Shown piece after piece: positions 1-64,000 of a stretch of DNA of 64,000 nucleotides. The stretch is from Nocardia sp. BSTN01 (lineage in GTDB: Bacteria; Actinomycetota; Actinomycetes; Mycobacteriales; Mycobacteriaceae), in NCBI RefSeq assembly GCF_015354405.1, contig NZ_JADKYP010000037.1, positions 1 through 64,000 on the forward strand. Direction: 5' to 3'. The notes under the pieces were generated by a model. It made no database searches. It was not told the DNA's origin and saw only the letters and a program-made list of their open reading frames with translations. How positions within the stretch are numbered: the first letter of the stretch is position 1; each line of letters starts with the position of its first letter. A program made the position numbers and the translations under genes.

Positions 1-500
1 CTTCCGGCCACCGCGGACAACACCGAGCCGATGGCGAACACCACCAGCCCGCCGACCATGACGCGTTTGCGGCCCCACCGGTCGCCGAGAGTGCCGGCGG
101 TGAGCATCAAACTCGCGAACACCAGGGTGTAGGCGTTCACCACCCATTGCAGCGACACCACACCGGCATGGACGTCGGACTGGATATCACCGAGGACCAC
201 GCTGACGATCGTGGTGTCGAGGAAGGTGACGAACAGGACCGCCGTGACCACCGCGAGCGCCACATAGGGACGCTTCGCGCCGGGCGGCACCGGTTGCGCC
301 GCAATAGGATCCACCGGGGCCCCGCCGACCGCACCGCTCGCCGACGCGGTCTCGGCACGCGCACACACGGCGGGATCCGGACCCGGCGCGGCGGATTCGG
401 ATCCGGCCTCCGCCCCGGAGCCCCGTGCGGCCGAGTCGTCGCGGCGCAGCGGGCGATGCGATCCGGCACCGCGGCGGTCCGACGCGTCCGACGACGTCAT
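1..500 (-). CDS. MFS transporter, DHA2 (EmrB/QacA-like) family, partial
   Basis: This is the N-terminal 166 codons of a drug:proton antiporter; the rest lies beyond position 1. After a long Ala/Pro-rich cytoplasmic leader of about 75 residues, the first membrane helix carries LDTTIVSVVL. It is followed by LQWVVNAYTL and the loop GDRWGRKRVM, which is the MFS motif A region. These are hallmarks of the 14-helix DHA2 subfamily, which exports lipophilic drugs or metabolites. The ATG at 498-500 is 7 bases after the stop of the upstream lipoprotein gene, suggesting co-transcription. The unusually long leader could mean that the true start is further downstream. The substrate cannot be predicted. Confidence 0.8.
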   Translation of the reverse strand, partial: MTSSDASDRRGAGSHRPLRRDDSAARGSGAEAGSESAAPGPDPAVCARAETASASGAVGGAPVDPIAAQPVPPGAKRPYVALAVVTAVLFVTFLDTTIVSVVLGDIQSDVHAGVVSLQWVVNAYTLVFASLMLTAGTLGDRWGRKRVMVGGLVVFAIGSVLSAVAG

Positions 501-507
501 CGCGACC

Positions 508-1080
508 TCAGCTGGTCGGCGCGGGCTGAATGGTGGGGTGACCGGGAGCCGCGGGAGTGGCGCCCGAAGCCGGCGGCGCACCCGGACTCGGGGTACCCGC
601 GGCCGTACCGCAGACCGGCGGTGCCGCGCCCTCCAGCGTGAGCAGTGCGCAGAAGGTCGCGGCCGTCACCTTCCAGGTGCCCTCGATCTGCACCGCGCCC
701 CCCTGCTGACCCGACAGCGCCGGTGTGCCGTTGAACAGCACGTCGAAGGTGACGTCGGCGTGGTCGGTGCTGGTGCTGGCGACATTCGTGACCTTGGCAG
801 ACGCGGATTTGGCCATCGGCGAATCGGCCTGCGCCTCGATCGCCGGGGCGAACGCGGGCCCGTTCTCCAGCAGCGCGACCTTCTCGTCCGCGGAGGTGGA
901 TCCGTCGAAGAAGCGCTCGAAGTTCCGAGTCACCGCCTGGGTCACCGTCGGCGTGCCGCTACTCGGCGATTCGGCGGATTTGCTACCGGAATCATCACTG
1001 CCGCAGGCGGCAGCGGCGGTCACCATCGCGGTAAGTGCGCATGCCGCAAGCATTTTCGCCACTATTGCGCGATCGAACAT
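508..1080 (-). CDS. Mtb12-like secreted lipoprotein
   Basis: This is a 190-residue exported lipoprotein. The signal peptide starts MFDRAIVAKML and ends in a lipobox (TAAAAC), so the Cys should be lipid-modified and anchored to the outer leaflet of the membrane. The folded domain (FERFFDGSTSADEKVALLENG, then VTFDVLFNG and a terminal FCALLTLEG) resembles the low-molecular-weight antigen Mtb12 family of mycobacteria. The tail is Pro/Ala-rich. I chose the ATG at 1080 because GGGAGG lies 7 bases upstream; a longer reading from 1119 lacks a usable signal peptide. The family's molecular function is unknown. It precedes the DHA2 exporter in the same orientation. Confidence 0.75.
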   Translation of the reverse strand: MFDRAIVAKMLAACALTAMVTAAAACGSDDSGSKSAESPSSGTPTVTQAVTRNFERFFDGSTSADEKVALLENGPAFAPAIEAQADSPMAKSASAKVTNVASTSTDHADVTFDVLFNGTPALSGQQGGAVQIEGTWKVTAATFCALLTLEGAAPPVCGTAAGTPSPGAPPASGATPAAPGHPTIQPAPTS

Positions 1081-1149
1081 GAGGCGGCCTCCCTCGGTGA
1101 CGGTAGGCTCGGTGATCAACTCGCTCGAAGACTACTCGCCGGAACCGGG

Positions 1150-3210
1150 CTACGGACGCTTATCGGACACGAACGTGGTATCGGCGAGTTCGGCCAGGAC
1201 GTCGGGCAACTCGGCGGCGACCGCCCGCGCGTCGAGCAGCGCCGGATCCACCGAGAGCCCGATCCCCAATGCGCCGTTCCAGCTCAGCACCCCCGCGACC
1301 AGCGGAACTCCCGGAGCCGAGGGCAGGATCGGAAACACCTGGGTGATCGGCATATTCGCGAAGGTCATGGCCAGTTCGGGACCGGCCATGTTGGAGACGA
1401 TGGCGTGGAAGAACCGCCCGCCGTACACCGACCGCGCGAAGGCCCCGACGGCCGGTTCGGGGAGCAGCCTGAGCACCCGATCCATCACGACATGCGAGGC
1501 GAGGGCGCGGGTTCCGGAATGCAGCCGGTCGCTGCGGGTGCGGATCTCGGAAAGACGCTGCGCCGGCGTCGCCGCCGTCAGCGGAATGTCGATCATCACG
1601 GCGGCGGTCGAATTGCCCTCCGCCCCCGACGTGGGATCGCGCACCATCAACGGCACCGCCACCCGGATCTGCCCGCGCAACCGCTCCCCCAGATCGGGGC
1701 GCAGACGCTGCAGCGCCGTGACGGTGACGCTCAGCAGTACGTCGGTCACCCGGGCGCGATGCGAACGGGCCACGGCCCGAACGGTTTCCAGGTCCAGCGA
1801 ACAGACGGTGAACACGCGTCGCACACAGTCGTCGGGCAGCGTTCCCTTCGGCTGGGCATCGGCGGCCAACTGGGCCAGACCGGCCGCGGTGCCGGCGACG
1901 GTGGTCCCCCAGCTCGGCGGCTTGCGCTCGGCCACCGGCAGATCGATGGTCGGTCGCAGCAGGCGCAGGGCCTGCACCACCGTGCCGATACCGTCGGCGA
2001 CCACGTGATGCAGCAGCAGGACCACACCGATCGCGCCCGCCTCCGGGTCGCGCACCAGGACGAGTCGCCACAGCGGCCGATCCTTGGACAGCACCTCGGC
2101 GGCGAGATCCGTGACCACCCGGCTGATTCCGTCCACCCGCCGCGCCACGGCGGCCGGTGTCATGGCCGCCCCCGCCCCCGCCTCTCGACCCTCCGGTTCG
2201 CCGAGGCCATCCGGATCGGTGCCGGGGATCGTGCGCTCGGTGACGTGCCAGTCCCAGTCGACCGGACTGTCCACCCAGCGTGCCCGGCGCCACCGGCCCG
2301 GCAGGTCCAGACGCTGCTGGAATCGCGGCAGATGTGCCAGCTCGCCCTGGACCAGTTCCCGCACCGCGGCGAGATCGGGTCCGCCGTCGGCCCGCGGCCG
2401 GAACACGACCATGCCGCCCACCTGCTGCGGAATACCGGCCTTCTCGATGTGCAGGAAGAAGGCGTCGGCGGGCGGCACCACCGGCGGTCGCGCGTACCAG
2501 CGGTCGACCAGCTGGATACTCACCGCGACGAAGGCCACCGCGATCACCGCGTCGAGGACGAAGTGGTTGGCGGTCGCGACGATCACGTAGGTGGTCAGCC
2601 CGACGTGCAGCGCGCTGAGCACCTGCACGATCCACCCGCCGGAGACCCGGGCCAGCACCACACTCACCCACAGCGCCCAGCCGACGTGCAGCGACGGGAC
2701 GGCCGCGAGCTGATTCGCCCCCGACACCAGTGACGAACCCCAGGAGCCCCAGGTGTGGCCGGCGACGACGGTATCGGTGAAGCCCAGTTCGGGCAGCAGT
2801 CGCGGAGGGGTGACCGGGAAGAGCGCGAAGCACGCGATGGCCAGGATGTTCAGCAGCAGGAACGAGTCGCGGGCGCGGGCGTATTCGGCGCGGCGGCGGA
2901 AATACAGCCAGAACAGCAGCGCGAACGCACTGACGATGTAGGTGAAGGCGTATTCGTAGTTGGCCAGCGTCGCGAGCAGCGCCTGTGACTCCAGCCAGCG
3001 GTTGAGCGGGCGCTCGACGTCGATCGCGAGCCACTGTTCGAGATCGAAGATGCGGTGGGCGTTGCGGTCGGCCAGTTCACGGCGGGCCGGGGTGTGCAGG
3101 GCATCGACCGCCAGGTACAGCCCGAAGACCGCGAGCCCGGCCACACAGTCCCGCCACAACACCGGACGCGACGGATTGCCCACACAACCGTCATAACACA
3201 TGCGTCGCAA
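1150..3210 (-). CDS. PAP2 phosphatase / WS-DGAT-type O-acyltransferase fusion
   Basis: This is a two-domain protein of about 686 residues. The N-terminal part (about 1-235) is a polytopic PAP2 membrane domain with the motifs PSLHVGW and ANHFVLD, supplying the catalytic histidines that dephosphorylate a lipid phosphate. The C-terminal part (about 250-686) is a wax-ester synthase/diacylglycerol acyltransferase domain with the active-site HHVVADG near residue 402. The fusion suggests that the alcohol released by dephosphorylation (for example diacylglycerol from phosphatidate) is passed to the acyltransferase for triacylglycerol or wax-ester formation. That coupling is inference, although both motif sets are intact. 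A TTG at 3210 or an ATG at 3201 could start it. It follows the DMT permease gene by 4 bases. Confidence 0.85.
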   Translation of the reverse strand: MRRMCYDGCVGNPSRPVLWRDCVAGLAVFGLYLAVDALHTPARRELADRNAHRIFDLEQWLAIDVERPLNRWLESQALLATLANYEYAFTYIVSAFALLFWLYFRRRAEYARARDSFLLLNILAIACFALFPVTPPRLLPELGFTDTVVAGHTWGSWGSSLVSGANQLAAVPSLHVGWALWVSVVLARVSGGWIVQVLSALHVGLTTYVIVATANHFVLDAVIAVAFVAVSIQLVDRWYARPPVVPPADAFFLHIEKAGIPQQVGGMVVFRPRADGGPDLAAVRELVQGELAHLPRFQQRLDLPGRWRRARWVDSPVDWDWHVTERTIPGTDPDGLGEPEGREAGAGAAMTPAAVARRVDGISRVVTDLAAEVLSKDRPLWRLVLVRDPEAGAIGVVLLLHHVVADGIGTVVQALRLLRPTIDLPVAERKPPSWGTTVAGTAAGLAQLAADAQPKGTLPDDCVRRVFTVCSLDLETVRAVARSHRARVTDVLLSVTVTALQRLRPDLGERLRGQIRVAVPLMVRDPTSGAEGNSTAAVMIDIPLTAATPAQRLSEIRTRSDRLHSGTRALASHVVMDRVLRLLPEPAVGAFARSVYGGRFFHAIVSNMAGPELAMTFANMPITQVFPILPSAPGVPLVAGVLSWNGALGIGLSVDPALLDARAVAAELPDVLAELADTTFVSDKRP

Positions 3211-3214
3211 GCTT

Positions 3215-4132
3215 TTACGACATCAGGCTGGGTGATTCGTCGGTTATCTCCTTGTTACCGGCATAGAAGGCGCGGGCCAGCGGCGAATGCGCGAGTCCGC
3301 CGATCCCGGCCGCGATCAGCGCCCCGGCTACCGCGACTCCGGCCAGCGCCCCGGGAGTGTGCGGCAACTCGACCTTGAAGGCGAGCACGCCGACCACGTA
3401 ACTGACGATCGGATTCGTCACGCTCATGGCCGCGATCGCCCAGGGCAGCGGCCCGGCGGCGAAGGCGGTCTGTTCCAGCACCAGCCCGCTGAGCGTGGAG
3501 ACGGCGAGCAGATAGCCGGGCCAGTCGGTGGCGGTCGCGGGGACGCCGCGATAGACCAGATCCTCGGTGGTCAACTTCATGAAGACGGCGCTCATCGCGA
3601 AACAGACGCCGGCGGCCACCGCCACGAGGTTCGCGGCCACCCAGATCGGGCAGCGGATGCTGATCAGGGCCAGCAGCGCCACCAGCCCCGCGGCGGAGAA
3701 GGTGGCCAGCAGCACCCGGCCACGATCCGGATCGCCCGCCAGCGGCGCCACACCGCCGACGCCGAACAGCACGCCCAGGCCGGCGCAGACCAGCAGCGCG
3801 AACCAGATGTCGCGGCCACGCGGGCGACGCCGGCGTCCGAATGCCTCGAGCGGGACCGCGAACAGCAGCTGTGTCGACATGAGCGGCTGCACGGCGGCCA
3901 CCGAGCCCAGATGCAGTGCGACCGCCTGGGTGAAGAAACCCGCGAGATTGGTGATCCAGCCGCGCAGCCAGGTGCCACTGCGCAGCAGGCGCTGCATAAG
4001 TGTGGTCATACCGAAGACCCGGGCCGCCCGGGGTTGCTCGGCGACCACGGTGCGTGCCGCGCGCTGTTGCAGATAACCGGCCGCGGCGAACAAGAATGCG
4101 GCCAGCACTCCCAACGCGATGACCAGGACCAT
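3215..4132 (-). CDS. DMT (EamA-like) family transporter
   Basis: This is a 305-residue integral membrane protein with about nine to ten hydrophobic segments, starting MVLVIALGVLAAFLFAAAGY. It fits the drug/metabolite transporter superfamily: two halves of about five helices each, an Arg/Gly-rich cytosolic loop (RRRRPRGRD) in the middle, and late segments typical of EamA-like permeases. Direction and substrate are unknown. The stop is 4 bases before the start of the PAP2/acyltransferase gene, so the two are probably one transcript. A role in moving a lipid precursor or amino acid for that enzyme is possible but unsupported. Confidence 0.7.
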   Translation of the reverse strand: MVLVIALGVLAAFLFAAAGYLQQRAARTVVAEQPRAARVFGMTTLMQRLLRSGTWLRGWITNLAGFFTQAVALHLGSVAAVQPLMSTQLLFAVPLEAFGRRRRPRGRDIWFALLVCAGLGVLFGVGGVAPLAGDPDRGRVLLATFSAAGLVALLALISIRCPIWVAANLVAVAAGVCFAMSAVFMKLTTEDLVYRGVPATATDWPGYLLAVSTLSGLVLEQTAFAAGPLPWAIAAMSVTNPIVSYVVGVLAFKVELPHTPGALAGVAVAGALIAAGIGGLAHSPLARAFYAGNKEITDESPSLMS

Positions 4133-4230
4133 GCGGACCCCCGCTCAGGTGATCTATTCGCACTGTACGCCCGAATCCGTATCGAACCTGATCATGGACG
4201 ACGGGCGGAAACGACGGACGAGCGGGGTGC

Positions 4231-5271
4231 TCAGAGGGCGTGTTCGTCGAGCCACATGCGGGCGAGGTCGGCCGCCGAGGCGTGTTCGTCACGGACGCGT
4301 CGGACCATGGTCGCGAGGTCGGCCGTGGTGAGCTCCCCGGCTACGTAGTTGAGTTTCTTGATCTGCCGCTGGTCCAAGGCGCCCTGACGCAGCAGCGGGA
4401 CGACGTTCTGGGCGCGGAAGGCGTACGCCGGATCGGTGACGACGGCCGCGTCGGTGCCGACGGCCGTGTCACCGGGGCCGTCCGGCAGCAGTGCGACGGC
4501 CGAGGTGAACACGCCCGCGTCGACGGTTCCGTCGCGCAGTGCCTTCCGCAGTTCGCCGTCACCGGGAAAGTCGACGTGGCGGGTGATATCGCAGCCGTAG
4601 ACCGTGCGCAGCGGCGTCACCACGTCGCGCTGCGGGTCCGGCGGCGTCCGGAGCGGGTCGAGTTCGCGCCCGCCGGCGATGCCCACGGTCAGCTCACCGC
4701 AATGCGGTGCGAGGTCGGCGGCATTGGCCGGATAGCGTGCGGCCGCGGCGGCGCCGAGTGCGAGCTGCGGCCGCAGATCGGTGGCGTCGGCGAAATCGGA
4801 CACCGCCAGACCCTCCGGAACGGCCCGGCTCAGATCGTCGGCGACCGAGCCGATGGAGCGCGCCTCGAACGTCATCGGCGTCCCCGCGGTCATGTCGATC
4901 GGCGGGCCGGGCTCGTGATGTGCTGCGACGCTCGCGGCCGTCGCCCGATCCGGCGCGGTCGCCGAGGACGAGGAGTCGAAGGTGGTCAGCAGATCACCAC
5001 TGGTGTCGCCGACCAGCGTGATCGTGCCCGAGTCCAGGGCCGCCAGATAGTCCGCGCGCTGTCCGAGATGCTTTTTCACCGTCGTCCGCGTGCCGGTGCG
5101 TGCGAGCGCCTGAGCATAGATTTCGGCGACGACCTCCGACTGCGCCGAATCACCGGCGCCGACGATGATCGTCGACTCACCGTCACTGGTGGCACATGCC
5201 ACCGCCACCGTGGCGGCGGTGACGGCGACCAGTACCCGGGCCGTCACTCGCACCGATCCGGCCAATCCCAT
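4231..5271 (-). CDS. Glycine betaine/osmoprotectant ABC transporter substrate-binding lipoprotein (OpuAC-like)
   Basis: This is a periplasmic-type binding protein of about 346 residues. A signal peptide with lipobox VAVAC is followed by IIVGAGDSAQSEVVAEIYAQ, the usual opening of OpuAC/ProX-type domains that bind quaternary ammonium osmolytes. Later sections such as ITLVGDTSGDLL and YAFRAQNVVPLL also fit that fold. No permease or ATPase gene lies beside it, so it is an orphan in this window and must work with a transporter elsewhere. The ATG at 5271 gives the most natural signal peptide; an in-frame upstream reading reaches 5358. Ligand assignment rests on family resemblance only. Confidence 0.7.
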   Translation of the reverse strand: MGLAGSVRVTARVLVAVTAATVAVACATSDGESTIIVGAGDSAQSEVVAEIYAQALARTGTRTTVKKHLGQRADYLAALDSGTITLVGDTSGDLLTTFDSSSSATAPDRATAASVAAHHEPGPPIDMTAGTPMTFEARSIGSVADDLSRAVPEGLAVSDFADATDLRPQLALGAAAAARYPANAADLAPHCGELTVGIAGGRELDPLRTPPDPQRDVVTPLRTVYGCDITRHVDFPGDGELRKALRDGTVDAGVFTSAVALLPDGPGDTAVGTDAAVVTDPAYAFRAQNVVPLLRQGALDQRQIKKLNYVAGELTTADLATMVRRVRDEHASAADLARMWLDEHAL

Positions 5272-5406
5272 CCGGCGACACCCACTCCCGATAGTCAGCG
5301 ACAACCACATCCGGCGGCCGAGGGGCGCCCCGGCACAGGAATCGTAGGTGGGCCGCATCCGGGCGTCCGATCCACACCCGCCCTGCGACGACCGCGGCCG
5401 CCGGTT

Positions 5407-5601
5407 TCAACCTTGGATTCCCCGAGTGCCCGCATCTCCGTACGGGTTGCCCTCGCGCGGTCGCGAACGTTCGTTCGCGCGGCGCAGTGCGGCGATTTCG
5501 CGTGCCGCTCGCCTGCTCCGCTGCCGCATTTCCGACATGCCGTCGCCGCCGGCGCGACGCCCCGCCATCCATTCGATGAATCGACGAATTCCCAAGTACA
5601 C
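5407..5601 (-). CDS. Possible small basic protein
   Basis: This is a 64-codon reading frame in the otherwise empty 460-base stretch between the binding-protein gene and the response regulator. It begins VYLGIRRFIEW and has a basic helix-like middle (RQRSRRAAREIAALRRANE). Codon third positions are GC-rich as in neighbouring genes. There is no recognised domain and no strong ribosome site. It may be a genuine small protein or a chance frame. The remainder of 5272-5733 shows no other feature I can support apart from the presumed promoter of the two-component operon. Confidence 0.3.
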   Translation of the reverse strand: MYLGIRRFIEWMAGRRAGGDGMSEMRQRSRRAAREIAALRRANERSRPREGNPYGDAGTRGIQG

Positions 5602-5733
5602 CAACCTGTTCCGCTAATTCGATACTGATGATTCTACGTCGGCCCACCGACAAGTAGCGGCTCTCACGGGTGGGACCGCGCACCGGACTCTCGAGCAGTA
5701 TTCAGCGAGGTCTCAGGCGCGGCGACGAATAAT

Positions 5734-6414
5734 GTGCGGGTGCAGCCGGGACGCATTCTCCTGATCGAAGACGCCGACGCCATTCGCACGGCGGTCGCGG
5801 CGGCCGTACACGCCGCCGGGCACGAGGTCCTGGCCCGCGAACACGGCGATCGGCTGGAGTCCGATCTGGAGCGGTTTCGTCCCGATGTCGTCGTCCTCGA
5901 CGTGATGCTGCCGGGTCGCGACGGTTTCGGCCTGCTCGATGTGGTGCGCGCCCGCAGCGGCGCCGGTGTGGTGATGCTGACCGCGCGCGACGGTGTGGAG
6001 GACCGGGTGCGCGGCCTGCGCTCCGGTTCCGACGACTATGTGGTGAAACCGTTCGACCTGGCCGAACTGATGGCACGGATCGAGGCGCTGCTGCGGCGGA
6101 TGGGACGTATGCACAGCCGCATCACCATCGCCGATCTGGTGCTGGAAACCGATTCCGGCGTGGTGCTGCGCGGCGGCGAGCCGATCGGTCTCACCGCCAC
6201 CGAATTCAAACTCCTCGCCTACCTCGCCGCGCACCGCGACCGAGTCGTCACGAAGACCCAAATCCTCACCGCGGTCTGGGGTTACGAGGACTACGACCCG
6301 AATCTGGTCGAGGTCTACGTCAGCGCGGTACGCCGCAAACTGGAGGAACACGGCCCGCGCCTGCTGCACACGGTGCGCGGCATGGGCTACGCGTTACGGG
6401 CGAATCCGCGATGA
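5734..6414 (+). CDS. OmpR/PhoB-family response regulator
   Basis: This is a 226-residue two-component regulator. The receiver domain (about 5-120) has the acidic pair in LLIEDADA, the phosphoacceptor Asp in VVVLDVMLPGRDG, the conserved Thr in MLTARDG and the Lys in VVKPFDL. A winged-helix DNA-binding domain follows (about 130-224: LTATEFKLLAYL, VWGYEDYDPNLVEVYVSAVR and a terminal RGMGYALR). A GTG at 5734 is used as start. The gene overlaps the histidine kinase by four bases (ATGA), so the pair is co-translated. Which signal it answers cannot be told from sequence. The hemophore-like gene downstream is a plausible but unproven target. Confidence 0.9.
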   Translation: MRVQPGRILLIEDADAIRTAVAAAVHAAGHEVLAREHGDRLESDLERFRPDVVVLDVMLPGRDGFGLLDVVRARSGAGVVMLTARDGVEDRVRGLRSGSDDYVVKPFDLAELMARIEALLRRMGRMHSRITIADLVLETDSGVVLRGGEPIGLTATEFKLLAYLAAHRDRVVTKTQILTAVWGYEDYDPNLVEVYVSAVRRKLEEHGPRLLHTVRGMGYALRANPR

Positions 6415-8051
6415 GCGCCGACCCGGCACACACCGCGCCCACCCCACCCGGCACTCCGGACCACTCCGGAGAGTCGAACACGCTCGGACCCGCACCGGTT
6501 CGGGACCACGCCTCCGCGCCCCCGGCAGTGGAACCCGCAACGCCTGCACTGCCGACGATTTCGCTGCGGCGCCGGGTGACCCTCACCGCCGCGGTCATTT
6601 CCGGGCTCGCCCTGATCGTGGTGGCGCTGGCTGTGCACAGTCTGTTCGGGATCGTGGTGGCGCGCAGCGCGAATACGGTACTCACCGACCGGGTCCAGCT
6701 GGCCCGGCAACTCGCGCAGCAGAACACCCCGCCCGCGGAGTTGATCGCTCGTGTGGACAATCGCTCGGTGCGAGCCCGGCTGGTCCTCGCCGACGGCAGT
6801 GTCTACGGCAGCCTCTCGCCCCGGCGCGCCGGGGACGGCAGCCCCCGGACCAGGACCGTCACCCTCGGCGGCGGCGGCACAGTGGACCGCGCCCGGCTCA
6901 CGCTGCAGGTCGACACCCCGCTGTTGACCGCGCTGCGGTCACGACTCGGCCTCGTCCTGATCGGGGTGACCGCCACCGCCATCGTCGCCATCACGGCCGC
7001 GCTGTGGGTGGGATTGCGTCACGCGCTGGCGCCCCTGGATTCGATGACCCGGCTGGCCCGCGAGATCGCTCGCGGTGGCCGCGGCCGTCGCCTCTCCCCC
7101 ACTCGCACGGATACCGAATTGGGCCGCACGGCGAGCGCTTTCGACGAGATGCTGGATGCGCTGGAGGGCGCCGAAGCCCGGGCACGGGCCTCCGAACAGC
7201 AGATGCGCGCCTTCGTCGGCGACGCCGCGCACGAACTGCGCACGCCCATCGCCGGGATCAAGGCCATGGCCGAAGCGGTCCTGCACCAGCCCGCCGACAC
7301 CGGGCCCGAAGAGCGCGAACGCATGTATCTGCTGCTGGTCCGCGAAGCCCAGCGCGCCGGGCGCCTGGTCGAGGATCTGCTCGACATGGCCCGCATCGAC
7401 GCCGGGCTCACCCTGTATCGGCAATCGGTCGACCTGTACGAACTCGCGCACGCCCAGGTCGACCGCATGCGAATCCTGCACCCCGACATCGACTTCCGGC
7501 TCACCGGCCACACCATGCTCGCCCTCGCCGATCCCGAACGCGTGGCCCAGATCCTGGTGAACCTGCTCGCCAATGCATGTCAGGCCACTCCCCCTGGCGG
7601 CGCGGTCTCGCTCACTGTGAAAACGCTCGGCGACAGCGTCGGCTCGCTGCCCACCGAGCCGACGCCGACCCCGGCTACACCCGCCGACCGGCCCGGTCCC
7701 GCCCGCGACCCGGACACCACCCCATCGGAGGCGGCCACCCCGAACGCGGCGCCGAGCACAGGTACCGGCGAAGTCCGGGCCGAGATCCGCGTCACCGACA
7801 CCGGTCCCGGTGTACCGGCCGCCCAGCGCGAACACATCTTCGGGCGCCTGGTCCGGTTGGACACGAGCCGGGACCGCCGCCGCGACGGAGCCGGGATGGG
7901 GTTGGCCATCGCCCGCGGGATCGCCCGTGCCCACGGCGGCGACCTGCGCTGCGTCGAGCCGCCACCGGGGACATCGGGGGCGGTATTCGTACTGACGCTG
8001 CCCGCCCCGGACGCCGGTCCCGGGTCGCCGGAAGGCCCGTCCCCCGCCTGA
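6411..8051 (+). CDS. Two-component sensor histidine kinase
   Basis: This is a 546-residue HPK1-type membrane kinase. A Pro/Ala-rich cytosolic leader (about 1-45) precedes a transmembrane helix (ISGLALIVVALAVHSLF), a short extracellular sensor segment, a second helix (LVLIGVTATAIVAITAALW) and a HAMP-like linker. The H-box is AHELRTPIAG, the N-box NLLANACQAT, and the ATP lid region has TDTGPGVP and GMGLAIARG. Between the N and G1 boxes lies an unusual Pro/Thr/Ala-rich insertion of about 45 residues, probably disordered. The ATGA overlap with the upstream response regulator marks them as a cognate pair. The extracellular part is small and lacks a recognised ligand domain. Confidence 0.9.
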   Translation: MSADPAHTAPTPPGTPDHSGESNTLGPAPVRDHASAPPAVEPATPALPTISLRRRVTLTAAVISGLALIVVALAVHSLFGIVVARSANTVLTDRVQLARQLAQQNTPPAELIARVDNRSVRARLVLADGSVYGSLSPRRAGDGSPRTRTVTLGGGGTVDRARLTLQVDTPLLTALRSRLGLVLIGVTATAIVAITAALWVGLRHALAPLDSMTRLAREIARGGRGRRLSPTRTDTELGRTASAFDEMLDALEGAEARARASEQQMRAFVGDAAHELRTPIAGIKAMAEAVLHQPADTGPEERERMYLLLVREAQRAGRLVEDLLDMARIDAGLTLYRQSVDLYELAHAQVDRMRILHPDIDFRLTGHTMLALADPERVAQILVNLLANACQATPPGGAVSLTVKTLGDSVGSLPTEPTPTPATPADRPGPARDPDTTPSEAATPNAAPSTGTGEVRAEIRVTDTGPGVPAAQREHIFGRLVRLDTSRDRRRDGAGMGLAIARGIARAHGGDLRCVEPPPGTSGAVFVLTLPAPDAGPGSPEGPSPA

Positions 8052-8158
8052 GGATCGGCTGAAGATCGCGTATGCCCACTCGGCGTTTTCAGGGTCCTTT
8101 CAGATTCGGCGCGCAGATTCGGATCCGACATGATCCCGTGACGAATGGAGTTACCGGT

Positions 8159-8488
8159 ATGAAGCGCACTGTCGCCGCCCTGCTGGCCGGCACCGCCGGA
8201 ATCGCCGCCCTGGCCGTCGCCGTGCCCGGCGCCGCCTCGGCCGACGTCCCGCAGTGCAGCCCGCAGGCACGCGCCCAGGTTCAGGCCCAGACCGCTCCCC
8301 AGGTCGCCGCATTCCTGGCGAGCCATCCGGATCTGGCCGCCGAACTGGCCAAGGTGAAAGGTATGCCGAAAGATCAGCGCAAGGCCGAGATGCAGGCCTA
8401 CCGCCAGGGCCACCAGCAGGAGCTGAAGGATTTCCGCGGGGTGCGGCAGCCGATGATCGAGTACCACAAGTCCTGCCACAAGAAGTAG
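8159..8488 (+). CDS. Hemophore-related secreted protein (Rv0203-like family)
   Basis: This is a 109-residue secreted protein. A Sec signal peptide (MKRTVAALLAG to AASA) is followed by a small helical domain with two cysteines, one in VPQCSPQAR and one in YHKSCHKK, which probably form a disulfide. The section FLASHPDLAAEL between them is typical of the actinobacterial hemophore-related family that includes the heme-binding Rv0203. A role in extracellular heme capture is family-based inference; I do not see a definite heme ligand set. The ATG at 8159 is preceded by GGAG at 8 bases. It lies about 100 bases after the kinase gene and may be in its transcript. It ends at a strong terminator. Confidence 0.7.
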   Translation: MKRTVAALLAGTAGIAALAVAVPGAASADVPQCSPQARAQVQAQTAPQVAAFLASHPDLAAELAKVKGMPKDQRKAEMQAYRQGHQQELKDFRGVRQPMIEYHKSCHKK

Positions 8489-8514
8489 CGGCCGCGCATC
8501 GGCTCCGAAGACGG

Positions 8515-8548
8515 CGAGGGCGCCCCGGGAGTTCCCGGGGCGCCCTCG
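8515..8548. terminator. Bidirectional intrinsic terminator
   Basis: A perfect inverted repeat with 16-base arms (8515-8530 and 8533-8548, very GC-rich) is followed on the plus strand by GTTGTGTTGG. It lies between the convergent hemophore-like and malic enzyme genes and probably stops transcription from both sides. Confidence 0.8.
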
Positions 8549-8566
8549 TTGTGTTGGAATCCGGTG

Positions 8567-9787
8567 TTACGCAACACCTTCCGCACGCGCGGCGGCGGCC
8601 ACGGCCTCGGCGACCGCCGGCGCGACCCGAGGGTCGAGCGGGCTGGGGATGATCTTGTCGACCGAGAGCTCGTCGGCCACGACACCGAAGATGGCGTTGG
8701 CGGCCGCGACCTTCATGCCCTCGGTGATCCGGCGCGCACCGGCATCCAGCGCACCCTTGAACACGCCCGGGAAGGCGAGCACGTTGTTGATCTGGTTCGG
8801 GAAGTCGCTGCGGCCGGTCGCCACGATGGCGGCGTAGCGGTGCGCGACCTCCGGGTGGATCTCCGGGTCCGGGTTCGACATGGCGAACACGATCGACTCC
8901 GGGGCCATCGAGGCGATCAATTCCTCGGCGATGGTCCCGGCCGACAGGCCCAGGAACACATCCGCCCCGGCCAGCGCCTCGGCCGCACCGCCGGTGATGC
9001 CACGCGGGTTGGTGCGCGCGGCCAGATCGGCCTTCACCTCGTTGAGGTCCGCGCGGTCCCGGCTGACGATGCCCTTCGAGTCGAGCACCACCACATCCGA
9101 GACTCCGGCGGCCAGCAGGATGTTGGAGCAGGCCACACCCGCGGCGCCGGCGCCGGAGACGACCACCTTCAGGTCGGCGATATCGCGGCCCTGCACCTTG
9201 GCCGCACCGTTGAGCGCCGCCAGCACCACGATGGCGGTGCCGTGCTGGTCGTCGTGCATGACCGGGCAGTCCAGCGCCTCCACGACGCGCTTCTCGATCT
9301 CGAAGCAGCGCGGGGCGGAGATGTCCTCGAGGTTCACCGCGCCGAAGCTCGGCCGCAGGCGCACCAGGGTCTCCACGATCTCGTCGACATCCTTGGTGTC
9401 GAGCACGATCGGAATCGAGTCCAGCCCGGCGAACTTCTTGAACAGCGCGGCCTTGCCCTCCATGACCGGCAGCGACGCCCGCGGGCCGATATCACCCAGG
9501 CCGAGCACCGCGGTGCCGTCGCTCACCACGACCACCAGGCGGTCGGTCCACGTGTAGCGCTTGGCCAGCGCCTCGTCCTTGTGGATGGCGCGACTCACCT
9601 GCGCGACGCCCGGCGTGTACGCGATGGACAGATCCCGCTGGGTCTCCAGGGGTGAGGACAATTCCACCGAAAGTTTGCCACCGAGATGGCCGGCGAAAAT
9701 TTCCTCGTGCGTGATAGCGGACAGATCGGTCGTATCGGTTTCACGGCTCGCTGTAGTGGCATTCGGTGCGTCAGTCACAGATGACAC
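8567..9787 (-). CDS. Malic enzyme (malate dehydrogenase, oxaloacetate-decarboxylating), short type
   Basis: This is a 406-residue enzyme converting malate to pyruvate and CO2 with NAD(P) reduction, linking the TCA cycle to gluconeogenesis or lipid synthesis. The N-terminal malic domain has SIAYTPGVAQVS and GLGDIGPRASLPVMEGK. The active-site region includes VNLEDISAPRCFEIE and MHDDQHGTAIV (metal-binding Asp residues). The NAD(P)-binding domain has VVSGAGAAGVA and AMSNPDPEI. The length matches the compact bacterial form, not the long mitochondrial type. The GTG at 9787 has AGGAG 7 bases upstream. Cofactor preference cannot be decided from the sequence alone. It is transcribed as a single gene. 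Confidence 0.93.
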   Translation of the reverse strand: MSSVTDAPNATTASRETDTTDLSAITHEEIFAGHLGGKLSVELSSPLETQRDLSIAYTPGVAQVSRAIHKDEALAKRYTWTDRLVVVVSDGTAVLGLGDIGPRASLPVMEGKAALFKKFAGLDSIPIVLDTKDVDEIVETLVRLRPSFGAVNLEDISAPRCFEIEKRVVEALDCPVMHDDQHGTAIVVLAALNGAAKVQGRDIADLKVVVSGAGAAGVACSNILLAAGVSDVVVLDSKGIVSRDRADLNEVKADLAARTNPRGITGGAAEALAGADVFLGLSAGTIAEELIASMAPESIVFAMSNPDPEIHPEVAHRYAAIVATGRSDFPNQINNVLAFPGVFKGALDAGARRITEGMKVAAANAIFGVVADELSVDKIIPSPLDPRVAPAVAEAVAAAARAEGVA

Positions 9788-10315
9788 GATTTCACTCCTG
9801 CTCGGTCCGGGCTGAACCGGCTCACGGTTACCGCCGGGTTTTCGTATTGAAGGTCTTCGAAATTCGAACGATATGCGCCGACCGGGCGTTCACGCGGTCG
9901 CGCACAATCGTTTGCGCCTTTGCGGGCTTGCTTCTTTGCGATCTGGCCGCGCACGATCCGTCGAGCGAGATCCGGACGGGTGGTCCGGGCAAGGCTGCGG
10001 GGTGATCCGCGGATCGGAGCCGTGCGTCACGAACCGAAGGTCACCAACCGTCCCGGACCGGGCGGTGGCGTCGGCCGGGAATCCGCAACATTCTGCCAGT
10101 ACGAACAGGGAGTTGCAAAATCGCTCCTCGACCGGGGCACTGTCCGCTCGGATCCGGGGCCGGCCCGAGGCCGGGTGTCTACTGCCATCTTCCGAGGGTA
10201 GGGCCGCCGAATTACCTGCGCGTAAGGGGAAACTCGCCCGTGCTGGGAAGCAGCGGTGAACAGTCCCACCGGGACCCGGAACGCCGGTGTGAGCTCATGG
10301 CGCCCATCCGGCATG
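9788..10315. other. Intergenic region without recognised gene
   Basis: This 528-base stretch lies between malic enzyme and the flavoprotein gene. It presumably carries the malic enzyme promoter near 9800-9900. Short reading frames cross it on both strands, but none has a ribosome site, a recognisable domain or convincing codon use. I compared the segment near 10240-10300 with the cobalamin riboswitch core and found only a weak likeness. Confidence 0.5.
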
Positions 10316-11935
10316 TCACGCCGGGCGCACCCAGATCTCGTTCACGCCGCCGGTGAGCAGGCGGCGGCGCCAGTCTCGGGCCGGGCCGGGATGATCGGTG
10401 CGCCGATGCAGGCCCCGGGTTTCGGTGCGGGCCAGGGCGCTGTATTTCGTCCAGCGGGCCACCGCCAGCAAAGCCGCGGCCTGCCGGGCCCGGACCTGGT
10501 CGGGGCCGATGCCGCCGAGTCCGTATTCGGTGACCGGCCACATCGCGTCGAGTTCGGCGATGCTGTCGCGCAGACTGCCCGCACTGCGCCAGTAGCTGCG
10601 CCGCAGCGGCAGCGTATGTTCCTGCACCAGCCCGATCACCGCACGGGGGTCGATGTCGGCGCGCGCATCGGCCCCGGGGTGATGATTCAGCCCGGCCCCG
10701 GGAACCGGCCGCGCGTCCCCGATCCGGCCGCGACGGCGAGCGAACCGCGCCGCGCCCGATCCGGCCCACATCCCGGACGAGATCGCCCACCCGCCACCGT
10801 GCCCGTCGAAGCCGCCGACAGCGCCGGTGATCGGTTCCCGCGAGGCCACGTCGCCCGCGGCATACAGTCCGGGAACCGTTGTGGCGCAATCGAATCCGAT
10901 CAGCCTCACCCCGCCCGAACCACGCACGGTACCTTGCAGGACCGGACGCAGCCGCACCCGGCCGGACCGAGGATCTACCGACGAGGCACCGGCTCCGGCG
11001 GTCGCGGACACCGCCGTGGTTCCCGCGGGCGCCGCCGACGCCGGGCCGTACCGGACCGCGGGCCCCGGCGGAATATCGGCGTAGACCGCCTGTCCCTGCG
11101 CCAGCGCGGCGAGGGCCGTGGACCGGGCGGTGAAGTCGTCACCGCCGATGCGAGCCCCCGATTCGTCGTACAGGTCGGCGAACCGGGGCTCGCGCAGATC
11201 GCTCATCGTGGCGAGACCGTACGCGCCGGAGAACTCCATCCCCGACAGTTCGGTGCCCGCCTCCACCGCCATCAGCAGTCCCTCACCGGTGTCGACATCG
11301 GTTCCGGCGCCGCCGGCCAGGAATGCGCAGCCACCCGTCGCGAGCACCACCGCGCCCGCGCGGATCGTCCAGCCGCGGTAGCGGTCGTCGCCGGCCAGCC
11401 CACCGGCCCCGCACACCACACCGTCGCCATCGACCAGCAGATACAGCGCCGGATGATGGTCGACGACCTGCACACCCAACCGGAACAGGGTGCGTCGCAG
11501 CGCGGCCAGATACCGCCGGCCCTCGAGATGGACGCGCGTCGCGAGCCCGTCTCCGGCCTGCCGGTATCCCCAGCGCAGCAGATGGGCGATGCGGTGATGC
11601 GTTTCGCCGAGCACCCGGTCCATCCACTCCGGGTCACCGAGGTCGCCGCCGTGCGACAGACTCCGCACCAGAGCCCGCTCCCGATCCGGCCCCGGCGGGA
11701 TATCCCACAGTGCGACAACGCCTTTCGACGTCGGACCGCATTCCCCGCAGCGGCCCTTGTCGACCAGGATCACCCGCGCTCCGGCCGTCGCCGCCGTCAA
11801 CGCCGCCCAGGCGCCCGCCGGACCGCCGCCCACCACGAGCACATCGGCGGACGCCTCCGCCGCGATCTCGGATTCCGCGCGGATAGTGGACCGGCTACGC
11901 ACGCTCACAAAGGAAAATATTCGGCCACAATTCAT
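10316..11935 (-). CDS. FAD-dependent oxidoreductase, fumarate reductase/APS-reductase-alpha-like
   Basis: This is a 539-residue flavoprotein. The N-terminal Rossmann motif is VLVVGGGPAGAWAA with the acidic ribose-binding end at VILVDKG. The middle has VVLATGG and the substrate-domain segment MEFSGAYGLA. The late FAD-binding section is GLYAAGDVASREPITGAVGGFDG, and the C-terminus has the capping helices with TRGLHRRTDHPG. This architecture is shared by succinate dehydrogenase/fumarate reductase flavoproteins, aspartate oxidase and APS reductase alpha. In this protein the usual partner iron-sulfur gene is not adjacent, so the electron acceptor and substrate are undefined. The start at 11935 (ATG) lacks a strong ribosome site; in-frame GTG codons follow within 12 residues. 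Confidence 0.75.
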   Translation of the reverse strand: MNCGRIFSFVSVRSRSTIRAESEIAAEASADVLVVGGGPAGAWAALTAATAGARVILVDKGRCGECGPTSKGVVALWDIPPGPDRERALVRSLSHGGDLGDPEWMDRVLGETHHRIAHLLRWGYRQAGDGLATRVHLEGRRYLAALRRTLFRLGVQVVDHHPALYLLVDGDGVVCGAGGLAGDDRYRGWTIRAGAVVLATGGCAFLAGGAGTDVDTGEGLLMAVEAGTELSGMEFSGAYGLATMSDLREPRFADLYDESGARIGGDDFTARSTALAALAQGQAVYADIPPGPAVRYGPASAAPAGTTAVSATAGAGASSVDPRSGRVRLRPVLQGTVRGSGGVRLIGFDCATTVPGLYAAGDVASREPITGAVGGFDGHGGGWAISSGMWAGSGAARFARRRGRIGDARPVPGAGLNHHPGADARADIDPRAVIGLVQEHTLPLRRSYWRSAGSLRDSIAELDAMWPVTEYGLGGIGPDQVRARQAAALLAVARWTKYSALARTETRGLHRRTDHPGPARDWRRRLLTGGVNEIWVRPA

Positions 11936-11959
11936 CCGGCCGCAACTGTTACGCGGAAT

Positions 11960-12226
11960 CTAATTCCACCATTGCGTAACCAATAGGTAACCCGCCGCCA
12001 CAAAGACGACCAGCGATCCGAAAAACGCCGGAATTCCCCGACGTCGGTCGGAAAAAATTTGCGCGCCGAGTGCAAGCACCGCCATTCCGATATGCCAGCC
12101 GACACTGCTCGCACCCGGTCCCGGAAATCCGCGCCGCACCCCGAGGACCGCCGCGACGAGGACGACCGCGGCGAGCACCACCAGTCCGGCGGCCACGGTT
12201 CCGCTGAGCGCCCGCACGACTCTCAC
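11960..12226 (-). CDS. Small membrane protein, three predicted helices
   Basis: This is an 88-residue hydrophobic protein with segments LVVLAAVVLVAAVLG, GWHIGMAVLALGAQIF and FFGSLVVFVAAGYLLV, and a short basic loop (SDRRRG). The GTG start at 12226 overlaps the TGA of the upstream PHP gene as GTGA, indicating translational coupling. I therefore prefer it to the longer frame from 12295. No family is recognised. It probably sits in the cytoplasmic membrane, with unknown function. Confidence 0.6.
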   Translation of the reverse strand: MRVVRALSGTVAAGLVVLAAVVLVAAVLGVRRGFPGPGASSVGWHIGMAVLALGAQIFSDRRRGIPAFFGSLVVFVAAGYLLVTQWWN

Positions 12227-13086
12227 GAGGCGATCACCGCGACCCCGCTCGCCTTCTCGGCCAGACGCTCGAATTGTTCTGCGTCCGTGGTGCATTCACC
12301 CAGACCCACCGGTTTGTCGGCGCCGTGATAGTCCGAGGATCCGGTGCCGATGAGGTCCAGTTCGCGTGCCAGTTCGCGCAGCACCGCCCGGTCGGCCGGA
12401 GTGTGATCGGGGTGATCGATCTCGAGTCCACCCAGCCCGTGCCCGGCCAGATCGCGGATGTCGTCGATCGCCAGCAGCCGCCCGCGGGTGCGGGCACGCG
12501 CGTGCGCGACCACGGTCACGCCACCGGCCGCCGCCACCATCTTCACCGCCTGCCGCAACGGGGTGTCGGCCTTCTCGACGTAGTAGCGGCCGCGGGGTGC
12601 GAGCAGATCCTCGAAGGCCGCGCCGACCGTCGGGACCACACCGGCCTCGACGAGCGCTCGCGCCAGATGGGGCCGTCCCGCCGCCGGGCCCGCGGCCGCG
12701 AGGACCGCGTCCGGATCGATCGGCAGGCCGTCGGCCACCATGAGATCGGCCATCGCACGCACCCGCGACACCCGTTCGGTGCGTAACCGCTCACGTTCGG
12801 CGGCGAAGGCGGCATCGGCCGGGTCGAACAGATAGGCCAGCAGATGCACCGGCACCGGCCAGCCGTCCTCTCCCATGCCGACGCAGGACATCTCCATCCC
12901 GCGCACCAGGCGCAGCCCCGCCGGCAGCGCGGCGACCGCCTCGTCCCAACCGGAGGTGGTGTCGTGATCGGTGATCGCCACCACGTCCAGCCCCGCCGCG
13001 GCGGCCGCGCGCATCAGATCGCCGGGAGAATCGGTGCCGTCGGATGCGGTCGAATGGGTGTGGAGGTCGATGCGCACGCGTTCCAT
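12223..13086 (-). CDS. PHP-domain phosphoesterase
   Basis: This is a 287-residue metal-dependent hydrolase of the PHP family (YciV/RNase AM type). The first metal-binding motif RIDLHTHSTASDGT is at the N-terminus, VAITDHDTT follows, and late motifs include VVAHARA and GSSDYHGADK. Members hydrolyse 3',5'-nucleoside bisphosphates (pAp) or trim RNA 5' ends with three metal ions held by His/Asp/Glu. All the expected His/Asp positions are visible. The specific substrate is inferred. The ATG at 13086 is preferred over a TTG nine bases upstream. It is divergent from corA, with only 23 bases between start codons, so the two promoters must overlap each other's 5' ends. Confidence 0.85.
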   Translation of the reverse strand: MERVRIDLHTHSTASDGTDSPGDLMRAAAAAGLDVVAITDHDTTSGWDEAVAALPAGLRLVRGMEMSCVGMGEDGWPVPVHLLAYLFDPADAAFAAERERLRTERVSRVRAMADLMVADGLPIDPDAVLAAAGPAAGRPHLARALVEAGVVPTVGAAFEDLLAPRGRYYVEKADTPLRQAVKMVAAAGGVTVVAHARARTRGRLLAIDDIRDLAGHGLGGLEIDHPDHTPADRAVLRELARELDLIGTGSSDYHGADKPVGLGECTTDAEQFERLAEKASGVAVIAS

Positions 13087-13096
13087 CTTGCCCAAC

Positions 13097-13102
13097 TAGC
13101 AT
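13097..13102 (+). promoter_or_regulatory. -10 element of corA (leaderless)
   Basis: TAGCAT matches the actinobacterial TANNNT -10 consensus and ends 7 bases before the GTG of corA, so transcription should begin at or next to the start codon. The GTG has only a weak SD. Confidence 0.5.
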
Positions 13103-13109
13103 CCGGGAC

Positions 13110-14192
13110 GTGCCCTCGATACCGCCGTTTCCCCCGTTCCGTGGCTCCGGGAGGTCGCGGCGCGGGCCGCAGCTGCCCCGGATCCCGGTTCCCACCGCCC
13201 GCGCGATCGTCGACTGCGGCATCTATATCGACGGCCATCGGCAGTCCGGGCATGTGACCCCGGCGGCCGCGCTGGCGCAGGTACGCGAGCGCGGTGACGG
13301 CTACGTCTGGGTGGGTATGCACGCTCCCGACGCGGACCAGATGGCCGAGGTGGCCGAGATCTTCGGCCTGCACGAACTCGCGGTCGAAGATGCCGTGCAC
13401 GCACATCAGCGCCCCAAACTCGAACGTTACGACGACACCCTGTTCCTGGTATTGCGCACCGTGAAATACCTCGAACACGACCCCAATTCGGTCAGCGAGA
13501 TCGTGCAGACCGGCGAGATCATGATCTTCGTGGGCGCGAATTTCGTGGTCACCGTCCGGCACGGCGAGCACACCGCGCTCAAGGTGGTCCGCGAGGAGAT
13601 GGAGAAGCATCCCGAACGCCTCGCGCTGGGACCGGAGGCGGTCCTGCACGCCGTCGCCGACCACGTGGTGGATTCGTATCTGCTGGTGACCCAGTCGGTC
13701 GAAGACGATGTGGAGGGGATGGAGGAAGAGGTCTTCACCCCGCGCAGCCGGCTCACCATCGAGGCCATCTATCAGCTCAAGCGCGAGGTGGTGGAGTTGC
13801 GCCGGGCGGTCAACCCGCTGGCGCTGCCGCTGCAGGTGCTCAGCCGCAGTTCGGAACTGCCGATGCCGAAGGAGATCCGCCGCTACCTTCGGGACGTCGC
13901 CGACCACCACACCGCGGTCGCCGAACGGATCAGCGATTTCGACGAGGCGCTCAGCGCGCTGATCAACGCGGCGCTGGCGAAGGTCAGCGTCCAGCAGAAC
14001 ACCGATATGCGCAAGATCTCGGCCTGGGCCGCGATGGCCGCGGTGCCCACCATGATCGCCGGGATCTACGGCATGAATTTCACCCATATGCCGGAGCTGT
14101 CGTGGACCTACGGCTACGGGATGGTGTGGGTCGTGATCCTGGTCATCTGCGGCGCGCTGTTCGTCGCGCTGCGGCGCAACAAATGGTTGTGA
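13110..14192 (+). CDS. corA: CorA-type magnesium/cobalt channel
   Basis: This is a 360-residue divalent cation channel (Mg2+, Co2+). A large cytosolic alpha/beta domain (to about residue 290, including FGLHELAVEDAV and YDDTLFLVLRTVKY) precedes a long coiled stalk and two C-terminal membrane helices. The selectivity signature YGMNFTHMPE lies between the helices, as required in the CorA family, and the C-terminus is basic (RRNKWL). The protein acts as a pentamer in the cytoplasmic membrane. A GTG at 13110 fits the leaderless promoter. It ends 3 bases before the stop of the convergent SUFU-domain gene. Confidence 0.93.
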   Translation: MPSIPPFPPFRGSGRSRRGPQLPRIPVPTARAIVDCGIYIDGHRQSGHVTPAAALAQVRERGDGYVWVGMHAPDADQMAEVAEIFGLHELAVEDAVHAHQRPKLERYDDTLFLVLRTVKYLEHDPNSVSEIVQTGEIMIFVGANFVVTVRHGEHTALKVVREEMEKHPERLALGPEAVLHAVADHVVDSYLLVTQSVEDDVEGMEEEVFTPRSRLTIEAIYQLKREVVELRRAVNPLALPLQVLSRSSELPMPKEIRRYLRDVADHHTAVAERISDFDEALSALINAALAKVSVQQNTDMRKISAWAAMAAVPTMIAGIYGMNFTHMPELSWTYGYGMVWVVILVICGALFVALRRNKWL

Positions 14193-14195
14193 GGA

Positions 14196-14795
14196 TTACA
14201 GATTCGCGGCGGCCCGGTGCGGATCCCGGATGTCGATCGCCGCTTCGGTCCACGCGTCCCGCAGCGCCGCGGCGCCGCGCACTCGCACCCACGCCGCCTC
14301 GGTAGCGGTGATCGGCGCGACCGACAGGAATCGCACCGGATCGGCGGGCTCCGGCAGGGGGACCTCGGCGATATCCGCCTCACCCAGTAGCACCGCGGTG
14401 AAGGGGGCGTTGTGCCACAACGGCTCTCCCAGGTCGAGCAGCGCATCCGGTTGCAGCACAACGCCTTCCACCGCCGGAGCGGCGATCAGCACACCGAGTC
14501 CGCGCGGCAGCCCCGCCTGGGCGCCGGCGCCGCCGCGCAGCGTCAGCACCAATTCGGCGCGCGGGCCGCGCACGGGGTCGGCCAGGGCCGCCGCGGAATC
14601 GGTCATCGGATGCCGGGAGCCACCGAGGGTGACGTAGTGCACGAATTCGCCGTCGGGGATGCGCAGGATGTCGATCGGTTCCAGGCCGAGGAAGGTCACC
14701 GACGCGGAGTCGAAGCGCGTGCCGTCGAATCCCGACCCCGTCCGGGGAATGCCGAAATGCGTCAGTACCGCGGACCGCACCTGATCGAGTTCCAT
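14196..14795 (-). CDS. Suppressor-of-fused (SUFU)-domain protein
   Basis: This is a 199-residue protein resembling bacterial SUFU-like domain proteins, an alpha/beta fold named for the eukaryotic Hedgehog regulator but of unknown role in bacteria. Visible features include FVHYVTLGGSRHPM, AELVLTLRGG and PFTAVLLGEADIAEVPLPEP, followed by a C-terminal part (TEAAWVRVRGA) typical of this family. No signal peptide or membrane segment is present, so it is cytosolic. It is followed by no gene in its direction before corA. Assignment is by pattern recognition and is moderately secure. Confidence 0.6.
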   Translation of the reverse strand: MELDQVRSAVLTHFGIPRTGSGFDGTRFDSASVTFLGLEPIDILRIPDGEFVHYVTLGGSRHPMTDSAAALADPVRGPRAELVLTLRGGAGAQAGLPRGLGVLIAAPAVEGVVLQPDALLDLGEPLWHNAPFTAVLLGEADIAEVPLPEPADPVRFLSVAPITATEAAWVRVRGAAALRDAWTEAAIDIRDPHRAAANL

Positions 14796-14817
14796 AGCCC
14801 TAGAGCGTGCCAGAGCC

Positions 14818-15309
14818 CTACAGCGCCAGGCGCGCCAGCATATCCCGCGCCTGTTCGGCGACCTTCGGATCGCACAGCACGTCGTAGCGTCCGGCGACCA
14901 ACTGCATGGTGGAGGCGAAGTCGCGGGTGCCGCGGGTGGCGGCGTACGGGATCACCGCCGAGATGAGCCCGAAGATGATGCCGCCGACCAGGCCGACCAC
15001 CAGCGGCCCGATCACTCCGCCCGTGGTGAACAGGCTCAGCAGCAACCCCAGGAACAGGCCCAGCCAGGCGCCCGAAACCATACCGCCGCCAATGACTTTG
15101 CCCCACGTGAGCCGGCCCAGCACTCGTTCGACCTGCATCAGGTCGACACCCACGATGGTCATGTTCTCCACCGGGAACTGGTTGTCGGCCAGATAGTCGA
15201 CCGCCCGCTGTGCCTCGGCGTAGGTCGGATAGGAGGCGACCGGCCACCCCGACGGCGGCGTCGGCAAGCCGGGCCGATTGCGATTCGGACTACCCAACGG
15301 ATTGGTCAT
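14818..15309 (-). CDS. General-stress-protein-type membrane protein (GSP17M-like, Rv1234-like)
   Basis: This 163-residue protein has an N-terminal domain (VASYPTYAEAQRAVDYLADN, then VENMTIVGVDL) that recalls the GSP17M general stress protein fold. It is followed by two long glycine-rich hydrophobic helices (SGAWLGLFLGLLLSLFT and GPLVVGLVGGIIFGLISAV) and a short cytosolic tail. The architecture and position beside the CorA and MgtE-type genes correspond to Rv1234 in mycobacteria. Function is unknown; a stress-related membrane role is a family-level guess. It ends 22 bases before the SUFU-domain gene and may share its transcript. Confidence 0.65.
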   Translation of the reverse strand: MTNPLGSPNRNRPGLPTPPSGWPVASYPTYAEAQRAVDYLADNQFPVENMTIVGVDLMQVERVLGRLTWGKVIGGGMVSGAWLGLFLGLLLSLFTTGGVIGPLVVGLVGGIIFGLISAVIPYAATRGTRDFASTMQLVAGRYDVLCDPKVAEQARDMLARLAL

Positions 15310-15423
15310 AACTCTCGCATCCTAGGTCGATATCGCCGTCGCGGCTGGATGCGCCGACTCAACGGCGCACCGCGTGTCCGATTTTACCGGCGCGACGGGC
15401 CGCCGGAATTCGTGCCGCTGCGG

Positions 15424-15819
15424 TCACAGCGTGTACGCGAGGGTGAGCACCTCACGCTGAGCTTCGTGGGCACGACCGCGAATTCCGGCGAGTTCTCCCG
15501 TGCCCGACCCCGGAACGATGGATCCGAAACTGCTCAGGTCCGTTCCGTCCGCCAGGCCGCCATGCTGAATCACGAAGGTGCCGGTGCGACCGTCGAGCGT
15601 TCCCTCGACTCGTTCCGAGGCGACGTAACCTCCGCCCGCCTCGCCCTGGGCGGTCAGGACGTGCACCACACCGGTTCCCTCGATCTCGCCGTGGTAGCGC
15701 TTGCGAATGGTGACCCGGGTCAGTTTCGGCCCCGCGGCGGGTTCGTCGTAGGCGATTTCGTCGAATTCGACGATCTCGAACGTCGCTTCGATCGCGCGTT
15801 CGGTTTCCTGGCTGGTCAT
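15424..15819 (-). CDS. DUF3224-domain protein
   Basis: This is a 131-residue cytosolic beta-barrel-like protein. The sections TRVTIRKRYHGEIEGTG, SERVEGTLDGRTGTFVIQH and the terminal GSGTGELAGIRGRA follow the DUF3224 pattern (an allene-oxide-cyclase-like fold, no known reaction). The ATG at 15819 has GAGGAG 6 bases upstream; a longer frame from 15855 has no such support. It lies alone downstream of the broken dehydratase gene. No function can be given. Confidence 0.7.
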   Translation of the reverse strand: MTSQETERAIEATFEIVEFDEIAYDEPAAGPKLTRVTIRKRYHGEIEGTGVVHVLTAQGEAGGGYVASERVEGTLDGRTGTFVIQHGGLADGTDLSSFGSIVPGSGTGELAGIRGRAHEAQREVLTLAYTL

Positions 15820-15912
15820 ATGCCGCTCCTCGCTGTCGCCGGTTCGACGTGGCAACCTACCCGCCGTGCCGGACGAGCGGCGGCCGCCGGCAACCGACCT
15901 GCGAAAACCCGG

Positions 15913-16539
15913 CTACCCCAGGCGGACCTCCGCGGTGGCGAGGCCGAAGATCTTGCGACCGGCCGACTTCGCGACGATGACGACGACCGCGGTATCGCGC
16001 CCGCGATACCCGAGTCGATGTCCTCCCCGGTGACACCGAGCGGTCGTGTGCATCACATGGACGACCTCGTCGAACGGATCGGTGAAGGTGTTGGTGACGG
16101 TGATCAGATCCTTGCCGGCGATGGCGCGCACCGCGCTGACCTCGACATCGCTCACGAGGCGTCGCCGGCCACCACCGGCCGATGGAACTCGAAGACCTGA
16201 TCGGTCTGCACGTACACGTCGTAGCCCGTGATGACGCGTTCGAACAGCCGGCGATTGGCCAGCATCGCGGGAATCGACAGGAAGGTCGGCGGCGCGACCA
16301 CCGCGCCGTAGCCGTACTCCGCCGCGTCGGCCTCCCGCGTGCACCGACCCGTAATCCTGTACGGCGCGGGCGTACTCGCGGATCTTCTCCCGCCCGACCT
16401 CGTAGTAGTCCTCGGCACGGTAGGCATATCCCAGCAGCGACCGCGTGTAGGCCGCCGCATCCGCGGTCGCCTCGCCCGCGCTCGCCTGGTCCACGCTCGC
16501 CTGGTCCACGGTTGCCTGGTCCACGGTTGCCTCGGACAA
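15913..16539 (-). pseudogene. Frameshifted FAS1-like/HadA-type hydroxyacyl dehydratase
   Basis: The intact family member would be a hotdog-fold (3R)-hydroxyacyl-ACP dehydratase like HadA (about 158 residues). Its pieces occur in different frames. YYEVGREKIREYARAVQDYG is in the starting frame. EADAAEYGYGAVVAPPTFLS and VDQVFEFHRPVVAGD-like text (here TDQVFEFHRPVVAGD) are in a second frame. SDVEVSAVRAIAGKDLITVT is back in the first. A third shift would give GVTGEDIDSG near 16030. The breaks fall near 16340 (one extra base), 16160 (one missing) and 16035. The TTG start at 16539 has GAGGAG 6 bases upstream. Either the gene is decaying or the assembly has local errors. The single open frame through the locus is not a believable dehydratase. 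Confidence 0.7.
16481..16525. repeat. Three tandem 15-base repeats in dehydratase leader
   Basis: Three consecutive 15-base units (first two identical, CTCGCCTGGTCCACG; the third beginning GTTG) encode repeated five-residue VDQA(S/T) steps just after the start codon of the broken dehydratase. The repeat sits in a disordered leader that is absent from typical HadA proteins. Confidence 0.8.
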
Positions 16540-16656
16540 GCCACACTCCTCAACGCTCGGCGGCGGAGCCTAAGCACGCCGGAACCACCGAGGGCCGGAT
16601 TCGCCCGCCGTTCAAGAGGTTTCACGAGTAACGGGGCAACCGATTGTGAGTTGTCG

Positions 16657-17604
16657 TTACGCCTGCGGCGGTACGAAACTCGTGGTGCGCGCCATTCCGG
16701 CCGCCCGCCCCTTCTCCGCGACGACCTGCGCCATCTTCGCGCTGGCCTCGTCGATCATCTCGTCGCCGAGCATCACCGCGCCGCGAGCGCCGCCGGCGGT
16801 CGAGGTGTGGTAGGCGTAGGCGTCCAGGATCTCCTCGGCGCGGTCGTAGTCGGCCTGCCGGGGGCTGAAGATCTCGTTACACGCCTCGACCTGGGTGGGG
16901 TGCAGGACCCATTTGCCGTCGAATCCGAGGGCCGCGGTGCGGGATGCGGCGCGGCGGAAGCCGTCGAGGTCGCGGATCTGCAGATAGGGACCGTCGATCG
17001 CCTGCAGGCCGTGCGCCCGGGCGGCGAGCAGGATGGTCATCAGAATGTGGTGGTAGGCGTCGCCGGGTTCGTAGCCCTCGGGCTGTTCACCGACCACCAG
17101 GGTGCGCATATTGATGCTGGCCATGAAGTCGGCGGGCCCGAAGACCAGGGTCTGCACCCGCGGACTGGCGGTGGCGATCTCGTCGATGTTGCGCAGCCCC
17201 TGCGCGTTCTCGATCTGCGGTTCGATGCCGATGCGGCCGACCTCGAGGCCGTTGGCCTTCTCCAGCTGGGTCAGCAGCAGATCGAGCGCACGCACCTGGG
17301 CGCCGTCGATCACCTTCGGCAGCAGAATCGCGTCCAGGTCGCGGCCGGCGCCCTCGACCACCGAGATGACGTCGGCGTAGGTCCATTCCGTCGTCCAGTC
17401 GTTGACCCGTACGACCTTGATCTGATCGCCCCAGCCGGGCGAGTTCAGCGCGGCGACGATATTGGCGCGCGCGGCGGCCTTGGCGGGCGGGGCGACCGCA
17501 TCCTCGAGATCCAGAAAGATCTCATCGGCGGGCAAACCTTTGGCCTTGTCGATCATCCGAAGATTACTGCCGGGTACGGCGAGTACCGAACGACGCGTTG
17601 ACAT
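16657..17604 (-). CDS. HpcH/HpaI aldolase/citrate lyase-family protein (CoA-ester lyase)
   Basis: This is a 315-residue TIM-barrel lyase of the malyl-CoA/citramalyl-CoA/citrate lyase beta family. It begins STRRSVLAVPGSNLRMIDKA, and the metal-binding acid is in DEIFLDLEDAVAP. Later signatures are ILLPKV, GIEPQIENAQGL (catalytic or metal Glu) and LVFGPADFMASIN, with GKWVLHPTQ near the C-terminus. It probably cleaves or forms a 2-hydroxyacyl-CoA using Mg2+. The exact substrate (malyl-, methylmalyl- or citramalyl-CoA) is not decided by sequence. The ATG at 17604 has AGGAG 6 bases upstream. It is divergent from the MgtE-N/CBS gene across 50 bases. Confidence 0.88.
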   Translation of the reverse strand: MSTRRSVLAVPGSNLRMIDKAKGLPADEIFLDLEDAVAPPAKAAARANIVAALNSPGWGDQIKVVRVNDWTTEWTYADVISVVEGAGRDLDAILLPKVIDGAQVRALDLLLTQLEKANGLEVGRIGIEPQIENAQGLRNIDEIATASPRVQTLVFGPADFMASINMRTLVVGEQPEGYEPGDAYHHILMTILLAARAHGLQAIDGPYLQIRDLDGFRRAASRTAALGFDGKWVLHPTQVEACNEIFSPRQADYDRAEEILDAYAYHTSTAGGARGAVMLGDEMIDEASAKMAQVVAEKGRAAGMARTTSFVPPQA

Positions 17605-17654
17605 GGGCGGCTCCTGAATCGTCTCGCGGGGCGGCACCACATAGCCTTGCACTT

Positions 17655-19037
17655 ATGGCAGCAACGAAAGTTTTCGCCGCCAGGCTGGCGGGCCTGGTGG
17701 TACTGGGTCCGGACGGCGAGTCTATCGGCCGTCTGCGGGACGTGGTCATCTCCATCCGCTACGACCGCCAGCAACCCCGGGTGCTGGGACTGTTGGTCGA
17801 ATTACCCACGCGCAAACGTATTTTCGTCCCGATGCTCCGGGTCAACGCGATCGAGCCGAACTCGATCAACCTCAACACCGGCACCGTGAGCCTGCGCCGC
17901 TTCGAACAGCGGCCCGGCGAAATGCTGGCGTTGGCGCAGGTGCTCGACTCCAAGGTGCGCGTGGTCGATCCCGAACTCCCGGACCTCGAAGGGGTGGACG
18001 TCTTCGTCGTCGACCTGGGCATCGAACAGAGCCGCACCCGCGACTGGGTGCTCTCGCGAGTGGCGGTGCGCGGACATCGGCGCCTGGGCCGGCGCCGCGA
18101 GGTGCACGTGGTCGAGTGGACGGATGTGCGCGGGCTGACCCAGCACGAATTGAATCTGCCCGGTCAGGACGTCACCCAGTTGCTCGGCCAATTCGAGGGC
18201 CTGCGCCCGGCCGATGTGGCGCATCTGCTGCGCGAGCTGCCCGAGAAGCGCCGGATCGAACTGGCCCGGGCTCTCGACGACGAACGTCTCGCCGACGTGG
18301 TGCAGGAACTTCCGGAGAACGACCAGGTCGACGTGCTGCAGAATCTGGGCGTCGAACGGGCGGCCGATCTGCTCGAGGCGATGGATCCCGACGACGCCGC
18401 CGACCTGCTCGGCGAACTGCCGACGGGCGAGGCCGAGGCGCTGCTGGCACTGATGGATCCCGAGGAATCCGAGCCGGTGCGGCGCCTGCTCGAATATTCG
18501 CCCTACACCGCGGGCGGCATGATGACGCCCCGCCCCGTGGTGCTCACCCCCGCGGCGACCGTCGCGGAGGCGCTGGCCCGCATCCGCGACCCCGATCTGA
18601 CTCCGGCGCTGGCGTCGATGGTGTTCGTGGTCCGCCCGCCGACCGCGACGCCGACCGGCCGCTATCTGGGCTGTGTGCACACCCAGGCGCTGCTGCGGGA
18701 ACCGCCGGCGACGCTGGTGGGTGGGCTGGTCGACAGCGACCTCACCCAGCTGCATCCCGATGCCGCGCTGACCGCGGTCACCCGTTATTTCGCGACCTAC
18801 AACCTGGTCTGCGGGCCGGTGGTGGACGCGGAGAATCACCTGCTCGGCGCGGTGAGCGTCGACGACGTACTCGACCATCTGCTGCCCGAGGACTGGCGCG
18901 AACAGGACGAGGACGCCTCCGAACCGGCGAGCACGATTCATTCGATCGCGGCCGCGGCGCGCGCGGCGGAGACGGGCAAAGCGGAGACGGGCAAAGCGGC
19001 CACGGGTAACGCGGCGGCCGGAAGGGCGAAAGCATGA
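17655..19037 (+). CDS. MgtE N-terminal/CBS-domain protein (Rv1232c-like)
   Basis: This is a 460-residue soluble protein. The N-terminal part (VFAARLAGLVVLGPDGESIG) looks like a PRC-barrel-type module. The middle has the MgtE intracellular helical repeats (LPEKRRIELARALDDERLAD, DPDDAADLLGELPT), and the C-terminal third has paired CBS domains (GGMMTPRPVVLTP). The MgtE transmembrane channel is absent, so this is a cytosolic Mg2+- or nucleotide-sensing regulator rather than a transporter. The tail ends in a degenerate AETGK repeat. It overlaps the following DUF1003 gene by four bases (ATGA), suggesting that the two proteins work together at the membrane. Confidence 0.8.
   Translation: MAATKVFAARLAGLVVLGPDGESIGRLRDVVISIRYDRQQPRVLGLLVELPTRKRIFVPMLRVNAIEPNSINLNTGTVSLRRFEQRPGEMLALAQVLDSKVRVVDPELPDLEGVDVFVVDLGIEQSRTRDWVLSRVAVRGHRRLGRRREVHVVEWTDVRGLTQHELNLPGQDVTQLLGQFEGLRPADVAHLLRELPEKRRIELARALDDERLADVVQELPENDQVDVLQNLGVERAADLLEAMDPDDAADLLGELPTGEAEALLALMDPEESEPVRRLLEYSPYTAGGMMTPRPVVLTPAATVAEALARIRDPDLTPALASMVFVVRPPTATPTGRYLGCVHTQALLREPPATLVGGLVDSDLTQLHPDAALTAVTRYFATYNLVCGPVVDAENHLLGAVSVDDVLDHLLPEDWREQDEDASEPASTIHSIAAAARAAETGKAETGKAATGNAAAGRAKA
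18969..19013. repeat. Three tandem 15-base repeats at the 3' end of the CBS-protein gene
   Basis: GAGACGGGCAAAGCG occurs twice exactly (18969-18998), followed by a diverged third copy. It encodes an ETGKA-type tail. Copy number may vary between strains. Confidence 0.8.
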
Positions 19038-19642
19038 GTGAGCGCAGCGAACGCGCAGCCCGTTCGGACAAGCCGGTCGCCCGGGCCCGCTTGGAGACTC
19101 CGGTCGAATCGCGGTTCCGCTTCGAGATCGACGCCGAGGCGGTGGCGCGGGGCAGCGAGACGGTGGCCCGATTCCTGGGGACCGGTCGTTATCTGCTGTT
19201 GCAGACGGTCGTGGTCGTCGTGTGGATCGCGCTCAATGTCTTCGCGGTGAGCCTGCAGTGGGATCCGTATCCGTTCATCCTGCTGAACCTGGCCTTCTCC
19301 ACCCAGGCCGCCTACGCCGCACCCCTGATCCTGCTGGCCCAGAACCGGCAGGACAACCGCGACAAGGTATCTCTCGAGGAGGATCGCCGCCGCGCGGCAC
19401 AGACCAAGGCCGACACCGAATTCCTGGCCCGGGAGCTGGCGGCGCTGCGAATCGCGGTGGGCGAGGTGGCCACTCGCGACTATCTGCGCCGCGAGCTGGA
19501 AGACATCAAGGATGCTCTGGCGCGGCTCCACCTACACGCGCCGCTGGACGACGAAGATGCTGTAGAGACCGCCAAATCCAAGAAAAGTACCGATAGGAAG
19601 AGGGGTCGAGTACCGATTTCGCCTCAAATAGATGGCAGCTGA
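19034..19642 (+). CDS. DUF1003 membrane protein (Rv1231c-like)
   Basis: This is a 202-residue protein with a charged N-terminus, two membrane helices (LLLQTVVVVVWIALNVFAV and LLNLAFSTQAAYAAPLILLA) and a long charged C-terminal coiled region. The signature between and within the helices, QWDPYPFILLNL and LILLAQNRQ, is diagnostic for DUF1003. The family is often linked to Mg2+-related genes, but its activity is unknown. Its ATG overlaps the stop of the MgtE-N/CBS gene, so the two are translationally coupled and probably form a membrane complex (inference). Confidence 0.85.
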   Translation: MSERSERAARSDKPVARARLETPVESRFRFEIDAEAVARGSETVARFLGTGRYLLLQTVVVVVWIALNVFAVSLQWDPYPFILLNLAFSTQAAYAAPLILLAQNRQDNRDKVSLEEDRRRAAQTKADTEFLARELAALRIAVGEVATRDYLRRELEDIKDALARLHLHAPLDDEDAVETAKSKKSTDRKRGRVPISPQIDGS

Positions 19643-19748
19643 CCGCAATTATCGATAACAACGTGCTGACTGGCAGGTAACCTGGATCACGTTGTCCGTG
19701 GCGGCCCCGCGCGTATCAGGTCGCTCAACGACTACGAGGGGATTGGTT

Positions 19749-21251
19749 GTGCCGATGCGAATATCTGGACCGATTACCGTATCGGCGCTGGTGGTTGCGG
19801 GTTTGATGGCTACGGGTTCGGCGGCGCACACGACCGCGCGAACCAGCGCGCCGAAGACGACCGAGGCGCGCCTCGCGGCGGCGAGCTCCCCCACCGACGC
19901 CGGCAACTCCGACGCCGAAGCGGTAGGGCTGGTGCCCGCCGCTCCCGAACCCCCTCGCAAACTCAGAGCTATGACGGCGCCCGCGGATGGGGCGCCGTTG
20001 TTCGGCGGTACCGTTCCGCTGCAGGACATCGCGTTGCCGGGCGGTAGCGGAGCCTTCGGTATTCCGGAGATCGTGCTCGCCGCGTATCGCAATGCCGAAC
20101 TGACACTGCAGTCCTCGGAGCCGAACTGCGGTCTGAACTGGAGCCTGCTCGCCGGGATCGGGCGCATCGAGTCCAATCACGCCGGCCACGGCCGCACCGA
20201 CGCCGCGGGCACGACCATCGGCACCATCTATGGACCCTCGCTGGACGGCACACTGCCGGGTAACGAGGTCATCAAGGCCGCCGACGGCAATTTCGTGCGG
20301 GCGGTCGGCCCGATGCAGTTCCTGCCCGGCACCTGGTCGCTGTACGCGTCCGACGGTAACGGCGACGGTGTCGCGGATCCGAACAACGTCTTCGACGCGT
20401 CACTGGCCGCCGGCAAGTACCTGTGCTCGGGAGGGCTGAATCTGCGTGACCCGCAGCAGGAACTGCGCGCGGTGCTGCGCTACAACAACTCGACGGCCTA
20501 TGCGGCCAACGTGCTGAGCTGGGCCAACGCCTACAAGACCGGCGGCGCCCCGACCCAGGTGCAGATCTCGCCCGATCTGATTCCGCCGGGCACGATGCAG
20601 GCCCCGCCCGCGGGTCCGGACATCCTCGCCGCCAACGGCAACATTCCGACCACCACCGAGCCGCCCTCGCAGGCCACCACCACCGTGCCGACACCGCAGC
20701 AGCCGACGCAGGTGATGATCAATATCCCGGGGCTGCCTCCGATTCCGTGCGGCATCTTCTGCCCGCCACCGAAGCCGAATCCGTGCGATCCGGCCGCGGT
20801 GCCGGCGCCGATGCCGCAACCCGGGCAACCGGCCCGACCGGCCGCACCCGCCCAGACCCAGCGCTGGGCGCCGGGCGACCCGGTGCGCCCGCTCGATCCC
20901 CAGGCCGCCGAGGGCAAGCCCGCCGACCCGAACGCGCCGGCGAATCCGAATGCGGCCCCGGCCGATCCGAGCGCACCGAAGCCGGCCGCGCCGACGTGCA
21001 CGCAGCCGCAGGGCCAGCCGGCGCCCGGCGCTCAGCCCGGCGCACCGGCACAGCCGAACGGCGCACCGGCACCGGCCGCACCCGAGCCGCAGTCGCAAAC
21101 GCCCTCTCAGACACCGGAACCCGGCCCGGAAGCGGCCGCGCCCGCACCGGCTGCGCCACCGAGCCCGACACAGCAGCCGGGGATCACGCTGCCGTTCGGA
21201 ATCGTCGTCCCGCTGCCCGTACTGCCGGGTCCGCCGGCGCCGCCGCAGTAG
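19749..21251 (+). CDS. Secreted lytic transglycosylase with Pro/Ala-rich tail (Rv1230c-like)
   Basis: This is an exported peptidoglycan-cleaving enzyme of about 500 residues. The N-terminal hydrophobic segment (ITVSALVVAGLMATGSAA) directs export. The MltB-like catalytic domain (about 130-280) has NWSLLAGIGRIESNH with the catalytic Glu, AVGPMQFLPGTW, and the late RYNNSTAYAANVLSWA. A proline/alanine-rich stretch of more than 200 residues follows, probably spanning or binding the cell wall. It cleaves MurNAc-GlcNAc bonds with anhydro product formation. The GTG at 19749 is preceded by GAGGGG at 7 bases; an upstream TTG at 19692 is less likely. A related gene follows in tandem. Confidence 0.88.
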   Translation: MPMRISGPITVSALVVAGLMATGSAAHTTARTSAPKTTEARLAAASSPTDAGNSDAEAVGLVPAAPEPPRKLRAMTAPADGAPLFGGTVPLQDIALPGGSGAFGIPEIVLAAYRNAELTLQSSEPNCGLNWSLLAGIGRIESNHAGHGRTDAAGTTIGTIYGPSLDGTLPGNEVIKAADGNFVRAVGPMQFLPGTWSLYASDGNGDGVADPNNVFDASLAAGKYLCSGGLNLRDPQQELRAVLRYNNSTAYAANVLSWANAYKTGGAPTQVQISPDLIPPGTMQAPPAGPDILAANGNIPTTTEPPSQATTTVPTPQQPTQVMINIPGLPPIPCGIFCPPPKPNPCDPAAVPAPMPQPGQPARPAAPAQTQRWAPGDPVRPLDPQAAEGKPADPNAPANPNAAPADPSAPKPAAPTCTQPQGQPAPGAQPGAPAQPNGAPAPAAPEPQSQTPSQTPEPGPEAAAPAPAAPPSPTQQPGITLPFGIVVPLPVLPGPPAPPQ

Positions 21252-21273
21252 TCGCCCGGCACCCTCGTTCGAT

Positions 21274-21303
21274 CCGAAACCCCCGCTGAGGCGGGGGTTT
21301 CGG
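21274..21303 (+). terminator. Intrinsic terminator after first transglycosylase gene
   Basis: A perfect hairpin with 13-base arms (21274-21286 and 21291-21303) and the loop TGAG lies 22 bases after the stop codon. The arms carry A and T tracts at their base (GAAACCCCC / GGGGGTTTC). Confidence 0.8.
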
Positions 21304-21320
21304 CGTAAACGGCACAGGCG

Positions 21321-21391
21321 GTCACGAAGCAGTAACGAAAAGGTCTCGGATGCGGTAATCTGATCTCGTTGTGTCACGAAAAGCTCACAGC
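21321..21391 (+). promoter_or_regulatory. Two pairs of GTCACGAA-type direct repeats (possible MtrA boxes) and promoter
   Basis: GTCACGAA at 21321 is repeated as GTAACGAA at 21332, an 11-base step. A second pair, GTCACGAA at 21373 and CTCACAGC at 21384, has the same step. One-turn-spaced direct repeats suit an OmpR-type regulator such as MtrA, which controls cell-wall hydrolase genes in mycolic-acid bacteria; identification as MtrA is inference. A TAATCT -10-like hexamer lies at 21356-21361 between the pairs, upstream of the second transglycosylase. Confidence 0.5.
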
Positions 21392-21414
21392 GAGCATTGG
21401 AGGGTCACCACATC

Positions 21415-22251
21415 GTGGGACGTCACCGTAAGCAGCCGGCTACACCTGTCCGGCGCGGATCCGTTATCGCTCTGACCGGCCTCGTCCCCGCGGGACTCGT
21501 GGCCGTCGGCGCCTCCGCCGCCGAGGTCAACACCGGCGAATTCACCGCTGTGGCTCTGCCGCAACACACTCCGGATGCTCAGCAGGTCGCCGACCAGCAG
21601 GCCGCGCCGGACGAAATGATGCGCGCCGCAAAGCATCCCGGCCCGCCGATCGTGAAAACCGTTGCGCAGCCGAACGGCCGGGTGGCCGCCGATCTGCCGC
21701 CGGGACCGAACGGTATGCCGGGCATCGCCTACGCGGCCTACCAGAACGCGGAACGGATTCTGGCTCAGGAGGAGCCGGACTGCCATATGCCGTGGTCGGT
21801 GCTGGCCGGTATCGGACAGGTCGAATCGCATCACGCCTACGGCAAGGCCGATTCCAAGGGCGTCGCGCTCGACCCGATCTACGGCCCCGTCCTCGACGGC
21901 AGCCTGTCGGGCAACAATGTGGTGCACGCGACCGGTGACGATCTCGACGGCGGTATGCAGGGCTTCACCCGCGCGGTCGGCCCGATGCAGTTCCTGCCCG
22001 AGACGTGGCGCAAATTCGCCGGAGACGGTGACGGCGACGGCATCGCCGATCCGCAGAACCTGTTCGACGCCGCCCTGACCGCGGGCAACTACCTCTGCTC
22101 GGGCGGACTGGACATGACGGATCTGTCGCAGCAGTCCAAGGCGATCATGCGCTACAACAACTCGATGGCCTACGTCGCCAATGTGATGGCGTGGGAGGTC
22201 GCGTACCGGACGGGTGTGGCGCCCAAGCCCAGCCAGCTGCCGCGAATCTGA
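21415..22251 (+). CDS. Secreted lytic transglycosylase, second copy
   Basis: This is a 278-residue paralogue of the preceding gene without the Pro/Ala tail. A basic N-terminus and hydrophobic segment (VIALTGLVPAGLVAVGASA) direct export. The catalytic domain has PWSVLAGIGQVESHH with the catalytic Glu, then AVGPMQFLPETWRKFAGDGD and RYNNSMAYVANVMAW. The start is taken as the GTG at 21415, with GGAGGG 10 bases upstream. It has its own promoter region with one-turn-spaced direct repeats behind the upstream terminator, so it is probably regulated apart from its neighbour. It acts on peptidoglycan outside the membrane. Confidence 0.87.
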   Translation: MGRHRKQPATPVRRGSVIALTGLVPAGLVAVGASAAEVNTGEFTAVALPQHTPDAQQVADQQAAPDEMMRAAKHPGPPIVKTVAQPNGRVAADLPPGPNGMPGIAYAAYQNAERILAQEEPDCHMPWSVLAGIGQVESHHAYGKADSKGVALDPIYGPVLDGSLSGNNVVHATGDDLDGGMQGFTRAVGPMQFLPETWRKFAGDGDGDGIADPQNLFDAALTAGNYLCSGGLDMTDLSQQSKAIMRYNNSMAYVANVMAWEVAYRTGVAPKPSQLPRI

Positions 22252-22304
22252 GCCGGGCGGTGGCCGGCCCAGGCTGCCCCGAACGGCCCCGTCGCTACGG
22301 TCGC

Positions 22305-22310
22305 TAGACT
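22305..22310 (+). promoter_or_regulatory. -10 element of mrp (leaderless)
   Basis: TAGACT, with GCTACGGTCGC upstream, ends 7 bases before the ATG of mrp. This is the spacing expected for a leaderless transcript, and no ribosome site is present. Confidence 0.55.
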
Positions 22311-22317
22311 CACCGCT

Positions 22318-23454
22318 ATGCCAGTGGTTACGGAAACGGATGTGCGGGGCGCGCTCGCGAAGGTGGACGACCCGGAGATCCGCAAGCCGATCACCGAACT
22401 CGGCATGGTCAAGAGCGTCTCGGTCCGCGACGACAGCAGTGTCCACGTCGAGATCTATCTGACGACCGCGGCCTGCCCGCTGCGCACCAAGCTCACCGAG
22501 ATGGTCACCAAGGCGGTAGCCGATGTGGCCGGCGTCGGTGCCGTGACCGTCGACCTCGACGTGATGAGCGACGAGCAGCGCACCGAACTGCGCAAGCAGC
22601 TGCGCGGCGACTCCGCCGACCCGGTGATCCCGTTCGCCCAGCCGGGGTCGCTGACCCGCGTGTACGCGGTCGCCTCCGGTAAGGGCGGCGTCGGAAAGTC
22701 GAGCGTCACCGTCAATCTCGCGGCCGCGCTCGCCGCGCGCGGTCTGTCGGTCGGTGTGCTGGACGCCGACATCTACGGCCATTCCGTGCCGCGCATGCTC
22801 GGCACCGACCAGCGGCCCACCCAGGTCGAGCGGATGATCATGCCGCCGGTCGCGCACGACGTGAAGGTCATCTCGATCGCCATGTTCACCCAGGGCAACA
22901 CCCCGGTGGTGTGGCGCGGCCCGATGCTGCACCGCGCGCTGCAGCAGTTCCTGGCCGACGTGTTCTGGGGCGATCTCGACGTGCTGCTGCTGGACCTGCC
23001 GCCCGGCACCGGTGACGTCGCGATCTCCATCGCTCAGCTCATTCCGAATGCCGAGATCCTGGTCGTGACCACGCCGCAGCCGGCCGCCGCCGAGGTCGCC
23101 GAACGGGCCGGGGCCATCGCCCTGCAGACCCGTCAGCGCATCGCCGGTGTCGTGGAGAACATGTCGTGGCTGGACCTGCCCGACGGTTCCCGCATGGAGC
23201 TCTACGGGTCGGGCGGCGGCCAGGCCGTCGCCGACCGGCTCTCCCGTGCGGTCGGCGCCGAGGTGCCGCTACTCGGGCAGATCCCGATCACCCAGGAACT
23301 GCGCGAGGCCGGCGACGAGGGCACCCCGATCGTGCTGAACGATCCGGAAAACCCTGCGGCACAAGCGCTTCAGGGCATCGCCGACAAGTTGGCGGTGCGC
23401 CGCCGTGGGCTGGCGGGCATGTCGCTGGGCATCGACACGACCCGGCACCTGTAA
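22318..23454 (+). CDS. mrp: Mrp/NBP35-family iron-sulfur cluster carrier ATPase
   Basis: This is a 378-residue P-loop protein. An N-terminal MIP18/DUF59-like domain (VDDPEIRKPITELGMV, with Cys in TTAACPLRTK) precedes the deviant Walker A motif SGKGGVGKSS, the switch DADIYGHSVPRML and the Walker B LLLDLPPGTGD. The C-terminal CxxC of classical Mrp is replaced by LPDGSRMELYGSGGG, as in mycobacterial homologues. Cluster binding, if it occurs, must therefore use other ligands. It is expected to deliver Fe-S clusters to apoproteins in the cytosol. It occupies the Rv1229c position next to the transglycosylase genes. Confidence 0.92.
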   Translation: MPVVTETDVRGALAKVDDPEIRKPITELGMVKSVSVRDDSSVHVEIYLTTAACPLRTKLTEMVTKAVADVAGVGAVTVDLDVMSDEQRTELRKQLRGDSADPVIPFAQPGSLTRVYAVASGKGGVGKSSVTVNLAAALAARGLSVGVLDADIYGHSVPRMLGTDQRPTQVERMIMPPVAHDVKVISIAMFTQGNTPVVWRGPMLHRALQQFLADVFWGDLDVLLLDLPPGTGDVAISIAQLIPNAEILVVTTPQPAAAEVAERAGAIALQTRQRIAGVVENMSWLDLPDGSRMELYGSGGGQAVADRLSRAVGAEVPLLGQIPITQELREAGDEGTPIVLNDPENPAAQALQGIADKLAVRRRGLAGMSLGIDTTRHL

Positions 23455-23757
23455 GTCGGTTCGCCGCAAGGCGGTCCCCCAACCGCCACGCGGCGACCTC
23501 GCTCAGTGCGCTCCGGACGCCTGCCACGCCACTGCTCGCGGCGAGCCCGCGCGGGTGAGAGCGGTGTACGCCTCCGGCCAGGGCGATCGAAGCGACCATC
23601 ATCATCACCACCATCGGCCGGGCGGTGTCCTCACCCCACAGCCCGACCACGTCTGGTCGGGGACGGTCCGCTCGGCGATGATTCACCTCGATCCGGTCCT
23701 CGACATTGATCACACCGGCTCGCCACAGCTGCCGGGCTCGCTGTCGGCGTCGCCACC
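23455..23757. other. Non-coding gap at a putative rearrangement junction
   Basis: About 300 bases between mrp and the DivIVA-like gene hold no believable gene; short frames here lack ribosome sites and domains. A run of CAT/CAC triplets at about 23599-23616 is simple-sequence. In the M. tuberculosis order (from memory) these two genes are not neighbours, so this gap is a candidate inversion endpoint. Confidence 0.5.
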
Positions 23758-23763
23758 TAAGCT
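23758..23763 (+). promoter_or_regulatory. -10 element of the DivIVA-like gene (leaderless)
   Basis: TAAGCT ends 6 bases before the ATG at 23770, and there is no ribosome site between them. Confidence 0.45.
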
Positions 23764-23769
23764 CGACCT

Positions 23770-25077
23770 ATGCTCACGCTGCTGTTGTACGTGCTCATCG
23801 TCGGCTTGGTGGCCGCGTTGCTGTTCCTGGTGGCCAGTGCGGTGTTCGGGCGCGGGGAGGAATTGGGTCCGCTGCCGGAGGGCACGACGGTGACGGTGCT
23901 GCCCGCCGCGGGAATTCGCGGCTCGGATGTGCGCGCGTTGCGATTCCAGCAGGTCTTCCGGGGGTACAAGGCCGGCGAGGTCGACTGGGCGCTGAGCAGA
24001 TTGGCCGCCCGGATCGACGAGCTGGAACTTCAGCTCGAGCGTAGCCGTGTAGCCACTCCCTCCGCGGCCGGCGGGCCGGAAACCTCACCGCCGCAACCGA
24101 ATACGGTAGGCACACCGCCTCCCACCGACACTCCTCCGGCCGCCAACGGCACGACCACCACCTTCAGCACCGGAACCTTCTTCGGCGGCGCCACCTTCGC
24201 CGGTCCCGGCAGCGCGACTCCCACCAGCCTCGGCGGACCGGCCTCGGCTGGACCGGGCACCCCGGCTGTCGGCGGCACCACCTTCGGCGGTCACGGCGGC
24301 GCGAGCCCCAACGGCCTGGGCGGACCGGCGTCGGCTGGTCCGAGTAGCCCGGCGTTCGCCGCTCCGACGGGACCGGGCAGCACCGCTGTCGGCGGTCCAG
24401 CCGATCCGGGTGGGCCGACCGGTCCGACGTCCACCGGCCCGGTCGATGGATTCGGCACAGGCTTCACTCCCGGGGCGGGCCGCACTCCCGGCACAGGCTT
24501 CACTCCCGGGGCCGGCCTCACCGCCGGGCCGGGCTTCGCCCCCGGCGGTGGTTTCGGCAACCTCCCCGCCGGATCGGGGACGCCGACCGGCACCGCCTTC
24601 CCGGTGGCCGGCTATCCGGCGAACGGATACGCACCGGCCACCGGCGCCACCCCGAATGTCCCAGGCCCCGGCACTCCCGCACCGACCGGAACAACCGTCG
24701 GTGAGCCGGGCAACATCGGTCAGGCCCACGGCACACTCGGCAGTGCCACTTCACCGGCCGGCAGTGCCACTTCATCGACCGGTGGTGTCGCGTCACCGGC
24801 TGATGCCGCCGCGCAGACCGCGACACCGGCTCCGGGATCCGTGCAACAGCGAACCGCCGAGAATGACGCCGTGGCGCCGCCCGGTTCGGCAACCGAACAC
24901 CGGCCCGGATCGGAGCCCACGGCCGAACCGAAAGCGGCCGGAACCACCGGTTACATCGCCGCCTCGGGAGCACAGCAGAACACCGGATTCACGCCGGCGA
25001 CGGAGGCGCCCGCCACCGGGTGGGCGCCACCGCCATTGCCGGGCGATCCCCCTTCGCCCGCCGGAGGACTCCGATGA
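23770..25077 (+). CDS. DivIVA-domain membrane protein with long Gly/Thr/Pro-rich tail (Rv1209-like)
   Basis: This is a 435-residue protein. An N-terminal membrane helix (LLLYVLIVGLVAALLFLVAS) is followed by a short DivIVA-like region (about 35-95: VRALRFQQVFRGYKAGEVDW, then a coiled stretch). In mycobacteria the protein ends here at about 120 residues. This one continues for about 310 residues of low-complexity sequence with recurring TGFTPGAG and GGPASAGP units. DivIVA regions recruit proteins to curved membrane at poles and septa. The tail may span or interact with the cell envelope or be a disordered linker (inference). It overlaps the following tag gene by four bases (ATGA). Confidence 0.75.
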   Translation: MLTLLLYVLIVGLVAALLFLVASAVFGRGEELGPLPEGTTVTVLPAAGIRGSDVRALRFQQVFRGYKAGEVDWALSRLAARIDELELQLERSRVATPSAAGGPETSPPQPNTVGTPPPTDTPPAANGTTTTFSTGTFFGGATFAGPGSATPTSLGGPASAGPGTPAVGGTTFGGHGGASPNGLGGPASAGPSSPAFAAPTGPGSTAVGGPADPGGPTGPTSTGPVDGFGTGFTPGAGRTPGTGFTPGAGLTAGPGFAPGGGFGNLPAGSGTPTGTAFPVAGYPANGYAPATGATPNVPGPGTPAPTGTTVGEPGNIGQAHGTLGSATSPAGSATSSTGGVASPADAAAQTATPAPGSVQQRTAENDAVAPPGSATEHRPGSEPTAEPKAAGTTGYIAASGAQQNTGFTPATEAPATGWAPPPLPGDPPSPAGGLR

Positions 25078-25646
25078 GCGTCGAGGCGGTAATGGACGAC
25101 GGGAAGGTGCGCTGCGGCTGGTCGCAGTCGTCGCAGCTCTACCGGGATTATCACGACACCGAGTGGGGCCGGCCGCTGCACGGGGACGATGCGCTGTTCG
25201 AGCGGATGTGCCTCGAGGCATTCCAGTCGGGGCTGTCGTGGATCACGATTCTGCGCAAGCGGCCGGCGTTCCGGGCGGCGTTCGCCGAATTCACCATCGA
25301 GCGGGTGGCCGAATTCGGCGACGACGACGTGGAACGGCTGCTGGCCGATCCAGGCATCGTGCGCAATCGCGCCAAAATCCTCGCGTGTGTCGCCAATGCC
25401 CGGGTTGCGCTGGACCTGAGCCCGGGGCTGGACGAGCTGCTCTGGTCCTTCGCGCCGCCGGCTCGCCCGCGTCCGCGCGCGCTCTCCGACGTGCCCGCCG
25501 TCACACCCGAATCCGTAGCTCTCGCAAGAGAACTCAAGAAGCGAGGGTTCCGGTTCGTCGGCCCTACCACGGCCTACGCATTGATGCAGGCGACCGGAAT
25601 GGTCGATGACCATCTGGCCGATTGCTGGGTCGATCTGCGGCGTTGA
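25074..25646 (+). CDS. tag: DNA-3-methyladenine glycosylase I
   Basis: This is a 190-residue base-excision repair enzyme that removes N3-methyladenine from alkylated DNA. The family zinc site is visible: Cys in VRCGW, His in YHDTEWG, and His and Cys in DDHLADCW. The helix-hairpin-helix core includes FERMCLEAFQSGLSWITIL and FRFVGPTTAYALMQATGMV. The ATG overlaps the TGA of the DivIVA-like gene (ATGA), so the two are co-translated, although no functional link is obvious. This is the order seen at Rv1209-Rv1210 in mycobacteria. Confidence 0.95.
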   Translation: MSVEAVMDDGKVRCGWSQSSQLYRDYHDTEWGRPLHGDDALFERMCLEAFQSGLSWITILRKRPAFRAAFAEFTIERVAEFGDDDVERLLADPGIVRNRAKILACVANARVALDLSPGLDELLWSFAPPARPRPRALSDVPAVTPESVALARELKKRGFRFVGPTTAYALMQATGMVDDHLADCWVDLRR

Positions 25647-25825
25647 TCGCGCGCCACGCCGGTCGGTTTTCGAACTCAGGTACCCGGCCGGTTCGCTGAT
25701 AAGGAAGAATAGGCGTGGTGCAGCCCACCGGACACGCCTGTCGCGTCCGGCGGCTGCCTGTTGGTGACAACACATTAGTTCCGAGAAGTGCGCAGCAGAC
25801 CGCGCGGATCTGGAGGGAGCAGAGG

Positions 25826-25993
25826 ATGGCGGCCATGAAGCCCCGCACCGGGGACGGTCCCCTCGAGGCAACCAAGGAAGGGCGTGGAATCGTCATGCGG
25901 GTTCCACTCGAGGGTGGCGGGCGTTTGGTCGTCGAGCTCACGCCGGAGGAAGCGGCAGCTCTCGGTAAAGAGCTCACCGCGGTGACCAGCTAG
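25826..25993 (+). CDS. DUF3117 small protein (Rv1211-like)
   Basis: This is a 55-residue protein, MAAMKPRTGDGPLEATKE and GRGIVMRVPLEGGGRLVVEL, ending in a short helix (TPEEAAALGKEL). The family is short, highly conserved in actinobacteria and of unknown function. The ATG at 25826 has GGAGGG upstream; longer in-frame readings are not needed. It follows tag, as Rv1211 follows Rv1210 in mycobacteria. Confidence 0.85.
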   Translation: MAAMKPRTGDGPLEATKEGRGIVMRVPLEGGGRLVVELTPEEAAALGKELTAVTS

Positions 25994-26131
25994 CCGCTCG
26001 ACCCAACGAAATACACCGGTGATGAAATTGCCGGCGCGAACCCGCGCGCTCAGATCCGGCCGGGTCACCGGCCGGATCTGCGCCCGTCGCGGCGTCCTCG
26101 ACCGGTCGGCCGTATCCGCACGCCGGATCAC

Positions 26132-27037
26132 ATGAACGGTCCGGACGGCGAGACGCGGAAGGCGACACCCGGCCCCCCGCCGAGGACGCCCACAGTCCAC
26201 GCCACGCCCCTGGCCGCGATCGCATCCGCGGTGGCCTGCCCCGAATGCCGCGCGGGTGTCGTGCTCCGGGATCGGCGCCTGGTGTGCGAGTCCGGCCACA
26301 GCTTCGATCTCGCCAAACAGGGCTACGTCAGCCTGCTGACCGGCGCCGCGACCAAGATGACCGGCGATACCGCGGACATGCTGGATGCCCGGGCCCGGTT
26401 CCAGAGCGCGGGCCATTTCGACTCGATCGCGCGCGCGACGGCCGAGGCCGTGGCGGACGGCACGCCGACCGGCACGATTCTCGAGATCGGCGCCGGCACC
26501 GGGTACTACCTGGCGGCCGGACTGGAGGCGGCTCCCGCCGCGCACGGCATCGCACTCGACGTCTCGAAACCGGCAGCGCGCCGGGCCGCCCGCGCCCATC
26601 CCCGCGCGGCGTCGATCCTCGCCGACGTCTGGCGCGGGCTGCCGATCCGGGACCATGCGCTCGACCGAGTGCTGTGCGTATTCGCCCCACGCAATCCGGC
26701 CGAGGTCGCGCGGGTGCTGCGCCCCGGCGGCACCTTCGTCGTCGTCACCCCCACCCCGCGGCACCTGGGCGAACTCATCGCCCCACTGGGCATGGTGGGT
26801 GTGCAGACGGACAAGGACGAACGCCTGACCGATGCCCTCTCCAGCGCATTCCGGCAGATCCGGCGGGTCTCGGTCGAATACTCGATGACTCTGGATCACG
26901 ACGCGATCGCGAATGTGGTCGGCATGGGTCCGTCGGCTCACCACGCCGCCGGATCCCGCGAAGCTTCGATAGCCGACCTCCTCCCCGAAGCCATGCCGGT
27001 TACCGCCTCGGTCACGGTCACGACCTACCGCCGCTGA
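26132..27037 (+). CDS. RlmA-like 23S rRNA guanine-N1 methyltransferase
   Basis: This is a 301-residue SAM-dependent methyltransferase. An N-terminal zinc knuckle (CPECRAGVVL, then CESGHSFDLAKQGYVSLL) matches the RlmA family that methylates G745/G748 in 23S rRNA hairpin 35. The SAM-binding motif is ILEIGAGTGYYLA, with LDVSKPAARRAA and RVLRPGG behind it. Family members of this class can confer or modulate macrolide susceptibility (TlrB type); which guanine is modified here is not known. The ATG at 26132 is preceded by a short Gly/Pro-rich leader. A diverged copy of its last 18 codons follows directly downstream. Confidence 0.85.
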   Translation: MNGPDGETRKATPGPPPRTPTVHATPLAAIASAVACPECRAGVVLRDRRLVCESGHSFDLAKQGYVSLLTGAATKMTGDTADMLDARARFQSAGHFDSIARATAEAVADGTPTGTILEIGAGTGYYLAAGLEAAPAAHGIALDVSKPAARRAARAHPRAASILADVWRGLPIRDHALDRVLCVFAPRNPAEVARVLRPGGTFVVVTPTPRHLGELIAPLGMVGVQTDKDERLTDALSSAFRQIRRVSVEYSMTLDHDAIANVVGMGPSAHHAAGSREASIADLLPEAMPVTASVTVTTYRR

Positions 27038-27110
27038 CCGGCGTTCACGCTGGTCACCCGAAGAAGGCCCCGCCATCGCCTCGGCCACAGTCGCGGTCTA
27101 TGACCGCTGA
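26984..27110 (+). repeat. Duplicated 3' end of the RlmA-like gene
   Basis: The last 54 bases of the gene (26984-27037, through the TGA) are echoed by another 54-base stretch at 27057-27110 that also ends in TGA in the same phase (37 of 54 positions equal by eye). The second copy would read PEEGPAIASATVAVYDR against PEAMPVTASVTVTTYRR in the gene. It looks like an old tandem duplication or the remains of a homologous gene end. Confidence 0.65.
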
Positions 27111-27286
27111 TCGCTTCCGCCGACGGACATCCGCCGGATGCCCACCCACTCGGCGAGCTGCAGCGCCATCCCCCAGCCCGTTCTCCACGGTATTCATAAG
27201 GACAGGCCCGAGGCATGGTCGGCAAACGCGGGACGAGCACATACGTTCCCAGCCTCGAACAGCGGCGCATCGGCGGTCCACCGGGG

Positions 27287-28153
27287 TCACCTGAAGAAGC
27301 CCGCCACGCGCTCCCGGTCGGCATAGACGTAGATCTCCGCGATGCGTTCGTTCGTCACCGTGAACGCGATCAGCACTCCGGGCTGCCCGTCGAACATGAT
27401 CACCGCACCGGCGGCGCCGTTCACCAGCACCGGCCGCACATTCGACGACGGCCGGGCGAACAGTAGAGCGCGGGTGGCGGTGTCGCGCGGGCCGTGAATT
27501 TCCCAGCCACCTCCCGCACCGGCGTCGGCGCGCAGCACGATCTCCGGAGCCAGCTGCGTCACCAGAGCCTCGAAGTCGCCACGGCGGGCGGCCGCGAAGA
27601 ATGCGTCCACCACCGCGCGCTGGTCGGCGAGGTCACCCTCGGGCATCGGCTCGGCGCGCAGCCGACGCCGCGCGCGACTGGCCAATTGGCGTGCGGCGGT
27701 GGCGGTTCGGTCCAACAGCGCGGCGATGTGATCGAACGGCACCGCGAAGATGTCGTGCAGGACGAAGGCAATACGTTCGGCCGGGTCCAGCTCCGACAGC
27801 ACCCTCTGCATCGCCAGACCCACCGAATCCGCAAGCAGCGCTTGCTCTTCCGGCGCCGCCGGACCATCGGCGACGAGCAGCGGATCCGGCAGTCGGGTGC
27901 CGCTCGGATACTCCGGCCGAGACCGCCTGGCGCGCAACAGATCCAGGCAGGTGTGCGCCACGGCGGTGGTGAGCCAGGCATCGATGTTGCCGACCGCGCG
28001 GGGCGGGCTGCGATGCACGCGCAGCCAGGTCTCCTGAACGGCGTCCTCCGCATCGACCGCCGAGCCGAGGATGTGGTGTGCGAGCGCCCGCAGGCGCGGC
28101 CGCTGGTCGTGCAGCCGTTGCAGGGCCTGTTCGCGCTCGCTCACGCCGGTCAC
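27287..28153 (-). CDS. ECF sigma factor with SnoaL-like C-terminal domain (ECF41/SigJ type)
   Basis: This is a 288-residue extracytoplasmic-function sigma factor. Region 2 (HHILGSAVDAEDAVQETWLR) and region 4 (LDPAERIAFVLHDIFAVPFDHIAALL) are followed by a NTF2/SnoaL-like extension of about 100 residues (DAFFAAARRGDFEALVTQL, VNGAAGAVIMFDGQPG). That layout defines the ECF41 group, in which the fused domain replaces a separate anti-sigma factor and autoregulates activity. ECF41 factors typically control an adjacent carboxymuconolactone-decarboxylase, oxidoreductase or DoxX-type gene, here the divergent DoxX-like gene. The start is GTG 28153 or GTG 28144. The region between them carries three tandem repeats. 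Confidence 0.88.
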   Translation of the reverse strand: MTGVSEREQALQRLHDQRPRLRALAHHILGSAVDAEDAVQETWLRVHRSPPRAVGNIDAWLTTAVAHTCLDLLRARRSRPEYPSGTRLPDPLLVADGPAAPEEQALLADSVGLAMQRVLSELDPAERIAFVLHDIFAVPFDHIAALLDRTATAARQLASRARRRLRAEPMPEGDLADQRAVVDAFFAAARRGDFEALVTQLAPEIVLRADAGAGGGWEIHGPRDTATRALLFARPSSNVRPVLVNGAAGAVIMFDGQPGVLIAFTVTNERIAEIYVYADRERVAGFFR

Positions 28154-28171
28154 ATCCTCGCCACGCGCTCC

Positions 28172-28216
28172 GCCATATCAGGTGGAGCCATATCAAGTGG
28201 AGCCATATCACGTGCG
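28172..28216. repeat. Three tandem 15-base repeats between ECF41 and DoxX-like genes
   Basis: GCCATATCAGGTGGA, GCCATATCAAGTGGA and GCCATATCACGTGCG lie end to end in the divergent promoter region. The constant core is CCATATCA(N)GTG. They are AT-richer than their surroundings and could be repeated binding sites or a slipped-strand duplication of a promoter element. Confidence 0.8.
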
Positions 28217-28247
28217 ACCACTCACCATAATCAGCCAGGAGGCAGCC

Positions 28248-28736
28248 ATGCGCAGTCTTTCCCGCTCTCAGCCGGTCCGTACGGCCACGTCGACCGGCAC
28301 CGGACGCTTCTTCCATCGCGAATCGGCGTCCGTTGCCGCCGGCCGCTACCGCACCGTCGCCTATCGGGTCGCCACCGCCGCCATCGTCGCGGAGGCGGGG
28401 GTGGGTGGCGTCTGGGATCTCGCCCGCATCCCGTTCGTGACCGATGTGGTCACCCACCTCGGATATCCGCGCTATTTCCTGGTGTTGCTCGGCGCGTGGA
28501 AGGTCCCGGCCGCGGTCGTGCTGGCCGCTCCCCGGCTCCCACTGTTCAAGGAATGGGCTTATGCCGGAACGTTTTTCGTCTACACGGGCGCGATCGCCTC
28601 ACATCTGGTCACCGGCTACGCGCGCGCGGAAGTGGCGGTGCTGAGCGCCATGACCCTGCTGACCGTCACCTCGTGGGCGCTGCGGCCCGCCGACCGTTGC
28701 CTGCCCGGCCGTCAGCCCTTGCGGATGCGGTCGTAG
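28248..28736 (+). CDS. DoxX-like membrane protein
   Basis: This is a 162-residue protein with an N-terminal polar leader (about 35 residues) and four hydrophobic segments: VATAAIVAEAGVGGVWDLA, YFLVLLGAWKVPAAVVLAA, EWAYAGTFFVYTGAIASHLV and AVLSAMTLLTVTSWAL. Pattern and length fit the DoxX-like family, proposed to act in membrane redox or detoxification complexes; no catalytic residues are defined. The ATG has AGGAGG 5 bases upstream, one of the strongest ribosome sites in the window. It is divergent from the ECF41 sigma factor gene and is its likely target (inference). Its 3' end overlaps the convergent glgM gene by 25 bases. Confidence 0.75.
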   Translation: MRSLSRSQPVRTATSTGTGRFFHRESASVAAGRYRTVAYRVATAAIVAEAGVGGVWDLARIPFVTDVVTHLGYPRYFLVLLGAWKVPAAVVLAAPRLPLFKEWAYAGTFFVYTGAIASHLVTGYARAEVAVLSAMTLLTVTSWALRPADRCLPGRQPLRMRS

Positions 28737-29935
28737 AGATCGGTGGTGCGGGCGGCCACCTTCGCCCAGCTGAATTCGGCCGTCGCGCGCGCCCGCCCGG
28801 CCGCCCCGAATCGTGCCGCGGTCTCGGCGTCACCGGCGAGGTCGTTGACCAGGTCGGCGAGGTCTCGTTCGAAGTCGCGGGGCGTCTGCGGGTCGTAATG
28901 GGCCAGCCGCCCGGTCTGTCCGTCGGCGACCACCTCCGGAATTCCGCCGACGTCCGAGGCGACCACCGCGGTGCCGCAGGCCATCGCCTCCAAATTCACG
29001 ATCCCGAGCGGCTCGTACACCGAGGGGCAGATGAAAACGCTTGCGGCGGAAAGGATCTGGCGCACCTGCTCGGTCGGCAACATATCGCGGACCCAGAACA
29101 CCCCGCCGCGCGTCGCGGCGAGTTCGCGCACCGCCGCGGCCGCCTCCGCCTCCAACTGCGGGGTATCCGGGGCGCCCGCGCACAGCACCAGCTGAATCCC
29201 GGGGTCGATATCGCGGGCCGCGGCGAGCAGATGGGCGACTCCCTTCTGCCGGGTGATGCGGCCGACGAACGCCGCGATCGGCGCATCGTCGCGCACTCCC
29301 AGTTCGGCGAGCACATCACGGGCCTCGGGCATCGGTCCCCCCGGGAACCAGGCCCGGGTATCGATCCCGTTGTGCACGACGTGCACTCGCGCGGGGTCGA
29401 CGGTGGGGTAGGCGTCGAGGACGTCGCGGCGCATACCCTCGCTGACCGCGATCACCGCATCGGCATTCTCCATCGCGGTCCGTTCCGACCACGACGACAG
29501 CCGGTAGCCCCCGCCCAGCTGTTCGGCCTTCCACGGCCGGCGCGGTTCCAGCGAATGCGCGGTCAGCACGTGCGGGATGCCGTAGAGACTCGCGGCCAGA
29601 TGCCCGCCCAGCCCGGTGTACCAGGTGTGGGAGTGCACCACGTCGACGGCGCCGACGGCATCGGCCATGCGCAGCTGCGCCGACATCATCTGCAGGGCGG
29701 AGTTGGCCGCGTACAGCATCGGGTCGGGCTGGTGCACCACCGCCTCGGCGCGTTCGGCGCCCATACAGTGCACCGTCACCTCGCACAGCCGGCGCAGGTG
29801 CGGGACCAGTTCGGTCACGTGCACGCCTGCCCCGCCGTACACCTCGGGGGGATATTCGCGGGTCAACATCGCGACCCGGAGCCGGTCGGGGTCGGCAAGC
29901 GATATCGGCTCGCGGTCGCCATCCGCGAAACTCAC
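28712..29935 (-). CDS. glgM: Alpha-maltose-1-phosphate synthase / glycogen synthase (Rv1212c-like)
   Basis: This is a 407-residue GT4-type glycosyltransferase using ADP-glucose. It opens RVAMLTREYPPEVYGGAGVH and has HSHTWYTGLGGHLAAS, AFVGRITRQKGVAHLL and the donor-site EPLGIVNLEAMACGTAVVAS with the paired acidic residues. Mycobacterial homologues make maltose-1-phosphate, the GlgE substrate for alpha-glucan, and can also extend glucan, so glgA or glgM are both used. The GTG at 29935 gives a leader of about 20 residues before the conserved start; a shorter form cannot be excluded. It is divergent from glgC, which makes its ADP-glucose donor. Confidence 0.92.
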   Translation of the reverse strand: MSFADGDREPISLADPDRLRVAMLTREYPPEVYGGAGVHVTELVPHLRRLCEVTVHCMGAERAEAVVHQPDPMLYAANSALQMMSAQLRMADAVGAVDVVHSHTWYTGLGGHLAASLYGIPHVLTAHSLEPRRPWKAEQLGGGYRLSSWSERTAMENADAVIAVSEGMRRDVLDAYPTVDPARVHVVHNGIDTRAWFPGGPMPEARDVLAELGVRDDAPIAAFVGRITRQKGVAHLLAAARDIDPGIQLVLCAGAPDTPQLEAEAAAAVRELAATRGGVFWVRDMLPTEQVRQILSAASVFICPSVYEPLGIVNLEAMACGTAVVASDVGGIPEVVADGQTGRLAHYDPQTPRDFERDLADLVNDLAGDAETAARFGAAGRARATAEFSWAKVAARTTDLYDRIRKG

Positions 29936-30027
29936 CGGTCCAACCTAATCGGTGCGCCCTCGCCTCACCACACCTGCCCGGCCACGCCGGAGTGAACCGG
30001 CATCGGACACGCCGTGGCCTGGGACGG

Positions 30028-30033
30028 TAGGTT
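30028..30033 (+). promoter_or_regulatory. -10 element of glgC (leaderless)
   Basis: TAGGTT ends 7 bases before the GTG at 30041, in the 105-base divergent region shared with glgM. No ribosome site precedes the GTG. Confidence 0.45.
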
Positions 30034-30040
30034 GAATTCC

Positions 30041-31255
30041 GTGAGGAGCCAGCCGCACGTACTCGGGGTAGTGCTAGCCGGTGGTGAGGGCAAACGACTC
30101 TTTCCCCTCACCAAGGACCGCGCCAAGCCGGCGGTCCCGTTCGGGGGCGCCTACCGGCTGATCGACTTCGTCCTCTCCAATCTCGTCAATGCCGGTTACC
30201 TGCGCATCTGTGTGCTGACCCAGTACAAATCGCATTCCCTGGACCGGCACATCTCCCAGACCTGGCGGCTGTCCGGCTTCGGCGGCGAATACATCACTCC
30301 GGTCCCCGCCCAGCAGCGGCTGGGGCCGCGCTGGTACACCGGCAGTGCCGACGCGATCATGCAATCGCTGAATCTGATCTACGACGAGGACCCCGACTAC
30401 ATCGTGGTGTTCGGCGCCGACCACGTCTATCGCATGGATCCCGAACAGATGGTGGCCCATCACATCGATTCCGGCGCGGGGGTGACCGTGGCCGGAATCC
30501 GGGTGCCACGCAGTGAGGCGGGCGCGTTCGGCTGTATCGATTCCGATGAATCGGGCCGCATCACGCAATTTCTGGAGAAGCCGGTCCATCCGCCCGGCAC
30601 GCCCGACGATCCGAATATGACCTTCGCCTCCATGGGCAATTACGTCTTCACCACCAAGGTGCTGGTCGACGCGATTCGCGCCGATGCCGACGATGTCGAT
30701 TCCGATCACGACATGGGTGGTGACATCATTCCGGCGCTGGTCTCCCAGGGGCAGGCCGGTGTCTACGATTTCGCGCGCAACGACGTGCCGGGCTCCACCG
30801 ACCGCGACCGCGGCTACTGGCGCGACGTCGGCACCATCGACGCCTTCTACGCGGCGCATATGGACCTGGTCTCGGTGCATCCGATCTTCAATCTCTACAA
30901 CAAGCACTGGCCCATCCGCGGCACGGCGGAGAATCTGGCCCCGGCGAAATTCGCACAGGGCGGGCTGGCCCAGGAGTCGATCGTGGGGGCGGGCAGCATC
31001 CTGTCCGCGGCGACGGTGCGCAATTCGGTGCTGAGTTCGAATGTGTTCATCGAGGACGGGGCGACCGTGGAGGGCAGTGTGCTGATGCCCGGGGTGCGGA
31101 TCGGCCGCGGCGCGGTCGTGCGGCGCGCGATCCTCGACAAGAACGTGATGGTCGGCGAGGGCGAGATCATCGGCGTCGATCTGGACCGCGACCGCGAGCG
31201 GTTCGCGGTGAGCAACGGCGGCGTGGTCACCGTCGGCAAGGGCGTCTGGGTCTGA
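30041..31255 (+). CDS. glgC: Glucose-1-phosphate adenylyltransferase
   Basis: This 404-residue ADP-glucose pyrophosphorylase makes ADP-glucose from glucose-1-phosphate and ATP for glycogen and capsular alpha-glucan. It has the nucleotidyltransferase loop [20 protein letters not shown], the signature [24 protein letters not shown] with the metal Asp, and FLEKP. The C-terminus is a left-handed beta-helix ([39 protein letters not shown]). The GTG at 30041 aligns with the mycobacterial start and fits the leaderless promoter; the longer in-frame reading from 30014 is not needed. It pairs with the divergent glgM. Confidence 0.96.
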
Positions 31256-31284
31256 CCCGCCGATTTCGGAAACGCCGAACCGCC

Positions 31285-31533
31285 TCAGCGGCCCGGCATC
31301 GGATACTGCGGCGGCGGAGCCGGTTCGGTGACGCCCGGACTCTCCGGCGTGTAGCAGAACGGTGCACAGGTGCCGTGCGGCACTCTCGGATATCTCGCCG
31401 GATCGTCGAATTTGTCGTCACTGACCAGCAACATCACCAAGAGCGCCACGAAGACCGCCGCGCCGAGGCTGACGAGAGCCAGGACCAGCCACCCGCGCGG
31501 CGCGACCTCGATCAGGATTCCGCGCTCGTACAC
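31285..31533 (-). CDS. Small single-helix membrane protein
   Basis: This is an 82-residue protein with one transmembrane helix (WLVLALVSLGAAVFVALLVMLLV) after a short cytosolic N-terminus, and an extracellular Pro-rich tail with two cysteines (GTCAPFCYTPE) that could form a disulfide. The GTG start has GGGAGG 6 bases upstream, which supports real translation. No family is recognised. It stands alone between the convergent glgC and the ABC permease terminator. Confidence 0.6.
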   Translation of the reverse strand: MYERGILIEVAPRGWLVLALVSLGAAVFVALLVMLLVSDDKFDDPARYPRVPHGTCAPFCYTPESPGVTEPAPPPQYPMPGR

Positions 31534-31610
31534 TCCCCGCCTCCCGGTACCGCCGAATTACCCACTGTGCCAATGGTATCGGCTGCCGGGTGATCCCGGC
31601 CACGGGAAAG

Positions 31611-31647
31611 GCCGCCCGGCGCTCCGGAACGGGAGCGACCGGGCGGC
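31611..31647 (-). terminator. Terminator hairpin after the ABC exporter operon
   Basis: Stem GCCGCCCGG/CCGGGCGGC (31611-31619 with 31639-31647), extended by CGCTCC/GGAGCG after one unpaired base, followed on the minus strand by CTTTCCCGTGG. It lies just behind the permease stop. Confidence 0.65.
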
Positions 31648-31662
31648 GAAATACCCTGTGGA

Positions 31663-33321
31663 TCAGCGCAGATCGCGTCGGCGCCAGCCCACGAGTCCGA
31701 CCGCGGTGATCACCGCCGCGAGCACCAGCAGCACGATCACCGGCACCGCGCGGAAATCCTCCGCCGGCAGTTTCGGCAGATGACCGTAGGGGTTGAGATC
31801 CAGAACCCATTGCGGCATACCGGAGATCGAACCGAGCAGATAGATCGCCAGGCCCGCGGTGAACACTCCCCACGCCACCGGCGTCCAGCGCGGCAGCAGT
31901 CCGAACAGCAGCACGGTGATCGCGGTGAACACCCATACCGCGGGAATCTGGATCATCGCCGCTTCCAGCGCCTGCGGGAACTTGCCGCCCATATCCGATG
32001 CGGCGATCCCGTAGGACAGGCCGCCGATCAGGCCGGAGACGAACAGCGCCGCCACCGGACCGCCGAAGGCGAAGATCAGATGACTTGCGGCCCAGCGGAT
32101 TCGGCCGACGGCGCCGGTGAGGACGGTTTCGGCGCGATCGTCGCTCTCCTCCGCGTACATCCGCAGCGCGGCCGAGATCGAGAAGGCCGCCGCGCCCAGT
32201 CCGACCATCGAGAAGGCGGTGTTCAGGAAGGCCTGTTCCACCCCTTGCGAACCGCCGAGCCGGGCGATGATGTCGCGAACGGTCTGGCTGGAGCCGATCT
32301 CGTCGCCGATGCCGTGGACCACGCTGCCGATGATCAGGCCGTAGAGCGCGAGCCCGACCGTCCATGCCACCAGGGTGCCGCGCTGCAATCGCCAGGCCAG
32401 GCCGAACGGCCCGCTCAACAGTGCCGATCCCGCCGTGGGACCGGGCCGGTCGGCGATCAGGCCGGCCCCCAGGTCGCGCCGCCGCAGCAGCGTATAGGCG
32501 ACCGCGATCGACACCACGGTGGTCACCGCGTGCAGCAGCAGCACCCACCAGCGATCTCCCGCGAAGGGACGGACCTGCAGCGACCAGCCCTGCGGGGACA
32601 ACCAGGTCAGGATGTCGGTGGGTCCGTCTCCGGCGCGCGCGTCACCGACGGCGCGCAGGGTGAAGGTCACCGCGAGTACCGCCAGCGCGATGCCGCGGGC
32701 CAGGCGCGCGCTCGCGCTCAGCTGCGCGGCGACCGCGGCCACCGCCGCGAAGACGATGCCCGAAGCCGCCAGCGCCGCGCCGAAGGCCAGCGAGCCGTTG
32801 AACGGCACCCCCGCCGAGGCGATGCTCAGCGTCGCGACGATTCCGACCACCACGCAGGCGCCGCAGGTCAGCAGCAGGGTGGCGGTCAGGGCGGCGAAGC
32901 GGCCCACCCGGGTCGAGGCGAGCAGCTCCTCGCGTCCGGTCTCCTCCTCGGCGCGCGTGTGCCGGATGACGGTGAGGATGGTGGCGATGCCGATCAGGGT
33001 GTAGAACGCCCCCGCTTTCCACACGCCGGCCGCACCGATGCTGGTGTTGTAGATCGGGCCGTACAACGCCAGCTGCGCCGGGCTGGACAGGATGGTGTGC
33101 GCGAAATTCTGCAGATCGGCCGGCGACGAGTACAGATTCTTCACGCTGGAGACGTAGACGCTGCCCAGCGGCACCGACAGCAGCAGCACCCACAGCGGCA
33201 GCACGATGCGGTCCCGCCGCAGATACAGGCGCAACAGCTGCCCGGTGCCGGTGAAATCCGAGGCGCGAGCGAACGATTCGGCGAATCCGCCGGATGGGCG
33301 GTCGAGGGTCGCGGTGGTCAT
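31663..33321 (-). CDS. ABC exporter permease (Rv1217c-like)
   Basis: This is a 552-residue membrane protein with about twelve helices in two homologous halves. After the N-terminal cytosolic part the first helix is [21 protein letters not shown] cytosolic motif typical of this family, [21 protein letters not shown], recurs in the second half as [20 protein letters not shown]. It is the permease of the exporter with the ATPase encoded just upstream; start and stop overlap as ATGA. Mycobacterial homologues (Rv1217c-Rv1218c) export several drugs and are repressed by the adjacent TetR. The natural substrate is unknown. Confidence 0.9.
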
Positions 33322-34280
33322 TTCGTCGCCTCGCTCAATGCCTGCTCGCCCCGCGCGGCGGTGTGTGCGGGTCGGCGGGCCTCGTCCGGCGCGTCGCCGT
33401 CGAGCGAATAGTGGCGCAGGAACAGCTCTTCCAGTGTCGGCGGCTGACTGACCAGGCTGCGCACGCCGGCGTCGCCGAGCACGCGGATCAGTTCCCCGAG
33501 ATGTTCGCTGTCGACCTGGCAGCGCAGCGTGTGGTCCTCGACCGTGACGTCCTCGACACCCGCGATGGCGCCGATGTCGCCCGGGTCGCCGACGAGTTCG
33601 GCCGTGATCGCCGTGTGGCTGAGATGGCGCATCTCGGCCAGAGTGCCGCTCTCCACGGTCTTGCCGGCGCGGATGATCGTGACCCGATCACACAGCGCCT
33701 CCACCTCGGAAAGGATGTGGCTCGACAGCAGCACGGTGGCGCCGCGCTCGGCCGCCTCCCGCGCGCACTCGCGAAAAACCTGTTCCATCAACGGATCCAG
33801 GCCCGAGGTCGGTTCGTCGAGCAGCAGCAGGCGCGCGTTCGAGGAGAAGGCGGAGACGAGCGCGACCTTCTGCCGGTTGCCCTTGGAGTAGGTGCGGGCC
33901 TTCTTGCGCGGATCGAGTTCGAAGCGCTCGATCATCTCGGCGCGGCGCCCGGTATCGATTCCGCCGCGCATCCGCCCGAGCAGATCGATCGTCTCCCCGC
34001 CCGACAGCGACGGCCACAGCGTGACATCGCCGGGGACGTAGGCGATATCGCGGTGCAGGTCGACCGCATCGGTCCACGGGTCGCGCCCGAGCACCCGCGC
34101 CTGTCCCGAGGTGCGTGCGAGGATGCCGAGCAGAATGCGGATGGTGGTCGACTTGCCGGCCCCGTTGGGCCCGAGGAAGCCGTGCACCTCGCCCTCGACG
34201 ACCTCGAGGTCGAGGCCGTCCAGGGCGCGTACCGATCCGAAGTGCTTGTGCAGCTTCCGGACCTCGATTGCCGATGTCAT
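33318..34280 (-). CDS. ABC exporter ATP-binding protein (Rv1218c-like)
   Basis: This is a 320-residue ATPase. It has the Walker [10 protein letters not shown], a Q-loop region, the signature variant [11 protein letters not shown] in place of LSGGQ, the Walker [14 protein letters not shown] and the switch His in [11 protein letters not shown]-terminal regulatory stretch of about 90 residues follows. It powers the permease encoded directly downstream. The gene lies 24 bases behind the TetR regulator, so regulator, ATPase and permease form one operon. Confidence 0.93.
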
Positions 34281-34304
34281 CGAATCTCCTTGTGAGATAA
34301 GGTT

Positions 34305-34958
34305 TCACATTTCGGCGAGCAACGAGTCCAGCACCGACGAGTCGGCGAACAGTCCGTGGGTGTTGACCTCCAGCGCCGGCAGCACCATCTGGTCGGCGTA
34401 CTCGCGTAATGCTTGTCGAAAGTCGAGCTTTCCTTCGTGGCGGGCGGCATAGAGCTGCAGATAGAAGAAGAATCCGCCGCCGTTGTGCACCGCCATGTAA
34501 TTTGCCGTCGCCGAGACGTCCCGGGGCCGCCGTAGCGTGCCGACCGCGATTCCGACCTCGAGATAGGACTCCACATCCGCGCGCATCTGATCGAACAGCG
34601 AGGTCATCAGCGTTCCACCGGCCTGAAAACTGCGCATCAGGTAGGCAATGTAGGCCGCGAACTCCTCGATTTCGGCGAGCGCCTGCAGAGTCGCGTTGGG
34701 CGAGGGCTGTTGAACATATTCTGTCTTCGCGGCACGAATGACGGCACGTACGTGCTCGTCACACGCCTCGCGCAGGCCGTCCTTGGAACCGAAGTGGTGA
34801 TTGACGAGTCCGGGCGAAACCCCCGCCGCCTTGGCGATGGCCCGCACCCCGACCCCGAATCCCTCTTCTCCGAAGACGACGATCGCCGCGTCCCGGATCC
34901 GGGCGGGCGTGCTCAGATCCGAGGCGGATCCTTCCGGTACGGCTGCTCCCTTAAACAC
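34305..34958 (-). CDS. TetR-family repressor of the ABC exporter (Rv1219c-like)
   Basis: This is a 217-residue regulator. The helix-turn-helix (IRDAAIVVFGEEGFGVGVRA, then KAAGVSPGLVNHHFGSKDGL) is canonical TetR; the C-terminal ligand domain is specific to this group. Translation probably starts at the GTG at 34958, because a TATATT -10 element ends 6 bases upstream, giving a leaderless message. Two 14-base repeats overlap the -10 and the start codon, so the protein should repress its own operon, with release on binding an exported compound. Mycobacterial Rv1219c behaves this way toward Rv1217c-Rv1218c. Confidence 0.9.
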   Translation of the reverse strand: MFKGAAVPEGSASDLSTPARIRDAAIVVFGEEGFGVGVRAIAKAAGVSPGLVNHHFGSKDGLREACDEHVRAVIRAAKTEYVQQPSPNATLQALAEIEEFAAYIAYLMRSFQAGGTLMTSLFDQMRADVESYLEVGIAVGTLRRPRDVSATANYMAVHNGGGFFFYLQLYAARHEGKLDFRQALREYADQMVLPALEVNTHGLFADSSVLDSLLAEM

Positions 34959-34986
34959 ATGTTCAATATACTAAACACTCGTTCAA
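34953..34986 (-). promoter_or_regulatory. TetR operator pair over the exporter promoter
   Basis: AAACACATGTTCAA (34953-34966) and AAACACTCGTTCAA (34973-34986) repeat with a 20-base step; each has an AACA/TGTT-type dyad. The TATATT -10 (34965-34970, minus strand) sits between and partly inside them. Confidence 0.7.
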
Positions 34987-35104
34987 TCCGCACGCAAGAG
35001 TTGGCACCGAGCGAATTTCGGCAATCGAATGCGCAGGTAGACAGCGTCCTGCGAGCTAATTTCGGCAGCGGCGGGATCGAGCCGCCGGGTGATCGGAGCG
35101 GTGA

Positions 35105-35752
35105 TCAGCCGCGGGAGGCGCAGAGCAGGCCGTCGCCGACCGGGATCAGCACGCTGGTCAGGTCCGGATCCTCGGCCACGGCCCGGGTCGCCGCCCGCAC
35201 CGCCTGGGTCGCGGCGTCGCGCTGTGCCGGATCGGGCACCCGCCCACCCAGCAGCGCGTTGTACATCAGCACCGCCCCACCCTCGCGCAGCAAACGTACG
35301 GCCTGCTCGACGTACTGCGGATGTTCCAGCGGGGCCGCATCGATGAACACCAGGTCGTAGGCGCCGTCGGCCAGCCGGGGCAGCACGTCCAGAGCACGGC
35401 CGTTGATCAGCCGGGTGCGCGCGGGGGCGATATCTGCCGCCCGGAAGGCGTCCTTGGCCGCGCGCTGATGTTCCGGCTCGGAGTCGATCGTGGTCAGCGT
35501 GCCGTCCTCGCGCATGCCGTCGAGCAACCACAGGCCGCTGATGCCGGCGCCGGTGCCGACCTCGACCACCGCCCGCGCGCCGAGCAGCTGGGCGTACATG
35601 CTGAGCAGCGCTCCCACCGACGGCGGCACCGGCGCCGCGCCCAGTTCGGTGGCCCGCTCCCGCGCGGCGATGAGGATCTCGTCCTCGACCACGGATTCCT
35701 CCACGTAGGCGAGGTTGCGCTGCAGGGCCGATGCCGCTGGGATGTGGCTCAC
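35105..35752 (-). CDS. O-methyltransferase (Rv1220c-like)
   Basis: This is a 215-residue SAM-dependent methyltransferase of the catechol/caffeoyl-CoA O-methyltransferase family. The SAM-binding site is [17 protein letters not shown], with the acidic residue in [11 protein letters not shown] and the metal/substrate-side [18 protein letters not shown]. The GTG at 35752 follows a TAGCCT -10 by 7 bases (leaderless). Upstream in-frame codons at 35845 lack such support. It is divergent from sigE, as in mycobacteria, and the shared region suggests stress-linked expression. The physiological substrate is unknown. Confidence 0.88.
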
Positions 35753-35759
35753 GAATATG

Positions 35760-35765
35760 AGGCTA
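35760..35765 (-). promoter_or_regulatory. -10 element of the O-methyltransferase gene
   Basis: TAGCCT on the minus strand ends 7 bases before the GTG at 35752, with no ribosome site. Confidence 0.45.
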
Positions 35766-35862
35766 ACGGCGTGGCAGTCCAGGGGCGCGACGACGGCCGG
35801 TGTTTTTCTCAGGTGTCCCTCAGCCTCCCCATACCACCGGCACATCGGGAACCGCCAGAGTA

Positions 35863-36765
35863 ATGACCAAGCAAGGGCCGGCCGACCGCCGGACGGCGCC
35901 CGGGAACACCGGACTCAGGTTCGGGGTTGTACCCGGTACGCGACGACCACCAGTCGTCGTGCGCCTTCCACGGTCCCGAGTAGGAGGTCACCCCATCCAC
36001 AAGGTCGATGCGGCGCGCGAGTACGCCACCCTGCCCGAGTCGAGTCTGCCGATCGGCGTCTCGGCCGATTACGAGCTGCCCGGTGCGGCTCGTAGCGATG
36101 TCCGTACCGAAGCCGGGGCCGACGTCATCGACGGCGACGGCTTCGACGATACCGAAGCCGTCGCGGGCGATGCCGCGGACGACGACGCGCTGAGCGGTAC
36201 CGCCGCCTTCGACGCCACCGGCGACCGCACCATGATGCCGTCCTGGGACGAACTGGTCCGCGAGCACGCCGACCGGGTGTACCGGCTGGCCTACCGCCTG
36301 ACCGGTGACCCGCAGGACGCGGAGGATCTTACCCAGGAGACGTTCATCCGCGTCTTCCGTTCGTTGCAGAACTATCAGCCCGGCACGTTCGAGGGCTGGC
36401 TGCACCGGATCACCACGAATCTGTTCCTGGACATGGTCCGCCGGCGCAACCGCATCCGGATGGAGGCGTTGCCCGAGGACTACGACCGGGTGCCGTCCGA
36501 AGGTCCCGGACCCGAGCAGGTCTATCACGACGCCCGGCTGGATCCGGATCTGCAGCGGGCGCTCGACGCGCTGGCGCCGGAATTCCGCGCGGCCGTCGTG
36601 CTGTGCGATATCGAGGGTCTGTCCTACGAGGAGATCGGCGCTACCCTCGGGGTGAAGTTGGGTACCGTGCGCAGCCGTATCCACCGCGGCCGTCAGGCGT
36701 TGCGGGAATACCTTGCGCATAATGGTGCTCAGCAGCGGTTCGCCGCTGAGGAGAAAGTCGGGTAA
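35863..36765 (+). CDS. sigE: ECF sigma factor SigE
   Basis: This sigma factor of up to 300 residues controls the envelope and heat stress response. The core is nearly identical to mycobacterial Sig[21 protein letters not shown], the region 2 signature [20 protein letters not shown], and region 4 [20 protein letters not shown] with [12 protein letters not shown]. The N-terminal extension before residue about 125 is long, acidic and variable. The start is uncertain: ATG 35863 (chosen), GTG 35800, or a shorter form behind a perfect AGGAGG at 35982-35987. Mycobacterial SigE is also made as several N-terminal isoforms. The downstream rseA and htrA genes encode its zinc anti-sigma factor and a stress protease. 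Confidence 0.94.
35982..35997 (+). promoter_or_regulatory. Strong Shine-Dalgarno inside sigE frame before an ATC codon
   Basis: AGGAGG (35982-35987) is followed after seven bases by ATC at 35995, in frame with sigE; no ATG, GTG or TTG lies at that spacing. It may drive a shorter SigE isoform from a rare non-canonical start, or pause ribosomes. Confidence 0.4.
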
Positions 36766-36830
36766 ACAGCGGTGCAGCGCCGCGGCCGTGCCCGGCGAAG
36801 CTGCAATCCGTCGGAAGGGTGTGCATCCGT

Positions 36831-37220
36831 ATGACCGGCGAGGGTCGATTCGCCCCCACCGAACACCTGGCCAATGAGGCCGTCGTCGCGTATGTCGACG
36901 GCGAGCTGAGAATGAACGCCTATCTGCGCGCGGCCGAACATCTGTCCCGCTGCCCCGAATGCGCCGCCGAGGTCGAGGCGCAACAGCAGGCGCGGGTGGC
37001 ACTGCGCCGGGCGGCACAGATGCAGATTTCCGCGCCGACGGACCTGCAGGACACGCTGAGCCGAATTCCGTTGGCCGACCTCACCGGTAGTAGCACCGAC
37101 GATATGTCGCGTGGCGCGAGTTTCCTCGGCCTGCGGGCGGATTCGTTCCGTTTCGCCTCCTCCTCGAATCGAGAAATGGGATTCGAGAGCAGGCGGTGGA
37201 CGGGATGGTGGCGCAAGTAG
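36831..37220 (+). CDS. rseA: Zinc-binding anti-sigma factor RseA
   Basis: This is a 129-residue ZAS-family anti-sigma factor. The zinc motif His-x3-Cys-x2-Cys is present as HLSRCPEC, following the helical segment EAVVAYVDGELRMNAYLRAA. The C-terminal part is polar without a membrane helix, so it is a soluble, probably redox- or phosphorylation-controlled regulator of SigE. The position right behind sigE (65 bases) supports the assignment. The ATG at 36831 is chosen with GGAAGGG upstream at about 11 bases; a GTG at 36819 is in frame. It overlaps or abuts the htrA start. Confidence 0.9.
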   Translation: MTGEGRFAPTEHLANEAVVAYVDGELRMNAYLRAAEHLSRCPECAAEVEAQQQARVALRRAAQMQISAPTDLQDTLSRIPLADLTGSSTDDMSRGASFLGLRADSFRFASSSNREMGFESRRWTGWWRK

Positions 37221-37231
37221 AGTTTGCGAAC

Positions 37232-38779
37232 GTGACCACCGAATCGACGCCGTCCGCTTCATCGGATTCGGCGGCCAGGGGGAACCTGAGGCCGTCGGAC
37301 GCGCCCGTGCTGGGGCCGCGCCCGGTGTACCGCCCGGATATCGATAAACACACCGCCCGCGCTTTCCGCCGCCCGGAGGGGCAGGCCGGATCTTTCGCAC
37401 CACATGCCCAGGCCGCGCCCGCGCCGCGCCACGACACTCCCGAGTTGGTCAATCGCCCGCCGGACGCGGTGCTGGCCGAGGCCTTCGGACGGCCCGCGGG
37501 TTCCGACGAACTTCTGCAGCGCGATCCCGAGGCCGGGGCCGACACGCCCGATACGAGCGCACCGGTCGATCCGTGGCGCGATCCCGCGGCCGCGGCCCGG
37601 CTCGGCGATCCCGCCATCCACACCCCCGCGCCGCAGCCGCTGCCGCCGGGCGTCAAACTCGGCGCCCGCGAGGTGCTGTTCGGCGGCAAGGTCGCGCCCA
37701 AGGCACTGGCGATCCTGGGTGTGGCCGCATTGATCATCGGTGTGCTCGGCGGCCTCGTCGGCCGGTTCACCGCCGAGAACACCGGAGCGCTGACCTCGCG
37801 CAAGATCGCGCTGCAGCAGGAGAGCAACACCGACAAACCGCACAGCCAGGTCGCCAAGGTGGCCGACGCGGTGCTGCCCTCGGTCGTCTCGATCCGCGAG
37901 ACCGTCGGCGACAACGGCGCCCTCGGTTCGGGCGTGGTCATCGACGGCAACGGCTACATCGTCACCAACAATCATGTCATCTCGATGGCGGCGCAGGACA
38001 AATCCGGGCGGGCCAAGATCCAGGCCACCTTCTCCGACGGCACCCGGGCCCCGGCCCAGCTGGTCGGCCGCGACCCGAAGACCGACCTCGCCGTGCTGAA
38101 GGTCGACGTCAAGAACCTCACGGTCGCCCGGCTCGGCAAGTCGAGCGAGGTGCAGGTCGGCGACGACGTGCTGGCCATCGGCTCGCCGCTGGGCCTGAGC
38201 AAGACCGTCACCTCCGGCATCGTCAGCGCGTTGCACCGCGCCATCCAGGAGAGCCCGGAGGCCGGCGACGACACCGCGGGCGCCTTCGACGCCGTGCAGA
38301 CCGACGCCGCGATCAACCACGGCAACTCCGGCGGCGCCCTGGTCGACGGCGAGGGCCGGTTGATCGGGATCAACACCGCCATCCGCAGCGAGAGCGGCGG
38401 ATCGGTCGGCCTCGGCTTCGCGATTCCGGTGGATCTGGTGCAGCGGGTGTCGCAGACCCTGATCCGCGACGGTGTGATGTACCACCCGTGGCTCGGGGTG
38501 AGCGCGAAGACCAAGCAGGTCGAGAACGACGTCATGAGCGGCGCCGCGGTGGCGGATGTGGTCGGCAACAGCCCGGCCGCCAAGGCCGGTATCGCCGAGG
38601 GCGACGTCATCGTGAAGGTGGGCGATCGGCAGGTCACCGAACCGGCCGAACTCACCGTCGCCGTGCAGTCCCATCAGATCGGGGAGACGGTGAATTTCCA
38701 ATTGATCCGCGACGGCCGCCAGGTCGATGTGCCGGTGACGCTGGAATCCGATAAGAACGCCCCGCAAGCACCCCAGTAG
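37232..38779 (+). CDS. htrA: HtrA/DegP-like serine protease with PDZ domain
   Basis: This is a membrane-anchored stress protease of about 515 residues. A Pro-rich cytosolic part (about 1-160) precedes one transmembrane helix (ALAILGVAALIIGVLGGLVG), a trypsin-like domain with the catalytic triad His (VTNNHVIS), Asp (DPKTDLAVLK) and Ser (NHGNSGGALVD), and a C-terminal PDZ domain (GNSPAAKAGIAEGDVIVKVG). It degrades misfolded envelope proteins outside the membrane and in mycobacteria acts with the SigE-RseA circuit. The GTG at 37232 follows a TAGAGT -10 by 8 bases; an ATG at 37205 is an alternative. The stop overlaps the -10 of tatB. Confidence 0.94.
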   Translation: MTTESTPSASSDSAARGNLRPSDAPVLGPRPVYRPDIDKHTARAFRRPEGQAGSFAPHAQAAPAPRHDTPELVNRPPDAVLAEAFGRPAGSDELLQRDPEAGADTPDTSAPVDPWRDPAAAARLGDPAIHTPAPQPLPPGVKLGAREVLFGGKVAPKALAILGVAALIIGVLGGLVGRFTAENTGALTSRKIALQQESNTDKPHSQVAKVADAVLPSVVSIRETVGDNGALGSGVVIDGNGYIVTNNHVISMAAQDKSGRAKIQATFSDGTRAPAQLVGRDPKTDLAVLKVDVKNLTVARLGKSSEVQVGDDVLAIGSPLGLSKTVTSGIVSALHRAIQESPEAGDDTAGAFDAVQTDAAINHGNSGGALVDGEGRLIGINTAIRSESGGSVGLGFAIPVDLVQRVSQTLIRDGVMYHPWLGVSAKTKQVENDVMSGAAVADVVGNSPAAKAGIAEGDVIVKVGDRQVTEPAELTVAVQSHQIGETVNFQLIRDGRQVDVPVTLESDKNAPQAPQ

Positions 38780-38782
38780 CCT
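38777..38782 (+). promoter_or_regulatory. -10 element of tatB overlapping the htrA stop codon
   Basis: TAGCCT includes the TAG of htrA and ends 6 bases before the ATG of tatB, so tatB can be transcribed leaderless and independently of the stress operon. Confidence 0.45.
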
Positions 38783-38788
38783 GGTCTT

Positions 38789-39253
38789 ATGTTCAATATC
38801 GGCTGGCCCGAGATGGTGATCCTGGTGGTCGCCGCGCTGGTGATTCTCGGCCCGGAGCGGCTTCCGGGGGCGATTCGCTGGACCGCGCAGAGTCTGCGTC
38901 AGGTCCGCGACTACGCCTCCGGAGCCACCAGCCAGCTGCGCAACGATCTCGGACCCGAGCTCGACGAACTGCGCAAACCTCTGGAAGAGCTCAACGAACT
39001 GCGCAAACCACTCGAAGGTCTGCGCGGGATGACGCCGCGGTCGATGGTCACCAAGCACCTCTTCGACGGTGACGATTCGCTGTTCACCGGCACGTTCGGC
39101 GGTGCGAATCCGGGTAACGGCTCGTCAAGCAACTCCGCGTCCTCACAGACCGGCACACCGAATTCTGTGACCCCACCCAATTATTCGGTGCCCGAACCGC
39201 CGAAACCGCTCGACCGCAACGAGAAACCGCCGATCGATTTCGACGCCACCTGA
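38789..39253 (+). CDS. tatB: Twin-arginine translocase subunit TatB
   Basis: This is a 154-residue protein with an N-terminal membrane helix preceded by the conserved [13 protein letters not shown], the hinge LGPERLP and an amphipathic helix ([17 protein letters not shown]). A charged coiled region and a Pro/Ser-rich tail follow. TatB forms the receptor with TatC for folded proteins carrying RR signal peptides. The FxxxGxxE pattern and the tail length distinguish it from TatA. It follows htrA, as in mycobacteria, but with its own leaderless promoter. Confidence 0.92.
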
Positions 39254-39379
39254 TCGAAAAGCACTGATAGTGCCGTTACGGACCGCCCGGTCCGGCCCAA
39301 ATGCCCGGTGTGCTCGATTGATTCGCCGCGTGCGGCGGATTCGTCAACCCGACTAGACACATCCGGCTGTCGAGCTATC

Positions 39380-39385
39380 TAGACT
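39380..39385 (+). promoter_or_regulatory. -10 element of the HTH gene (leaderless)
   Basis: TAGACT, with the flanking TATC upstream, ends 6 bases before the ATG at 39392, without a ribosome site. Confidence 0.5.
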
Positions 39386-39391
39386 TCGCAC

Positions 39392-40228
39392 ATGTCAGCC
39401 GACGAGGTGGCACGGGTGTTCGCGATCGAAGACAAGGTCGAACGTCTCAAGGCTGCCACCGAAGGGGTCGCGGCGGCCCAGCAGACCATCAACGAGCTCA
39501 CCCGCATCCGCCGAGCGGTGATCAGAGAGCTGCATGCCGAGGGCTGGACCTTCGCCAGGATCGGTGCGGCAGCGGGACTTTCACGCGCCCGGATTCACCA
39601 GGTCAGCACCCAGGGGCCGGTACCGGAAGGGTTGTTCTTCGGGCACGGCCCACTCACCGTGCTGACGCCCGATCTCCGCGCGGTCACCCGCGCCACGCCG
39701 CTGATCGGCGCGCCGGATGCCGCCGCGCCGCACCGGCTGGCGGAACTGTTGCGGCAACTCGGATTCACCGTCACGGTCGAACGGTTCCTCCCCGGGCGCC
39801 CGGTCGATCTCGACCGTGAGGGCCTGATCGTGCTCGGCGGGCCCGAATTGTCGCCCAGTCTGCGCTATCTGGTCTCCGCCGACCCGCGGCTGCGCCGGAC
39901 CCTCGCGCGGGCCGGGCGAGTGCGCCGCGCGATCGAGGACCGGGCCGCACGGCGGATCTACCGGCCGGGCGGCACCGAACCCTTCGACATCGCCTATCTG
40001 GCGCGCCTGCCCCGCCCGGACGGGCGCGGGACCATTCTGGTCATCGACGGACTGCATCCGCCCGGATCACTCGGCGCGATACGGCTTCTCGGCACCCGGC
40101 TGGCGACCCTGCACGAGCGCGCCGACACCCGGGCCTTCTCGGCGGTGATCGGCGTCCGCTACGACCGCCACACCGGCGAACCGATCGAGGTGGATCTGCT
40201 CACGCCGATCTACCGCCACGAACGGTGA
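39392..40228 (+). CDS. Helix-turn-helix DNA-binding protein with uncharacterised C-terminal domain
   Basis: This is a 278-residue cytosolic protein. The N-terminal 70 residues form a sigma-region-4/XRE-like HTH (IRRAVIRELHAEGWTFARIG, then AAGLSRARIHQVSTQG). The larger C-terminal part has a hydrophobic alpha/beta pattern (LIVLGGPELSPSLRYLVSAD, TILVIDGLHPPGSLGAIRLL) that might bind a ligand or be an inactive hydrolase-like domain. I do not recognise the family. In the mycobacterial order tatB is not next to gpgS; this gene sits exactly at that second junction and may have come with the rearrangement. 40229-40294 shows no clear terminator. Confidence 0.6.
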   Translation: MSADEVARVFAIEDKVERLKAATEGVAAAQQTINELTRIRRAVIRELHAEGWTFARIGAAAGLSRARIHQVSTQGPVPEGLFFGHGPLTVLTPDLRAVTRATPLIGAPDAAAPHRLAELLRQLGFTVTVERFLPGRPVDLDREGLIVLGGPELSPSLRYLVSADPRLRRTLARAGRVRRAIEDRAARRIYRPGGTEPFDIAYLARLPRPDGRGTILVIDGLHPPGSLGAIRLLGTRLATLHERADTRAFSAVIGVRYDRHTGEPIEVDLLTPIYRHER

Positions 40229-40294
40229 AATCTCTGCCTCCGCTTCGCTCCGGCGGGGTTTACGGCTCGTAGCGTGTTTCCGGCTCGCAGAGGA

Positions 40295-41218
40295 TCAGGC
40301 GGCGACTTCGGTGGGACGCAGGGTGTTCATCGGCGGCCGATCCGCCAGATCCACATCCGTGCTCAGCGCGGTGAATTCCTCACCGACCAGCGGGAATTGC
40401 GTCAATGCCGCGCCGGAGTCGCGAATTCCGCTGCGCCCCAGCACGGTTCCGAGAATCTGCCGGCTCATCACACCCAGATCCGACAGCGGACGATTGCGAT
40501 GTGTGCGCACGCCCAGATTCACCTGGCCGATCGCCGAGAGGCCGAGCAGGTCGAAAGTGTCCAGCAGCAGGCCGATCTCCACGCCGTAGCCCGGCGCGAA
40601 CGGCACCGCGGTCAGCAGTTCCCGCGTCCCCGCGTACTCACCGCCCAAGGGCTGCAACACCTTCGACAGATCCGGGCGCAATGCCGCCAGCAGCGGTCGC
40701 GCCACCAGTTCGGTCACCCGGCCACCACCGTGCTGCTCCACCGCCGCGCCCTGGCGCAGCGGACGCCGGTAGTAGGCCTTCACCAGGTGCATACCGTCCA
40801 CGGTCAGCAGTGGACCCAGCAGTTTCGGCACGAACATCGGATCCGGATCGATCAGATCCGAATCGACGAACGCCACCAGGTCACCGGAGGTCGCGGCCAG
40901 CGAGCGCCACAACACCTCGCCCTTGCCGGGCACCGGCTCGAGTTCGGGCACGGCCTGCTCTCGGGTGACCACCTGCGCCCCGGCCGCGCGGGCCCGCTCG
41001 GCCGTCGCGTCCACCGAGCCGGAATCCAGCACCACCAATTCATCGACCAGCGTGCCGAGCAGCGGCCGGATACTGGCCACCACATCGGCGACCGTGCGTT
41101 CCTCGTTCAATGCGGGCAGCACCACCGACACGGTGCGCCCGTCCTTCGCGTCGACCAATTCGTCGATCGCCCACTGTGGTCGGTCCCACGTATTCGTGGC
41201 AGTCCAATCGAACGTCAT
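40295..41218 (-). CDS. gpgS: Glucosyl-3-phosphoglycerate synthase
   Basis: This 307-residue GT-A glycosyltransferase joins UDP-glucose (or another NDP-glucose) to 3-phosphoglycerate, the first step to methylglucose lipopolysaccharides that bind fatty acids. It has TVSVVLPALNEERTVADVV, the metal-binding DSD in VAFVDSDLIDPDPMFV, the acceptor region VKAYYRRP and GRVTELVARPLLA, and GEYAGTRELL, as in mycobacterial GpgS. The ATG at 41218 overlaps the TGA of folP2 (ATGA), so they are translationally coupled; the longer upstream frame is not used. Confidence 0.94.
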   Translation of the reverse strand: MTFDWTATNTWDRPQWAIDELVDAKDGRTVSVVLPALNEERTVADVVASIRPLLGTLVDELVVLDSGSVDATAERARAAGAQVVTREQAVPELEPVPGKGEVLWRSLAATSGDLVAFVDSDLIDPDPMFVPKLLGPLLTVDGMHLVKAYYRRPLRQGAAVEQHGGGRVTELVARPLLAALRPDLSKVLQPLGGEYAGTRELLTAVPFAPGYGVEIGLLLDTFDLLGLSAIGQVNLGVRTHRNRPLSDLGVMSRQILGTVLGRSGIRDSGAALTQFPLVGEEFTALSTDVDLADRPPMNTLRPTEVAA

Positions 41219-42093
41219 ACCAGACCTCGCAAGGTTCGTGCGGGGGGCCGGATGCCCTGAATCGCCGCGATCATGTCCACTACTCGCCGGGTTGCGGCGA
41301 CCTCGTGAACTCGGAAGACCCGGGCGCCGGCCGCGGCCGCCCACGCGGTTGCCGCCAATGTCCCCTCCAATCGCTCGGAAAGTCCGACACCAAGAGTCTC
41401 TCCGATGAAATCCTTATTGCTCAGCGCCATCAAGACAGGCCATCCGGTATTTACAAGAATGTCCACGGCCCGCAACAGTTCGAGCCCGTGGTAGGTGTTT
41501 TTCCCGAAATCGTGGGTCGGATCGATGAGGATCGCATCCGCGGCGACCCCCGCCGCGCGCGCCGCCTCGGCAGCGCCGACCAGTGTATCGGTGACCTCGG
41601 ACACCACATCGGCGTAGCGGACCCGATGCGGCCGGGTGCGCGGCCGGGCGCCGCCGGTGTGGCTGCACACGATCCCCACGCCCAGTTCGGCGGCCACGCC
41701 CGCGAGCTGCGGATCCGCGCCGGCCCAGGTGTCGTTGATCAGATCCGCGCCCTCGGCCACCGCCGCCCGGGCGACCTCGCTGCGCCAAGTGTCCACACTG
41801 ATCAACAGGTCGGGATAGCGGGCCCGGATGGCCGCCACGAACGGCACCACCCGCCGGGCTTCCTCCGCGGCGTCGACCTCGTCCCCCGGCCCGGCCTTCA
41901 CGCCGCCGATGTCGACCAGGTCCGCCCCCTCGGAGACGGCGCGGGCCACCGCGGCCATCGCGGCGTCGTCGGAGAAGGTGGCACCCCGGTCGTAGAAGGA
42001 ATCGGGGGTTCGGTTGACGATCGCCATCACCAGCGCCCGATCCGTCGCCACCGGCTTACCGCACAGGGTGGACAGCGGTGACGCAGAACTCAT
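41215..42093 (-). CDS. folP2: Dihydropteroate synthase-like protein FolP2
   Basis: This is a 292-residue TIM-barrel pteroate synthase homologue. It has MAIVNRTPDSFYDRGATF (first pterin signature), VDIGGVKAGPG, SVDTWRSEVARAA and LINDTWAGADPQ, and the late VFRVHEVAATRRVVDMI. The sequence groups with mycobacterial FolP2, which is thought not to support folate synthesis like FolP1 and whose substrate is unclear. The ATG at 42093 follows a TAGACT -10 by 7 bases. It is coupled to gpgS by an ATGA overlap. Confidence 0.92.
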   Translation of the reverse strand: MSSASPLSTLCGKPVATDRALVMAIVNRTPDSFYDRGATFSDDAAMAAVARAVSEGADLVDIGGVKAGPGDEVDAAEEARRVVPFVAAIRARYPDLLISVDTWRSEVARAAVAEGADLINDTWAGADPQLAGVAAELGVGIVCSHTGGARPRTRPHRVRYADVVSEVTDTLVGAAEAARAAGVAADAILIDPTHDFGKNTYHGLELLRAVDILVNTGWPVLMALSNKDFIGETLGVGLSERLEGTLAATAWAAAAGARVFRVHEVAATRRVVDMIAAIQGIRPPARTLRGLV

Positions 42094-42100
42094 GGAAGTG

Positions 42101-42106
42101 AGTCTA
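42101..42106 (-). promoter_or_regulatory. -10 element of folP2 (leaderless)
   Basis: TAGACT on the minus strand ends 7 bases before the ATG at 42093; no ribosome site is present. Confidence 0.5.
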
Positions 42107-42138
42107 ATTGCCGGGCCCTCGGCGCCCTCCGACACGAC

Positions 42139-43908
42139 CTACCCTCGGGGCGCGGTACCGGCCGCCACCTCGTCCGGATAGCTCGGGTAGAAGGGCACAT
42201 ATCCCTGGTCGCGGCCCTTCAGCACATAGATCGCGGTCGAGTCGTCGGAGGTGAAGCCCTGCTTGCGCAGATCCACCTTGCGGCTCTTGAAGGTCGAGGT
42301 GGTCTCCAGTTCGGGCACCACGCGGACGAACAGCGGCACCGCGTACCCGGGCAGGCGGTCGTAGAGCCGGGCGGCCAGCGCGGAGCCGTCGAAGGCGGCA
42401 TCGGCGTCGAGAGTTACCGCGGCCATCCCCGCCTTACCGTCGGCTCCGGGTACGTCCACGCCGTACACGACCGCCTCGGTGATACCGGGCGCGCCGTCGA
42501 AGGCGCCCTCTACTTCGGTGGTCGCGACGTTCTCGCCCTTCCAGCGGAACGTGTCGCCGAGGCGGTCGACGAAGGCGATGTGGCGCCAATGCTGGTCGCG
42601 CACGAGATCTCCGGTGTCGAACCAGCAGTCGCCCTCGTCGAACGCGTTGCGCACCAACTTCGATTCGGTCGCGGATTTGTCGGTGTAGCCGTCGAACGGG
42701 GATCGGTCGGTGACCTTCGCCAGCAGCAGGCCCACACCACCGGAGGCGACCTTGCGCAGTCGCCCGTCCGGGTATCGCCGCGCCTTACCGGTTTCCTCGT
42801 CGAATTCCACCACGGCGTAGGGCAGCGGCCCGAATCCGGCGGTGCGGTCCACGCCGAAGGCGTTGATGAAGGCGATATTCCCCTCACTGGCGCCGTAGAA
42901 CTCCACCACCCGGCCGATGCCGAAGCGCCGCCGGAATTCGTCCCACAGCTCCGGGCGCAGGCCGTTGCCGACCGCCAGCCGCACCGAATGTTCGTGTTCG
43001 CGAGGCGATTCCGGCTGATTGAGCAGGTACCGGCACAGCTCGCCGATGTAGATGAACGCCGTCGACCTGGTCGCGACGACCTCGTTCCAGAAATTCGACA
43101 CCGAGAATTTGCGGCCCAGCGCCAGCGTCGCCCGCGAGCCGAGCACCGCGCCGAGCGCGACCGTCAGCGCGTTGTTGTGATACAGCGGCAGACAGCAGTA
43201 CATGGTGTCGCCGCCGCGCAGGCGGATGCCCAGACCGCCCAGTCCGGCCATACTCTTCGTCCAGCGCAGATGGGTCATCACGCTGGCCTTGGGCAGCCCG
43301 GTGGTGCCGGAGGTGAAGATCAGGAAGGCGCGTTCCCGGGCGCGGACGTCCGCGCACACCGCCGGATCCGCCGGATCGGCCGCGCGCGCCAGCTCCTGCA
43401 ATTCCTGCGTATACAGCAGATTCGGCGGCGGCTCGGGCAGTGAGCGCAGCGCCTCCTCACATTCCTCGCCGATCACGTTGACCGTGCTGTTCAGCAGGCC
43501 GAAGCTGTGCGCCAGAACCTGTTCGCGCTGATTGTGATTGAGCAGCCCGACCGTCGCGCCCAGCTTCACCGTCGCCAGCACCACGAACAGCGTCTCGGGG
43601 CGGTTGGTCATCAGCACGCCCACCACATCGCCGCGGCGCACACCGCGCTGTGCCAGCACCTCGGCGAAGCAGTTCACCTCGGTATTGGCCTCGCCGTAGG
43701 TGTATTCGCGGCCCTCGAAGCGCAGGAACGGCCGATTCGGATACCGGCGCGCCGCCTTCTGGAAGTACAGACCCACCGAGGATTTGTCGTCCGCGCGCAC
43801 CAGCATGCCGGTGGCGCCGCGCAGCATGCCCGGCGTCTCCACCGCCATGGCGGGCAGCCTGCGTGCCAGATCCCAGAGACTGATCGTGTTTCGGGCCTCG
43901 GCGGTCAC
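42139..43908 (-). CDS. fadD6: Long-chain acyl-CoA synthetase FadD6
   Basis: This is a 589-residue ANL-superfamily enzyme that activates long or very long fatty acids through an acyl-AMP to acyl-CoA. It has the P-loop FLIFTSGTTGLPKASVMTH, the adenine motif EFYGASEGNIAFIN, the acid in CWFDTGDLVRDQHWRHIAFV and RLGDTFRWKGENVATTEVE, and the terminal Lys region STFKSRKVDLRKQGF. It resembles FATP/FadD6-type transporters-synthetases rather than FadD13. The GTG at 43908 has GGAGG 5 bases upstream. It lies between the LOG genes and folP2, as in mycobacteria. Confidence 0.93.
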   Translation of the reverse strand: MTAEARNTISLWDLARRLPAMAVETPGMLRGATGMLVRADDKSSVGLYFQKAARRYPNRPFLRFEGREYTYGEANTEVNCFAEVLAQRGVRRGDVVGVLMTNRPETLFVVLATVKLGATVGLLNHNQREQVLAHSFGLLNSTVNVIGEECEEALRSLPEPPPNLLYTQELQELARAADPADPAVCADVRARERAFLIFTSGTTGLPKASVMTHLRWTKSMAGLGGLGIRLRGGDTMYCCLPLYHNNALTVALGAVLGSRATLALGRKFSVSNFWNEVVATRSTAFIYIGELCRYLLNQPESPREHEHSVRLAVGNGLRPELWDEFRRRFGIGRVVEFYGASEGNIAFINAFGVDRTAGFGPLPYAVVEFDEETGKARRYPDGRLRKVASGGVGLLLAKVTDRSPFDGYTDKSATESKLVRNAFDEGDCWFDTGDLVRDQHWRHIAFVDRLGDTFRWKGENVATTEVEGAFDGAPGITEAVVYGVDVPGADGKAGMAAVTLDADAAFDGSALAARLYDRLPGYAVPLFVRVVPELETTSTFKSRKVDLRKQGFTSDDSTAIYVLKGRDQGYVPFYPSYPDEVAAGTAPRG

Positions 43909-43948
43909 ATTCTCCTCCAACGATTCCGGTCAGGCGGTGTCGACGCGC

Positions 43949-44512
43949 TCAGGCGGTGTCGATGCGCGGCGCGGTCAGGGCTCGGAACGCGGATGCCACA
44001 TCCGCGGTCACGGTAATCCGATCCAGTGCGGGCCGCCCGATGAACCCGGCCGCGCTCAGCTCGTCCAGCCAGGCGAACAGCCCGCGGTAGTGACCGTTCG
44101 GATCGAGCACCACCAGCGGTTTGCCGTGCAGTCCCAGATATCCGCCGGTCCACGCCTCGAAGAATTCCTCCAGCGTGCCGATTCCGCCCGGCAGGGTCAG
44201 GAAGGCGTCGGCGCGATCCTCCATGATCTGTTTGCGTTCGCGCATGGTGTCGGTGACGATCAGCTCGTCGCTGTCCACATCGGCGACTTCCTGATGTACG
44301 AGACGTTTGGGAATCACACCCGTGGTGCGGGCGCCTCCGGCGCGCGCGGCCACCGCCACCGCCCCCATCATCGACACATGCCCGCCGCCGGACACCAGTT
44401 GCCAACCGCGCCGGGCGATTTCACTGCCCACCTCGGCGGCCAGGCGCAACGCGTCCGGATCCGCGGCGCTGGCCGAACAGTAGACACACACCGCGAACGG
44501 CTGCCCGCTCAC
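43949..44512 (-). CDS. LOG-family phosphoribohydrolase (Rv1205-like)
   Basis: This 187-residue Rossmann-like enzyme, in its family, releases free cytokinin bases or nucleobases from nucleoside 5'-monophosphates. It has CVYCSASAADP, LVSGGGHVSMMGAVA and the nucleotide/catalytic motif LTLPGGIGTLEEFFEAWT preceded by RERKQIM, the LOG signature pair PGGxGTxxE and the catalytic Arg. Its GTG overlaps the TGA of the second LOG gene (GTGA), so the two are co-translated. In M. tuberculosis the Rv1205 product produces cytokinins whose breakdown yields toxic aldehydes. Confidence 0.88.
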   Translation of the reverse strand: MSGQPFAVCVYCSASAADPDALRLAAEVGSEIARRGWQLVSGGGHVSMMGAVAVAARAGGARTTGVIPKRLVHQEVADVDSDELIVTDTMRERKQIMEDRADAFLTLPGGIGTLEEFFEAWTGGYLGLHGKPLVVLDPNGHYRGLFAWLDELSAAGFIGRPALDRITVTADVASAFRALTAPRIDTA

Positions 44513-45324
44513 CACTGATCCTCCGTCCCGGTGGATTCCTCGCCGCGGCGCGCGGCGGCCTGCAGCACGATGTCGACCAGTTCCTCCACGCTGTCGGTGA
44601 CGTGCAGCAGTTCGAGATCACCGGACGAGATCTTGCCCGAGCCGCTCGGCGAATCGCGCAGCCAGTCGACCAGTCCCGCCCAGTACCGGCTGCCGAACAG
44701 GATGACCGGGAAGCGGGTGATCTTGTGGGTCTGGACCAGGGTGAGCGCCTCGAACAGTTCGTCCAGTGTGCCGAAGCCGCCGGGCAGGCAGATGAACGCC
44801 TGGGAGTACTTGACGAACATCGTCTTGCGGGCGAAGAAGTAGCGGAAGTTGATGCCGAGGTCGACCCACTCGTTGAGTCCCTGTTCCATCGGCAGTTCGA
44901 TGCCCAGGCCCACGGAGTAGCCGCCCGCCTCGCAGGCGCCGCGGTTGGCCGCCTCCATCACTCCGGGGCCGCCACCGGTGATCACGGCGAAACCGGCCTC
45001 GGCCAGGGCGGCGCCGATGGCCCGCGCCGCGTCGTATTCGGGCGTGTCCACCGGCGTGCGCGCGGAGCCGAAAACCGCTACGGCCCTGGGTATTTCGGCG
45101 AGCGCGCCGAATCCCTCGACGAATTCGCTCTGAATCCGGAGCACCCGCCAGGGGTCGGTGTGCACCCAGTCGGTGGGTCCGCGGCCGTCGAGCAGATGCT
45201 GGTCGGTGGTGCCGGTGCCCTGTTTGCGCGCCCGGCGCAACATGATCGGGCCCCTGAACTTCGGCGTCGATTTGGGAGAGGACTTCGGCGATCTGGTCGG
45301 TGCGGGCTCGGGCGCGGTGGACAT
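44509..45324 (-). CDS. LOG-family protein, longer paralogue
   Basis: This is a 271-residue LOG/TIGR00730-type protein with an N-terminal basic extension (about 45 residues, PKSSPKSTPKFRGP) not found in the short form. The core has VAVFGSARTPVDTPEYDAAR, ITGGGPGVMEAANRGACEAG and ICLPGGFGTLDELFEALTLV, with ARKTMFVKYS in the place of the Arg-containing helix. It forms a tandem with the shorter LOG gene downstream, and heteromeric action is possible (inference). It starts 18 bases behind the dapE stop in the same direction. Confidence 0.87.
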   Translation of the reverse strand: MSTAPEPAPTRSPKSSPKSTPKFRGPIMLRRARKQGTGTTDQHLLDGRGPTDWVHTDPWRVLRIQSEFVEGFGALAEIPRAVAVFGSARTPVDTPEYDAARAIGAALAEAGFAVITGGGPGVMEAANRGACEAGGYSVGLGIELPMEQGLNEWVDLGINFRYFFARKTMFVKYSQAFICLPGGFGTLDELFEALTLVQTHKITRFPVILFGSRYWAGLVDWLRDSPSGSGKISSGDLELLHVTDSVEELVDIVLQAAARRGEESTGTEDQW

Positions 45325-45342
45325 GGGACCGAACCTACCGGT

Positions 45343-46443
45343 TCAGCCCTTGTGACCGGTCAGGTAGTTGCGCAGGATCTCGGTGACGACGGTGATCTGG
45401 CGGGTGGGTACTCGCTCGTCCACCTTGTGCGCCAGATTGGGGTCGCCGGGCCCGAAATTGACCGCCGGAATGCCGCGCGCGGCGAATCGCGACACATCGG
45501 TCCAGCCGTATTTCGCGCGCACCCCGCCACCGCCGTGGGAATGGACGCGCTCCACCAGGTTCTTCGCGGCCGGAGCCGACAATCCCGGCAGCGCGCCGGG
45601 CGCACCGTCGGTCCGCTCGAAGCTCACATCCAGTCCGTCGAACACCTCGCGCACATGCTCGGTCGCCTCGTCGAGGGTGCGATCGGGCGCGAACCGGAAG
45701 TTCACCAGCACCTCGGCCTCGTCGGGCACCACATTGCCGGCCACGCCGCCCTCGATCTTCACCGCGGAAAGCCCCTCGCGATACACGCAACCGTCGATGT
45801 CCACCTCGCGCGGCACATAGTCGCGCAGCCGCTGCAGGACGGGCGCGAGCTTGTGAATGGCGTTGTCGCCCAGCCACGCTCGCGCGGTGTGGGCACGGGT
45901 GCCGCCCAGACCGAGGCGGACCCGCAGCGTGCCCTGACAGCCCGCCTCGATCCACGCGCCCGACGGTTCGCCGAGAATGGCCAGATCGCCGTCCAGCCAT
46001 TCCGGCAGTTCGCGTTCGACGCGGCCGAGACCGTTGTATTCGGCGGCGATCTCCTCGCAGTCGTAGAAGATCAGGGTCAGATCGCAGACCGGATCGGCGA
46101 CGGTGGCGGCCAGATGCAGGAACACCGCGTCGCCGGACTTCATGTCCACGCTGCCGCAGCCGAACAGCACTTCCTCACCGTCGATCGTCTCGAACCGGCC
46201 CGGCACGTTGTCGGCGATCGGGACGGTGTCCAGGTGACCGGCCATGATCACCCGGTGCGGCAGTCCACGATTGGTGCGAGCCAGCACGGTGTTGCCGTGC
46301 CGCAGCACCTCGAACCCCTCGGTCTGCTCGCGCAGCGCCCAGGCGACGGTGTCGGTGATCGCCGCCTCGTCGCGGGAGACGCTCGGAATGTCGACGAGGG
46401 TCGCGGTGATCGAGATCGGGTCGGCGCGCAGATCGATGGTCAC
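45343..46443 (-). CDS. dapE: Succinyl-diaminopimelate desuccinylase
   Basis: This is a 366-residue M20-type dizinc amidohydrolase that cleaves N-succinyl-LL-diaminopimelate in lysine and peptidoglycan synthesis. Metal ligands are visible in [44 protein letters not shown] with the catalytic Glu, [18 protein letters not shown] and near the end [18 protein letters not shown]. The GTG at 46443 follows TAGGCT by 7 bases (leaderless). It is divergent from dapD, which makes an earlier succinylated intermediate; both promoters share 110 bases. Confidence 0.95.
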
Positions 46444-46450
46444 CCGAACC

Positions 46451-46545
46451 AGCCTAATTGTTCGCCGGTCTCACGACCGGGCCGAGCGGCTCGGCCGGGG
46501 CGGCAACAGGTAGCCCACCACCTCGCGATCTGCACCCAGTAGGCT
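46451..46545. promoter_or_regulatory. Divergent leaderless promoters of dapE and dapD
   Basis: TAGGCT on the minus strand (46451-46456) lies 7 bases from the dapE GTG. TAGGCT on the plus strand (46540-46545) lies 8 bases from the dapD GTG. Both hexamers are identical, pointing to joint control of the two diaminopimelate genes. Confidence 0.5.
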
Positions 46546-46553
46546 CGAGTGCC

Positions 46554-47507
46554 GTGAGCACACAGGGAGCATCCGCAGTCGGCTTGGCGACGGTGACCGC
46601 GAACGGGACGGTCCTCGACACCTGGTACCCATATCCGGAACTGGGCACGTTCGAGACGTCCGAGACCACGCGGCTGAGCCCGGCCGACGCCGAATACGCA
46701 CGCTTCGCCGATCTGGTCGGCCCCGACGAGGCCCGCCGGGTCGAGGTCGTCGCGGTGCGCACCACGATCGCGGACCTGTCGGCGCCGCCGATCGACACCC
46801 ACGACGAATATTTGCGCCTGCACCTGCTCTCCCACCGTCTGGTCCGGCCGCACGGACTCAGCCTGGAGGGACAGTTCGGACTGCTGGCCAACGTGGTGTG
46901 GACCAATCACGGTCCGTGCGCGGTCGAGGACTTCGAGCTGGTGCGCGCGAAGTTGCGCGCCCGCGGTCCGGTCACCGTCTACGGCGTCGACAAATTCCCC
47001 CGCATGGTCGACTATGTGCTGCCCGCCGGCGTCCGTATCGCCGACGCGGACCGGGTGCGGCTGGGCGCGCATCTGGCCGAGGGCACCACGGTCATGCACG
47101 AGGGTTTCGTGAACTTCAACGCCGGCACACTCGGCGCCTCCATGGTCGAGGGCCGTATCTCGGCCGGTGTGGTGGTCGGCGACGGTTCCGATGTCGGCGG
47201 CGGCGCGTCCATCATGGGCACCCTGTCCGGTGGCGGTAAGCAGGTCATCTCGATCGGCGAGCGCTGCCTGCTCGGCGCCAACGCCGGCCTGGGCATCTCG
47301 CTGGGCGACGATTGCGTCGTCGAGGCCGGCCTCTACGTCACGGCGGGCACCAAGGTCGCCCTGCCGGACGGCCGCACGATCAAGGCCGCCGAACTGTCCG
47401 GACAGTCGAATCTGCTGTTCCGCCGCAACTCGCTGACCGGCAGCGTCGAGGTGGTCGCCCGCAAGGGCACCGGCATCGAACTCAACGCGGCCCTACACGC
47501 GAACTGA
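46554..47507 (+). CDS. dapD: Tetrahydrodipicolinate N-succinyltransferase
   Basis: This is a 317-residue enzyme succinylating tetrahydrodipicolinate in the diaminopimelate pathway. The actinobacterial type is clear: [54 protein letters not shown], and the left-handed beta-helix with hexapeptide turns ([40 protein letters not shown]). It acts as a trimer with succinyl-CoA. The GTG at 46554 aligns with mycobacterial DapD; the longer upstream reading overlaps the dapE promoter and is rejected. Confidence 0.96.
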
Positions 47508-47544
47508 TCCGACGCGAAACCTCCCTTGTCGCCCGGGTTGAGCA

Positions 47545-47578
47545 GGTGACGTACCGGCGACGCCGTCGGCACGTCACC
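47545..47578. terminator. Hairpin between dapD and the XRE operon
   Basis: Stem GGTGACGTACCG (47545-47556) with CGGCACGTCACC (47567-47578), one internal mismatch, and a 10-base loop. There is no clear T-tract; it probably terminates the convergent dapD and XRE transcripts. The rest of 47508-47644 shows nothing else. Confidence 0.55.
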
Positions 47579-47644
47579 GTCCTCGGGCTGTGGCATCAGC
47601 AGACAGGGCGCTCGGCGAGCCAGGTCGGACGATAGCCACGCGGC

Positions 47645-48466
47645 TCAACTCCGGTTCATGGCGCGGGCGATGGTGGCGCGTGCTCGGTCGCCGTAGATCG
47701 CCTGGGTTTGCAGGGCCGTCCAAGCCTTCTCGTAGTAGGCGAGTTCTCGTGGCTGAGTGATGGTGAGCTCCGCGGCAATTGTTTCCACCAACACTGTCCG
47801 ACGGTCGTGAATGACGAAGTTCGTTGTCGTATAGACGAACTCGGCACCGGTGGGAACGATGCCCACGACGAGTCTGGACAGTTCCATCAGCTCGAGAAGA
47901 TGCCGTAACTGATCGAGTCGGACCGCGTCGTCTCCGACTCCGGTATACAGCGCGGGTTCACCGATCAGATAGTGGAATTGATGTGCGCCCTCGGTCAGGA
48001 TCTTCTGCCGCTGCATGCGAGCCTCGAGCGCCTCGCTCAAATCATCGGGACTGCCGACGAAGTCGATGCAGCGTCGCAGAATGATCTCCGCGTACGCTCG
48101 GGTCTGCAACAGGCCAGAGGGGATCAGCGGACCGTATCCACGGATGAGCCTGGTGCCGGATTCGTGTTCGATACTCGCTCGCTGTCGGCGGGCGTGGCCG
48201 GTATCGGTGATTCGCTTCCACTCGAGGTAGGCGGCGTGAATGTTGGCGGCAGTCGCGATGAGATCCGGGAGCGCTAAGTCGGCATCAGTAATCCGGCACC
48301 AGGTGCGCAGGTCGGAGTCGGACGGAAGCTGCCGGCCGTTCTCGATCTTGGGAACCTTCGATTGTGCCCATCCCGCCTCGTGAGCCAGAGCGGTACCGGT
48401 AAGGCCCGCCTGCTTGCGAAGTTCGCGCAGGCGGGCCCCCAGTGCTCGACGGGCATCATCACTCAT
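47645..48466 (-). CDS. XRE-family regulator with DUF5753 domain
   Basis: This is a 273-residue protein with an N-terminal XRE helix-turn-helix (ARLRELRKQAGLTGTALAHE, then AGWAQSKVPKIENGRQLPS) and a C-terminal DUF5753 region (SGLLQTRAYAEIILRRCIDF, later YTTTNFVIHDRRTVLVETIA). This is the Scr1-like group, abundant in actinobacteria and normally paired with DUF397 or DUF6879 small proteins; such modules act in developmental or antitoxin-like regulation. The ATG at 48466 follows the DUF6879 stop by 2 bases, so they are one operon. Codon and base composition is less GC-extreme than the core genes, fitting an accessory origin. Confidence 0.85.
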   Translation of the reverse strand: MSDDARRALGARLRELRKQAGLTGTALAHEAGWAQSKVPKIENGRQLPSDSDLRTWCRITDADLALPDLIATAANIHAAYLEWKRITDTGHARRQRASIEHESGTRLIRGYGPLIPSGLLQTRAYAEIILRRCIDFVGSPDDLSEALEARMQRQKILTEGAHQFHYLIGEPALYTGVGDDAVRLDQLRHLLELMELSRLVVGIVPTGAEFVYTTTNFVIHDRRTVLVETIAAELTITQPRELAYYEKAWTALQTQAIYGDRARATIARAMNRS

Positions 48467-48468
48467 AG

Positions 48469-48990
48469 TCACGTCCGGAAATGCTCGTGGGATACGGATT
48501 TGTGCCACACACGATCCCACAGAGCACAGGCGTAACCCACAATCTGGGCATCGCTCGTTGCGGCGACACCAGACCACCAGCCGTCCGCGTCGAACACGCT
48601 GTAAGCCACGGTGTGGTCATCGATCAGCCAAAAGTCGTCGGCTGCGGCGTCGGCCCGATCCGCATGGTCTCGGGCGAGCCACCGCACATCCTCGCCCGCC
48701 TCGAGGTTGTGCGGAGTCAGCGCAATCAGGTAACGCGTGTAGTCGGTGGGCGGCACGGACACGATGCGCGCACGTTGCACGGCGACACCTCGGCCCACCA
48801 GATCGGTGACGGTGCGGGCCCATGGATCGAACCAGGCGCCGCCGGGATCGTCGATCTCCCCGTCCAGAAACTGCCGCATCGCGGAATGCTCGGAGTCCGA
48901 GCGGTATTCGTCTCGCGTCTCAAGGTGACACGCACGAATTGTCGCAAGTCCGAGCAGTTCCGGAAGCTCGGTACGGCTGTACAGACGCAT
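48469..48990 (-). CDS. DUF6879-family protein
   Basis: This is a 173-residue cytosolic protein with no signal peptide or membrane segment. Features typical of DUF6879 are the N-terminal ACHLETRDEYRSDSE, WFDPWARTVTDLVGRGVAVQ, SVPPTDYTRYLIAL and FWLIDDHTVAYSVFDADGWW. These proteins occur almost only next to XRE-DUF5753 regulators and are presumed partners; the activity is unknown. The ATG at 48990 directly follows the TAG of the small upstream gene, so all three are co-translated. Confidence 0.75.
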   Translation of the reverse strand: MRLYSRTELPELLGLATIRACHLETRDEYRSDSEHSAMRQFLDGEIDDPGGAWFDPWARTVTDLVGRGVAVQRARIVSVPPTDYTRYLIALTPHNLEAGEDVRWLARDHADRADAAADDFWLIDDHTVAYSVFDADGWWSGVAATSDAQIVGYACALWDRVWHKSVSHEHFRT

Positions 48991-49296
48991 CTACCGAGCC
49001 CCCTGGACGAGCGCAATCTCGACGGCGGCCTCATGACCCGGAATATTCATGATCTCCAACGCTTCCGCGTCATCGACAAGATCACCTCGGACGAGGTAAG
49101 TGCCGCAACCTGTGTCTTCGAAGGCCGGAAACCGGGTGCCCGGAACGGCGAAGCTCAACAGCTCGTGCGGAATCTCGACACACGCGTCCTCTCCAGTTCG
49201 GTACCCCTGGATCACGATGCGCTGCTGATCGTCGGGCTGCCACAACCGGGGAGACCCGCCATCGCCGCTACCGCCGCCGATGAAAGTTACTCGCAT
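48991..49296 (-). CDS. Small protein of the DUF6879/XRE operon
   Basis: This is a 101-residue acidic protein, first gene of the operon. It opens MRVTFIGGGSGDGGSPRLW and contains RIVIQGYRTGEDACVEIPHE and CGTYLVRGDLVDDAEALEIM. Short genes of this appearance usually precede DUF6879; no function is known. The ATG at 49296 is taken as start; an ATG at 49311 is in frame. The upstream AT-rich segment (about 49320-49395) is shared with the divergent microprotein operon. Confidence 0.6.
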   Translation of the reverse strand: MRVTFIGGGSGDGGSPRLWQPDDQQRIVIQGYRTGEDACVEIPHELLSFAVPGTRFPAFEDTGCGTYLVRGDLVDDAEALEIMNIPGHEAAVEIALVQGAR

Positions 49297-49372
49297 GTGA
49301 GGTCCAATCATTCTTGAAGGATCGGTACATACGCAACATTAACGCCTTTCAGGGCTATATTCTAGGCTCTGT

Positions 49373-49549
49373 ATGAGAATAGTCGAGAATATTCCTTGCG
49401 GTTGGGCGATTCCGATTCTTACGGTCGAACCACCCCGGCGCCGGGTGGTCGCCGATCCGGCGCATCGGTGCTCGAACGGCCGGCACCGACGGTCTCAGCC
49501 CCGGCGCCGGGTGATGTCAATCCACGATTCCTGGAGGATGCCACCGTGA
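49373..49549 (+). CDS. Microprotein ORF 1 of the divergent operon (58 aa)
   Basis: This ORF runs from ATG 49373 to TGA 49549. It begins MRIVENIPCGWAIPILTVEP and ends in a basic stretch (RHRRSQPRRRVMSIHDSWR). TATTCT and TAGGCT -10-like hexamers lie just upstream. It is linked to the next ORF by a GTGA overlap, which is the chief argument that it is translated. No family is recognised; it may act mainly as a coupled leader. Confidence 0.4.
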   Translation: MRIVENIPCGWAIPILTVEPPRRRVVADPAHRCSNGRHRRSQPRRRVMSIHDSWRMPP

Positions 49550-49650
49550 TAACCGAGGAATCGAGCGCACCTCGAAACTCGGTCGGTCGAACACACCGAC
49601 CCACCACTGTCACCTGGACCCGTATCGACGTATCGGAGCGATGCTCGTGA
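49546..49650 (+). CDS. Microprotein ORF 2 of the divergent operon (34 aa)
   Basis: This is a 34-codon frame from GTG 49546, with GGAGG 8 bases upstream, to TGA 49650. It is polar (ITEESSAPRNSVGRTHRPTT) without a recognised domain. Its GTG overlaps the previous stop, and its own TGA overlaps the GTG of the membrane microprotein. The strong ribosome site is what sets it apart from a chance frame. Confidence 0.45.
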   Translation: MITEESSAPRNSVGRTHRPTTVTWTRIDVSERCS

Positions 49651-49787
49651 TCTGGCTCCTGGTCGGCAGCATTCTTCTTTCGATCGCGATCTACGCAGCG
49701 ATCGTCTGCTGGCCTCAGCGGATCCCGAAAGTTCGCAGGCTGCAGGGGGTTCGATGCACATCCGGAGTGAAGAGCGATGAACGGTAG
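49647..49787 (+). CDS. Membrane microprotein (46 aa)
   Basis: This frame starts with GTG 49647 (GTGA overlap with the upstream stop, GGAG 8 bases before) or ATG 49641. It encodes one clear transmembrane helix, IWLLVGSILLSIAIYAAIV, followed by a basic tail (PQRIPKVRRLQ) and a cysteine. Small single-helix proteins like this can be toxins of type I-like systems, regulators of membrane enzymes, or phage-defence parts. None of these can be chosen from sequence. Confidence 0.6.
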   Translation: MIWLLVGSILLSIAIYAAIVCWPQRIPKVRRLQGVRCTSGVKSDER

Positions 49788-50157
49788 CCGAACTTGCGCT
49801 GCAGACGACGAACCCGACTCGCGCGCAATGGCTTACGTCTGCGTCGACCTGATCGAGACCATGACCGATGTCGATCGGGCCGCACGGCAGGTCGCGGCAC
49901 GGCTCGGATACGTCTACCTCGGAATGACGAAGAGCAGCAGCCTCATCGCCCCCGAGGTATTGCCCGATCACATCAGGACGCACGAGGTCGAGCTGCTGAT
50001 CGTGCCCGACATGGCGCACCTGCGCGGCAAGGTCCCACCCGAGCTTGCCGAGATCACCGACATCCACGATCTGGCGACCGGCCATACCTACGAGCGGGAG
50101 GGCGCGTACGCACCCGATGAGGGGCACCGGCCGAACCCGTTGACAGCACCGTCATGA
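49777..50157 (+). CDS. Unknown protein with weak resolvase-like layout
   Basis: This is a 126-residue cytosolic protein; ATG 49777 has GGAG upstream and overlaps the previous gene by 11 bases. The pattern AYVCVDLIETMTDVDRAARQ, LGYVYLGM and VELLIVPDMAHLRGKVPPEL is reminiscent of the beta-alpha-beta core of serine recombinase N-domains, but the catalytic Ser position (normally AYxRVS) would be Asp and no DNA-binding part follows. I consider it an unknown with that faint likeness. The next start overlaps its stop as ATGA. Confidence 0.55.
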   Translation: MNGSRTCAADDEPDSRAMAYVCVDLIETMTDVDRAARQVAARLGYVYLGMTKSSSLIAPEVLPDHIRTHEVELLIVPDMAHLRGKVPPELAEITDIHDLATGHTYEREGAYAPDEGHRPNPLTAPS

Positions 50158-50381
50158 AACCCGCACTGCCACAACGTCGCCCGTCAGTAGAAGTCGAAGC
50201 GAGCTGGTCTGCGAGTCTCGCACTGCTGGACAGCCTGCTCGCTGCCCTACGTGCATGGCAGCCCGGCCGCGTGTCACCCGCTGCTCCGACCGAACAGGAC
50301 ATCGCCGGAATCGGGACGGGCCGCATCCAAACCGTATGTAGGCCGAACGGGATGAATCGGTCACTTTGGGGAGGAAGTCAT
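50154..50381 (+). other. In-frame coupled extension upstream of the secreted protein
   Basis: An ATG at 50154 overlaps the previous TGA (ATGA) and opens a frame (MKPALPQRRPSVEVEASWSA) that runs without a stop into the signal peptide of the secreted protein at 50382. Either a 177-residue long form with internal signal-like helix is also made, or this is a decayed small gene that lost its stop. Confidence 0.4.
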
Positions 50382-50687
50382 ATGCACGTGCGGAAGTTCA
50401 TTGTCGCCATAGCCCTGCCACTGGCTGTCGGCGCCGGATTGGCTGGGTCAGCCACCGCGTCGGCGTTGCCGACGGACACCGCGCCGAACGTGACCCACGC
50501 GGATCCGATCGCTCGCTACACCGCTACCGTGAAGTGCCAGTTGGTCAAGCACGGGGGCGAAGCGCAGGGATATATCACCGGAACTGGGTCCGGGAAGACC
50601 AAGCCGGACGCGGTTGCTGCAGCGAAGAAGGACGCTGATCGTAGCGTCCCACAGGGCTACTACAAGCGTCATTGCAAGGAGATCTGA
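50382..50687 (+). CDS. Small secreted protein
   Basis: This is a 101-residue protein with a Sec signal peptide (MHVRKFIVAIALPLAVGAGL ending at ATASA) and a small mature domain with two cysteines (TVKCQLVKHGG and YYKRHCKEI) that may pair. Gly/Lys-rich text (YITGTGSGKTKPDAVAAA) lies between. The ATG has GGAGG 8 bases upstream, clearly a start in its own right. Function is unknown; its presence in an operon of cytosolic and membrane microproteins suggests an exported effector or sensor. Confidence 0.7.
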   Translation: MHVRKFIVAIALPLAVGAGLAGSATASALPTDTAPNVTHADPIARYTATVKCQLVKHGGEAQGYITGTGSGKTKPDAVAAAKKDADRSVPQGYYKRHCKEI

Positions 50688-50690
50688 CAG

Positions 50691-50930
50691 ATGCCGGACG
50701 AGAAAAGGCTGTGGGAAATCCGTCTGGGAGTTATCGCCTCGCAGGCGGAAGCACGAGAGGTCGCCGCGCAGATCGAGCGACTTCTTTGCCCGGACCCTGA
50801 CCATGCGCCGCCGTGCCCGATCCCGTGGAGCCTCAGTGTCGATGCCGAGGATGAGATGACCACGGACCGTCGAGCGGAATACGACGATGTGGTGGAGCAG
50901 TATCGGATCGAGTCCGGAATGAGTCAGTAG
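50691..50930 (+). CDS. Unknown 79-residue protein, last gene of the microprotein operon
   Basis: This is a cytosolic, helical-looking protein: MPDEKRLWEIRLGVIASQAE, RLLCPDPDHAPPCPIPWSLS and an acidic end (YDDVVEQYRIESG). AAGGAG lies upstream and the start follows the previous stop by 3 bases. It has no recognised family. The CPD...PPC pair could bind a metal or form a disulfide, though the protein has no export signal. Confidence 0.6.
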   Translation: MPDEKRLWEIRLGVIASQAEAREVAAQIERLLCPDPDHAPPCPIPWSLSVDAEDEMTTDRRAEYDDVVEQYRIESGMSQ

Positions 50931-50944
50931 TCGGAGCGAACGCG

Positions 50945-50981
50945 GCGAAGCGCCCCACCCGGGCCAGGTGGGGCGTTTCGC
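50945..50981. terminator. Bidirectional terminator
   Basis: Stem of 15 base pairs (50945-50959 with 50967-50981, one G-T pair) around a 7-base loop lies between the convergent microprotein operon and the PPOX gene. The plus-strand side ends in GTTTCGC. Confidence 0.75.
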
Positions 50982-50990
50982 GTATGCGCC

Positions 50991-51362
50991 CTAGTCGATG
51001 CCGAAGGCCAGCACGCGCTGCGGGGTGATGCGGATCAGCTCGCGCGAACCGCCCTCGAGGTAGGTGTCCACATCCCGCAAAGACTGTGCCACACCGCGGA
51101 TTTCGAGGCAGCGCACCTGCCACGGATTCACCGAGGCGATATCGTCGACGACGAAGGCGACCCGCTCCTCCTTGCCGAGGTTGCGGAACTTCTGCGAGGC
51201 GCCCATGTTGTGGCCGGCGATATCGATGGTTCCGAGCGCTTCGTTGTAGCGGAAACCCACCGGATTGTTCTGCGGCGATCCGTCCGGGCGGATGGTGGCC
51301 AGCCGACCCAGGCGTTGGCCCGCCAGATACTCGATCTGGGCTGCAGACAGCGTTGCGATCAT
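50991..51362 (-). CDS. PPOX-class F420-dependent oxidoreductase-like protein
   Basis: This is a 123-residue split-barrel flavin/deazaflavin-binding protein. RLGRLATIRPDGSPQNNPVG and the second strand set FRNLGKEERVAFVVDDIASV fit the PPOX-class group that in actinobacteria mostly uses F420 as the reductant; several mycobacterial relatives are of unknown substrate. The length matches a one-domain dimer. FbiC, needed for F420, is encoded in the same window. It is a monocistronic gene behind fadD36 in the same orientation. Confidence 0.8.
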   Translation of the reverse strand: MIATLSAAQIEYLAGQRLGRLATIRPDGSPQNNPVGFRYNEALGTIDIAGHNMGASQKFRNLGKEERVAFVVDDIASVNPWQVRCLEIRGVAQSLRDVDTYLEGGSRELIRITPQRVLAFGID

Positions 51363-51430
51363 GCGCCGACCTTAGAACCTCGAGTGCGGTACAGGTCAAC
51401 CCGGCACGTTCCCGGGACCGGATCGACGTG

Positions 51431-52855
51431 TCAGCGCAACTGTTTCTTCTGCACCTTGCCCATCGCGTTGCGCGGCAGTTCGGTCACCATCAGCACCTCG
51501 CGCGGTCGTTTGTGCACCGAGAGCTGCTGGGCGACGAAATCGATCAGTTCGCGCTCCGAAATCGGGGTGTCGGCGCGCGGCACGACGTAGGCCCGGATGC
51601 GCTGCCCCAGATCCGCGTCCTCGATCCCCACCACCGCGACCTCGGCCACACTCGGGTGGCCGAGCAGGCAGGTTTCGACCTCGCCCGCCCCGACGCGATA
51701 CCCACCGGATTTGATCAGATCCACCGATTCCCGCCCGACGATGCGATGGAATCCCTCGGCGTCGATCGCCGCCACATCGCCGGTGACGAACCAGCCGTCC
51801 TCGGTCCAGCTCTCGGCGGTGGCCTCCGGACGGCCGAGATAGCCTTCGAACAACATGGGACCGCGCACCTGCAGTCCGCCGATACTCTCGCCGTCATGCG
51901 GAACCGGCGCTCCCGCCTCGTCGCGCAACCGGGTCTGCACACCCGCCACCGGCAGGCCGACCCAGCCAGGCCGGCGCTCGCCGTCGGCCCGCGTGGACAG
52001 AGTGATCATGGTTTCGCTCATGCCGTAACGCTCCACCGGCGCCTGCCCGGTCAGCTCACGCAGCCGTTCGAAGACCGGAACCGGCAGCGGCGCACTGCCT
52101 GAGACCAGCAGCCGGGCATTCGCCAATTCCTTTGCGGCACCGGGGTCTTCGGCAATTCGCGACCAGACCGTCGGCACGCCGAAGTACAGGGTGCCGGGCG
52201 CGGCCGCATAGGCGGCGGGCGTGGGTTTGCCGGTGTGCACGAGCGGGCTTCCCACCCGCAGCGGCCCGAGCACGCCGAGGATCAGCCCGTGCACGTGGAA
52301 CAGCGGAAGCCCATGCACCAGAACATCTTTCGAGGTCCACGACCACACCTCGAACAGCGCGTCGAGACCGGCCGCGATGGCGCCGCGACTGAGCACGACC
52401 CCCTTGGGCGCACCCGTGGTCCCCGAGGTGTAGAGGATGAAAGCCGTGGTGTTCGCGGCCGGTTCGGGATGGCTGTGCCAGGAGCGGGCGTGTTTACGCA
52501 CCGGAATCACCGGCAGCGTGGGGTTGTCCGGCGCCGCACCGAGCCAGGCCCGCGCACCGGAATCGGCGAGGATGTGGTCCAGCTCGGCCGACCCCGCATC
52601 CGGCGGCACCGGCACGGCGGCGACCCCGGCGATGAGGCAGCCGAGGATTCCCAGCACGGTGGTGGCGGTCGGGCGGGCGAGAATCGCGACGCGGCCGGCC
52701 CCGGCGACGCGTTCGGCCACCGAGGTCGCGGCGCCGACCAGATCACTGCGCGACAGCGTCTCACCGTCGATGGTGACCGCATCGGGAATGTCGTAGCCGG
52801 CGGACACGGCAGCCGGATTGAGCGAGGGCAACAGCGGCAGCGAACCGTAGGACAT
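51431..52855 (-). CDS. fadD36: Acyl-CoA synthetase FadD36
   Basis: This is a 474-residue ANL enzyme, shorter than typical FadD. It has the P-loop FILYTSGTTGAPKGVVLSRG, YGMSETMITLSTRADGERRP, the motif WFVTGDVAAIDAEGFHRIVG, GYRVGAGEVETCLL and the C-terminal Lys in ELPRNAMGKVQKKQL. Length and pattern match mycobacterial FadD36 (Rv1193), whose chain-length preference is not settled; malonyl- or medium-chain activity has been suggested for such short forms. The ATG at 52855 starts the conserved SYGSLPLLPSL. It fills the Rv1193 position between dapD and the proline genes. Confidence 0.88.
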   Translation of the reverse strand: MSYGSLPLLPSLNPAAVSAGYDIPDAVTIDGETLSRSDLVGAATSVAERVAGAGRVAILARPTATTVLGILGCLIAGVAAVPVPPDAGSAELDHILADSGARAWLGAAPDNPTLPVIPVRKHARSWHSHPEPAANTTAFILYTSGTTGAPKGVVLSRGAIAAGLDALFEVWSWTSKDVLVHGLPLFHVHGLILGVLGPLRVGSPLVHTGKPTPAAYAAAPGTLYFGVPTVWSRIAEDPGAAKELANARLLVSGSAPLPVPVFERLRELTGQAPVERYGMSETMITLSTRADGERRPGWVGLPVAGVQTRLRDEAGAPVPHDGESIGGLQVRGPMLFEGYLGRPEATAESWTEDGWFVTGDVAAIDAEGFHRIVGRESVDLIKSGGYRVGAGEVETCLLGHPSVAEVAVVGIEDADLGQRIRAYVVPRADTPISERELIDFVAQQLSVHKRPREVLMVTELPRNAMGKVQKKQLR

Positions 52856-53015
52856 CGGGCCAACCTATCAATCCGACGCAACCAACCGATACTGTCGGCA
52901 CTCCCCCTGCCTAGCGGTCCGTTGCAAATTCGTCTCGTCGTCGCGCGGCCGTTGACAGCGCAGTGAGGTGGTGAGACTGTCGAAGTGCAGTCTTCTCACG
53001 CGGAGATGGGGGTCG

Positions 53016-53867
53016 ATGATGACCACGTCCATTCGCATGTCGCCCGGGCAACCGGTCGCCGAATACGATGTCGCGGCGCACCTGGACGGTTCGGCCGCCT
53101 TCTTCGGTGCCGCCGCCAACGTCATCATGCAACTGTCGCTCGCGCCGGTCGGTTACGGCGTGGTGGAGAGCACCGTCGACAGCGGCAAGGTGATGCTGCA
53201 TCCGGTCAAACGCACCCGCACCACGCTGACCTACCTCGCCGTGGCCATGCTGGGCAGCGACGACGAGCGCGCCGCCTATCGCGCGGCGGTGAACTGGCAG
53301 CATCGCCAGGTCCGCTCCAGCGCGCAGAGCCCGGTCAAGTACAACGCCTTCGATCCGAAGCTGCAGCTGTGGGTGGCGGCCTGCCTGTATTGGGGATCGC
53401 GCGACCTCTACGAGCGGATGCACGGCCCGATGCCGGAGCAGGAGGCCGAGGCCTTCTACCGCCACGCCGCCCGGTTCGGGACCACACTGCAGATGCCGCA
53501 GGCGATGTGGCCGGCCGACCGCGCCACCTTCGACGCCTACTGGAACCGGCAGCTCGCCGAGGTCCACATCGATCCGACGATCCGCGAGTACTTCGATGAT
53601 CTGGTGGATCTGAAGATGTTCCCGCCCCCGATTCGCTTGCCGTTCAAGCGATTTCACCGCTGGATGGTCGCCGGGTTGCTGCCGCCGAATCTACGCGCGC
53701 AGATGGAGATGCCGTGGACCGAATCCGACGACCGCCGCCTGGCCCGGTTACTGCACGCGGTCGGCGCGATGGAGGACCGAGTCCCCAAGCAGCTCAAGAT
53801 GTTTCCGGTCAACGCGTATATGTTCGATATGCGCCTACGGCGGCGTTTGGGCCTGCGGCTGGTGTGA
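53016..53867 (+). CDS. Oxygenase MpaB-family protein (DUF2236), copy 1
   Basis: This 283-residue protein is related to the heme oxygenases MpaB and latex-clearing protein. Conserved elements are [20 protein letters not shown], the His in NWQHRQVRS (a likely heme ligand by analogy) and [20 protein letters not shown]. The normally conserved HP after the first helix is LAP here ([10 protein letters not shown]), unlike copy 2 which keeps HP. Start is ATG 53016 or 53019, behind GGGGG. The two copies are about half identical over the core; the first may have lost or changed a ligand. The reaction is unknown. Confidence 0.78.
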
Positions 53868-53990
53868 GGCGACACAAAGTAGGCACCGAGTTCCCTCCAC
53901 GACGGCACGAGTCACCTCGTCGTCGACCGAACCTTCGATCTCGTCGAAGGTCGGAAATTCCATATCGTCGGCCCACACCCGAGTGCTCAT
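53835..53990 (-). CDS. Possible small acidic protein (51 aa)
   Basis: An ATG frame on the minus strand ([20 protein letters not shown], then [19 protein letters not shown]) overlaps the end of the first MpaB gene in antisense. It is acidic with an amphipathic start and a CLLC motif. It has no ribosome site, so this is a tentative call. The stretch 53991-54189 up to the DUF397 gene shows nothing else. Confidence 0.3.
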
Positions 53991-54189
53991 CGCCGCACGG
54001 TGGATGCCGCGCCGAATAGCTGTAGTAGCACCGTAGGCACCTTCCTGATCCGCCCACCAACAGAACTCTGATCACGGACACCGCGATGAGGGCGCGGCGC
54101 CTCGAGAATCGTGGCCAGCCAGCCAACCTGTGGCCAAGCATTTCGAGATGTGGCCACGGCTCTCGAGACCTTGCAGCGACCTGTGATCG

Positions 54190-54408
54190 CTACGCCCGGT
54201 CGAACTCGCCGTCCTTGGCGCCGCCGATGAACGCCCGCCACTCACCGGGAGTGAAGACCAGCGGCGGCCGGGTGCGGTCCTTGCTGTCCCGCACCCCGAC
54301 GAAGCCGCCGTCCAAGAACGCGACCTCAACACATTCCCGCCCGCCATTGGTGCGGCTGCTGGTGAACCACTGAGCGCTGGACAGATCGACGTCGTACTTA
54401 CTGCTCAC
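54190..54408 (-). CDS. DUF397 protein, second copy
   Basis: This 72-residue DUF397 protein (Scr2-like), starting with GTG 54408, differs from its upstream twin at only 8 of 72 residues by eye, which marks a recent tandem duplication. It has AQWFTSSRTNGGRECVEVAF, VRDSKDRTRPPLVFTPGEWR and AFIGGAKDGEF. DUF397 proteins accompany XRE-DUF5753 regulators and are thought to bind or inhibit them. AAGGGGG lies 8 bases before the GTG. Confidence 0.85.
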   Translation of the reverse strand: MSSKYDVDLSSAQWFTSSRTNGGRECVEVAFLDGGFVGVRDSKDRTRPPLVFTPGEWRAFIGGAKDGEFDRA

Positions 54409-54442
54409 GTTCCGAACCCCCTTCAGACTCCCTAAGGAATCG

Positions 54443-54661
54443 CTATGCCTGGTCGAACTCGCCGTCCTTCGCACCGCCGATGAACGCCCGCCACTCGCCG
54501 GGAGTGAAGACGAGCGCCGGGCGGGTGCGATCTTTGCTGTCTCGCACGCCGACGAGACCGCCGTCCAGGAACGCGACCTCAACGCACTCTTTCCCACCCG
54601 AAGTGCGGCTGCTCGTGAACCACTGGGCATTGGACAGATCGACCTCGTACTTACCGCTCAC
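54443..54661 (-). CDS. DUF397 protein, first copy
   Basis: This 72-residue DUF397 protein's GTG overlaps the TGA of the XRE gene (GTGA), so it is co-translated. It has the family core SNAQWFTSSRTSGGKECVEV, VRDSKDRTRPALVFTPGEWR and AFIGGAKDGEFDQ. It is the likely direct partner of the regulator, with the second copy behind it as a duplicate. Confidence 0.88.
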   Translation of the reverse strand: MSGKYEVDLSNAQWFTSSRTSGGKECVEVAFLDGGLVGVRDSKDRTRPALVFTPGEWRAFIGGAKDGEFDQA

Positions 54662-55542
54662 CTTGCGAACTCCCTTGCTGTCTGGCGAAGCAGGTCCCTG
54701 CTCGCCTGCTCATCCAGGGTGGCCCGCTGGATGCCCTGATACGCCTCAGTGTAGTGGCGCACGTCCGCCGGTTTCTCGAGATACAAGTCGCCCGTTGGAT
54801 GTTCGAGATAGACGATCGGCGGCTCGAGCAGATTGCCCTTGGCGTCGTTGCCGAACTCGAGAACGATGAACTGGCTGTATATCTGACCGAGTGGAATGCC
54901 GACCGAGAACGGCAATATTCGCAATGAAACATTCGGCATAGTGCTGATGTCGGCCAACCGCTTCAGCTGGGCCGCCATCACGCGGCGTCCACCGACTTCG
55001 CGACGAATAGCCGCTTCCCCCAGCACAATCCGAAGTTCGGCCGGGCCGCGACGCCGCGTGATGAGCGACTGCCGACGCATACGCATGTGCACCCGCTGGC
55101 CGATCTCTTCCGGTGTGGCGTCGGGAAAGGCTCCGCGCGTCAGCACCGCTGCGTACTCCGGAGTCTGGAGCAGACCCATCACCGCGCCGGGCGAGTACAC
55201 CACCAACCGCTCCGCCGCCGCCTCCAACCCCATGTACACATCGAAGTCCTGCGGGATCACATCGTCGTACTCGTGCCACCAGTTCTGCACATTCGCTTGC
55301 TGCGCAAGGCCTTCCAGGGCGGCAGTCATGGTTTCGTCCGCTCCGAGCACCGCGCAGATTTCGCGGATATCCGCGGTCCGGAGTTTGGCCGGGAAGCGGC
55401 CGTTCTCATAGCGCTGGACCGTGCTCGCGCTGAGCTCGGCCTTCTGCGCAACCTCGTGCAGCGTCATCCCGGTCTGTGATCGCAGGTCGCGAAGGTATCG
55501 GCCGAGTTGCCGCCTGGGTACCGTACTGCCGGGTTCTGACAT
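54658..55542 (-). CDS. XRE-family regulator with DUF5753 domain (Scr1-like), second
   Basis: This is a 294-residue regulator. The HTH is QLGRYLRDLRSQTGMTLHEV and KAELSASTVQRYENGRFPAK. The DUF5753 part has VVYSPGAVMGLLQTPEYAAV and ends in the hallmark YLEKPADVRHYTEAYQGIQR. The ATG at 55542 has AAGGAG 9 bases upstream; the frame before it is unsupported. It differs in detail from the 47.6-kb regulator, so the two modules were not copied from each other recently. In Streptomyces such operons often control or antagonise differentiation or protect against a toxin-like partner. Confidence 0.88.
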   Translation of the reverse strand: MSEPGSTVPRRQLGRYLRDLRSQTGMTLHEVAQKAELSASTVQRYENGRFPAKLRTADIREICAVLGADETMTAALEGLAQQANVQNWWHEYDDVIPQDFDVYMGLEAAAERLVVYSPGAVMGLLQTPEYAAVLTRGAFPDATPEEIGQRVHMRMRRQSLITRRRGPAELRIVLGEAAIRREVGGRRVMAAQLKRLADISTMPNVSLRILPFSVGIPLGQIYSQFIVLEFGNDAKGNLLEPPIVYLEHPTGDLYLEKPADVRHYTEAYQGIQRATLDEQASRDLLRQTAREFAR

Positions 55543-55788
55543 GTCGACTATCTCCTTCTCGGGTTCGAGGAGCTTCGGTCCGGACCGGACTCGTCCCGGG
55601 TTCTTGGGAATCGTGCAGGCGATACGCCCAAGTCCCCCCGGGGAATTCATCTCCGCCCGGTCCCCACAGCTCGATCGTGATGTCCTGTGCGCGCTCACCC
55701 GGCAGCCCCCGAGGCGCGGGTCCGGCCCTGTGAATCGGTACGCGGCGTGGCACCGCCGCGAAGATCTGGAGAGGTCACGAAGACAGCG

Positions 55789-56121
55789 ATGGAACAGCAG
55801 ACCAATGCGTCGAGCGAATGCTATAGCACCGAAGAACTCGGCACCCGATACCTCAGTCTAACACTCGCACAACAGCTTTCAACCACGATCCAGCCCGAAT
55901 ACCTTGCGGCAGAACCGCTATCACCACGACCCGACGAGGCGGATGTCATGGTGTCGATCCATCTCACCGCCGGCAGTCCGCACCCGCTCACGTTCGTGGC
56001 CTGCGAATCGGCCGCCCGCCGCTTCGCCGATCGCTGGCGCAGATACGGCCGCTGCGGCACCGTCGATTCGCACCACCCGACGGGCGCTGCGGCCGGCTTC
56101 CGTGCGAACGGCTGTGGCTGA
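55789..56121 (+). CDS. Unknown 110-residue protein divergent from the DUF397 module
   Basis: This cytosolic protein starts MEQQTNASSECYSTEELGTR and contains LAQQLSTTIQPEYLAAEPLS, HPLTFVACESAARRFADRWR and a C-terminal Arg/Cys-rich end (RRYGRCGTVD). GGAGAGG lies about 14 bases before the ATG. The position divergent from a DUF5753 regulator is usually held by an ATP-binding (Scr3-like) protein; this is not one. Unknown family; the 246-base region between 55543 and 55788 is the presumed shared promoter. Confidence 0.5.
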   Translation: MEQQTNASSECYSTEELGTRYLSLTLAQQLSTTIQPEYLAAEPLSPRPDEADVMVSIHLTAGSPHPLTFVACESAARRFADRWRRYGRCGTVDSHHPTGAAAGFRANGCG

Positions 56122-56129
56122 TCCCGCGA

Positions 56130-56774
56130 CTAGGGGATCCGGAAACCGGGAACCACGTGGTCGCGGGCGAACTGCCGGCAGGCGGCCTCGTCGTCCACCG
56201 GGATCAGCGTCTGCGGAGTCAGCGCGAGCGAGAGCGCGTTGCGGGCGACCAGTTCGGCCAGTGGCAGCGGATCGTAGTGTGGCAGTTTGCCTTCCGTCTG
56301 CAGGCGGGTGATGAATTCGGCGACGTAGTCGCGTCCCAGCTCGATCACCGGCGCGCCCTGCACGGTGAGATAGGGCAGTACGACCTCCGGTTCGGTGGTC
56401 AGCAGCCGGTCCAGCAGTTTGTTGCCGCGCAACCCGTCCAGGAAGGCGACGAACAGTTCGACGATCTGATCCTCGGCGCTGGCGTCGCGATCGATCTGAC
56501 GCTGCACCGCCGCGTCGACCTGTTCCACGAACTGGCGCGCCTGCCACAGCCCGACGGCCTGGATCAGATCGGATTTACCCGCGAAGCGCCGGTACAGCGT
56601 CGCCAGCGACAGCCGACCACGCCGCGCGACCTCGACCATGCTGGTGCGTTTGATGCCGAAATCCAGGAAAGCCAGCAGCGCCGCGTCGAGTACCGTGGTC
56701 TGATTGCGGTCCTCCGGACCCGCGCCGCGCACGAGCGGCAGGAGCCGAGTCGACAGTTTGGTCGATCCGGTCAT
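56130..56774 (-). CDS. TetR-family regulator of the second MpaB gene
   Basis: This is a 214-residue regulator. The HTH is LDAALLAFLDFGIKRTSMVE and RGRLSLATLYRRFAGKSDLI; the C-terminal domain is TetR_C-like with unknown ligand. The ATG at 56774 has GGAGAGG 7 bases upstream. It is divergent from the mpaB copy 2 gene, with a near-perfect 29-base palindrome between the two starts, so it probably represses both itself and the oxygenase. Confidence 0.88.
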   Translation of the reverse strand: MTGSTKLSTRLLPLVRGAGPEDRNQTTVLDAALLAFLDFGIKRTSMVEVARRGRLSLATLYRRFAGKSDLIQAVGLWQARQFVEQVDAAVQRQIDRDASAEDQIVELFVAFLDGLRGNKLLDRLLTTEPEVVLPYLTVQGAPVIELGRDYVAEFITRLQTEGKLPHYDPLPLAELVARNALSLALTPQTLIPVDDEAACRQFARDHVVPGFRIP

Positions 56775-56866
56775 GGTCGTTCCTCTCCTTCGCCCGGCTC
56801 GCGGACACGGTGATGCTCTCATCATCCCATATGGTCAGCGGCCCTGATTGACATGATGCCACACTG

Positions 56867-56895
56867 ATGAGAAGGTTTACACGAAAGCTTCTCAT
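56867..56895. promoter_or_regulatory. Palindromic TetR operator
   Basis: Arms ATGAGAAGGTTT (56867-56878) and AAAGCTTCTCAT (56884-56895) match at 11 of 12 positions as an inverted repeat around ACACG. It lies 45 bases upstream of mpaB copy 2 and 92 bases from the TetR start, the classic arrangement for local repression. Confidence 0.8.
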
Positions 56896-56940
56896 ATTCT
56901 CTCGCCGATCCGGCGGGGAGGAACAGGAGACGAGTCGACG

Positions 56941-57807
56941 ATGACCGCCCCCCTGCGCGCGACCGACTACGAGCCCGAGGTTCAGGGCGACGAGCTCACC
57001 CCGGAGACGGTGCGCGAACACATCGACGGCGTGGCCGCCTTCCTCGGCGGCGCGGCGAACGTGATCATGCAGCTCAGCCACCCTCCGGTCGGCTACGGCG
57101 TCCTGGAGAGCACGGTCGACAGCGGCAAGGTGACGCTGCACCCGCTCAAGCGCCTGCGCACCACCCTGACCTATCTGGCCGTGGCGTGGCTGGGCAGCGA
57201 CGAGGACGTGCGGAGCTATCGCGAAGCGGTCAACGCCTCGCACCGCCCGGTGCATTCCGGTCCGGACAGCCCGGTCAAGTACAACGCCTTCGATCCGAAA
57301 CTGCAGTTGTGGGTGGCGGCCTGCCTGTACTGGGGCGTCGATGATCTGTACCAGCGCATGCGCGGACCGATGGATCCCGAACTCGCCGAGCGTTTCTACC
57401 GTTACAGCGTCCGGCTCGGCACCGGTCTGCAGATGCGTCCGGAGATGTGGCCGGCCGACCGGGACGCGTTCTACGCGTTCTGGGAGGAGAACCTCGCGAC
57501 GAAGACCATCGACGAACCCGTGCGCCGCTACTTCAACGATCTGATCGACCTGAAGATGCAGCCGCGCGCGATTCAGTTGCTGGCCGGGCGTTTCCATCGC
57601 TTCACCGTCACCGCCCTGCTTCCGCAGCACCTGCGCGACGAGATGGGGATGCGCTGGACCGCACGCGATGAACGCCGGTTCCGGTTCATCCTGCGCTCGA
57701 TCTCGGCGGTGTCGACACGGATGCCCACGGTGATCCGGGTCTTCCCGTTCAACTTCTATCTCGCGGATATGCGGCTGCGCCGGCGTTTCGGCCGACCGCT
57801 GGTCTGA
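56941..57807 (+). CDS. Oxygenase MpaB-family protein (DUF2236), copy 2
   Basis: This is a 288-residue paralogue of the 53-kb gene. It keeps [31 protein letters not shown], the His in NASHRPVHS and [20 protein letters not shown]. Members are heme-dependent oxygenases or oxidases acting on varied hydrophobic substrates (latex, mycophenolate intermediates, others unknown). The ATG at 56941 is preceded by GGGGAGGAACAGGAG text. The TetR operator implies induction by a substrate-like ligand. The stop is one base from that of the convergent proline dehydrogenase gene. Confidence 0.82.
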   Translation: MTAPLRATDYEPEVQGDELTPETVREHIDGVAAFLGGAANVIMQLSHPPVGYGVLESTVDSGKVTLHPLKRLRTTLTYLAVAWLGSDEDVRSYREAVNASHRPVHSGPDSPVKYNAFDPKLQLWVAACLYWGVDDLYQRMRGPMDPELAERFYRYSVRLGTGLQMRPEMWPADRDAFYAFWEENLATKTIDEPVRRYFNDLIDLKMQPRAIQLLAGRFHRFTVTALLPQHLRDEMGMRWTARDERRFRFILRSISAVSTRMPTVIRVFPFNFYLADMRLRRRFGRPLV

Positions 57808-57808
57808 G

Positions 57809-58768
57809 TCAGCGCTCGGCGAGGGCGCGGAGGAAGAAGCCGAGGTTGGCCGGGCGCTCGGCCAACCGCCGCATCAGGTAGCCGTACCACTGGTTGCCGT
57901 AGGGCACGTAGACCCGCACCGCGTGATCGGCCTCGGCGAGGCGCTGCTGTTCGATCGAGCGAATGCCGTAGAGCATCTGGAATTCGAAATGGCCCGGCGC
58001 GCGCCCGTTCCGAACGGCCATATCGTGCGCGGCGGCGATCATGACCGGGTCGTGGGTGGCGACCATCGGATATCCCGAGCCGGCCATGAGCAGTTCCAGG
58101 CAGCGCAGATACGACTCGTCCACATCGGCGGTGCGCTGGTAGGCGACATACTCCGGCTCGCGATACGCGCCCTTGCACAACCGGATTCGCGCGCCCTCGG
58201 CAGCGGCGACGCGGCAGCGATCCTCGGCACGGCGCAGATAGGTCTGGGTGGCGACCGCCAGCCAGGGATAGTCGGCACGCACCATGCGCACGGTCGACTC
58301 GGTGGTTTCGGTGGTGGTGTGATCCTCGGCGTCGACGGTGATCCACACCCCCGCCTGCTGTGCCCGCTCACACAGCGTGTGCAGATTCGCGGTGGCGATC
58401 TCGGGGCCGTCGAGCCCCAGCGACTGACCCAACGCGGAGAGTTTCACCGAAACCTCCACCGGTGCAACGGATTGCGTCGGCCATGATCGGGCCCGGTGGT
58501 TCCAACGAGCCAGATCGTCGATCAATGCCAGATATTCGGCGACGGCGTCGTCGGCCATCGACCGCTCGGTCGTGTACTCACCGAGAAAGTCGACGCTCAC
58601 CATCCGGCCGCTGTCCAGCAGTGCGGTGACGACCGGAGCGAGGTCGGTGCGTGTCTCCCCGGCCACGAATCGATGCACGACCTCGGCGGTGACCGGGAAC
58701 CCGGTGATCGCCCGCTTCATTCGCACCGAACCGGCGGCGGCGAGGATGGCAGGACGCAGCGGGTTCAT
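57809..58768 (-). CDS. Proline dehydrogenase
   Basis: This 319-residue single-domain PRODH (FAD-dependent) oxidises proline to pyrroline-5-carboxylate. TIM-barrel signatures include VSVDFLGEYTTE, SVKLSALG, WITVDAEDHTTTE, VATQTYLRRAEDR and RIRLCKGAYREPEYVAYQ, then VYVPYGNQWYGYLMRRLAER, the substrate-binding C-terminal helix. It passes electrons to the quinone pool at the membrane. It lies 37 bases behind the P5C dehydrogenase gene and shares its operon, matching Rv1188-Rv1187. Confidence 0.94.
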   Translation of the reverse strand: MNPLRPAILAAAGSVRMKRAITGFPVTAEVVHRFVAGETRTDLAPVVTALLDSGRMVSVDFLGEYTTERSMADDAVAEYLALIDDLARWNHRARSWPTQSVAPVEVSVKLSALGQSLGLDGPEIATANLHTLCERAQQAGVWITVDAEDHTTTETTESTVRMVRADYPWLAVATQTYLRRAEDRCRVAAAEGARIRLCKGAYREPEYVAYQRTADVDESYLRCLELLMAGSGYPMVATHDPVMIAAAHDMAVRNGRAPGHFEFQMLYGIRSIEQQRLAEADHAVRVYVPYGNQWYGYLMRRLAERPANLGFFLRALAER

Positions 58769-58805
58769 CGTCGCGCCCTGCCGGGGGTGGCCACCGGTTC
58801 GCCGT

Positions 58806-60443
58806 TCATTCCGACTCCATGTGCGGATACCGGTAGTCGGTCGGTGGCACGAAGGTTTCCTTCAGCGTGCGGGGCGCGACCCAGCGCAGCAGATTCAGAT
58901 ACGACCCGGCCTTGTCGTCGGTGCCGGAGGCGCGCGCACCGCCGAAGGGCTGCTGACCGACCACCGCGCCGGTCGGCTTGTCGTTGACATAGAAATTGCC
59001 CGCGGTGAAGCGCAGCGTGCCGGCGGCCCGGTCGATCGCGGCCCGATCGCGGGCGAAGACCGCCCCGGTGAGCGCGTAGGGCGCCGCCGAATCCACGTCC
59101 GCCAGTATCGAATCGAACGCCTCGGGATGATCGTCGTCGTACACGTACACCGACAGGACCGGGCCGAAGTATTCGGTGGTGAACGCCTCGTCACGCGGCG
59201 TATCGGCGAGGAGCACGGTGGGCTGGACGAAGAAGCCCTCGCTGTCGTCGTAGGTACCGCCCGCCGGAATGCCCAGGCCGGCCGAGCGGGCCCGCTCGAT
59301 CGCGGCGACGTTCTTGTCGTAGGCGCGCCGATCGATCACCGCCCCACCGAAATTCGACAGATCCGCCACGTCGCCGTAGCTCAGTTCGTCGACCTGGGTG
59401 AGGAAATCGTCGCCCATCTCCCGCCACAGCGAGCGCGGAATATAGGCACGGGAGGCGGCCGAACACTTCTGTCCCTGATATTCGTAGGCGCCGCGAATCA
59501 GCGCGGTACGCAGGGCGCCCGGATCGGCCGAGCGGTGCGCGAGAATGAAATCCTTCCCGCCGGTCTCCCCCACCAGCCGCGGATATCCGTGGTAGCGGCC
59601 GATATTCGAGCTCACCCGCTGCCACAGGTGCTGGAAGGTGCGGGTCGAGCCGGTGAAGTGGATACCGGCCAGGCGCGGATCGGTCAGCGCGGCCTCCGAC
59701 AGTTCGATGCCGTCACCGGTGACCAGATTGATCACCCCCGGCGGCAGCCCCGCCTCCTCGAGCACCAGCATCGTGTAGTAGGCCGCCAGTGTCTGGGTGG
59801 GTGAGGGCTTCCACACCACGGTATTGCCCATCAGCGCCGGCGCGGTCGGCAGATTCCCGGCGATCGCGCTGAAGTTGAACGGGGTGATCGCGTAGACGAA
59901 ACCCTCGAGCGGGCGGTAGTCCATCCGATTCCACACGCCCGCAGACGATTCCGGCTGCTGTGCCAGGATGTGACTGGCGAAGGCGACGTTGAACCGCCAG
60001 AAGTCCACCAGCTCGCAGGGCGCGTCGATTTCGGCCTGATACGCCGATTTCGACTGGCCCAGCATGGTCGCGGCGGCCACCGTCTCCCGCCACGGCCCGG
60101 CCAGCAGATCGGCCGCCCGCAGCAGCACCGCGGCGCGCTCGGTGAACGGCAGCGACCGCCACTGCGGCGCCGCGGCCGTCGCGGCTTCGATCGCGGCCCG
60201 GCCTTCCTCCTGAGTCACATCGGCGTAGGTGCCCAGCGCGTGCGCGTGCCGATGCGGCATCACGATCTCGGAGCGGGGCCCGGTCCCCGGCCGATGCTTG
60301 CCGCCGATCACCAGCGGCACATCGACCGTTCGCCCGGAGATTTCGTCAAGTTTGCCGATCAGTAGTTCTCGTTCCCGGCTCCCCGGCGCATACGAGTGAA
60401 CCGGCTCGTTCGCCGGAGTCGGGACAACCGTGACAGCGTCCAT
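58806..60443 (-). CDS. pruA: L-glutamate gamma-semialdehyde (P5C) dehydrogenase
   Basis: This 545-residue aldehyde dehydrogenase (ALDH4 type) converts the proline dehydrogenase product to glutamate with NAD+. It has AITPFNFSAIAGNLPTAPAL, NTVVWKPSPTQTLAAYYTML, GIHFTGSTRTFQHLW, the catalytic Glu region LVGETGGKDFIL, the catalytic Cys in YEYQGQKCSAASR and EYFGPVLSVYVYDD. Also called rocA in mycobacteria (Rv1187). The start at 60443 (ATG) opens the conserved AVTVVPTPANEPVHSYAPGS. It is the first gene of the proline-use operon. Confidence 0.95.
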   Translation of the reverse strand: MDAVTVVPTPANEPVHSYAPGSRERELLIGKLDEISGRTVDVPLVIGGKHRPGTGPRSEIVMPHRHAHALGTYADVTQEEGRAAIEAATAAAPQWRSLPFTERAAVLLRAADLLAGPWRETVAAATMLGQSKSAYQAEIDAPCELVDFWRFNVAFASHILAQQPESSAGVWNRMDYRPLEGFVYAITPFNFSAIAGNLPTAPALMGNTVVWKPSPTQTLAAYYTMLVLEEAGLPPGVINLVTGDGIELSEAALTDPRLAGIHFTGSTRTFQHLWQRVSSNIGRYHGYPRLVGETGGKDFILAHRSADPGALRTALIRGAYEYQGQKCSAASRAYIPRSLWREMGDDFLTQVDELSYGDVADLSNFGGAVIDRRAYDKNVAAIERARSAGLGIPAGGTYDDSEGFFVQPTVLLADTPRDEAFTTEYFGPVLSVYVYDDDHPEAFDSILADVDSAAPYALTGAVFARDRAAIDRAAGTLRFTAGNFYVNDKPTGAVVGQQPFGGARASGTDDKAGSYLNLLRWVAPRTLKETFVPPTDYRYPHMESE

Positions 60444-60555
60444 AACGCCAGGCTAGTCCGGTCATGCGCCGATGCAGCGGTAAACCGGCGAGTACGACGC
60501 GCGTCGCGTCGCCGGTCGATAGCTGACCTCGCCGGGGCGGGGCCCGGCCGCCGTC

Positions 60556-61665
60556 TCAGGCGGACAGCCGGACCGCCGCGGCCGCGATGCGTTCGTCGGT
60601 CGCGGTCAGCGCGATGCGCACGTGCTCGGTACCGGTGGGACCGTAGAAGTCACCGGGTGCGGCGAGGATGCCGCGCTCGGCGAGCCAGTCCAGCGTGGTG
60701 CGGCAGTTCTCGCCGCGCGTGGACCACAGGTACAGGCCGGCCTCGGAGTGGTCGATGCGAAAACCCGCCTCCACCAACGCCTTTCGCAGCACCTCGCGAC
60801 GAGCCCGGTAGCGTTCACGCTGCTCGGCCTCGTGCCGGTCGTCGGCCAGCGCCGCGGTCATCGCGGCCTGGATCGGATACGGGACCATCATGCCGGAATG
60901 CTTACGCACCTCCAGCAGCTCGCGGATCAGCTCGAGGTCGCCGGTCACGAAACCGGCCCGATAGCTGGCCAGATTCGACGTCTTCGACAACGAGTGGATG
61001 GCCAGCAGACCCGTGTGGTCGCCGTCGCTGACGCGCGGGTCGAGGATGGAAACCGCCTCGGCATCCCAGGTCAGGCCCAGGTAGCACTCGTCGGAGGCGA
61101 CGATCGCGCCGCGTTCGCGCGCGAACGACACCACCTTGCGCAGATGGTCGATGCCGAGCACCCGGCCGGTGGGGTTGGACGGCGAGTTCAGATAGATCAG
61201 CGCCGGCGATTCCGGGCCCAGCCGGGTCATGCCGTCCGCGCGCAGAATTCGCGATCCCGACAGCAGCGCGCCCACCTCGTAGGTCGGATACGCCACCTCG
61301 GGAATCACCACCAGATCCGCGGGGCCGAGGCCGAGCAGTCGCGGCAAGCCGGCGATCAGTTCCTTGGTGCCGATCACCGGCAGCACCGCATCGGAGCCGA
61401 TGCCGGACATGCCGAAGCGGCGCGCGACCGCCGCCACCGCGGCCTCCCGCAGTGCGGGGGTGCCGTAGGTGGCGGGATATCCGGGAACGTCGGCGGCCGA
61501 GTCCAGCGCCGCGCGGATCAGCGGATCGACCGGGTCGACCGGCGTACCCACCGACAGGTCGACGATGCCGTCGGGATGCGCCGCGGCGCGAGCCTTGGCC
61601 CCGGCGATGGTGTCCCAGGGAAAATCGGGCAGCAGACTGCTGACCCGCACACGATCGCGGATCAC
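60556..61665 (-). CDS. dapC: N-succinyldiaminopimelate aminotransferase (DapC, actinobacterial type)
   Basis: This is a 369-residue fold-type I PLP aminotransferase for the succinylated diaminopimelate branch. It has PDGIVDLSVGTPVDPVDP, GTKELIAGLPRLLGLG, LIYLNSPSNPTGRVL, VASDECYLGLTWD and the PLP-Lys motif HSLSKTSNLASYRAGF. The position next to the ferredoxin gene is the Rv1178 arrangement; in M. tuberculosis another locus has been called dapC, so function here rests on family membership. The GTG at 61665 follows the ferredoxin stop by 11 bases; a GTG at 61650 is also possible. Confidence 0.87.
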   Translation of the reverse strand: MIRDRVRVSSLLPDFPWDTIAGAKARAAAHPDGIVDLSVGTPVDPVDPLIRAALDSAADVPGYPATYGTPALREAAVAAVARRFGMSGIGSDAVLPVIGTKELIAGLPRLLGLGPADLVVIPEVAYPTYEVGALLSGSRILRADGMTRLGPESPALIYLNSPSNPTGRVLGIDHLRKVVSFARERGAIVASDECYLGLTWDAEAVSILDPRVSDGDHTGLLAIHSLSKTSNLASYRAGFVTGDLELIRELLEVRKHSGMMVPYPIQAAMTAALADDRHEAEQRERYRARREVLRKALVEAGFRIDHSEAGLYLWSTRGENCRTTLDWLAERGILAAPGDFYGPTGTEHVRIALTATDERIAAAAVRLSA

Positions 61666-61676
61666 CGAAGCGTTAC

Positions 61677-62000
61677 CTACTCGTTCGCCATCGGCGGCAG
61701 CGCGGCGATGAACGGCACGTCGTAGTCGGTCTTGCCGACCTTGGTTGCGCCGCCGGGCGAGCCGAGGTCGTCGAAGAAGTCGACGTTCGCGTTGATGTAC
61801 CCGCTCCACTGGTCCGGGGTGTCGTCCTCGTAGAAGATCGCTTCCACCGGGCACACCGGCTCACATGCACCACAGTCCACGCACTCGTCGGGTTGGATGT
61901 ACAGCATGCGATTGCCCTCGTAGATGCAGTCCACGGGGCATTCCTCGATGCACGCCTTGTCCTTCACGTCAACGCACGGTTCAGCGATGATGTACGGCAC
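61677..62000 (-). CDS. fdxC: Seven-iron ferredoxin
   Basis: This 107-residue ferredoxin has two cluster sites: EPCVDVKDKACIEECPVDCI near the N-terminus (with a spacing typical of a [3Fe-4S] plus [4Fe-4S] pair) and DECVDCGACEPVCPVEAIFY. It carries electrons to cytochrome P450s or other reductases; the abundant FdxC of mycobacteria is close in sequence. The GTG at 62000 (PYIIAEPCVD) has AGGAG 7 bases upstream; the longer reading upstream is not supported. Confidence 0.94.
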   Translation of the reverse strand: MPYIIAEPCVDVKDKACIEECPVDCIYEGNRMLYIQPDECVDCGACEPVCPVEAIFYEDDTPDQWSGYINANVDFFDDLGSPGGATKVGKTDYDVPFIAALPPMANE

Positions 62001-62290
62001 TGCCGTTCTCCTAGTCTGTCCTTGCCTGCGGGACACTTCCGCCCGCGCAACAGTATCCCGGCGACTCACATTACAACTGGTCAGCCTTGCCTAACTTGTC
62101 GATCCCGACGGGATGCGACACACCGTGTCCGGCGATGTTCTCCAGGCCGGTCCGGCGGTGTTCTCCGCGCCGGCTCGGCGGTGTCCGATTCACCGTGTTC
62201 GCCGCGTCCGGTTCACCGGGGCCACTGTGTGCGCGACGCCGCCTCCGCCAGTTCCGAGACTCCGGTACCGGAAGCGGCGCCGCGCCGCGA
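62001..62290. other. Intergenic region with imperfect repeats
   Basis: This stretch between ferredoxin and fbiC has no gene I can support. 62120-62225 contains several near-copies of an element like CGGTGTTCTCCGCG/TCACCGTGTTCGCCGCG, GC-rich and partly palindromic. The ferredoxin promoter should lie at about 62040-62090, where the sequence is less GC-rich. Confidence 0.45.
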
Positions 62291-64000
62291 TCAGCCGACC
62301 GTCAGCGGCAGGGCCGACACCTGGTGTTTCGGTATGCCGTAGGTGGTGGTGCGCTCCCGCACCGGGCGACCGATCCCGGCGCCGATCTCGACCAGTTCGG
62401 CCACCGACTTCGCCGAGCCGTGCTCCGATCCGGCCATCCGGGAAATGGTCTCCTCCATCAACGTACCGCCCAGATCGTTGGCGCCGCCGTTGAGCATCAC
62501 CTGGGTGCCGGTGATGCCCAGTTTCACCCAGCTGGTCTGGATATTGGTGATACGCCCGTGCAGCATGATGCGCGCCAGCGCGTGCGCCGCGCGGTTGTCC
62601 CGGATCGTCGGCCCCGGCCGCGACGCACCCGCCAGATACAGCGGCGCGCTCTGATGCACGAACGGCAGCAGCACGAATTCGGTGAACCCGCCGGTCTCGT
62701 CCTGAATGCCGCGCAGCACCCGCAGGTGGCCGACCCAGTGCTTCGGATTGTCGACGTGGCCGTACATCATCGTCGAACTCGACCGAATGCCGAGTTTGTG
62801 CGCGGTGGTGATCACGTCGATCCATGCCGAGGTGGGCAGCTTGCCCTTGGTGAGCGCCCAGCGCACCTCGTCGTCGAGGATTTCCGCTGCGGTGCCCGGA
62901 ATCGTATCCAGCCCGGCCTCTTTCAGCGCCGCGAGCCAATCGTGGATGCTCTGCCCGCCACGCGAGGCGCCGTTGACGATCTCCATCGGGCTGAAGGCGT
63001 GCACGTGCATCGAAGGCACCCGCTTCTTGACCGCCCGCACCAGATCGGCGTACCCGGTGACCGGCAGGTCGGGGTCGATGCCGCCCTGCATACACACCTC
63101 GGTGGCACCCTCCACATACGCTTCCCAGGCGCGTTCGGCGACCTCGTCGGCGGACAGGGTGAACGCGTCGGCATCGCCCTTGCGCTGCGCGAACGCGCAG
63201 AACCGGCAGCCGGTGTAGCAGATGTTGGTGAAGTTGATATTCCGGTTCACCACGTAGGTGACATCGTCGCCGACGGTATCGCGGCGCAGCTGATCGGCCA
63301 GGGCGGCGATGGCGTCGAGTTCCGGGCCGTCGGCGGTGGCCAGTGCCAGGTACTGGTCGTCGGTGAGCCCGGCCGGATCCGTCTCCGCGGCGCGCAGGGC
63401 GCTCAGCACGTCGGTATCGAGCTTCACCGGTGCGCTGAGCGAAAGTACTTGTTCCCGAACGGTTTCCCAGTCACCGAAGGCGCCGAGGCCGTCGCTGTCC
63501 AGCCCGGAATCGCTGCGGGACTCGGTGTTGCGGCCCTCGGTGTCGATGGCGGTGTTGAGATCCACCCGGCCCAGCGACTCCCAGGACTGGTCGGGTTCCT
63601 GCCACGGACGACCGGACGGATTCACCTCGCGAGCCAGGCCGGTGCGCGGATCGGCCAGTGCGGCAACATGTCCCAGCACCCGCGGGTCGATCCAGGGATT
63701 GCCGGCGAGCACATATTTCGGATGGGCCGTCAACCGCTCGGTCAGCGTGTAGCCGGCCTGTGCGGTCACCTCGGCGAGGACCTCGAGGTTCGGCCACGGC
63801 CGCTCCGGATTCACGTGATCCGGGGTCAGTGGCGACACCCCGCCCCAATCGTCGATACCGGCGTCGATCAGGGCCCGGCACTCGTCGAGCGACACCAGAT
63901 TCGGCGGGGCCTGAATCCGCATCTTGGGCCCCAGCAGCAGCCGGGTCACCGCGATCGTGGCGCGGAACTCCGCCAGGTCGGCGTCGGGGGTGTCGCGCAT
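62291..64000 (-). CDS. fbiC: FO synthase FbiC, partial
   Basis: The 3' two thirds of the gene for 7,8-didemethyl-8-hydroxy-5-deazariboflavin synthase, the F420 core-forming enzyme. About 570 of the usual roughly 850 residues are present; the CofG-type N-terminal part continues past 64000. The second radical-SAM domain (CofH-like) has [20 protein letters not shown] with the CxxxCxxC cluster motif, then [20 protein letters not shown] and [20 protein letters not shown], ending in [13 protein letters not shown]. An acidic insertion near residue 160 ([17 protein letters not shown]) lies between the halves. The CAT at the window end is internal and is not a start. Confidence 0.94.

Follow-up and report, generated by a model that had tools for sequence, protein, structure and literature searches.

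Genes and leader of the locus

The locus was analysed in a 64-kb stretch of Nocardia DNA, which is referred to as the window. On its left side lies a leftward operon of an XRE-DUF5753 gene, a DUF6879 gene and the gene of the 106-aa protein o106 (Pfam). The small ORFs diverging from this operon, at 49373 to 50930, had been listed in a preliminary description as seven genes (ORF1 to ORF7). The features of the locus are as follows.

47645..48466, minus strand: XRE-DUF5753 transcriptional regulator, 273 aa (Pfam DUF5753 5e-34, HTH_31 2e-15, scanned with a query carrying 3 extra leading residues)
48469..48990, minus strand: DUF6879 protein, 173 aa (Pfam DUF6879 8e-49)
48991..49311, minus strand: o106, 106 aa, the usual upstream partner of DUF6879, without a Pfam family
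49375..49394, strand not applicable: tandem 10-bp direct repeat GAGAATAGTC/GAGAATATTC, a candidate operator
49424..49520, plus strand: conserved leader hairpin whose arms, 49434-49445 and 49500-49511, are separated by 54 nt
49373..49650, plus strand: ORF1 and ORF2, judged to be non-genes (leader) by comparison with N. aobensis L034
49647..49787, plus strand: o3 (ORF3), single-helix microprotein of 46 aa (48 aa from the ATG at 49641), basic tail with a WPQRIPK motif
49777..50157, plus strand: o4 (ORF4), 126 aa, degenerate serine-recombinase-like by profile comparison (dN/dS 0.26)
50154..50306, plus strand: o5, the conserved first 51 codons of ORF5, whose frame is open to 50687 in the window
50382..50687, plus strand: o6 (ORF6), 101 aa, secreted (signal peptide judged by eye), two Cys, an exchangeable tail gene
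50691..50930, plus strand: o7 (ORF7), 79 aa, an exchangeable tail gene

The positions and overlaps of the seven ORFs were confirmed, and the 46-aa one-helix membrane protein and the 101-aa secreted protein with two Cys were present as described. The density of coupling had also been taken as beyond chance. However, both strands of the 64-kb window hold 15 maximal chains of at least four ORFs, counted with our own linking rule for ORFs of at least 30 aa and with real operons among the chains; four of the 15 have at least six ORFs, the ORF1-7 chain included. Coupling was therefore rejected as evidence in itself.

ORF1 (49373-49549, 58 aa) and ORF2 (49546-49650, 34 aa from GTG) were then compared with the same locus of N. 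aobensis L034, where the start codon of ORF1 is changed from ATG to ATA and its frame carries an in-frame stop and a 1-bp frameshift. The dN/dS values between the two loci were 1.89 for ORF1 and 1.07 for ORF2, compared to 0.26 for ORF4, 0.31 for codons 1-51 of ORF5, 0.60 for ORF3 and 0.56 for o106, although in such short ORFs the ratio rests on few changes (17 nt in ORF3, 16 nt in ORF2). These differences ruled out ORF1 and ORF2 as genes, and we judged that both overlie the conserved leader hairpin at 49424-49520. Codon scores were negative for ORF1 and ORF2; the test decides nothing, since the conserved ORF3 and ORF5 score negative too. Of the proposed seven, conservation is seen for ORF3, for ORF4 and for the first 51 codons of ORF5. 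ORF6 and ORF7 had no close match in the other fetched loci and are swapped in sister species, so that a fixed set of seven was rejected.

Core proteins and exchange of the flanking genes

The o3 protein is small, hydrophobic and single-helix by its sequence and a hydropathy filter, and its predicted topology is N-out with the basic tail inside. Homologues adjoin o4 in L013, L034, L038-L042, L046 and L047, and further ones were read beside o4 in the gene calls of L014, L043-L045 and L048. In Pfam, NCBIfam and PHROGs, o3 to o7 gave only insignificant matches.

Eighteen o4 homologues, window o4 included, were aligned. In hhalign comparisons with serine recombinases the probability was 86.5 (A5), 85.2 without the o4 group and 51.7 with a larger set, and single comparisons gave P values of 4.5e-6 (at probability 86.5) to 1.5e-4. 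By profile comparison o4 is collinear with the first part of the serine recombinase catalytic domain (PF00239), but it has neither the DRLGR motif nor the second half of the domain. The first-strand motif of serine recombinases, YxRVST, holds the catalytic serine; o4 reads YVCVDL at this place in the alignments, and the serine is missing. A Pfam search with o4 did not recognise PF00239. Searching the sequences of solved structures with o4 returned short hits to repeat proteins (the best, at 6.7e-5, being plant receptor kinases), and a wide o4 alignment gave nothing better than 0.036; no recombinase appeared in either search, which argues mildly against recombinase homology. We therefore treat o4 as a putative relative of serine recombinases, similar by profile to one half of their domain and lacking the catalytic serine. 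At E <= 1e-10 the protein was found in 8 of 119 genomes of the genus, and in one class sample the three matching genomes of this genus had 23, 14 and 11 o4-family matches. Among the 23 o4-family genes of the present genome, a divergent regulator accompanies only 11 and a TM microprotein only 9 (two of these 9 share one ORF), indicating that the family also occurs outside the arrangement described here. Searches of viral contigs, plasmids and phages gave no o4.

Downstream of o4, matches to o5 were found in L034, L035, L036, L037, L039 and L040. ORF5 runs to 50687 without a stop before ORF6, and DNA homology breaks at 50307 inside it, so that recombination seems to have given the frame the length it has here. 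In L034, L035, L041 and L042 a 142-aa-type secreted protein occupies the place of o6 and a 91-aa protein that of o7. Elsewhere among the loci searched o6 had one weak match (L072, 35%, 1.7e-4), and o7 had no match outside its own locus.

The regulator half varied as well. A divergent regulator-like gene was present in 15 of the 18 o4 loci (window included): a DUF6879-type operon faces four of them, counting L034, for which the contig covers o106, 17 residues of DUF6879 and nothing further of the operon, another regulator-like gene faces 11, and none was found in three. Therefore, the suggestion that the seven ORFs travel with the DUF6879/XRE genes was not supported. The DUF6879 family itself occurs in 45 of 59 genus genomes, with o106 beside it in 13 of the 14 DUF6879 loci counted (14 of 30 loci). 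In Pfam the regulators of L039, L040, L041 and L109 contain TPR_12 at E <= 0.001, those of L047, L126 and L130 have weak TPR matches only, and those of L035, the L014/L038 type and L120 gave no HTH or TPR match; some regulators without a clear HTH were shortened by the gene caller.

One slot holds different regulator halves in the window and in N. cerradoensis L035, with flanks of 96% and 94% identity, and a second slot, between a TrwC relaxase and a large serine recombinase, does so in L013 and L046. DNA homology breaks at 47524, 49809, 50307 and 50951. By these comparisons, two slots keep the same core but have had their regulator half exchanged.

The HTH-TPR-like regulators in many loci, TPR_12 carriers among them, and the secreted protein that follows in the window, L034, L035, L041 and L042 would also fit peptide signalling, with an HTH-TPR or DUF5753 regulator as the receptor and the microprotein or the secreted tail protein as the signal or an export helper. 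But the 142-aa-type secreted protein occurs in only seven distinct loci among those fetched and no processed-peptide gene was seen, and we consider this explanation very improbable.

The leader hairpin and its contexts in the genus

A genus-wide search gave 140 hairpin matches in 43 of 59 genomes, with 0 to 12 per genome. The first model, R1, missed the hairpins of the window, L034 and L013 at E <= 0.001. Model R2, whose training alignment A4 excludes these three, matched the window hairpin with 33.9 bits (E 2.5e-5 in 383 kb). The sequence CCCGGCGCCGGG occurs twice in the 64 kb, both times within this hairpin. The stem covaries: 98.8% of pair cells are paired, 10 of 14 pairs are changed on both sides, and 47 double-change cells were observed compared to 8.8 after shuffling. 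Moreover, the stem has 77 G-U against 7 A-C cells, a bias that the model's own selection may inflate and that must be read knowing that single-stranded DNA hairpins also tolerate G-T. Covariation and the G-U excess are what an RNA transcribed rightwards would show, and we infer from the strand bias that the hairpin is present in the mRNA. Rfam gave no family match at E <= 1 for 47000-51500, and a scan of the window's own genome with the pattern of the other arm type found no match.

The hairpin might instead act as DNA, either as an operator of two inverted half-sites bound by the regulators, or as a site of single-strand recombination or a REP-like site through which cassettes spread. Its arms are each nearly palindromic, the elements are inverted repeats rich in GC whose loops span 8 to 67 nt, and parts of the arrangement are exchanged between strains, all of which would fit. 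However, the G-U bias, within the limits just given, favours a stranded, transcribed element, paired operators would not be expected to have loops of such variable length, the same hairpin faces different regulator types, and the four homology breaks fall away from it. A role as a DNA element is thus unlikely.

Gene content was surveyed in 91 hairpin contexts, namely the 92 best of the 140 matches minus the R1 seeds L035 and L047 and plus L016; L108 and L110 among them are also R1 seeds, and some contexts are orthologous, with 90 distinct hairpin sequences. A divergent regulator-like gene was found in 70 contexts (11 DUF6879/o106, 59 HTH-TPR-like). Twelve of the 91 contexts had supplied regulator seeds, and 57 of the 59 HTH-TPR-like regulators were hit with a seed taken from a different locus, L115 and L120 solely with their own. 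The same seeds gave 0 sense and 2 antisense matches downstream and 7 upstream on the hairpin strand as controls. A TM microprotein followed on the hairpin strand in 55 of 91 contexts, compared to 0 and 1 in controls, when W was required after the helix and no ribosome site was required, and in 25 when a ribosome site was; 46 of the 55 have an ORF of at most 75 aa. An o4-family ORF was present in 51 contexts and in none antisense. All three components occurred together in 33 of 91 contexts; the seeds found no regulator in 21, neither a TM nor an o4-family ORF was found in 22, and six had none of the three. These results indicate that the arrangement recurs across the genus. The earlier idea of a head-to-head module accordingly stood as recurring regulator and microprotein operons that we could match to no described module.

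Comparison with known systems and a working model

The nearest counterpart is WhiJ9-BldB9-iosA of Streptomyces venezuelae, which is reported to have an XRE-DUF5753 gene, a DUF397 gene and a small effector gene with intergenic direct repeats, IosA being a predicted 15-kDa cytoplasmic protein and iosA leaderless (PMC10294661). The Nocardia locus likewise has an XRE-DUF5753 regulator, a small partner and a small effector-like gene across an intergenic direct repeat, and the intergenic counterpart in L034 reads AGAATATTC twice with the same 10-bp spacing. The two systems differ in that the Nocardia partner is DUF6879 with o106 instead of DUF397, a family that Pfam found in none of the ten ORFs here, the candidate effector is a TM microprotein with a recombinase-like protein, and the leader carries a conserved hairpin.

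We propose, at close to even chances and as the most likely explanation, that the window holds one copy of a Nocardia-specific, swap-prone, regulator-switched module with a hairpin-led membrane microprotein and a dead-recombinase partner, which would operate in the manner of WhiJ9-iosA. The leftward operon (here XRE-DUF5753, DUF6879 and o106, elsewhere HTH-TPR-like) would control the divergent promoter, and a signal would alter the regulator's grip on the intergenic repeats and so switch the right-hand operon. The rightward mRNA would start with a long leader carrying the GC-rich hairpin, which may add post-transcriptional control through stability or ribosome access. It would encode the one-helix membrane protein and the small o4 protein, which would correspond to a serine-recombinase domain's first half minus the catalytic serine, together with exchangeable extras, e.g., a small secreted protein. 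The membrane protein would be the effector, a role suggested by analogy with WhiJ9-iosA, and the dead recombinase may be its cytosolic partner. Besides the hairpin contexts that lack components and the o4-family genes outside the arrangement, further results count against this model: Pfam recognised an HTH in no more than 14 of the 21 regulators that were scanned, the hairpin was absent at E <= 0.05 in 7 of 18 o4 loci, and a promoter consensus scan of the plus strand at 49200-49700 found no promoter-like site.

A toxin-antitoxin or abortive-infection system would use the same parts differently: o3 would depolarise the membrane, the hairpin leader would check translation, the XRE regulator with DUF6879/o106 would silence the operon, and the dead recombinase would be an antidote or sensor. 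The small, hydrophobic, one-helix o3 with its basic tail and putative structured mRNA leader resembles type I toxins such as TisB, DinQ and Fst/Ldr, a class in which toxins with structured, translationally inactive mRNAs are described; o3 differs in facing a divergent XRE operon and in having a protein partner. The patchy spread (o4 in 8 of 119 genomes, 0 to 12 hairpins per genome) and the copies adjoining a TrwC relaxase and a large serine recombinase are consistent with such a system. On the other hand, PADLOC matched only the window XRE protein and that of L041, at their HTH (HTH_VI, RmrA, capH, control protein), and the other eight of ten proteins scanned matched nothing. The ten ORFs of the locus have no toxin family in Pfam or NCBIfam, and outside the regulators and DUF6879 nothing significant was found among described toxin and defence families (Pfam, NCBIfam, PADLOC). 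In addition, overexpressed DUF397 partners of XRE-DUF5753 proteins are reported to have been non-toxic in S. coelicolor, though these are different partners (PMC10364602). We regard a toxin-antitoxin or abortive-infection system as rather doubtful.

The proposed module could be extended further. Disarmed recombinases may have been turned into partners of a membrane microprotein that bind the leader hairpin of their own mRNA, with regulator and tail cassettes shuffled round this core, as a genus-specific class of conflict or signalling systems; we give this extension little credence.

Among the papers listed by the literature searches, which covered few subscription titles, none described this module and none concerned DUF6879. 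The scanned members of the hairpin, o4 and microprotein families had nothing significant in Pfam or Rfam. The case shows that overlapping frames in GC-rich DNA can mask a leader element. Nocardia is a genus of soil bacteria, some of them opportunistic pathogens, and under the proposed model it would have a lineage-specific module, present in many copies, in which a conserved leader hairpin goes together with one family each of disarmed recombinases and membrane microproteins. As the chromosomal slot stays fixed while its regulator half is swapped, one reporter would suffice to test what the XRE/DUF6879 and HTH-TPR regulators sense and switch.

Layout and constraint of the locus

The genome carrying the window consists of 206 contigs (7.8 Mb), and the locus is arranged as follows.

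Up to 47507: left flank, presumably a dapD-like gene, named from its sequence
Between 47507 and 50991, leftward: XRE-DUF5753, DUF6879 and a 106-aa protein (o106)
Same interval, 47507 to 50991, rightward: the small ORFs of the preliminary description (ORF1-ORF7)
50991-51362, minus: right flank, which we take from its sequence to be a PPOX-like gene

In N. aobensis (L034), the corresponding locus was 89.3% identical over 48939-50307. Between the two, dN/dS was 0.26 for ORF4 (o4, 126 aa), 0.31 for the first 51 codons of ORF5, 0.56 for o106 and 0.60 for ORF3 (17 nucleotide changes, a small number), and from these ratios all four look to be under constraint. ORF1 and ORF2 had also been described as microprotein genes, and this was not borne out. 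In N. aobensis, ORF1 has lost its ATG, is interrupted by a stop at its fifth codon and contains a 1-bp frameshift (dN/dS 1.89), and ORF2 is drifting (dN/dS 1.07, from a small number of 16 changes). Both were rejected as genes; they overlie a leader with an inverted repeat. The dense coupling of the ORFs, formerly thought to exceed chance, is frequent in the GC-rich DNA studied: 15 maximal chains of at least four overlapping ORFs were found on both strands of the window, real operons included. The ORF5 frame enters ORF6 without a stop (50154-50687), and the break in DNA homology at 50307 suggests that this read-through is a recombination scar.

Together with 17 relatives, o4 makes up a close group. 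When the wider group to which they belong (23 sequences) was compared by hhalign with serine recombinases of the genus, 68 columns were collinear (probability 86.5, P 4.5e-6); removing the o4 group gave a probability of 85.2, and a larger set gave 51.7 (P 1.5e-4). The catalytic serine and DRLGR motif of the recombinases are replaced in o4, Pfam did not recognise it, and sequence searches with o4 matched no recombinase among solved structures. Taken together, these results lead us to grade o4, with moderate confidence, as a putative degenerate recombinase-like protein.

The leader hairpin and its spread

Each arm of the inverted repeat under ORF1/ORF2 (49434-49445 and 49500-49511) reads CCCGGCGCCGGG, a sequence that occurs nowhere else in the 64 kb (0.08 copies expected). 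The leaders of seven other ORF4 loci carry arms of the CCCCGCCGCCGGG...CCCGGCGGCGGG type with a short loop; the letters differ from those of the window, but the pairing is alike. A covariance model built from these seven leaders (R1) gave 140 matches at E <= 0.01, summed over 43 of the 59 genus genomes; at E <= 0.001 it missed the window, L034 and the own-genome locus L013.

In an alignment of 92 matches (A4), fitted to a model that favours pairing, 98.8% of the cells were paired and both sides had changed in 10 of the 14 pairs. Double-change cells numbered 47, compared with 8.8 in shuffles and 2-4 when the partner was slid by 1-3 columns. G-U cells exceeded A-C cells (77 vs 7), which indicates that the paired strand is the one reading into the microproteins, although the excess may be inflated, since the model search favours G-U. 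Almost all sequences have CCA 4-6 nt past the stem (columns 135-137, conserved in 89, 92 and 91 of 92). A second model was made from A4, which contains none of the window, L034 and L013; it placed the hairpin correctly, in both position and strand, in each of them (33.9 bits, E 2.5e-5; 31.5 bits, E 9.7e-5; and 23.6 bits, E 0.0077, respectively), while the opposite strand of the window scored 19.4 bits. It found the hairpin in 11 of the 18 o4 loci. The leader had no match in Rfam.

Of 30 DUF6879 loci listed by an independent search, 8 carried the hairpin, and several R1 matches lay head-to-head with independently found DUF6879 genes (e.g. G044:C1:2555197, G013:C13:7275 and, in the own genome, G000:C136:63989). 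A 6.2-Mb genome (G044) had 12 matches, the highest among the 59. With strict filters (E <= 1e-4), 10 of the 201 genomes in the family sample had matches. These came from a single genus of the 31 sampled, the own one, which also included genomes without a match. The class sample gave 4 of 197 genomes at E <= 1e-4, in 2 of 90 genera, the second genus by one weak match (4.4e-5). The named genomes bearing ORF4 were all Nocardia (aobensis, cerradoensis, veterana, nova, mikamii, elegans and vermiculata; 15 loci). The close o4 group occurred in 8 of 119 genus genomes. Of the 197 class genomes, the wide group matched three (23, 14 and 11 matches), each of which belongs to the own genus.

Genes around the hairpin

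Gene content was compared in 91 contexts (the best 92 of the 140 matches, minus the R1 seeds L035 and L047, plus L016). A divergent regulator-like gene lay within 1.5 kb of the hairpin in 70 of them, 11 of the DUF6879/o106 type and 59 HTH-TPR-like, 57 of the latter having a match to a seed taken from a different locus. In the controls, the same regulator seeds found 0 sense and 2 antisense genes downstream, and 7 upstream on the hairpin strand. Pfam results for the 21 regulator proteins scanned were as follows.

HTH found (14): window, L039, L040, L041, L046, L109, L111, L112, L113, L115, L116, L118, L128, L135
Weak TPR only: L047, L126, L130
Neither HTH nor TPR: L014, L035, L038, L120

On the hairpin strand, a microprotein with one helix followed by W was found within 700 nt in 55 contexts (divergent strand 0, antisense 1); its ORF was at most 75 aa in 46 of the 55, and the helix consensus was GxvvVvGLPLaVLvaaifWP (54 sequences). 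An o4-family ORF was near the hairpin in 51 contexts in sense and 0 in antisense. Both the microprotein and the o4-family ORF occurred in 37 contexts and either in 69; the regulator accompanied both in 33, and 6 had none of the three. The search of the own genome gave 23 o4-family genes. A divergent regulator accompanied 11 of them and the membrane microprotein 9, with one microprotein ORF counted for two genes (control 1); roughly half of these genes thus lie outside the full module.

By eye, a short protein or domain with Cys and an approximate LVxAGRxxPDxxR ending recurs upstream of o4 (L036, L037) and downstream of the hairpin (L114, L120, L130, L152). A second protein, of 60-85 aa and with a stretch resembling DGxWxVVGxDGWP, was likewise seen to recur beside the membrane microprotein, downstream of the hairpin (L113, L114, L126, L130, L134).

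Exchange of regulators and proposed working

Compared with N. cerradoensis (L035), the window was 96.2% identical up to 47524, the next homology was only at 49809-50307 (87.6%), and identity was 93.7% from 50951. With L034, homology continued through 50307 and, after a gap, resumed at 50951 (93.2%). These blocks indicate one slot with different left-side contents: the DUF6879 operon in the window and L034, and a different divergent protein of 435 aa in L035, which also has a different recombinase-like gene (109 aa). The 435-aa protein was not recognised by Pfam; near its start it is similar to the HTH end of the regulator in L039 (32% over 66 aa, 6.5e-5), which makes it a likely regulator. On the right side, the window has o6/o7, while L034 and L035 have a pair of a 142-aa-type secreted protein and a 91-aa protein. 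Distant (36-37%) 142-aa-type secreted tail proteins were also seen near the DUF6879 genes of L103, L104 and L107.

In a second slot, L013 and L046 are both flanked by a TrwC relaxase, 73% identical in amino acids where it aligns, and on the other side by a large serine recombinase (52%); their o3-o4 DNA is 71% identical. The regulators of L013 are DUF6879/XRE-DUF5753 (by tblastn to those of the window, which Pfam recognises), and that of L046 is an HTH protein. The two regions (L013:512-11231 and L046:1946-11346) are probably an integrative mobilisable element. A 69-aa protein near the L046 element (L046:548-757) is, we presume, of the DUF397 kind.

Regulator faced at the 18 o4 loci
DUF6879 type: 4
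HTH-TPR type: 5 (L039, L040, L041, L046 and L047, the last by 43% identity to L039)
Similarity only: 6 (L014, L038, L043, L044, L045, L035)
Not found: 3 (L036, L037, L048)

The ORFs had been suggested to form one module with the DUF6879/XRE genes; the DUF6879 type was faced at only 4 of these 18 loci, and o6/o7 were replaced in L034 and L035. One leader type is common to different regulators, which favours assigning the hairpin to the effector side.

The regulator half is of an already known kind. The leader element and the scanned recombinase-like and microprotein family members had no significant match in the libraries used, and the papers listed by the literature searches included no description of the module. 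Since its working is proposed by analogy, the module is not claimed as a wholly new kind. XRE/DUF397 pairs were formerly named toxin-antitoxin, and the locus might be a toxin-antitoxin module instead of a regulatory one; such pairs behave as regulators in S. coelicolor (PMC10364602), so we lean towards regulation and consider toxin-antitoxin less likely. For regulation, the best precedent is WhiJ9-BldB9-iosA, where activation of a small neighbouring effector requires an XRE-DUF5753 protein that binds to direct repeats (PMC10294661). In the window, a 10-bp repeat stands in tandem at 49375-49394, with unchanged spacing in L034. By analogy with the WhiJ9 system, the regulator would act via the repeats on the right-hand operon. 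A regulator-switched, hairpin-led microprotein module as a whole is a tentative reading, which we hold at close to even chances; the target of the switch would be the mRNA that carries the leader and encodes a membrane microprotein together with a recombinase-like partner.
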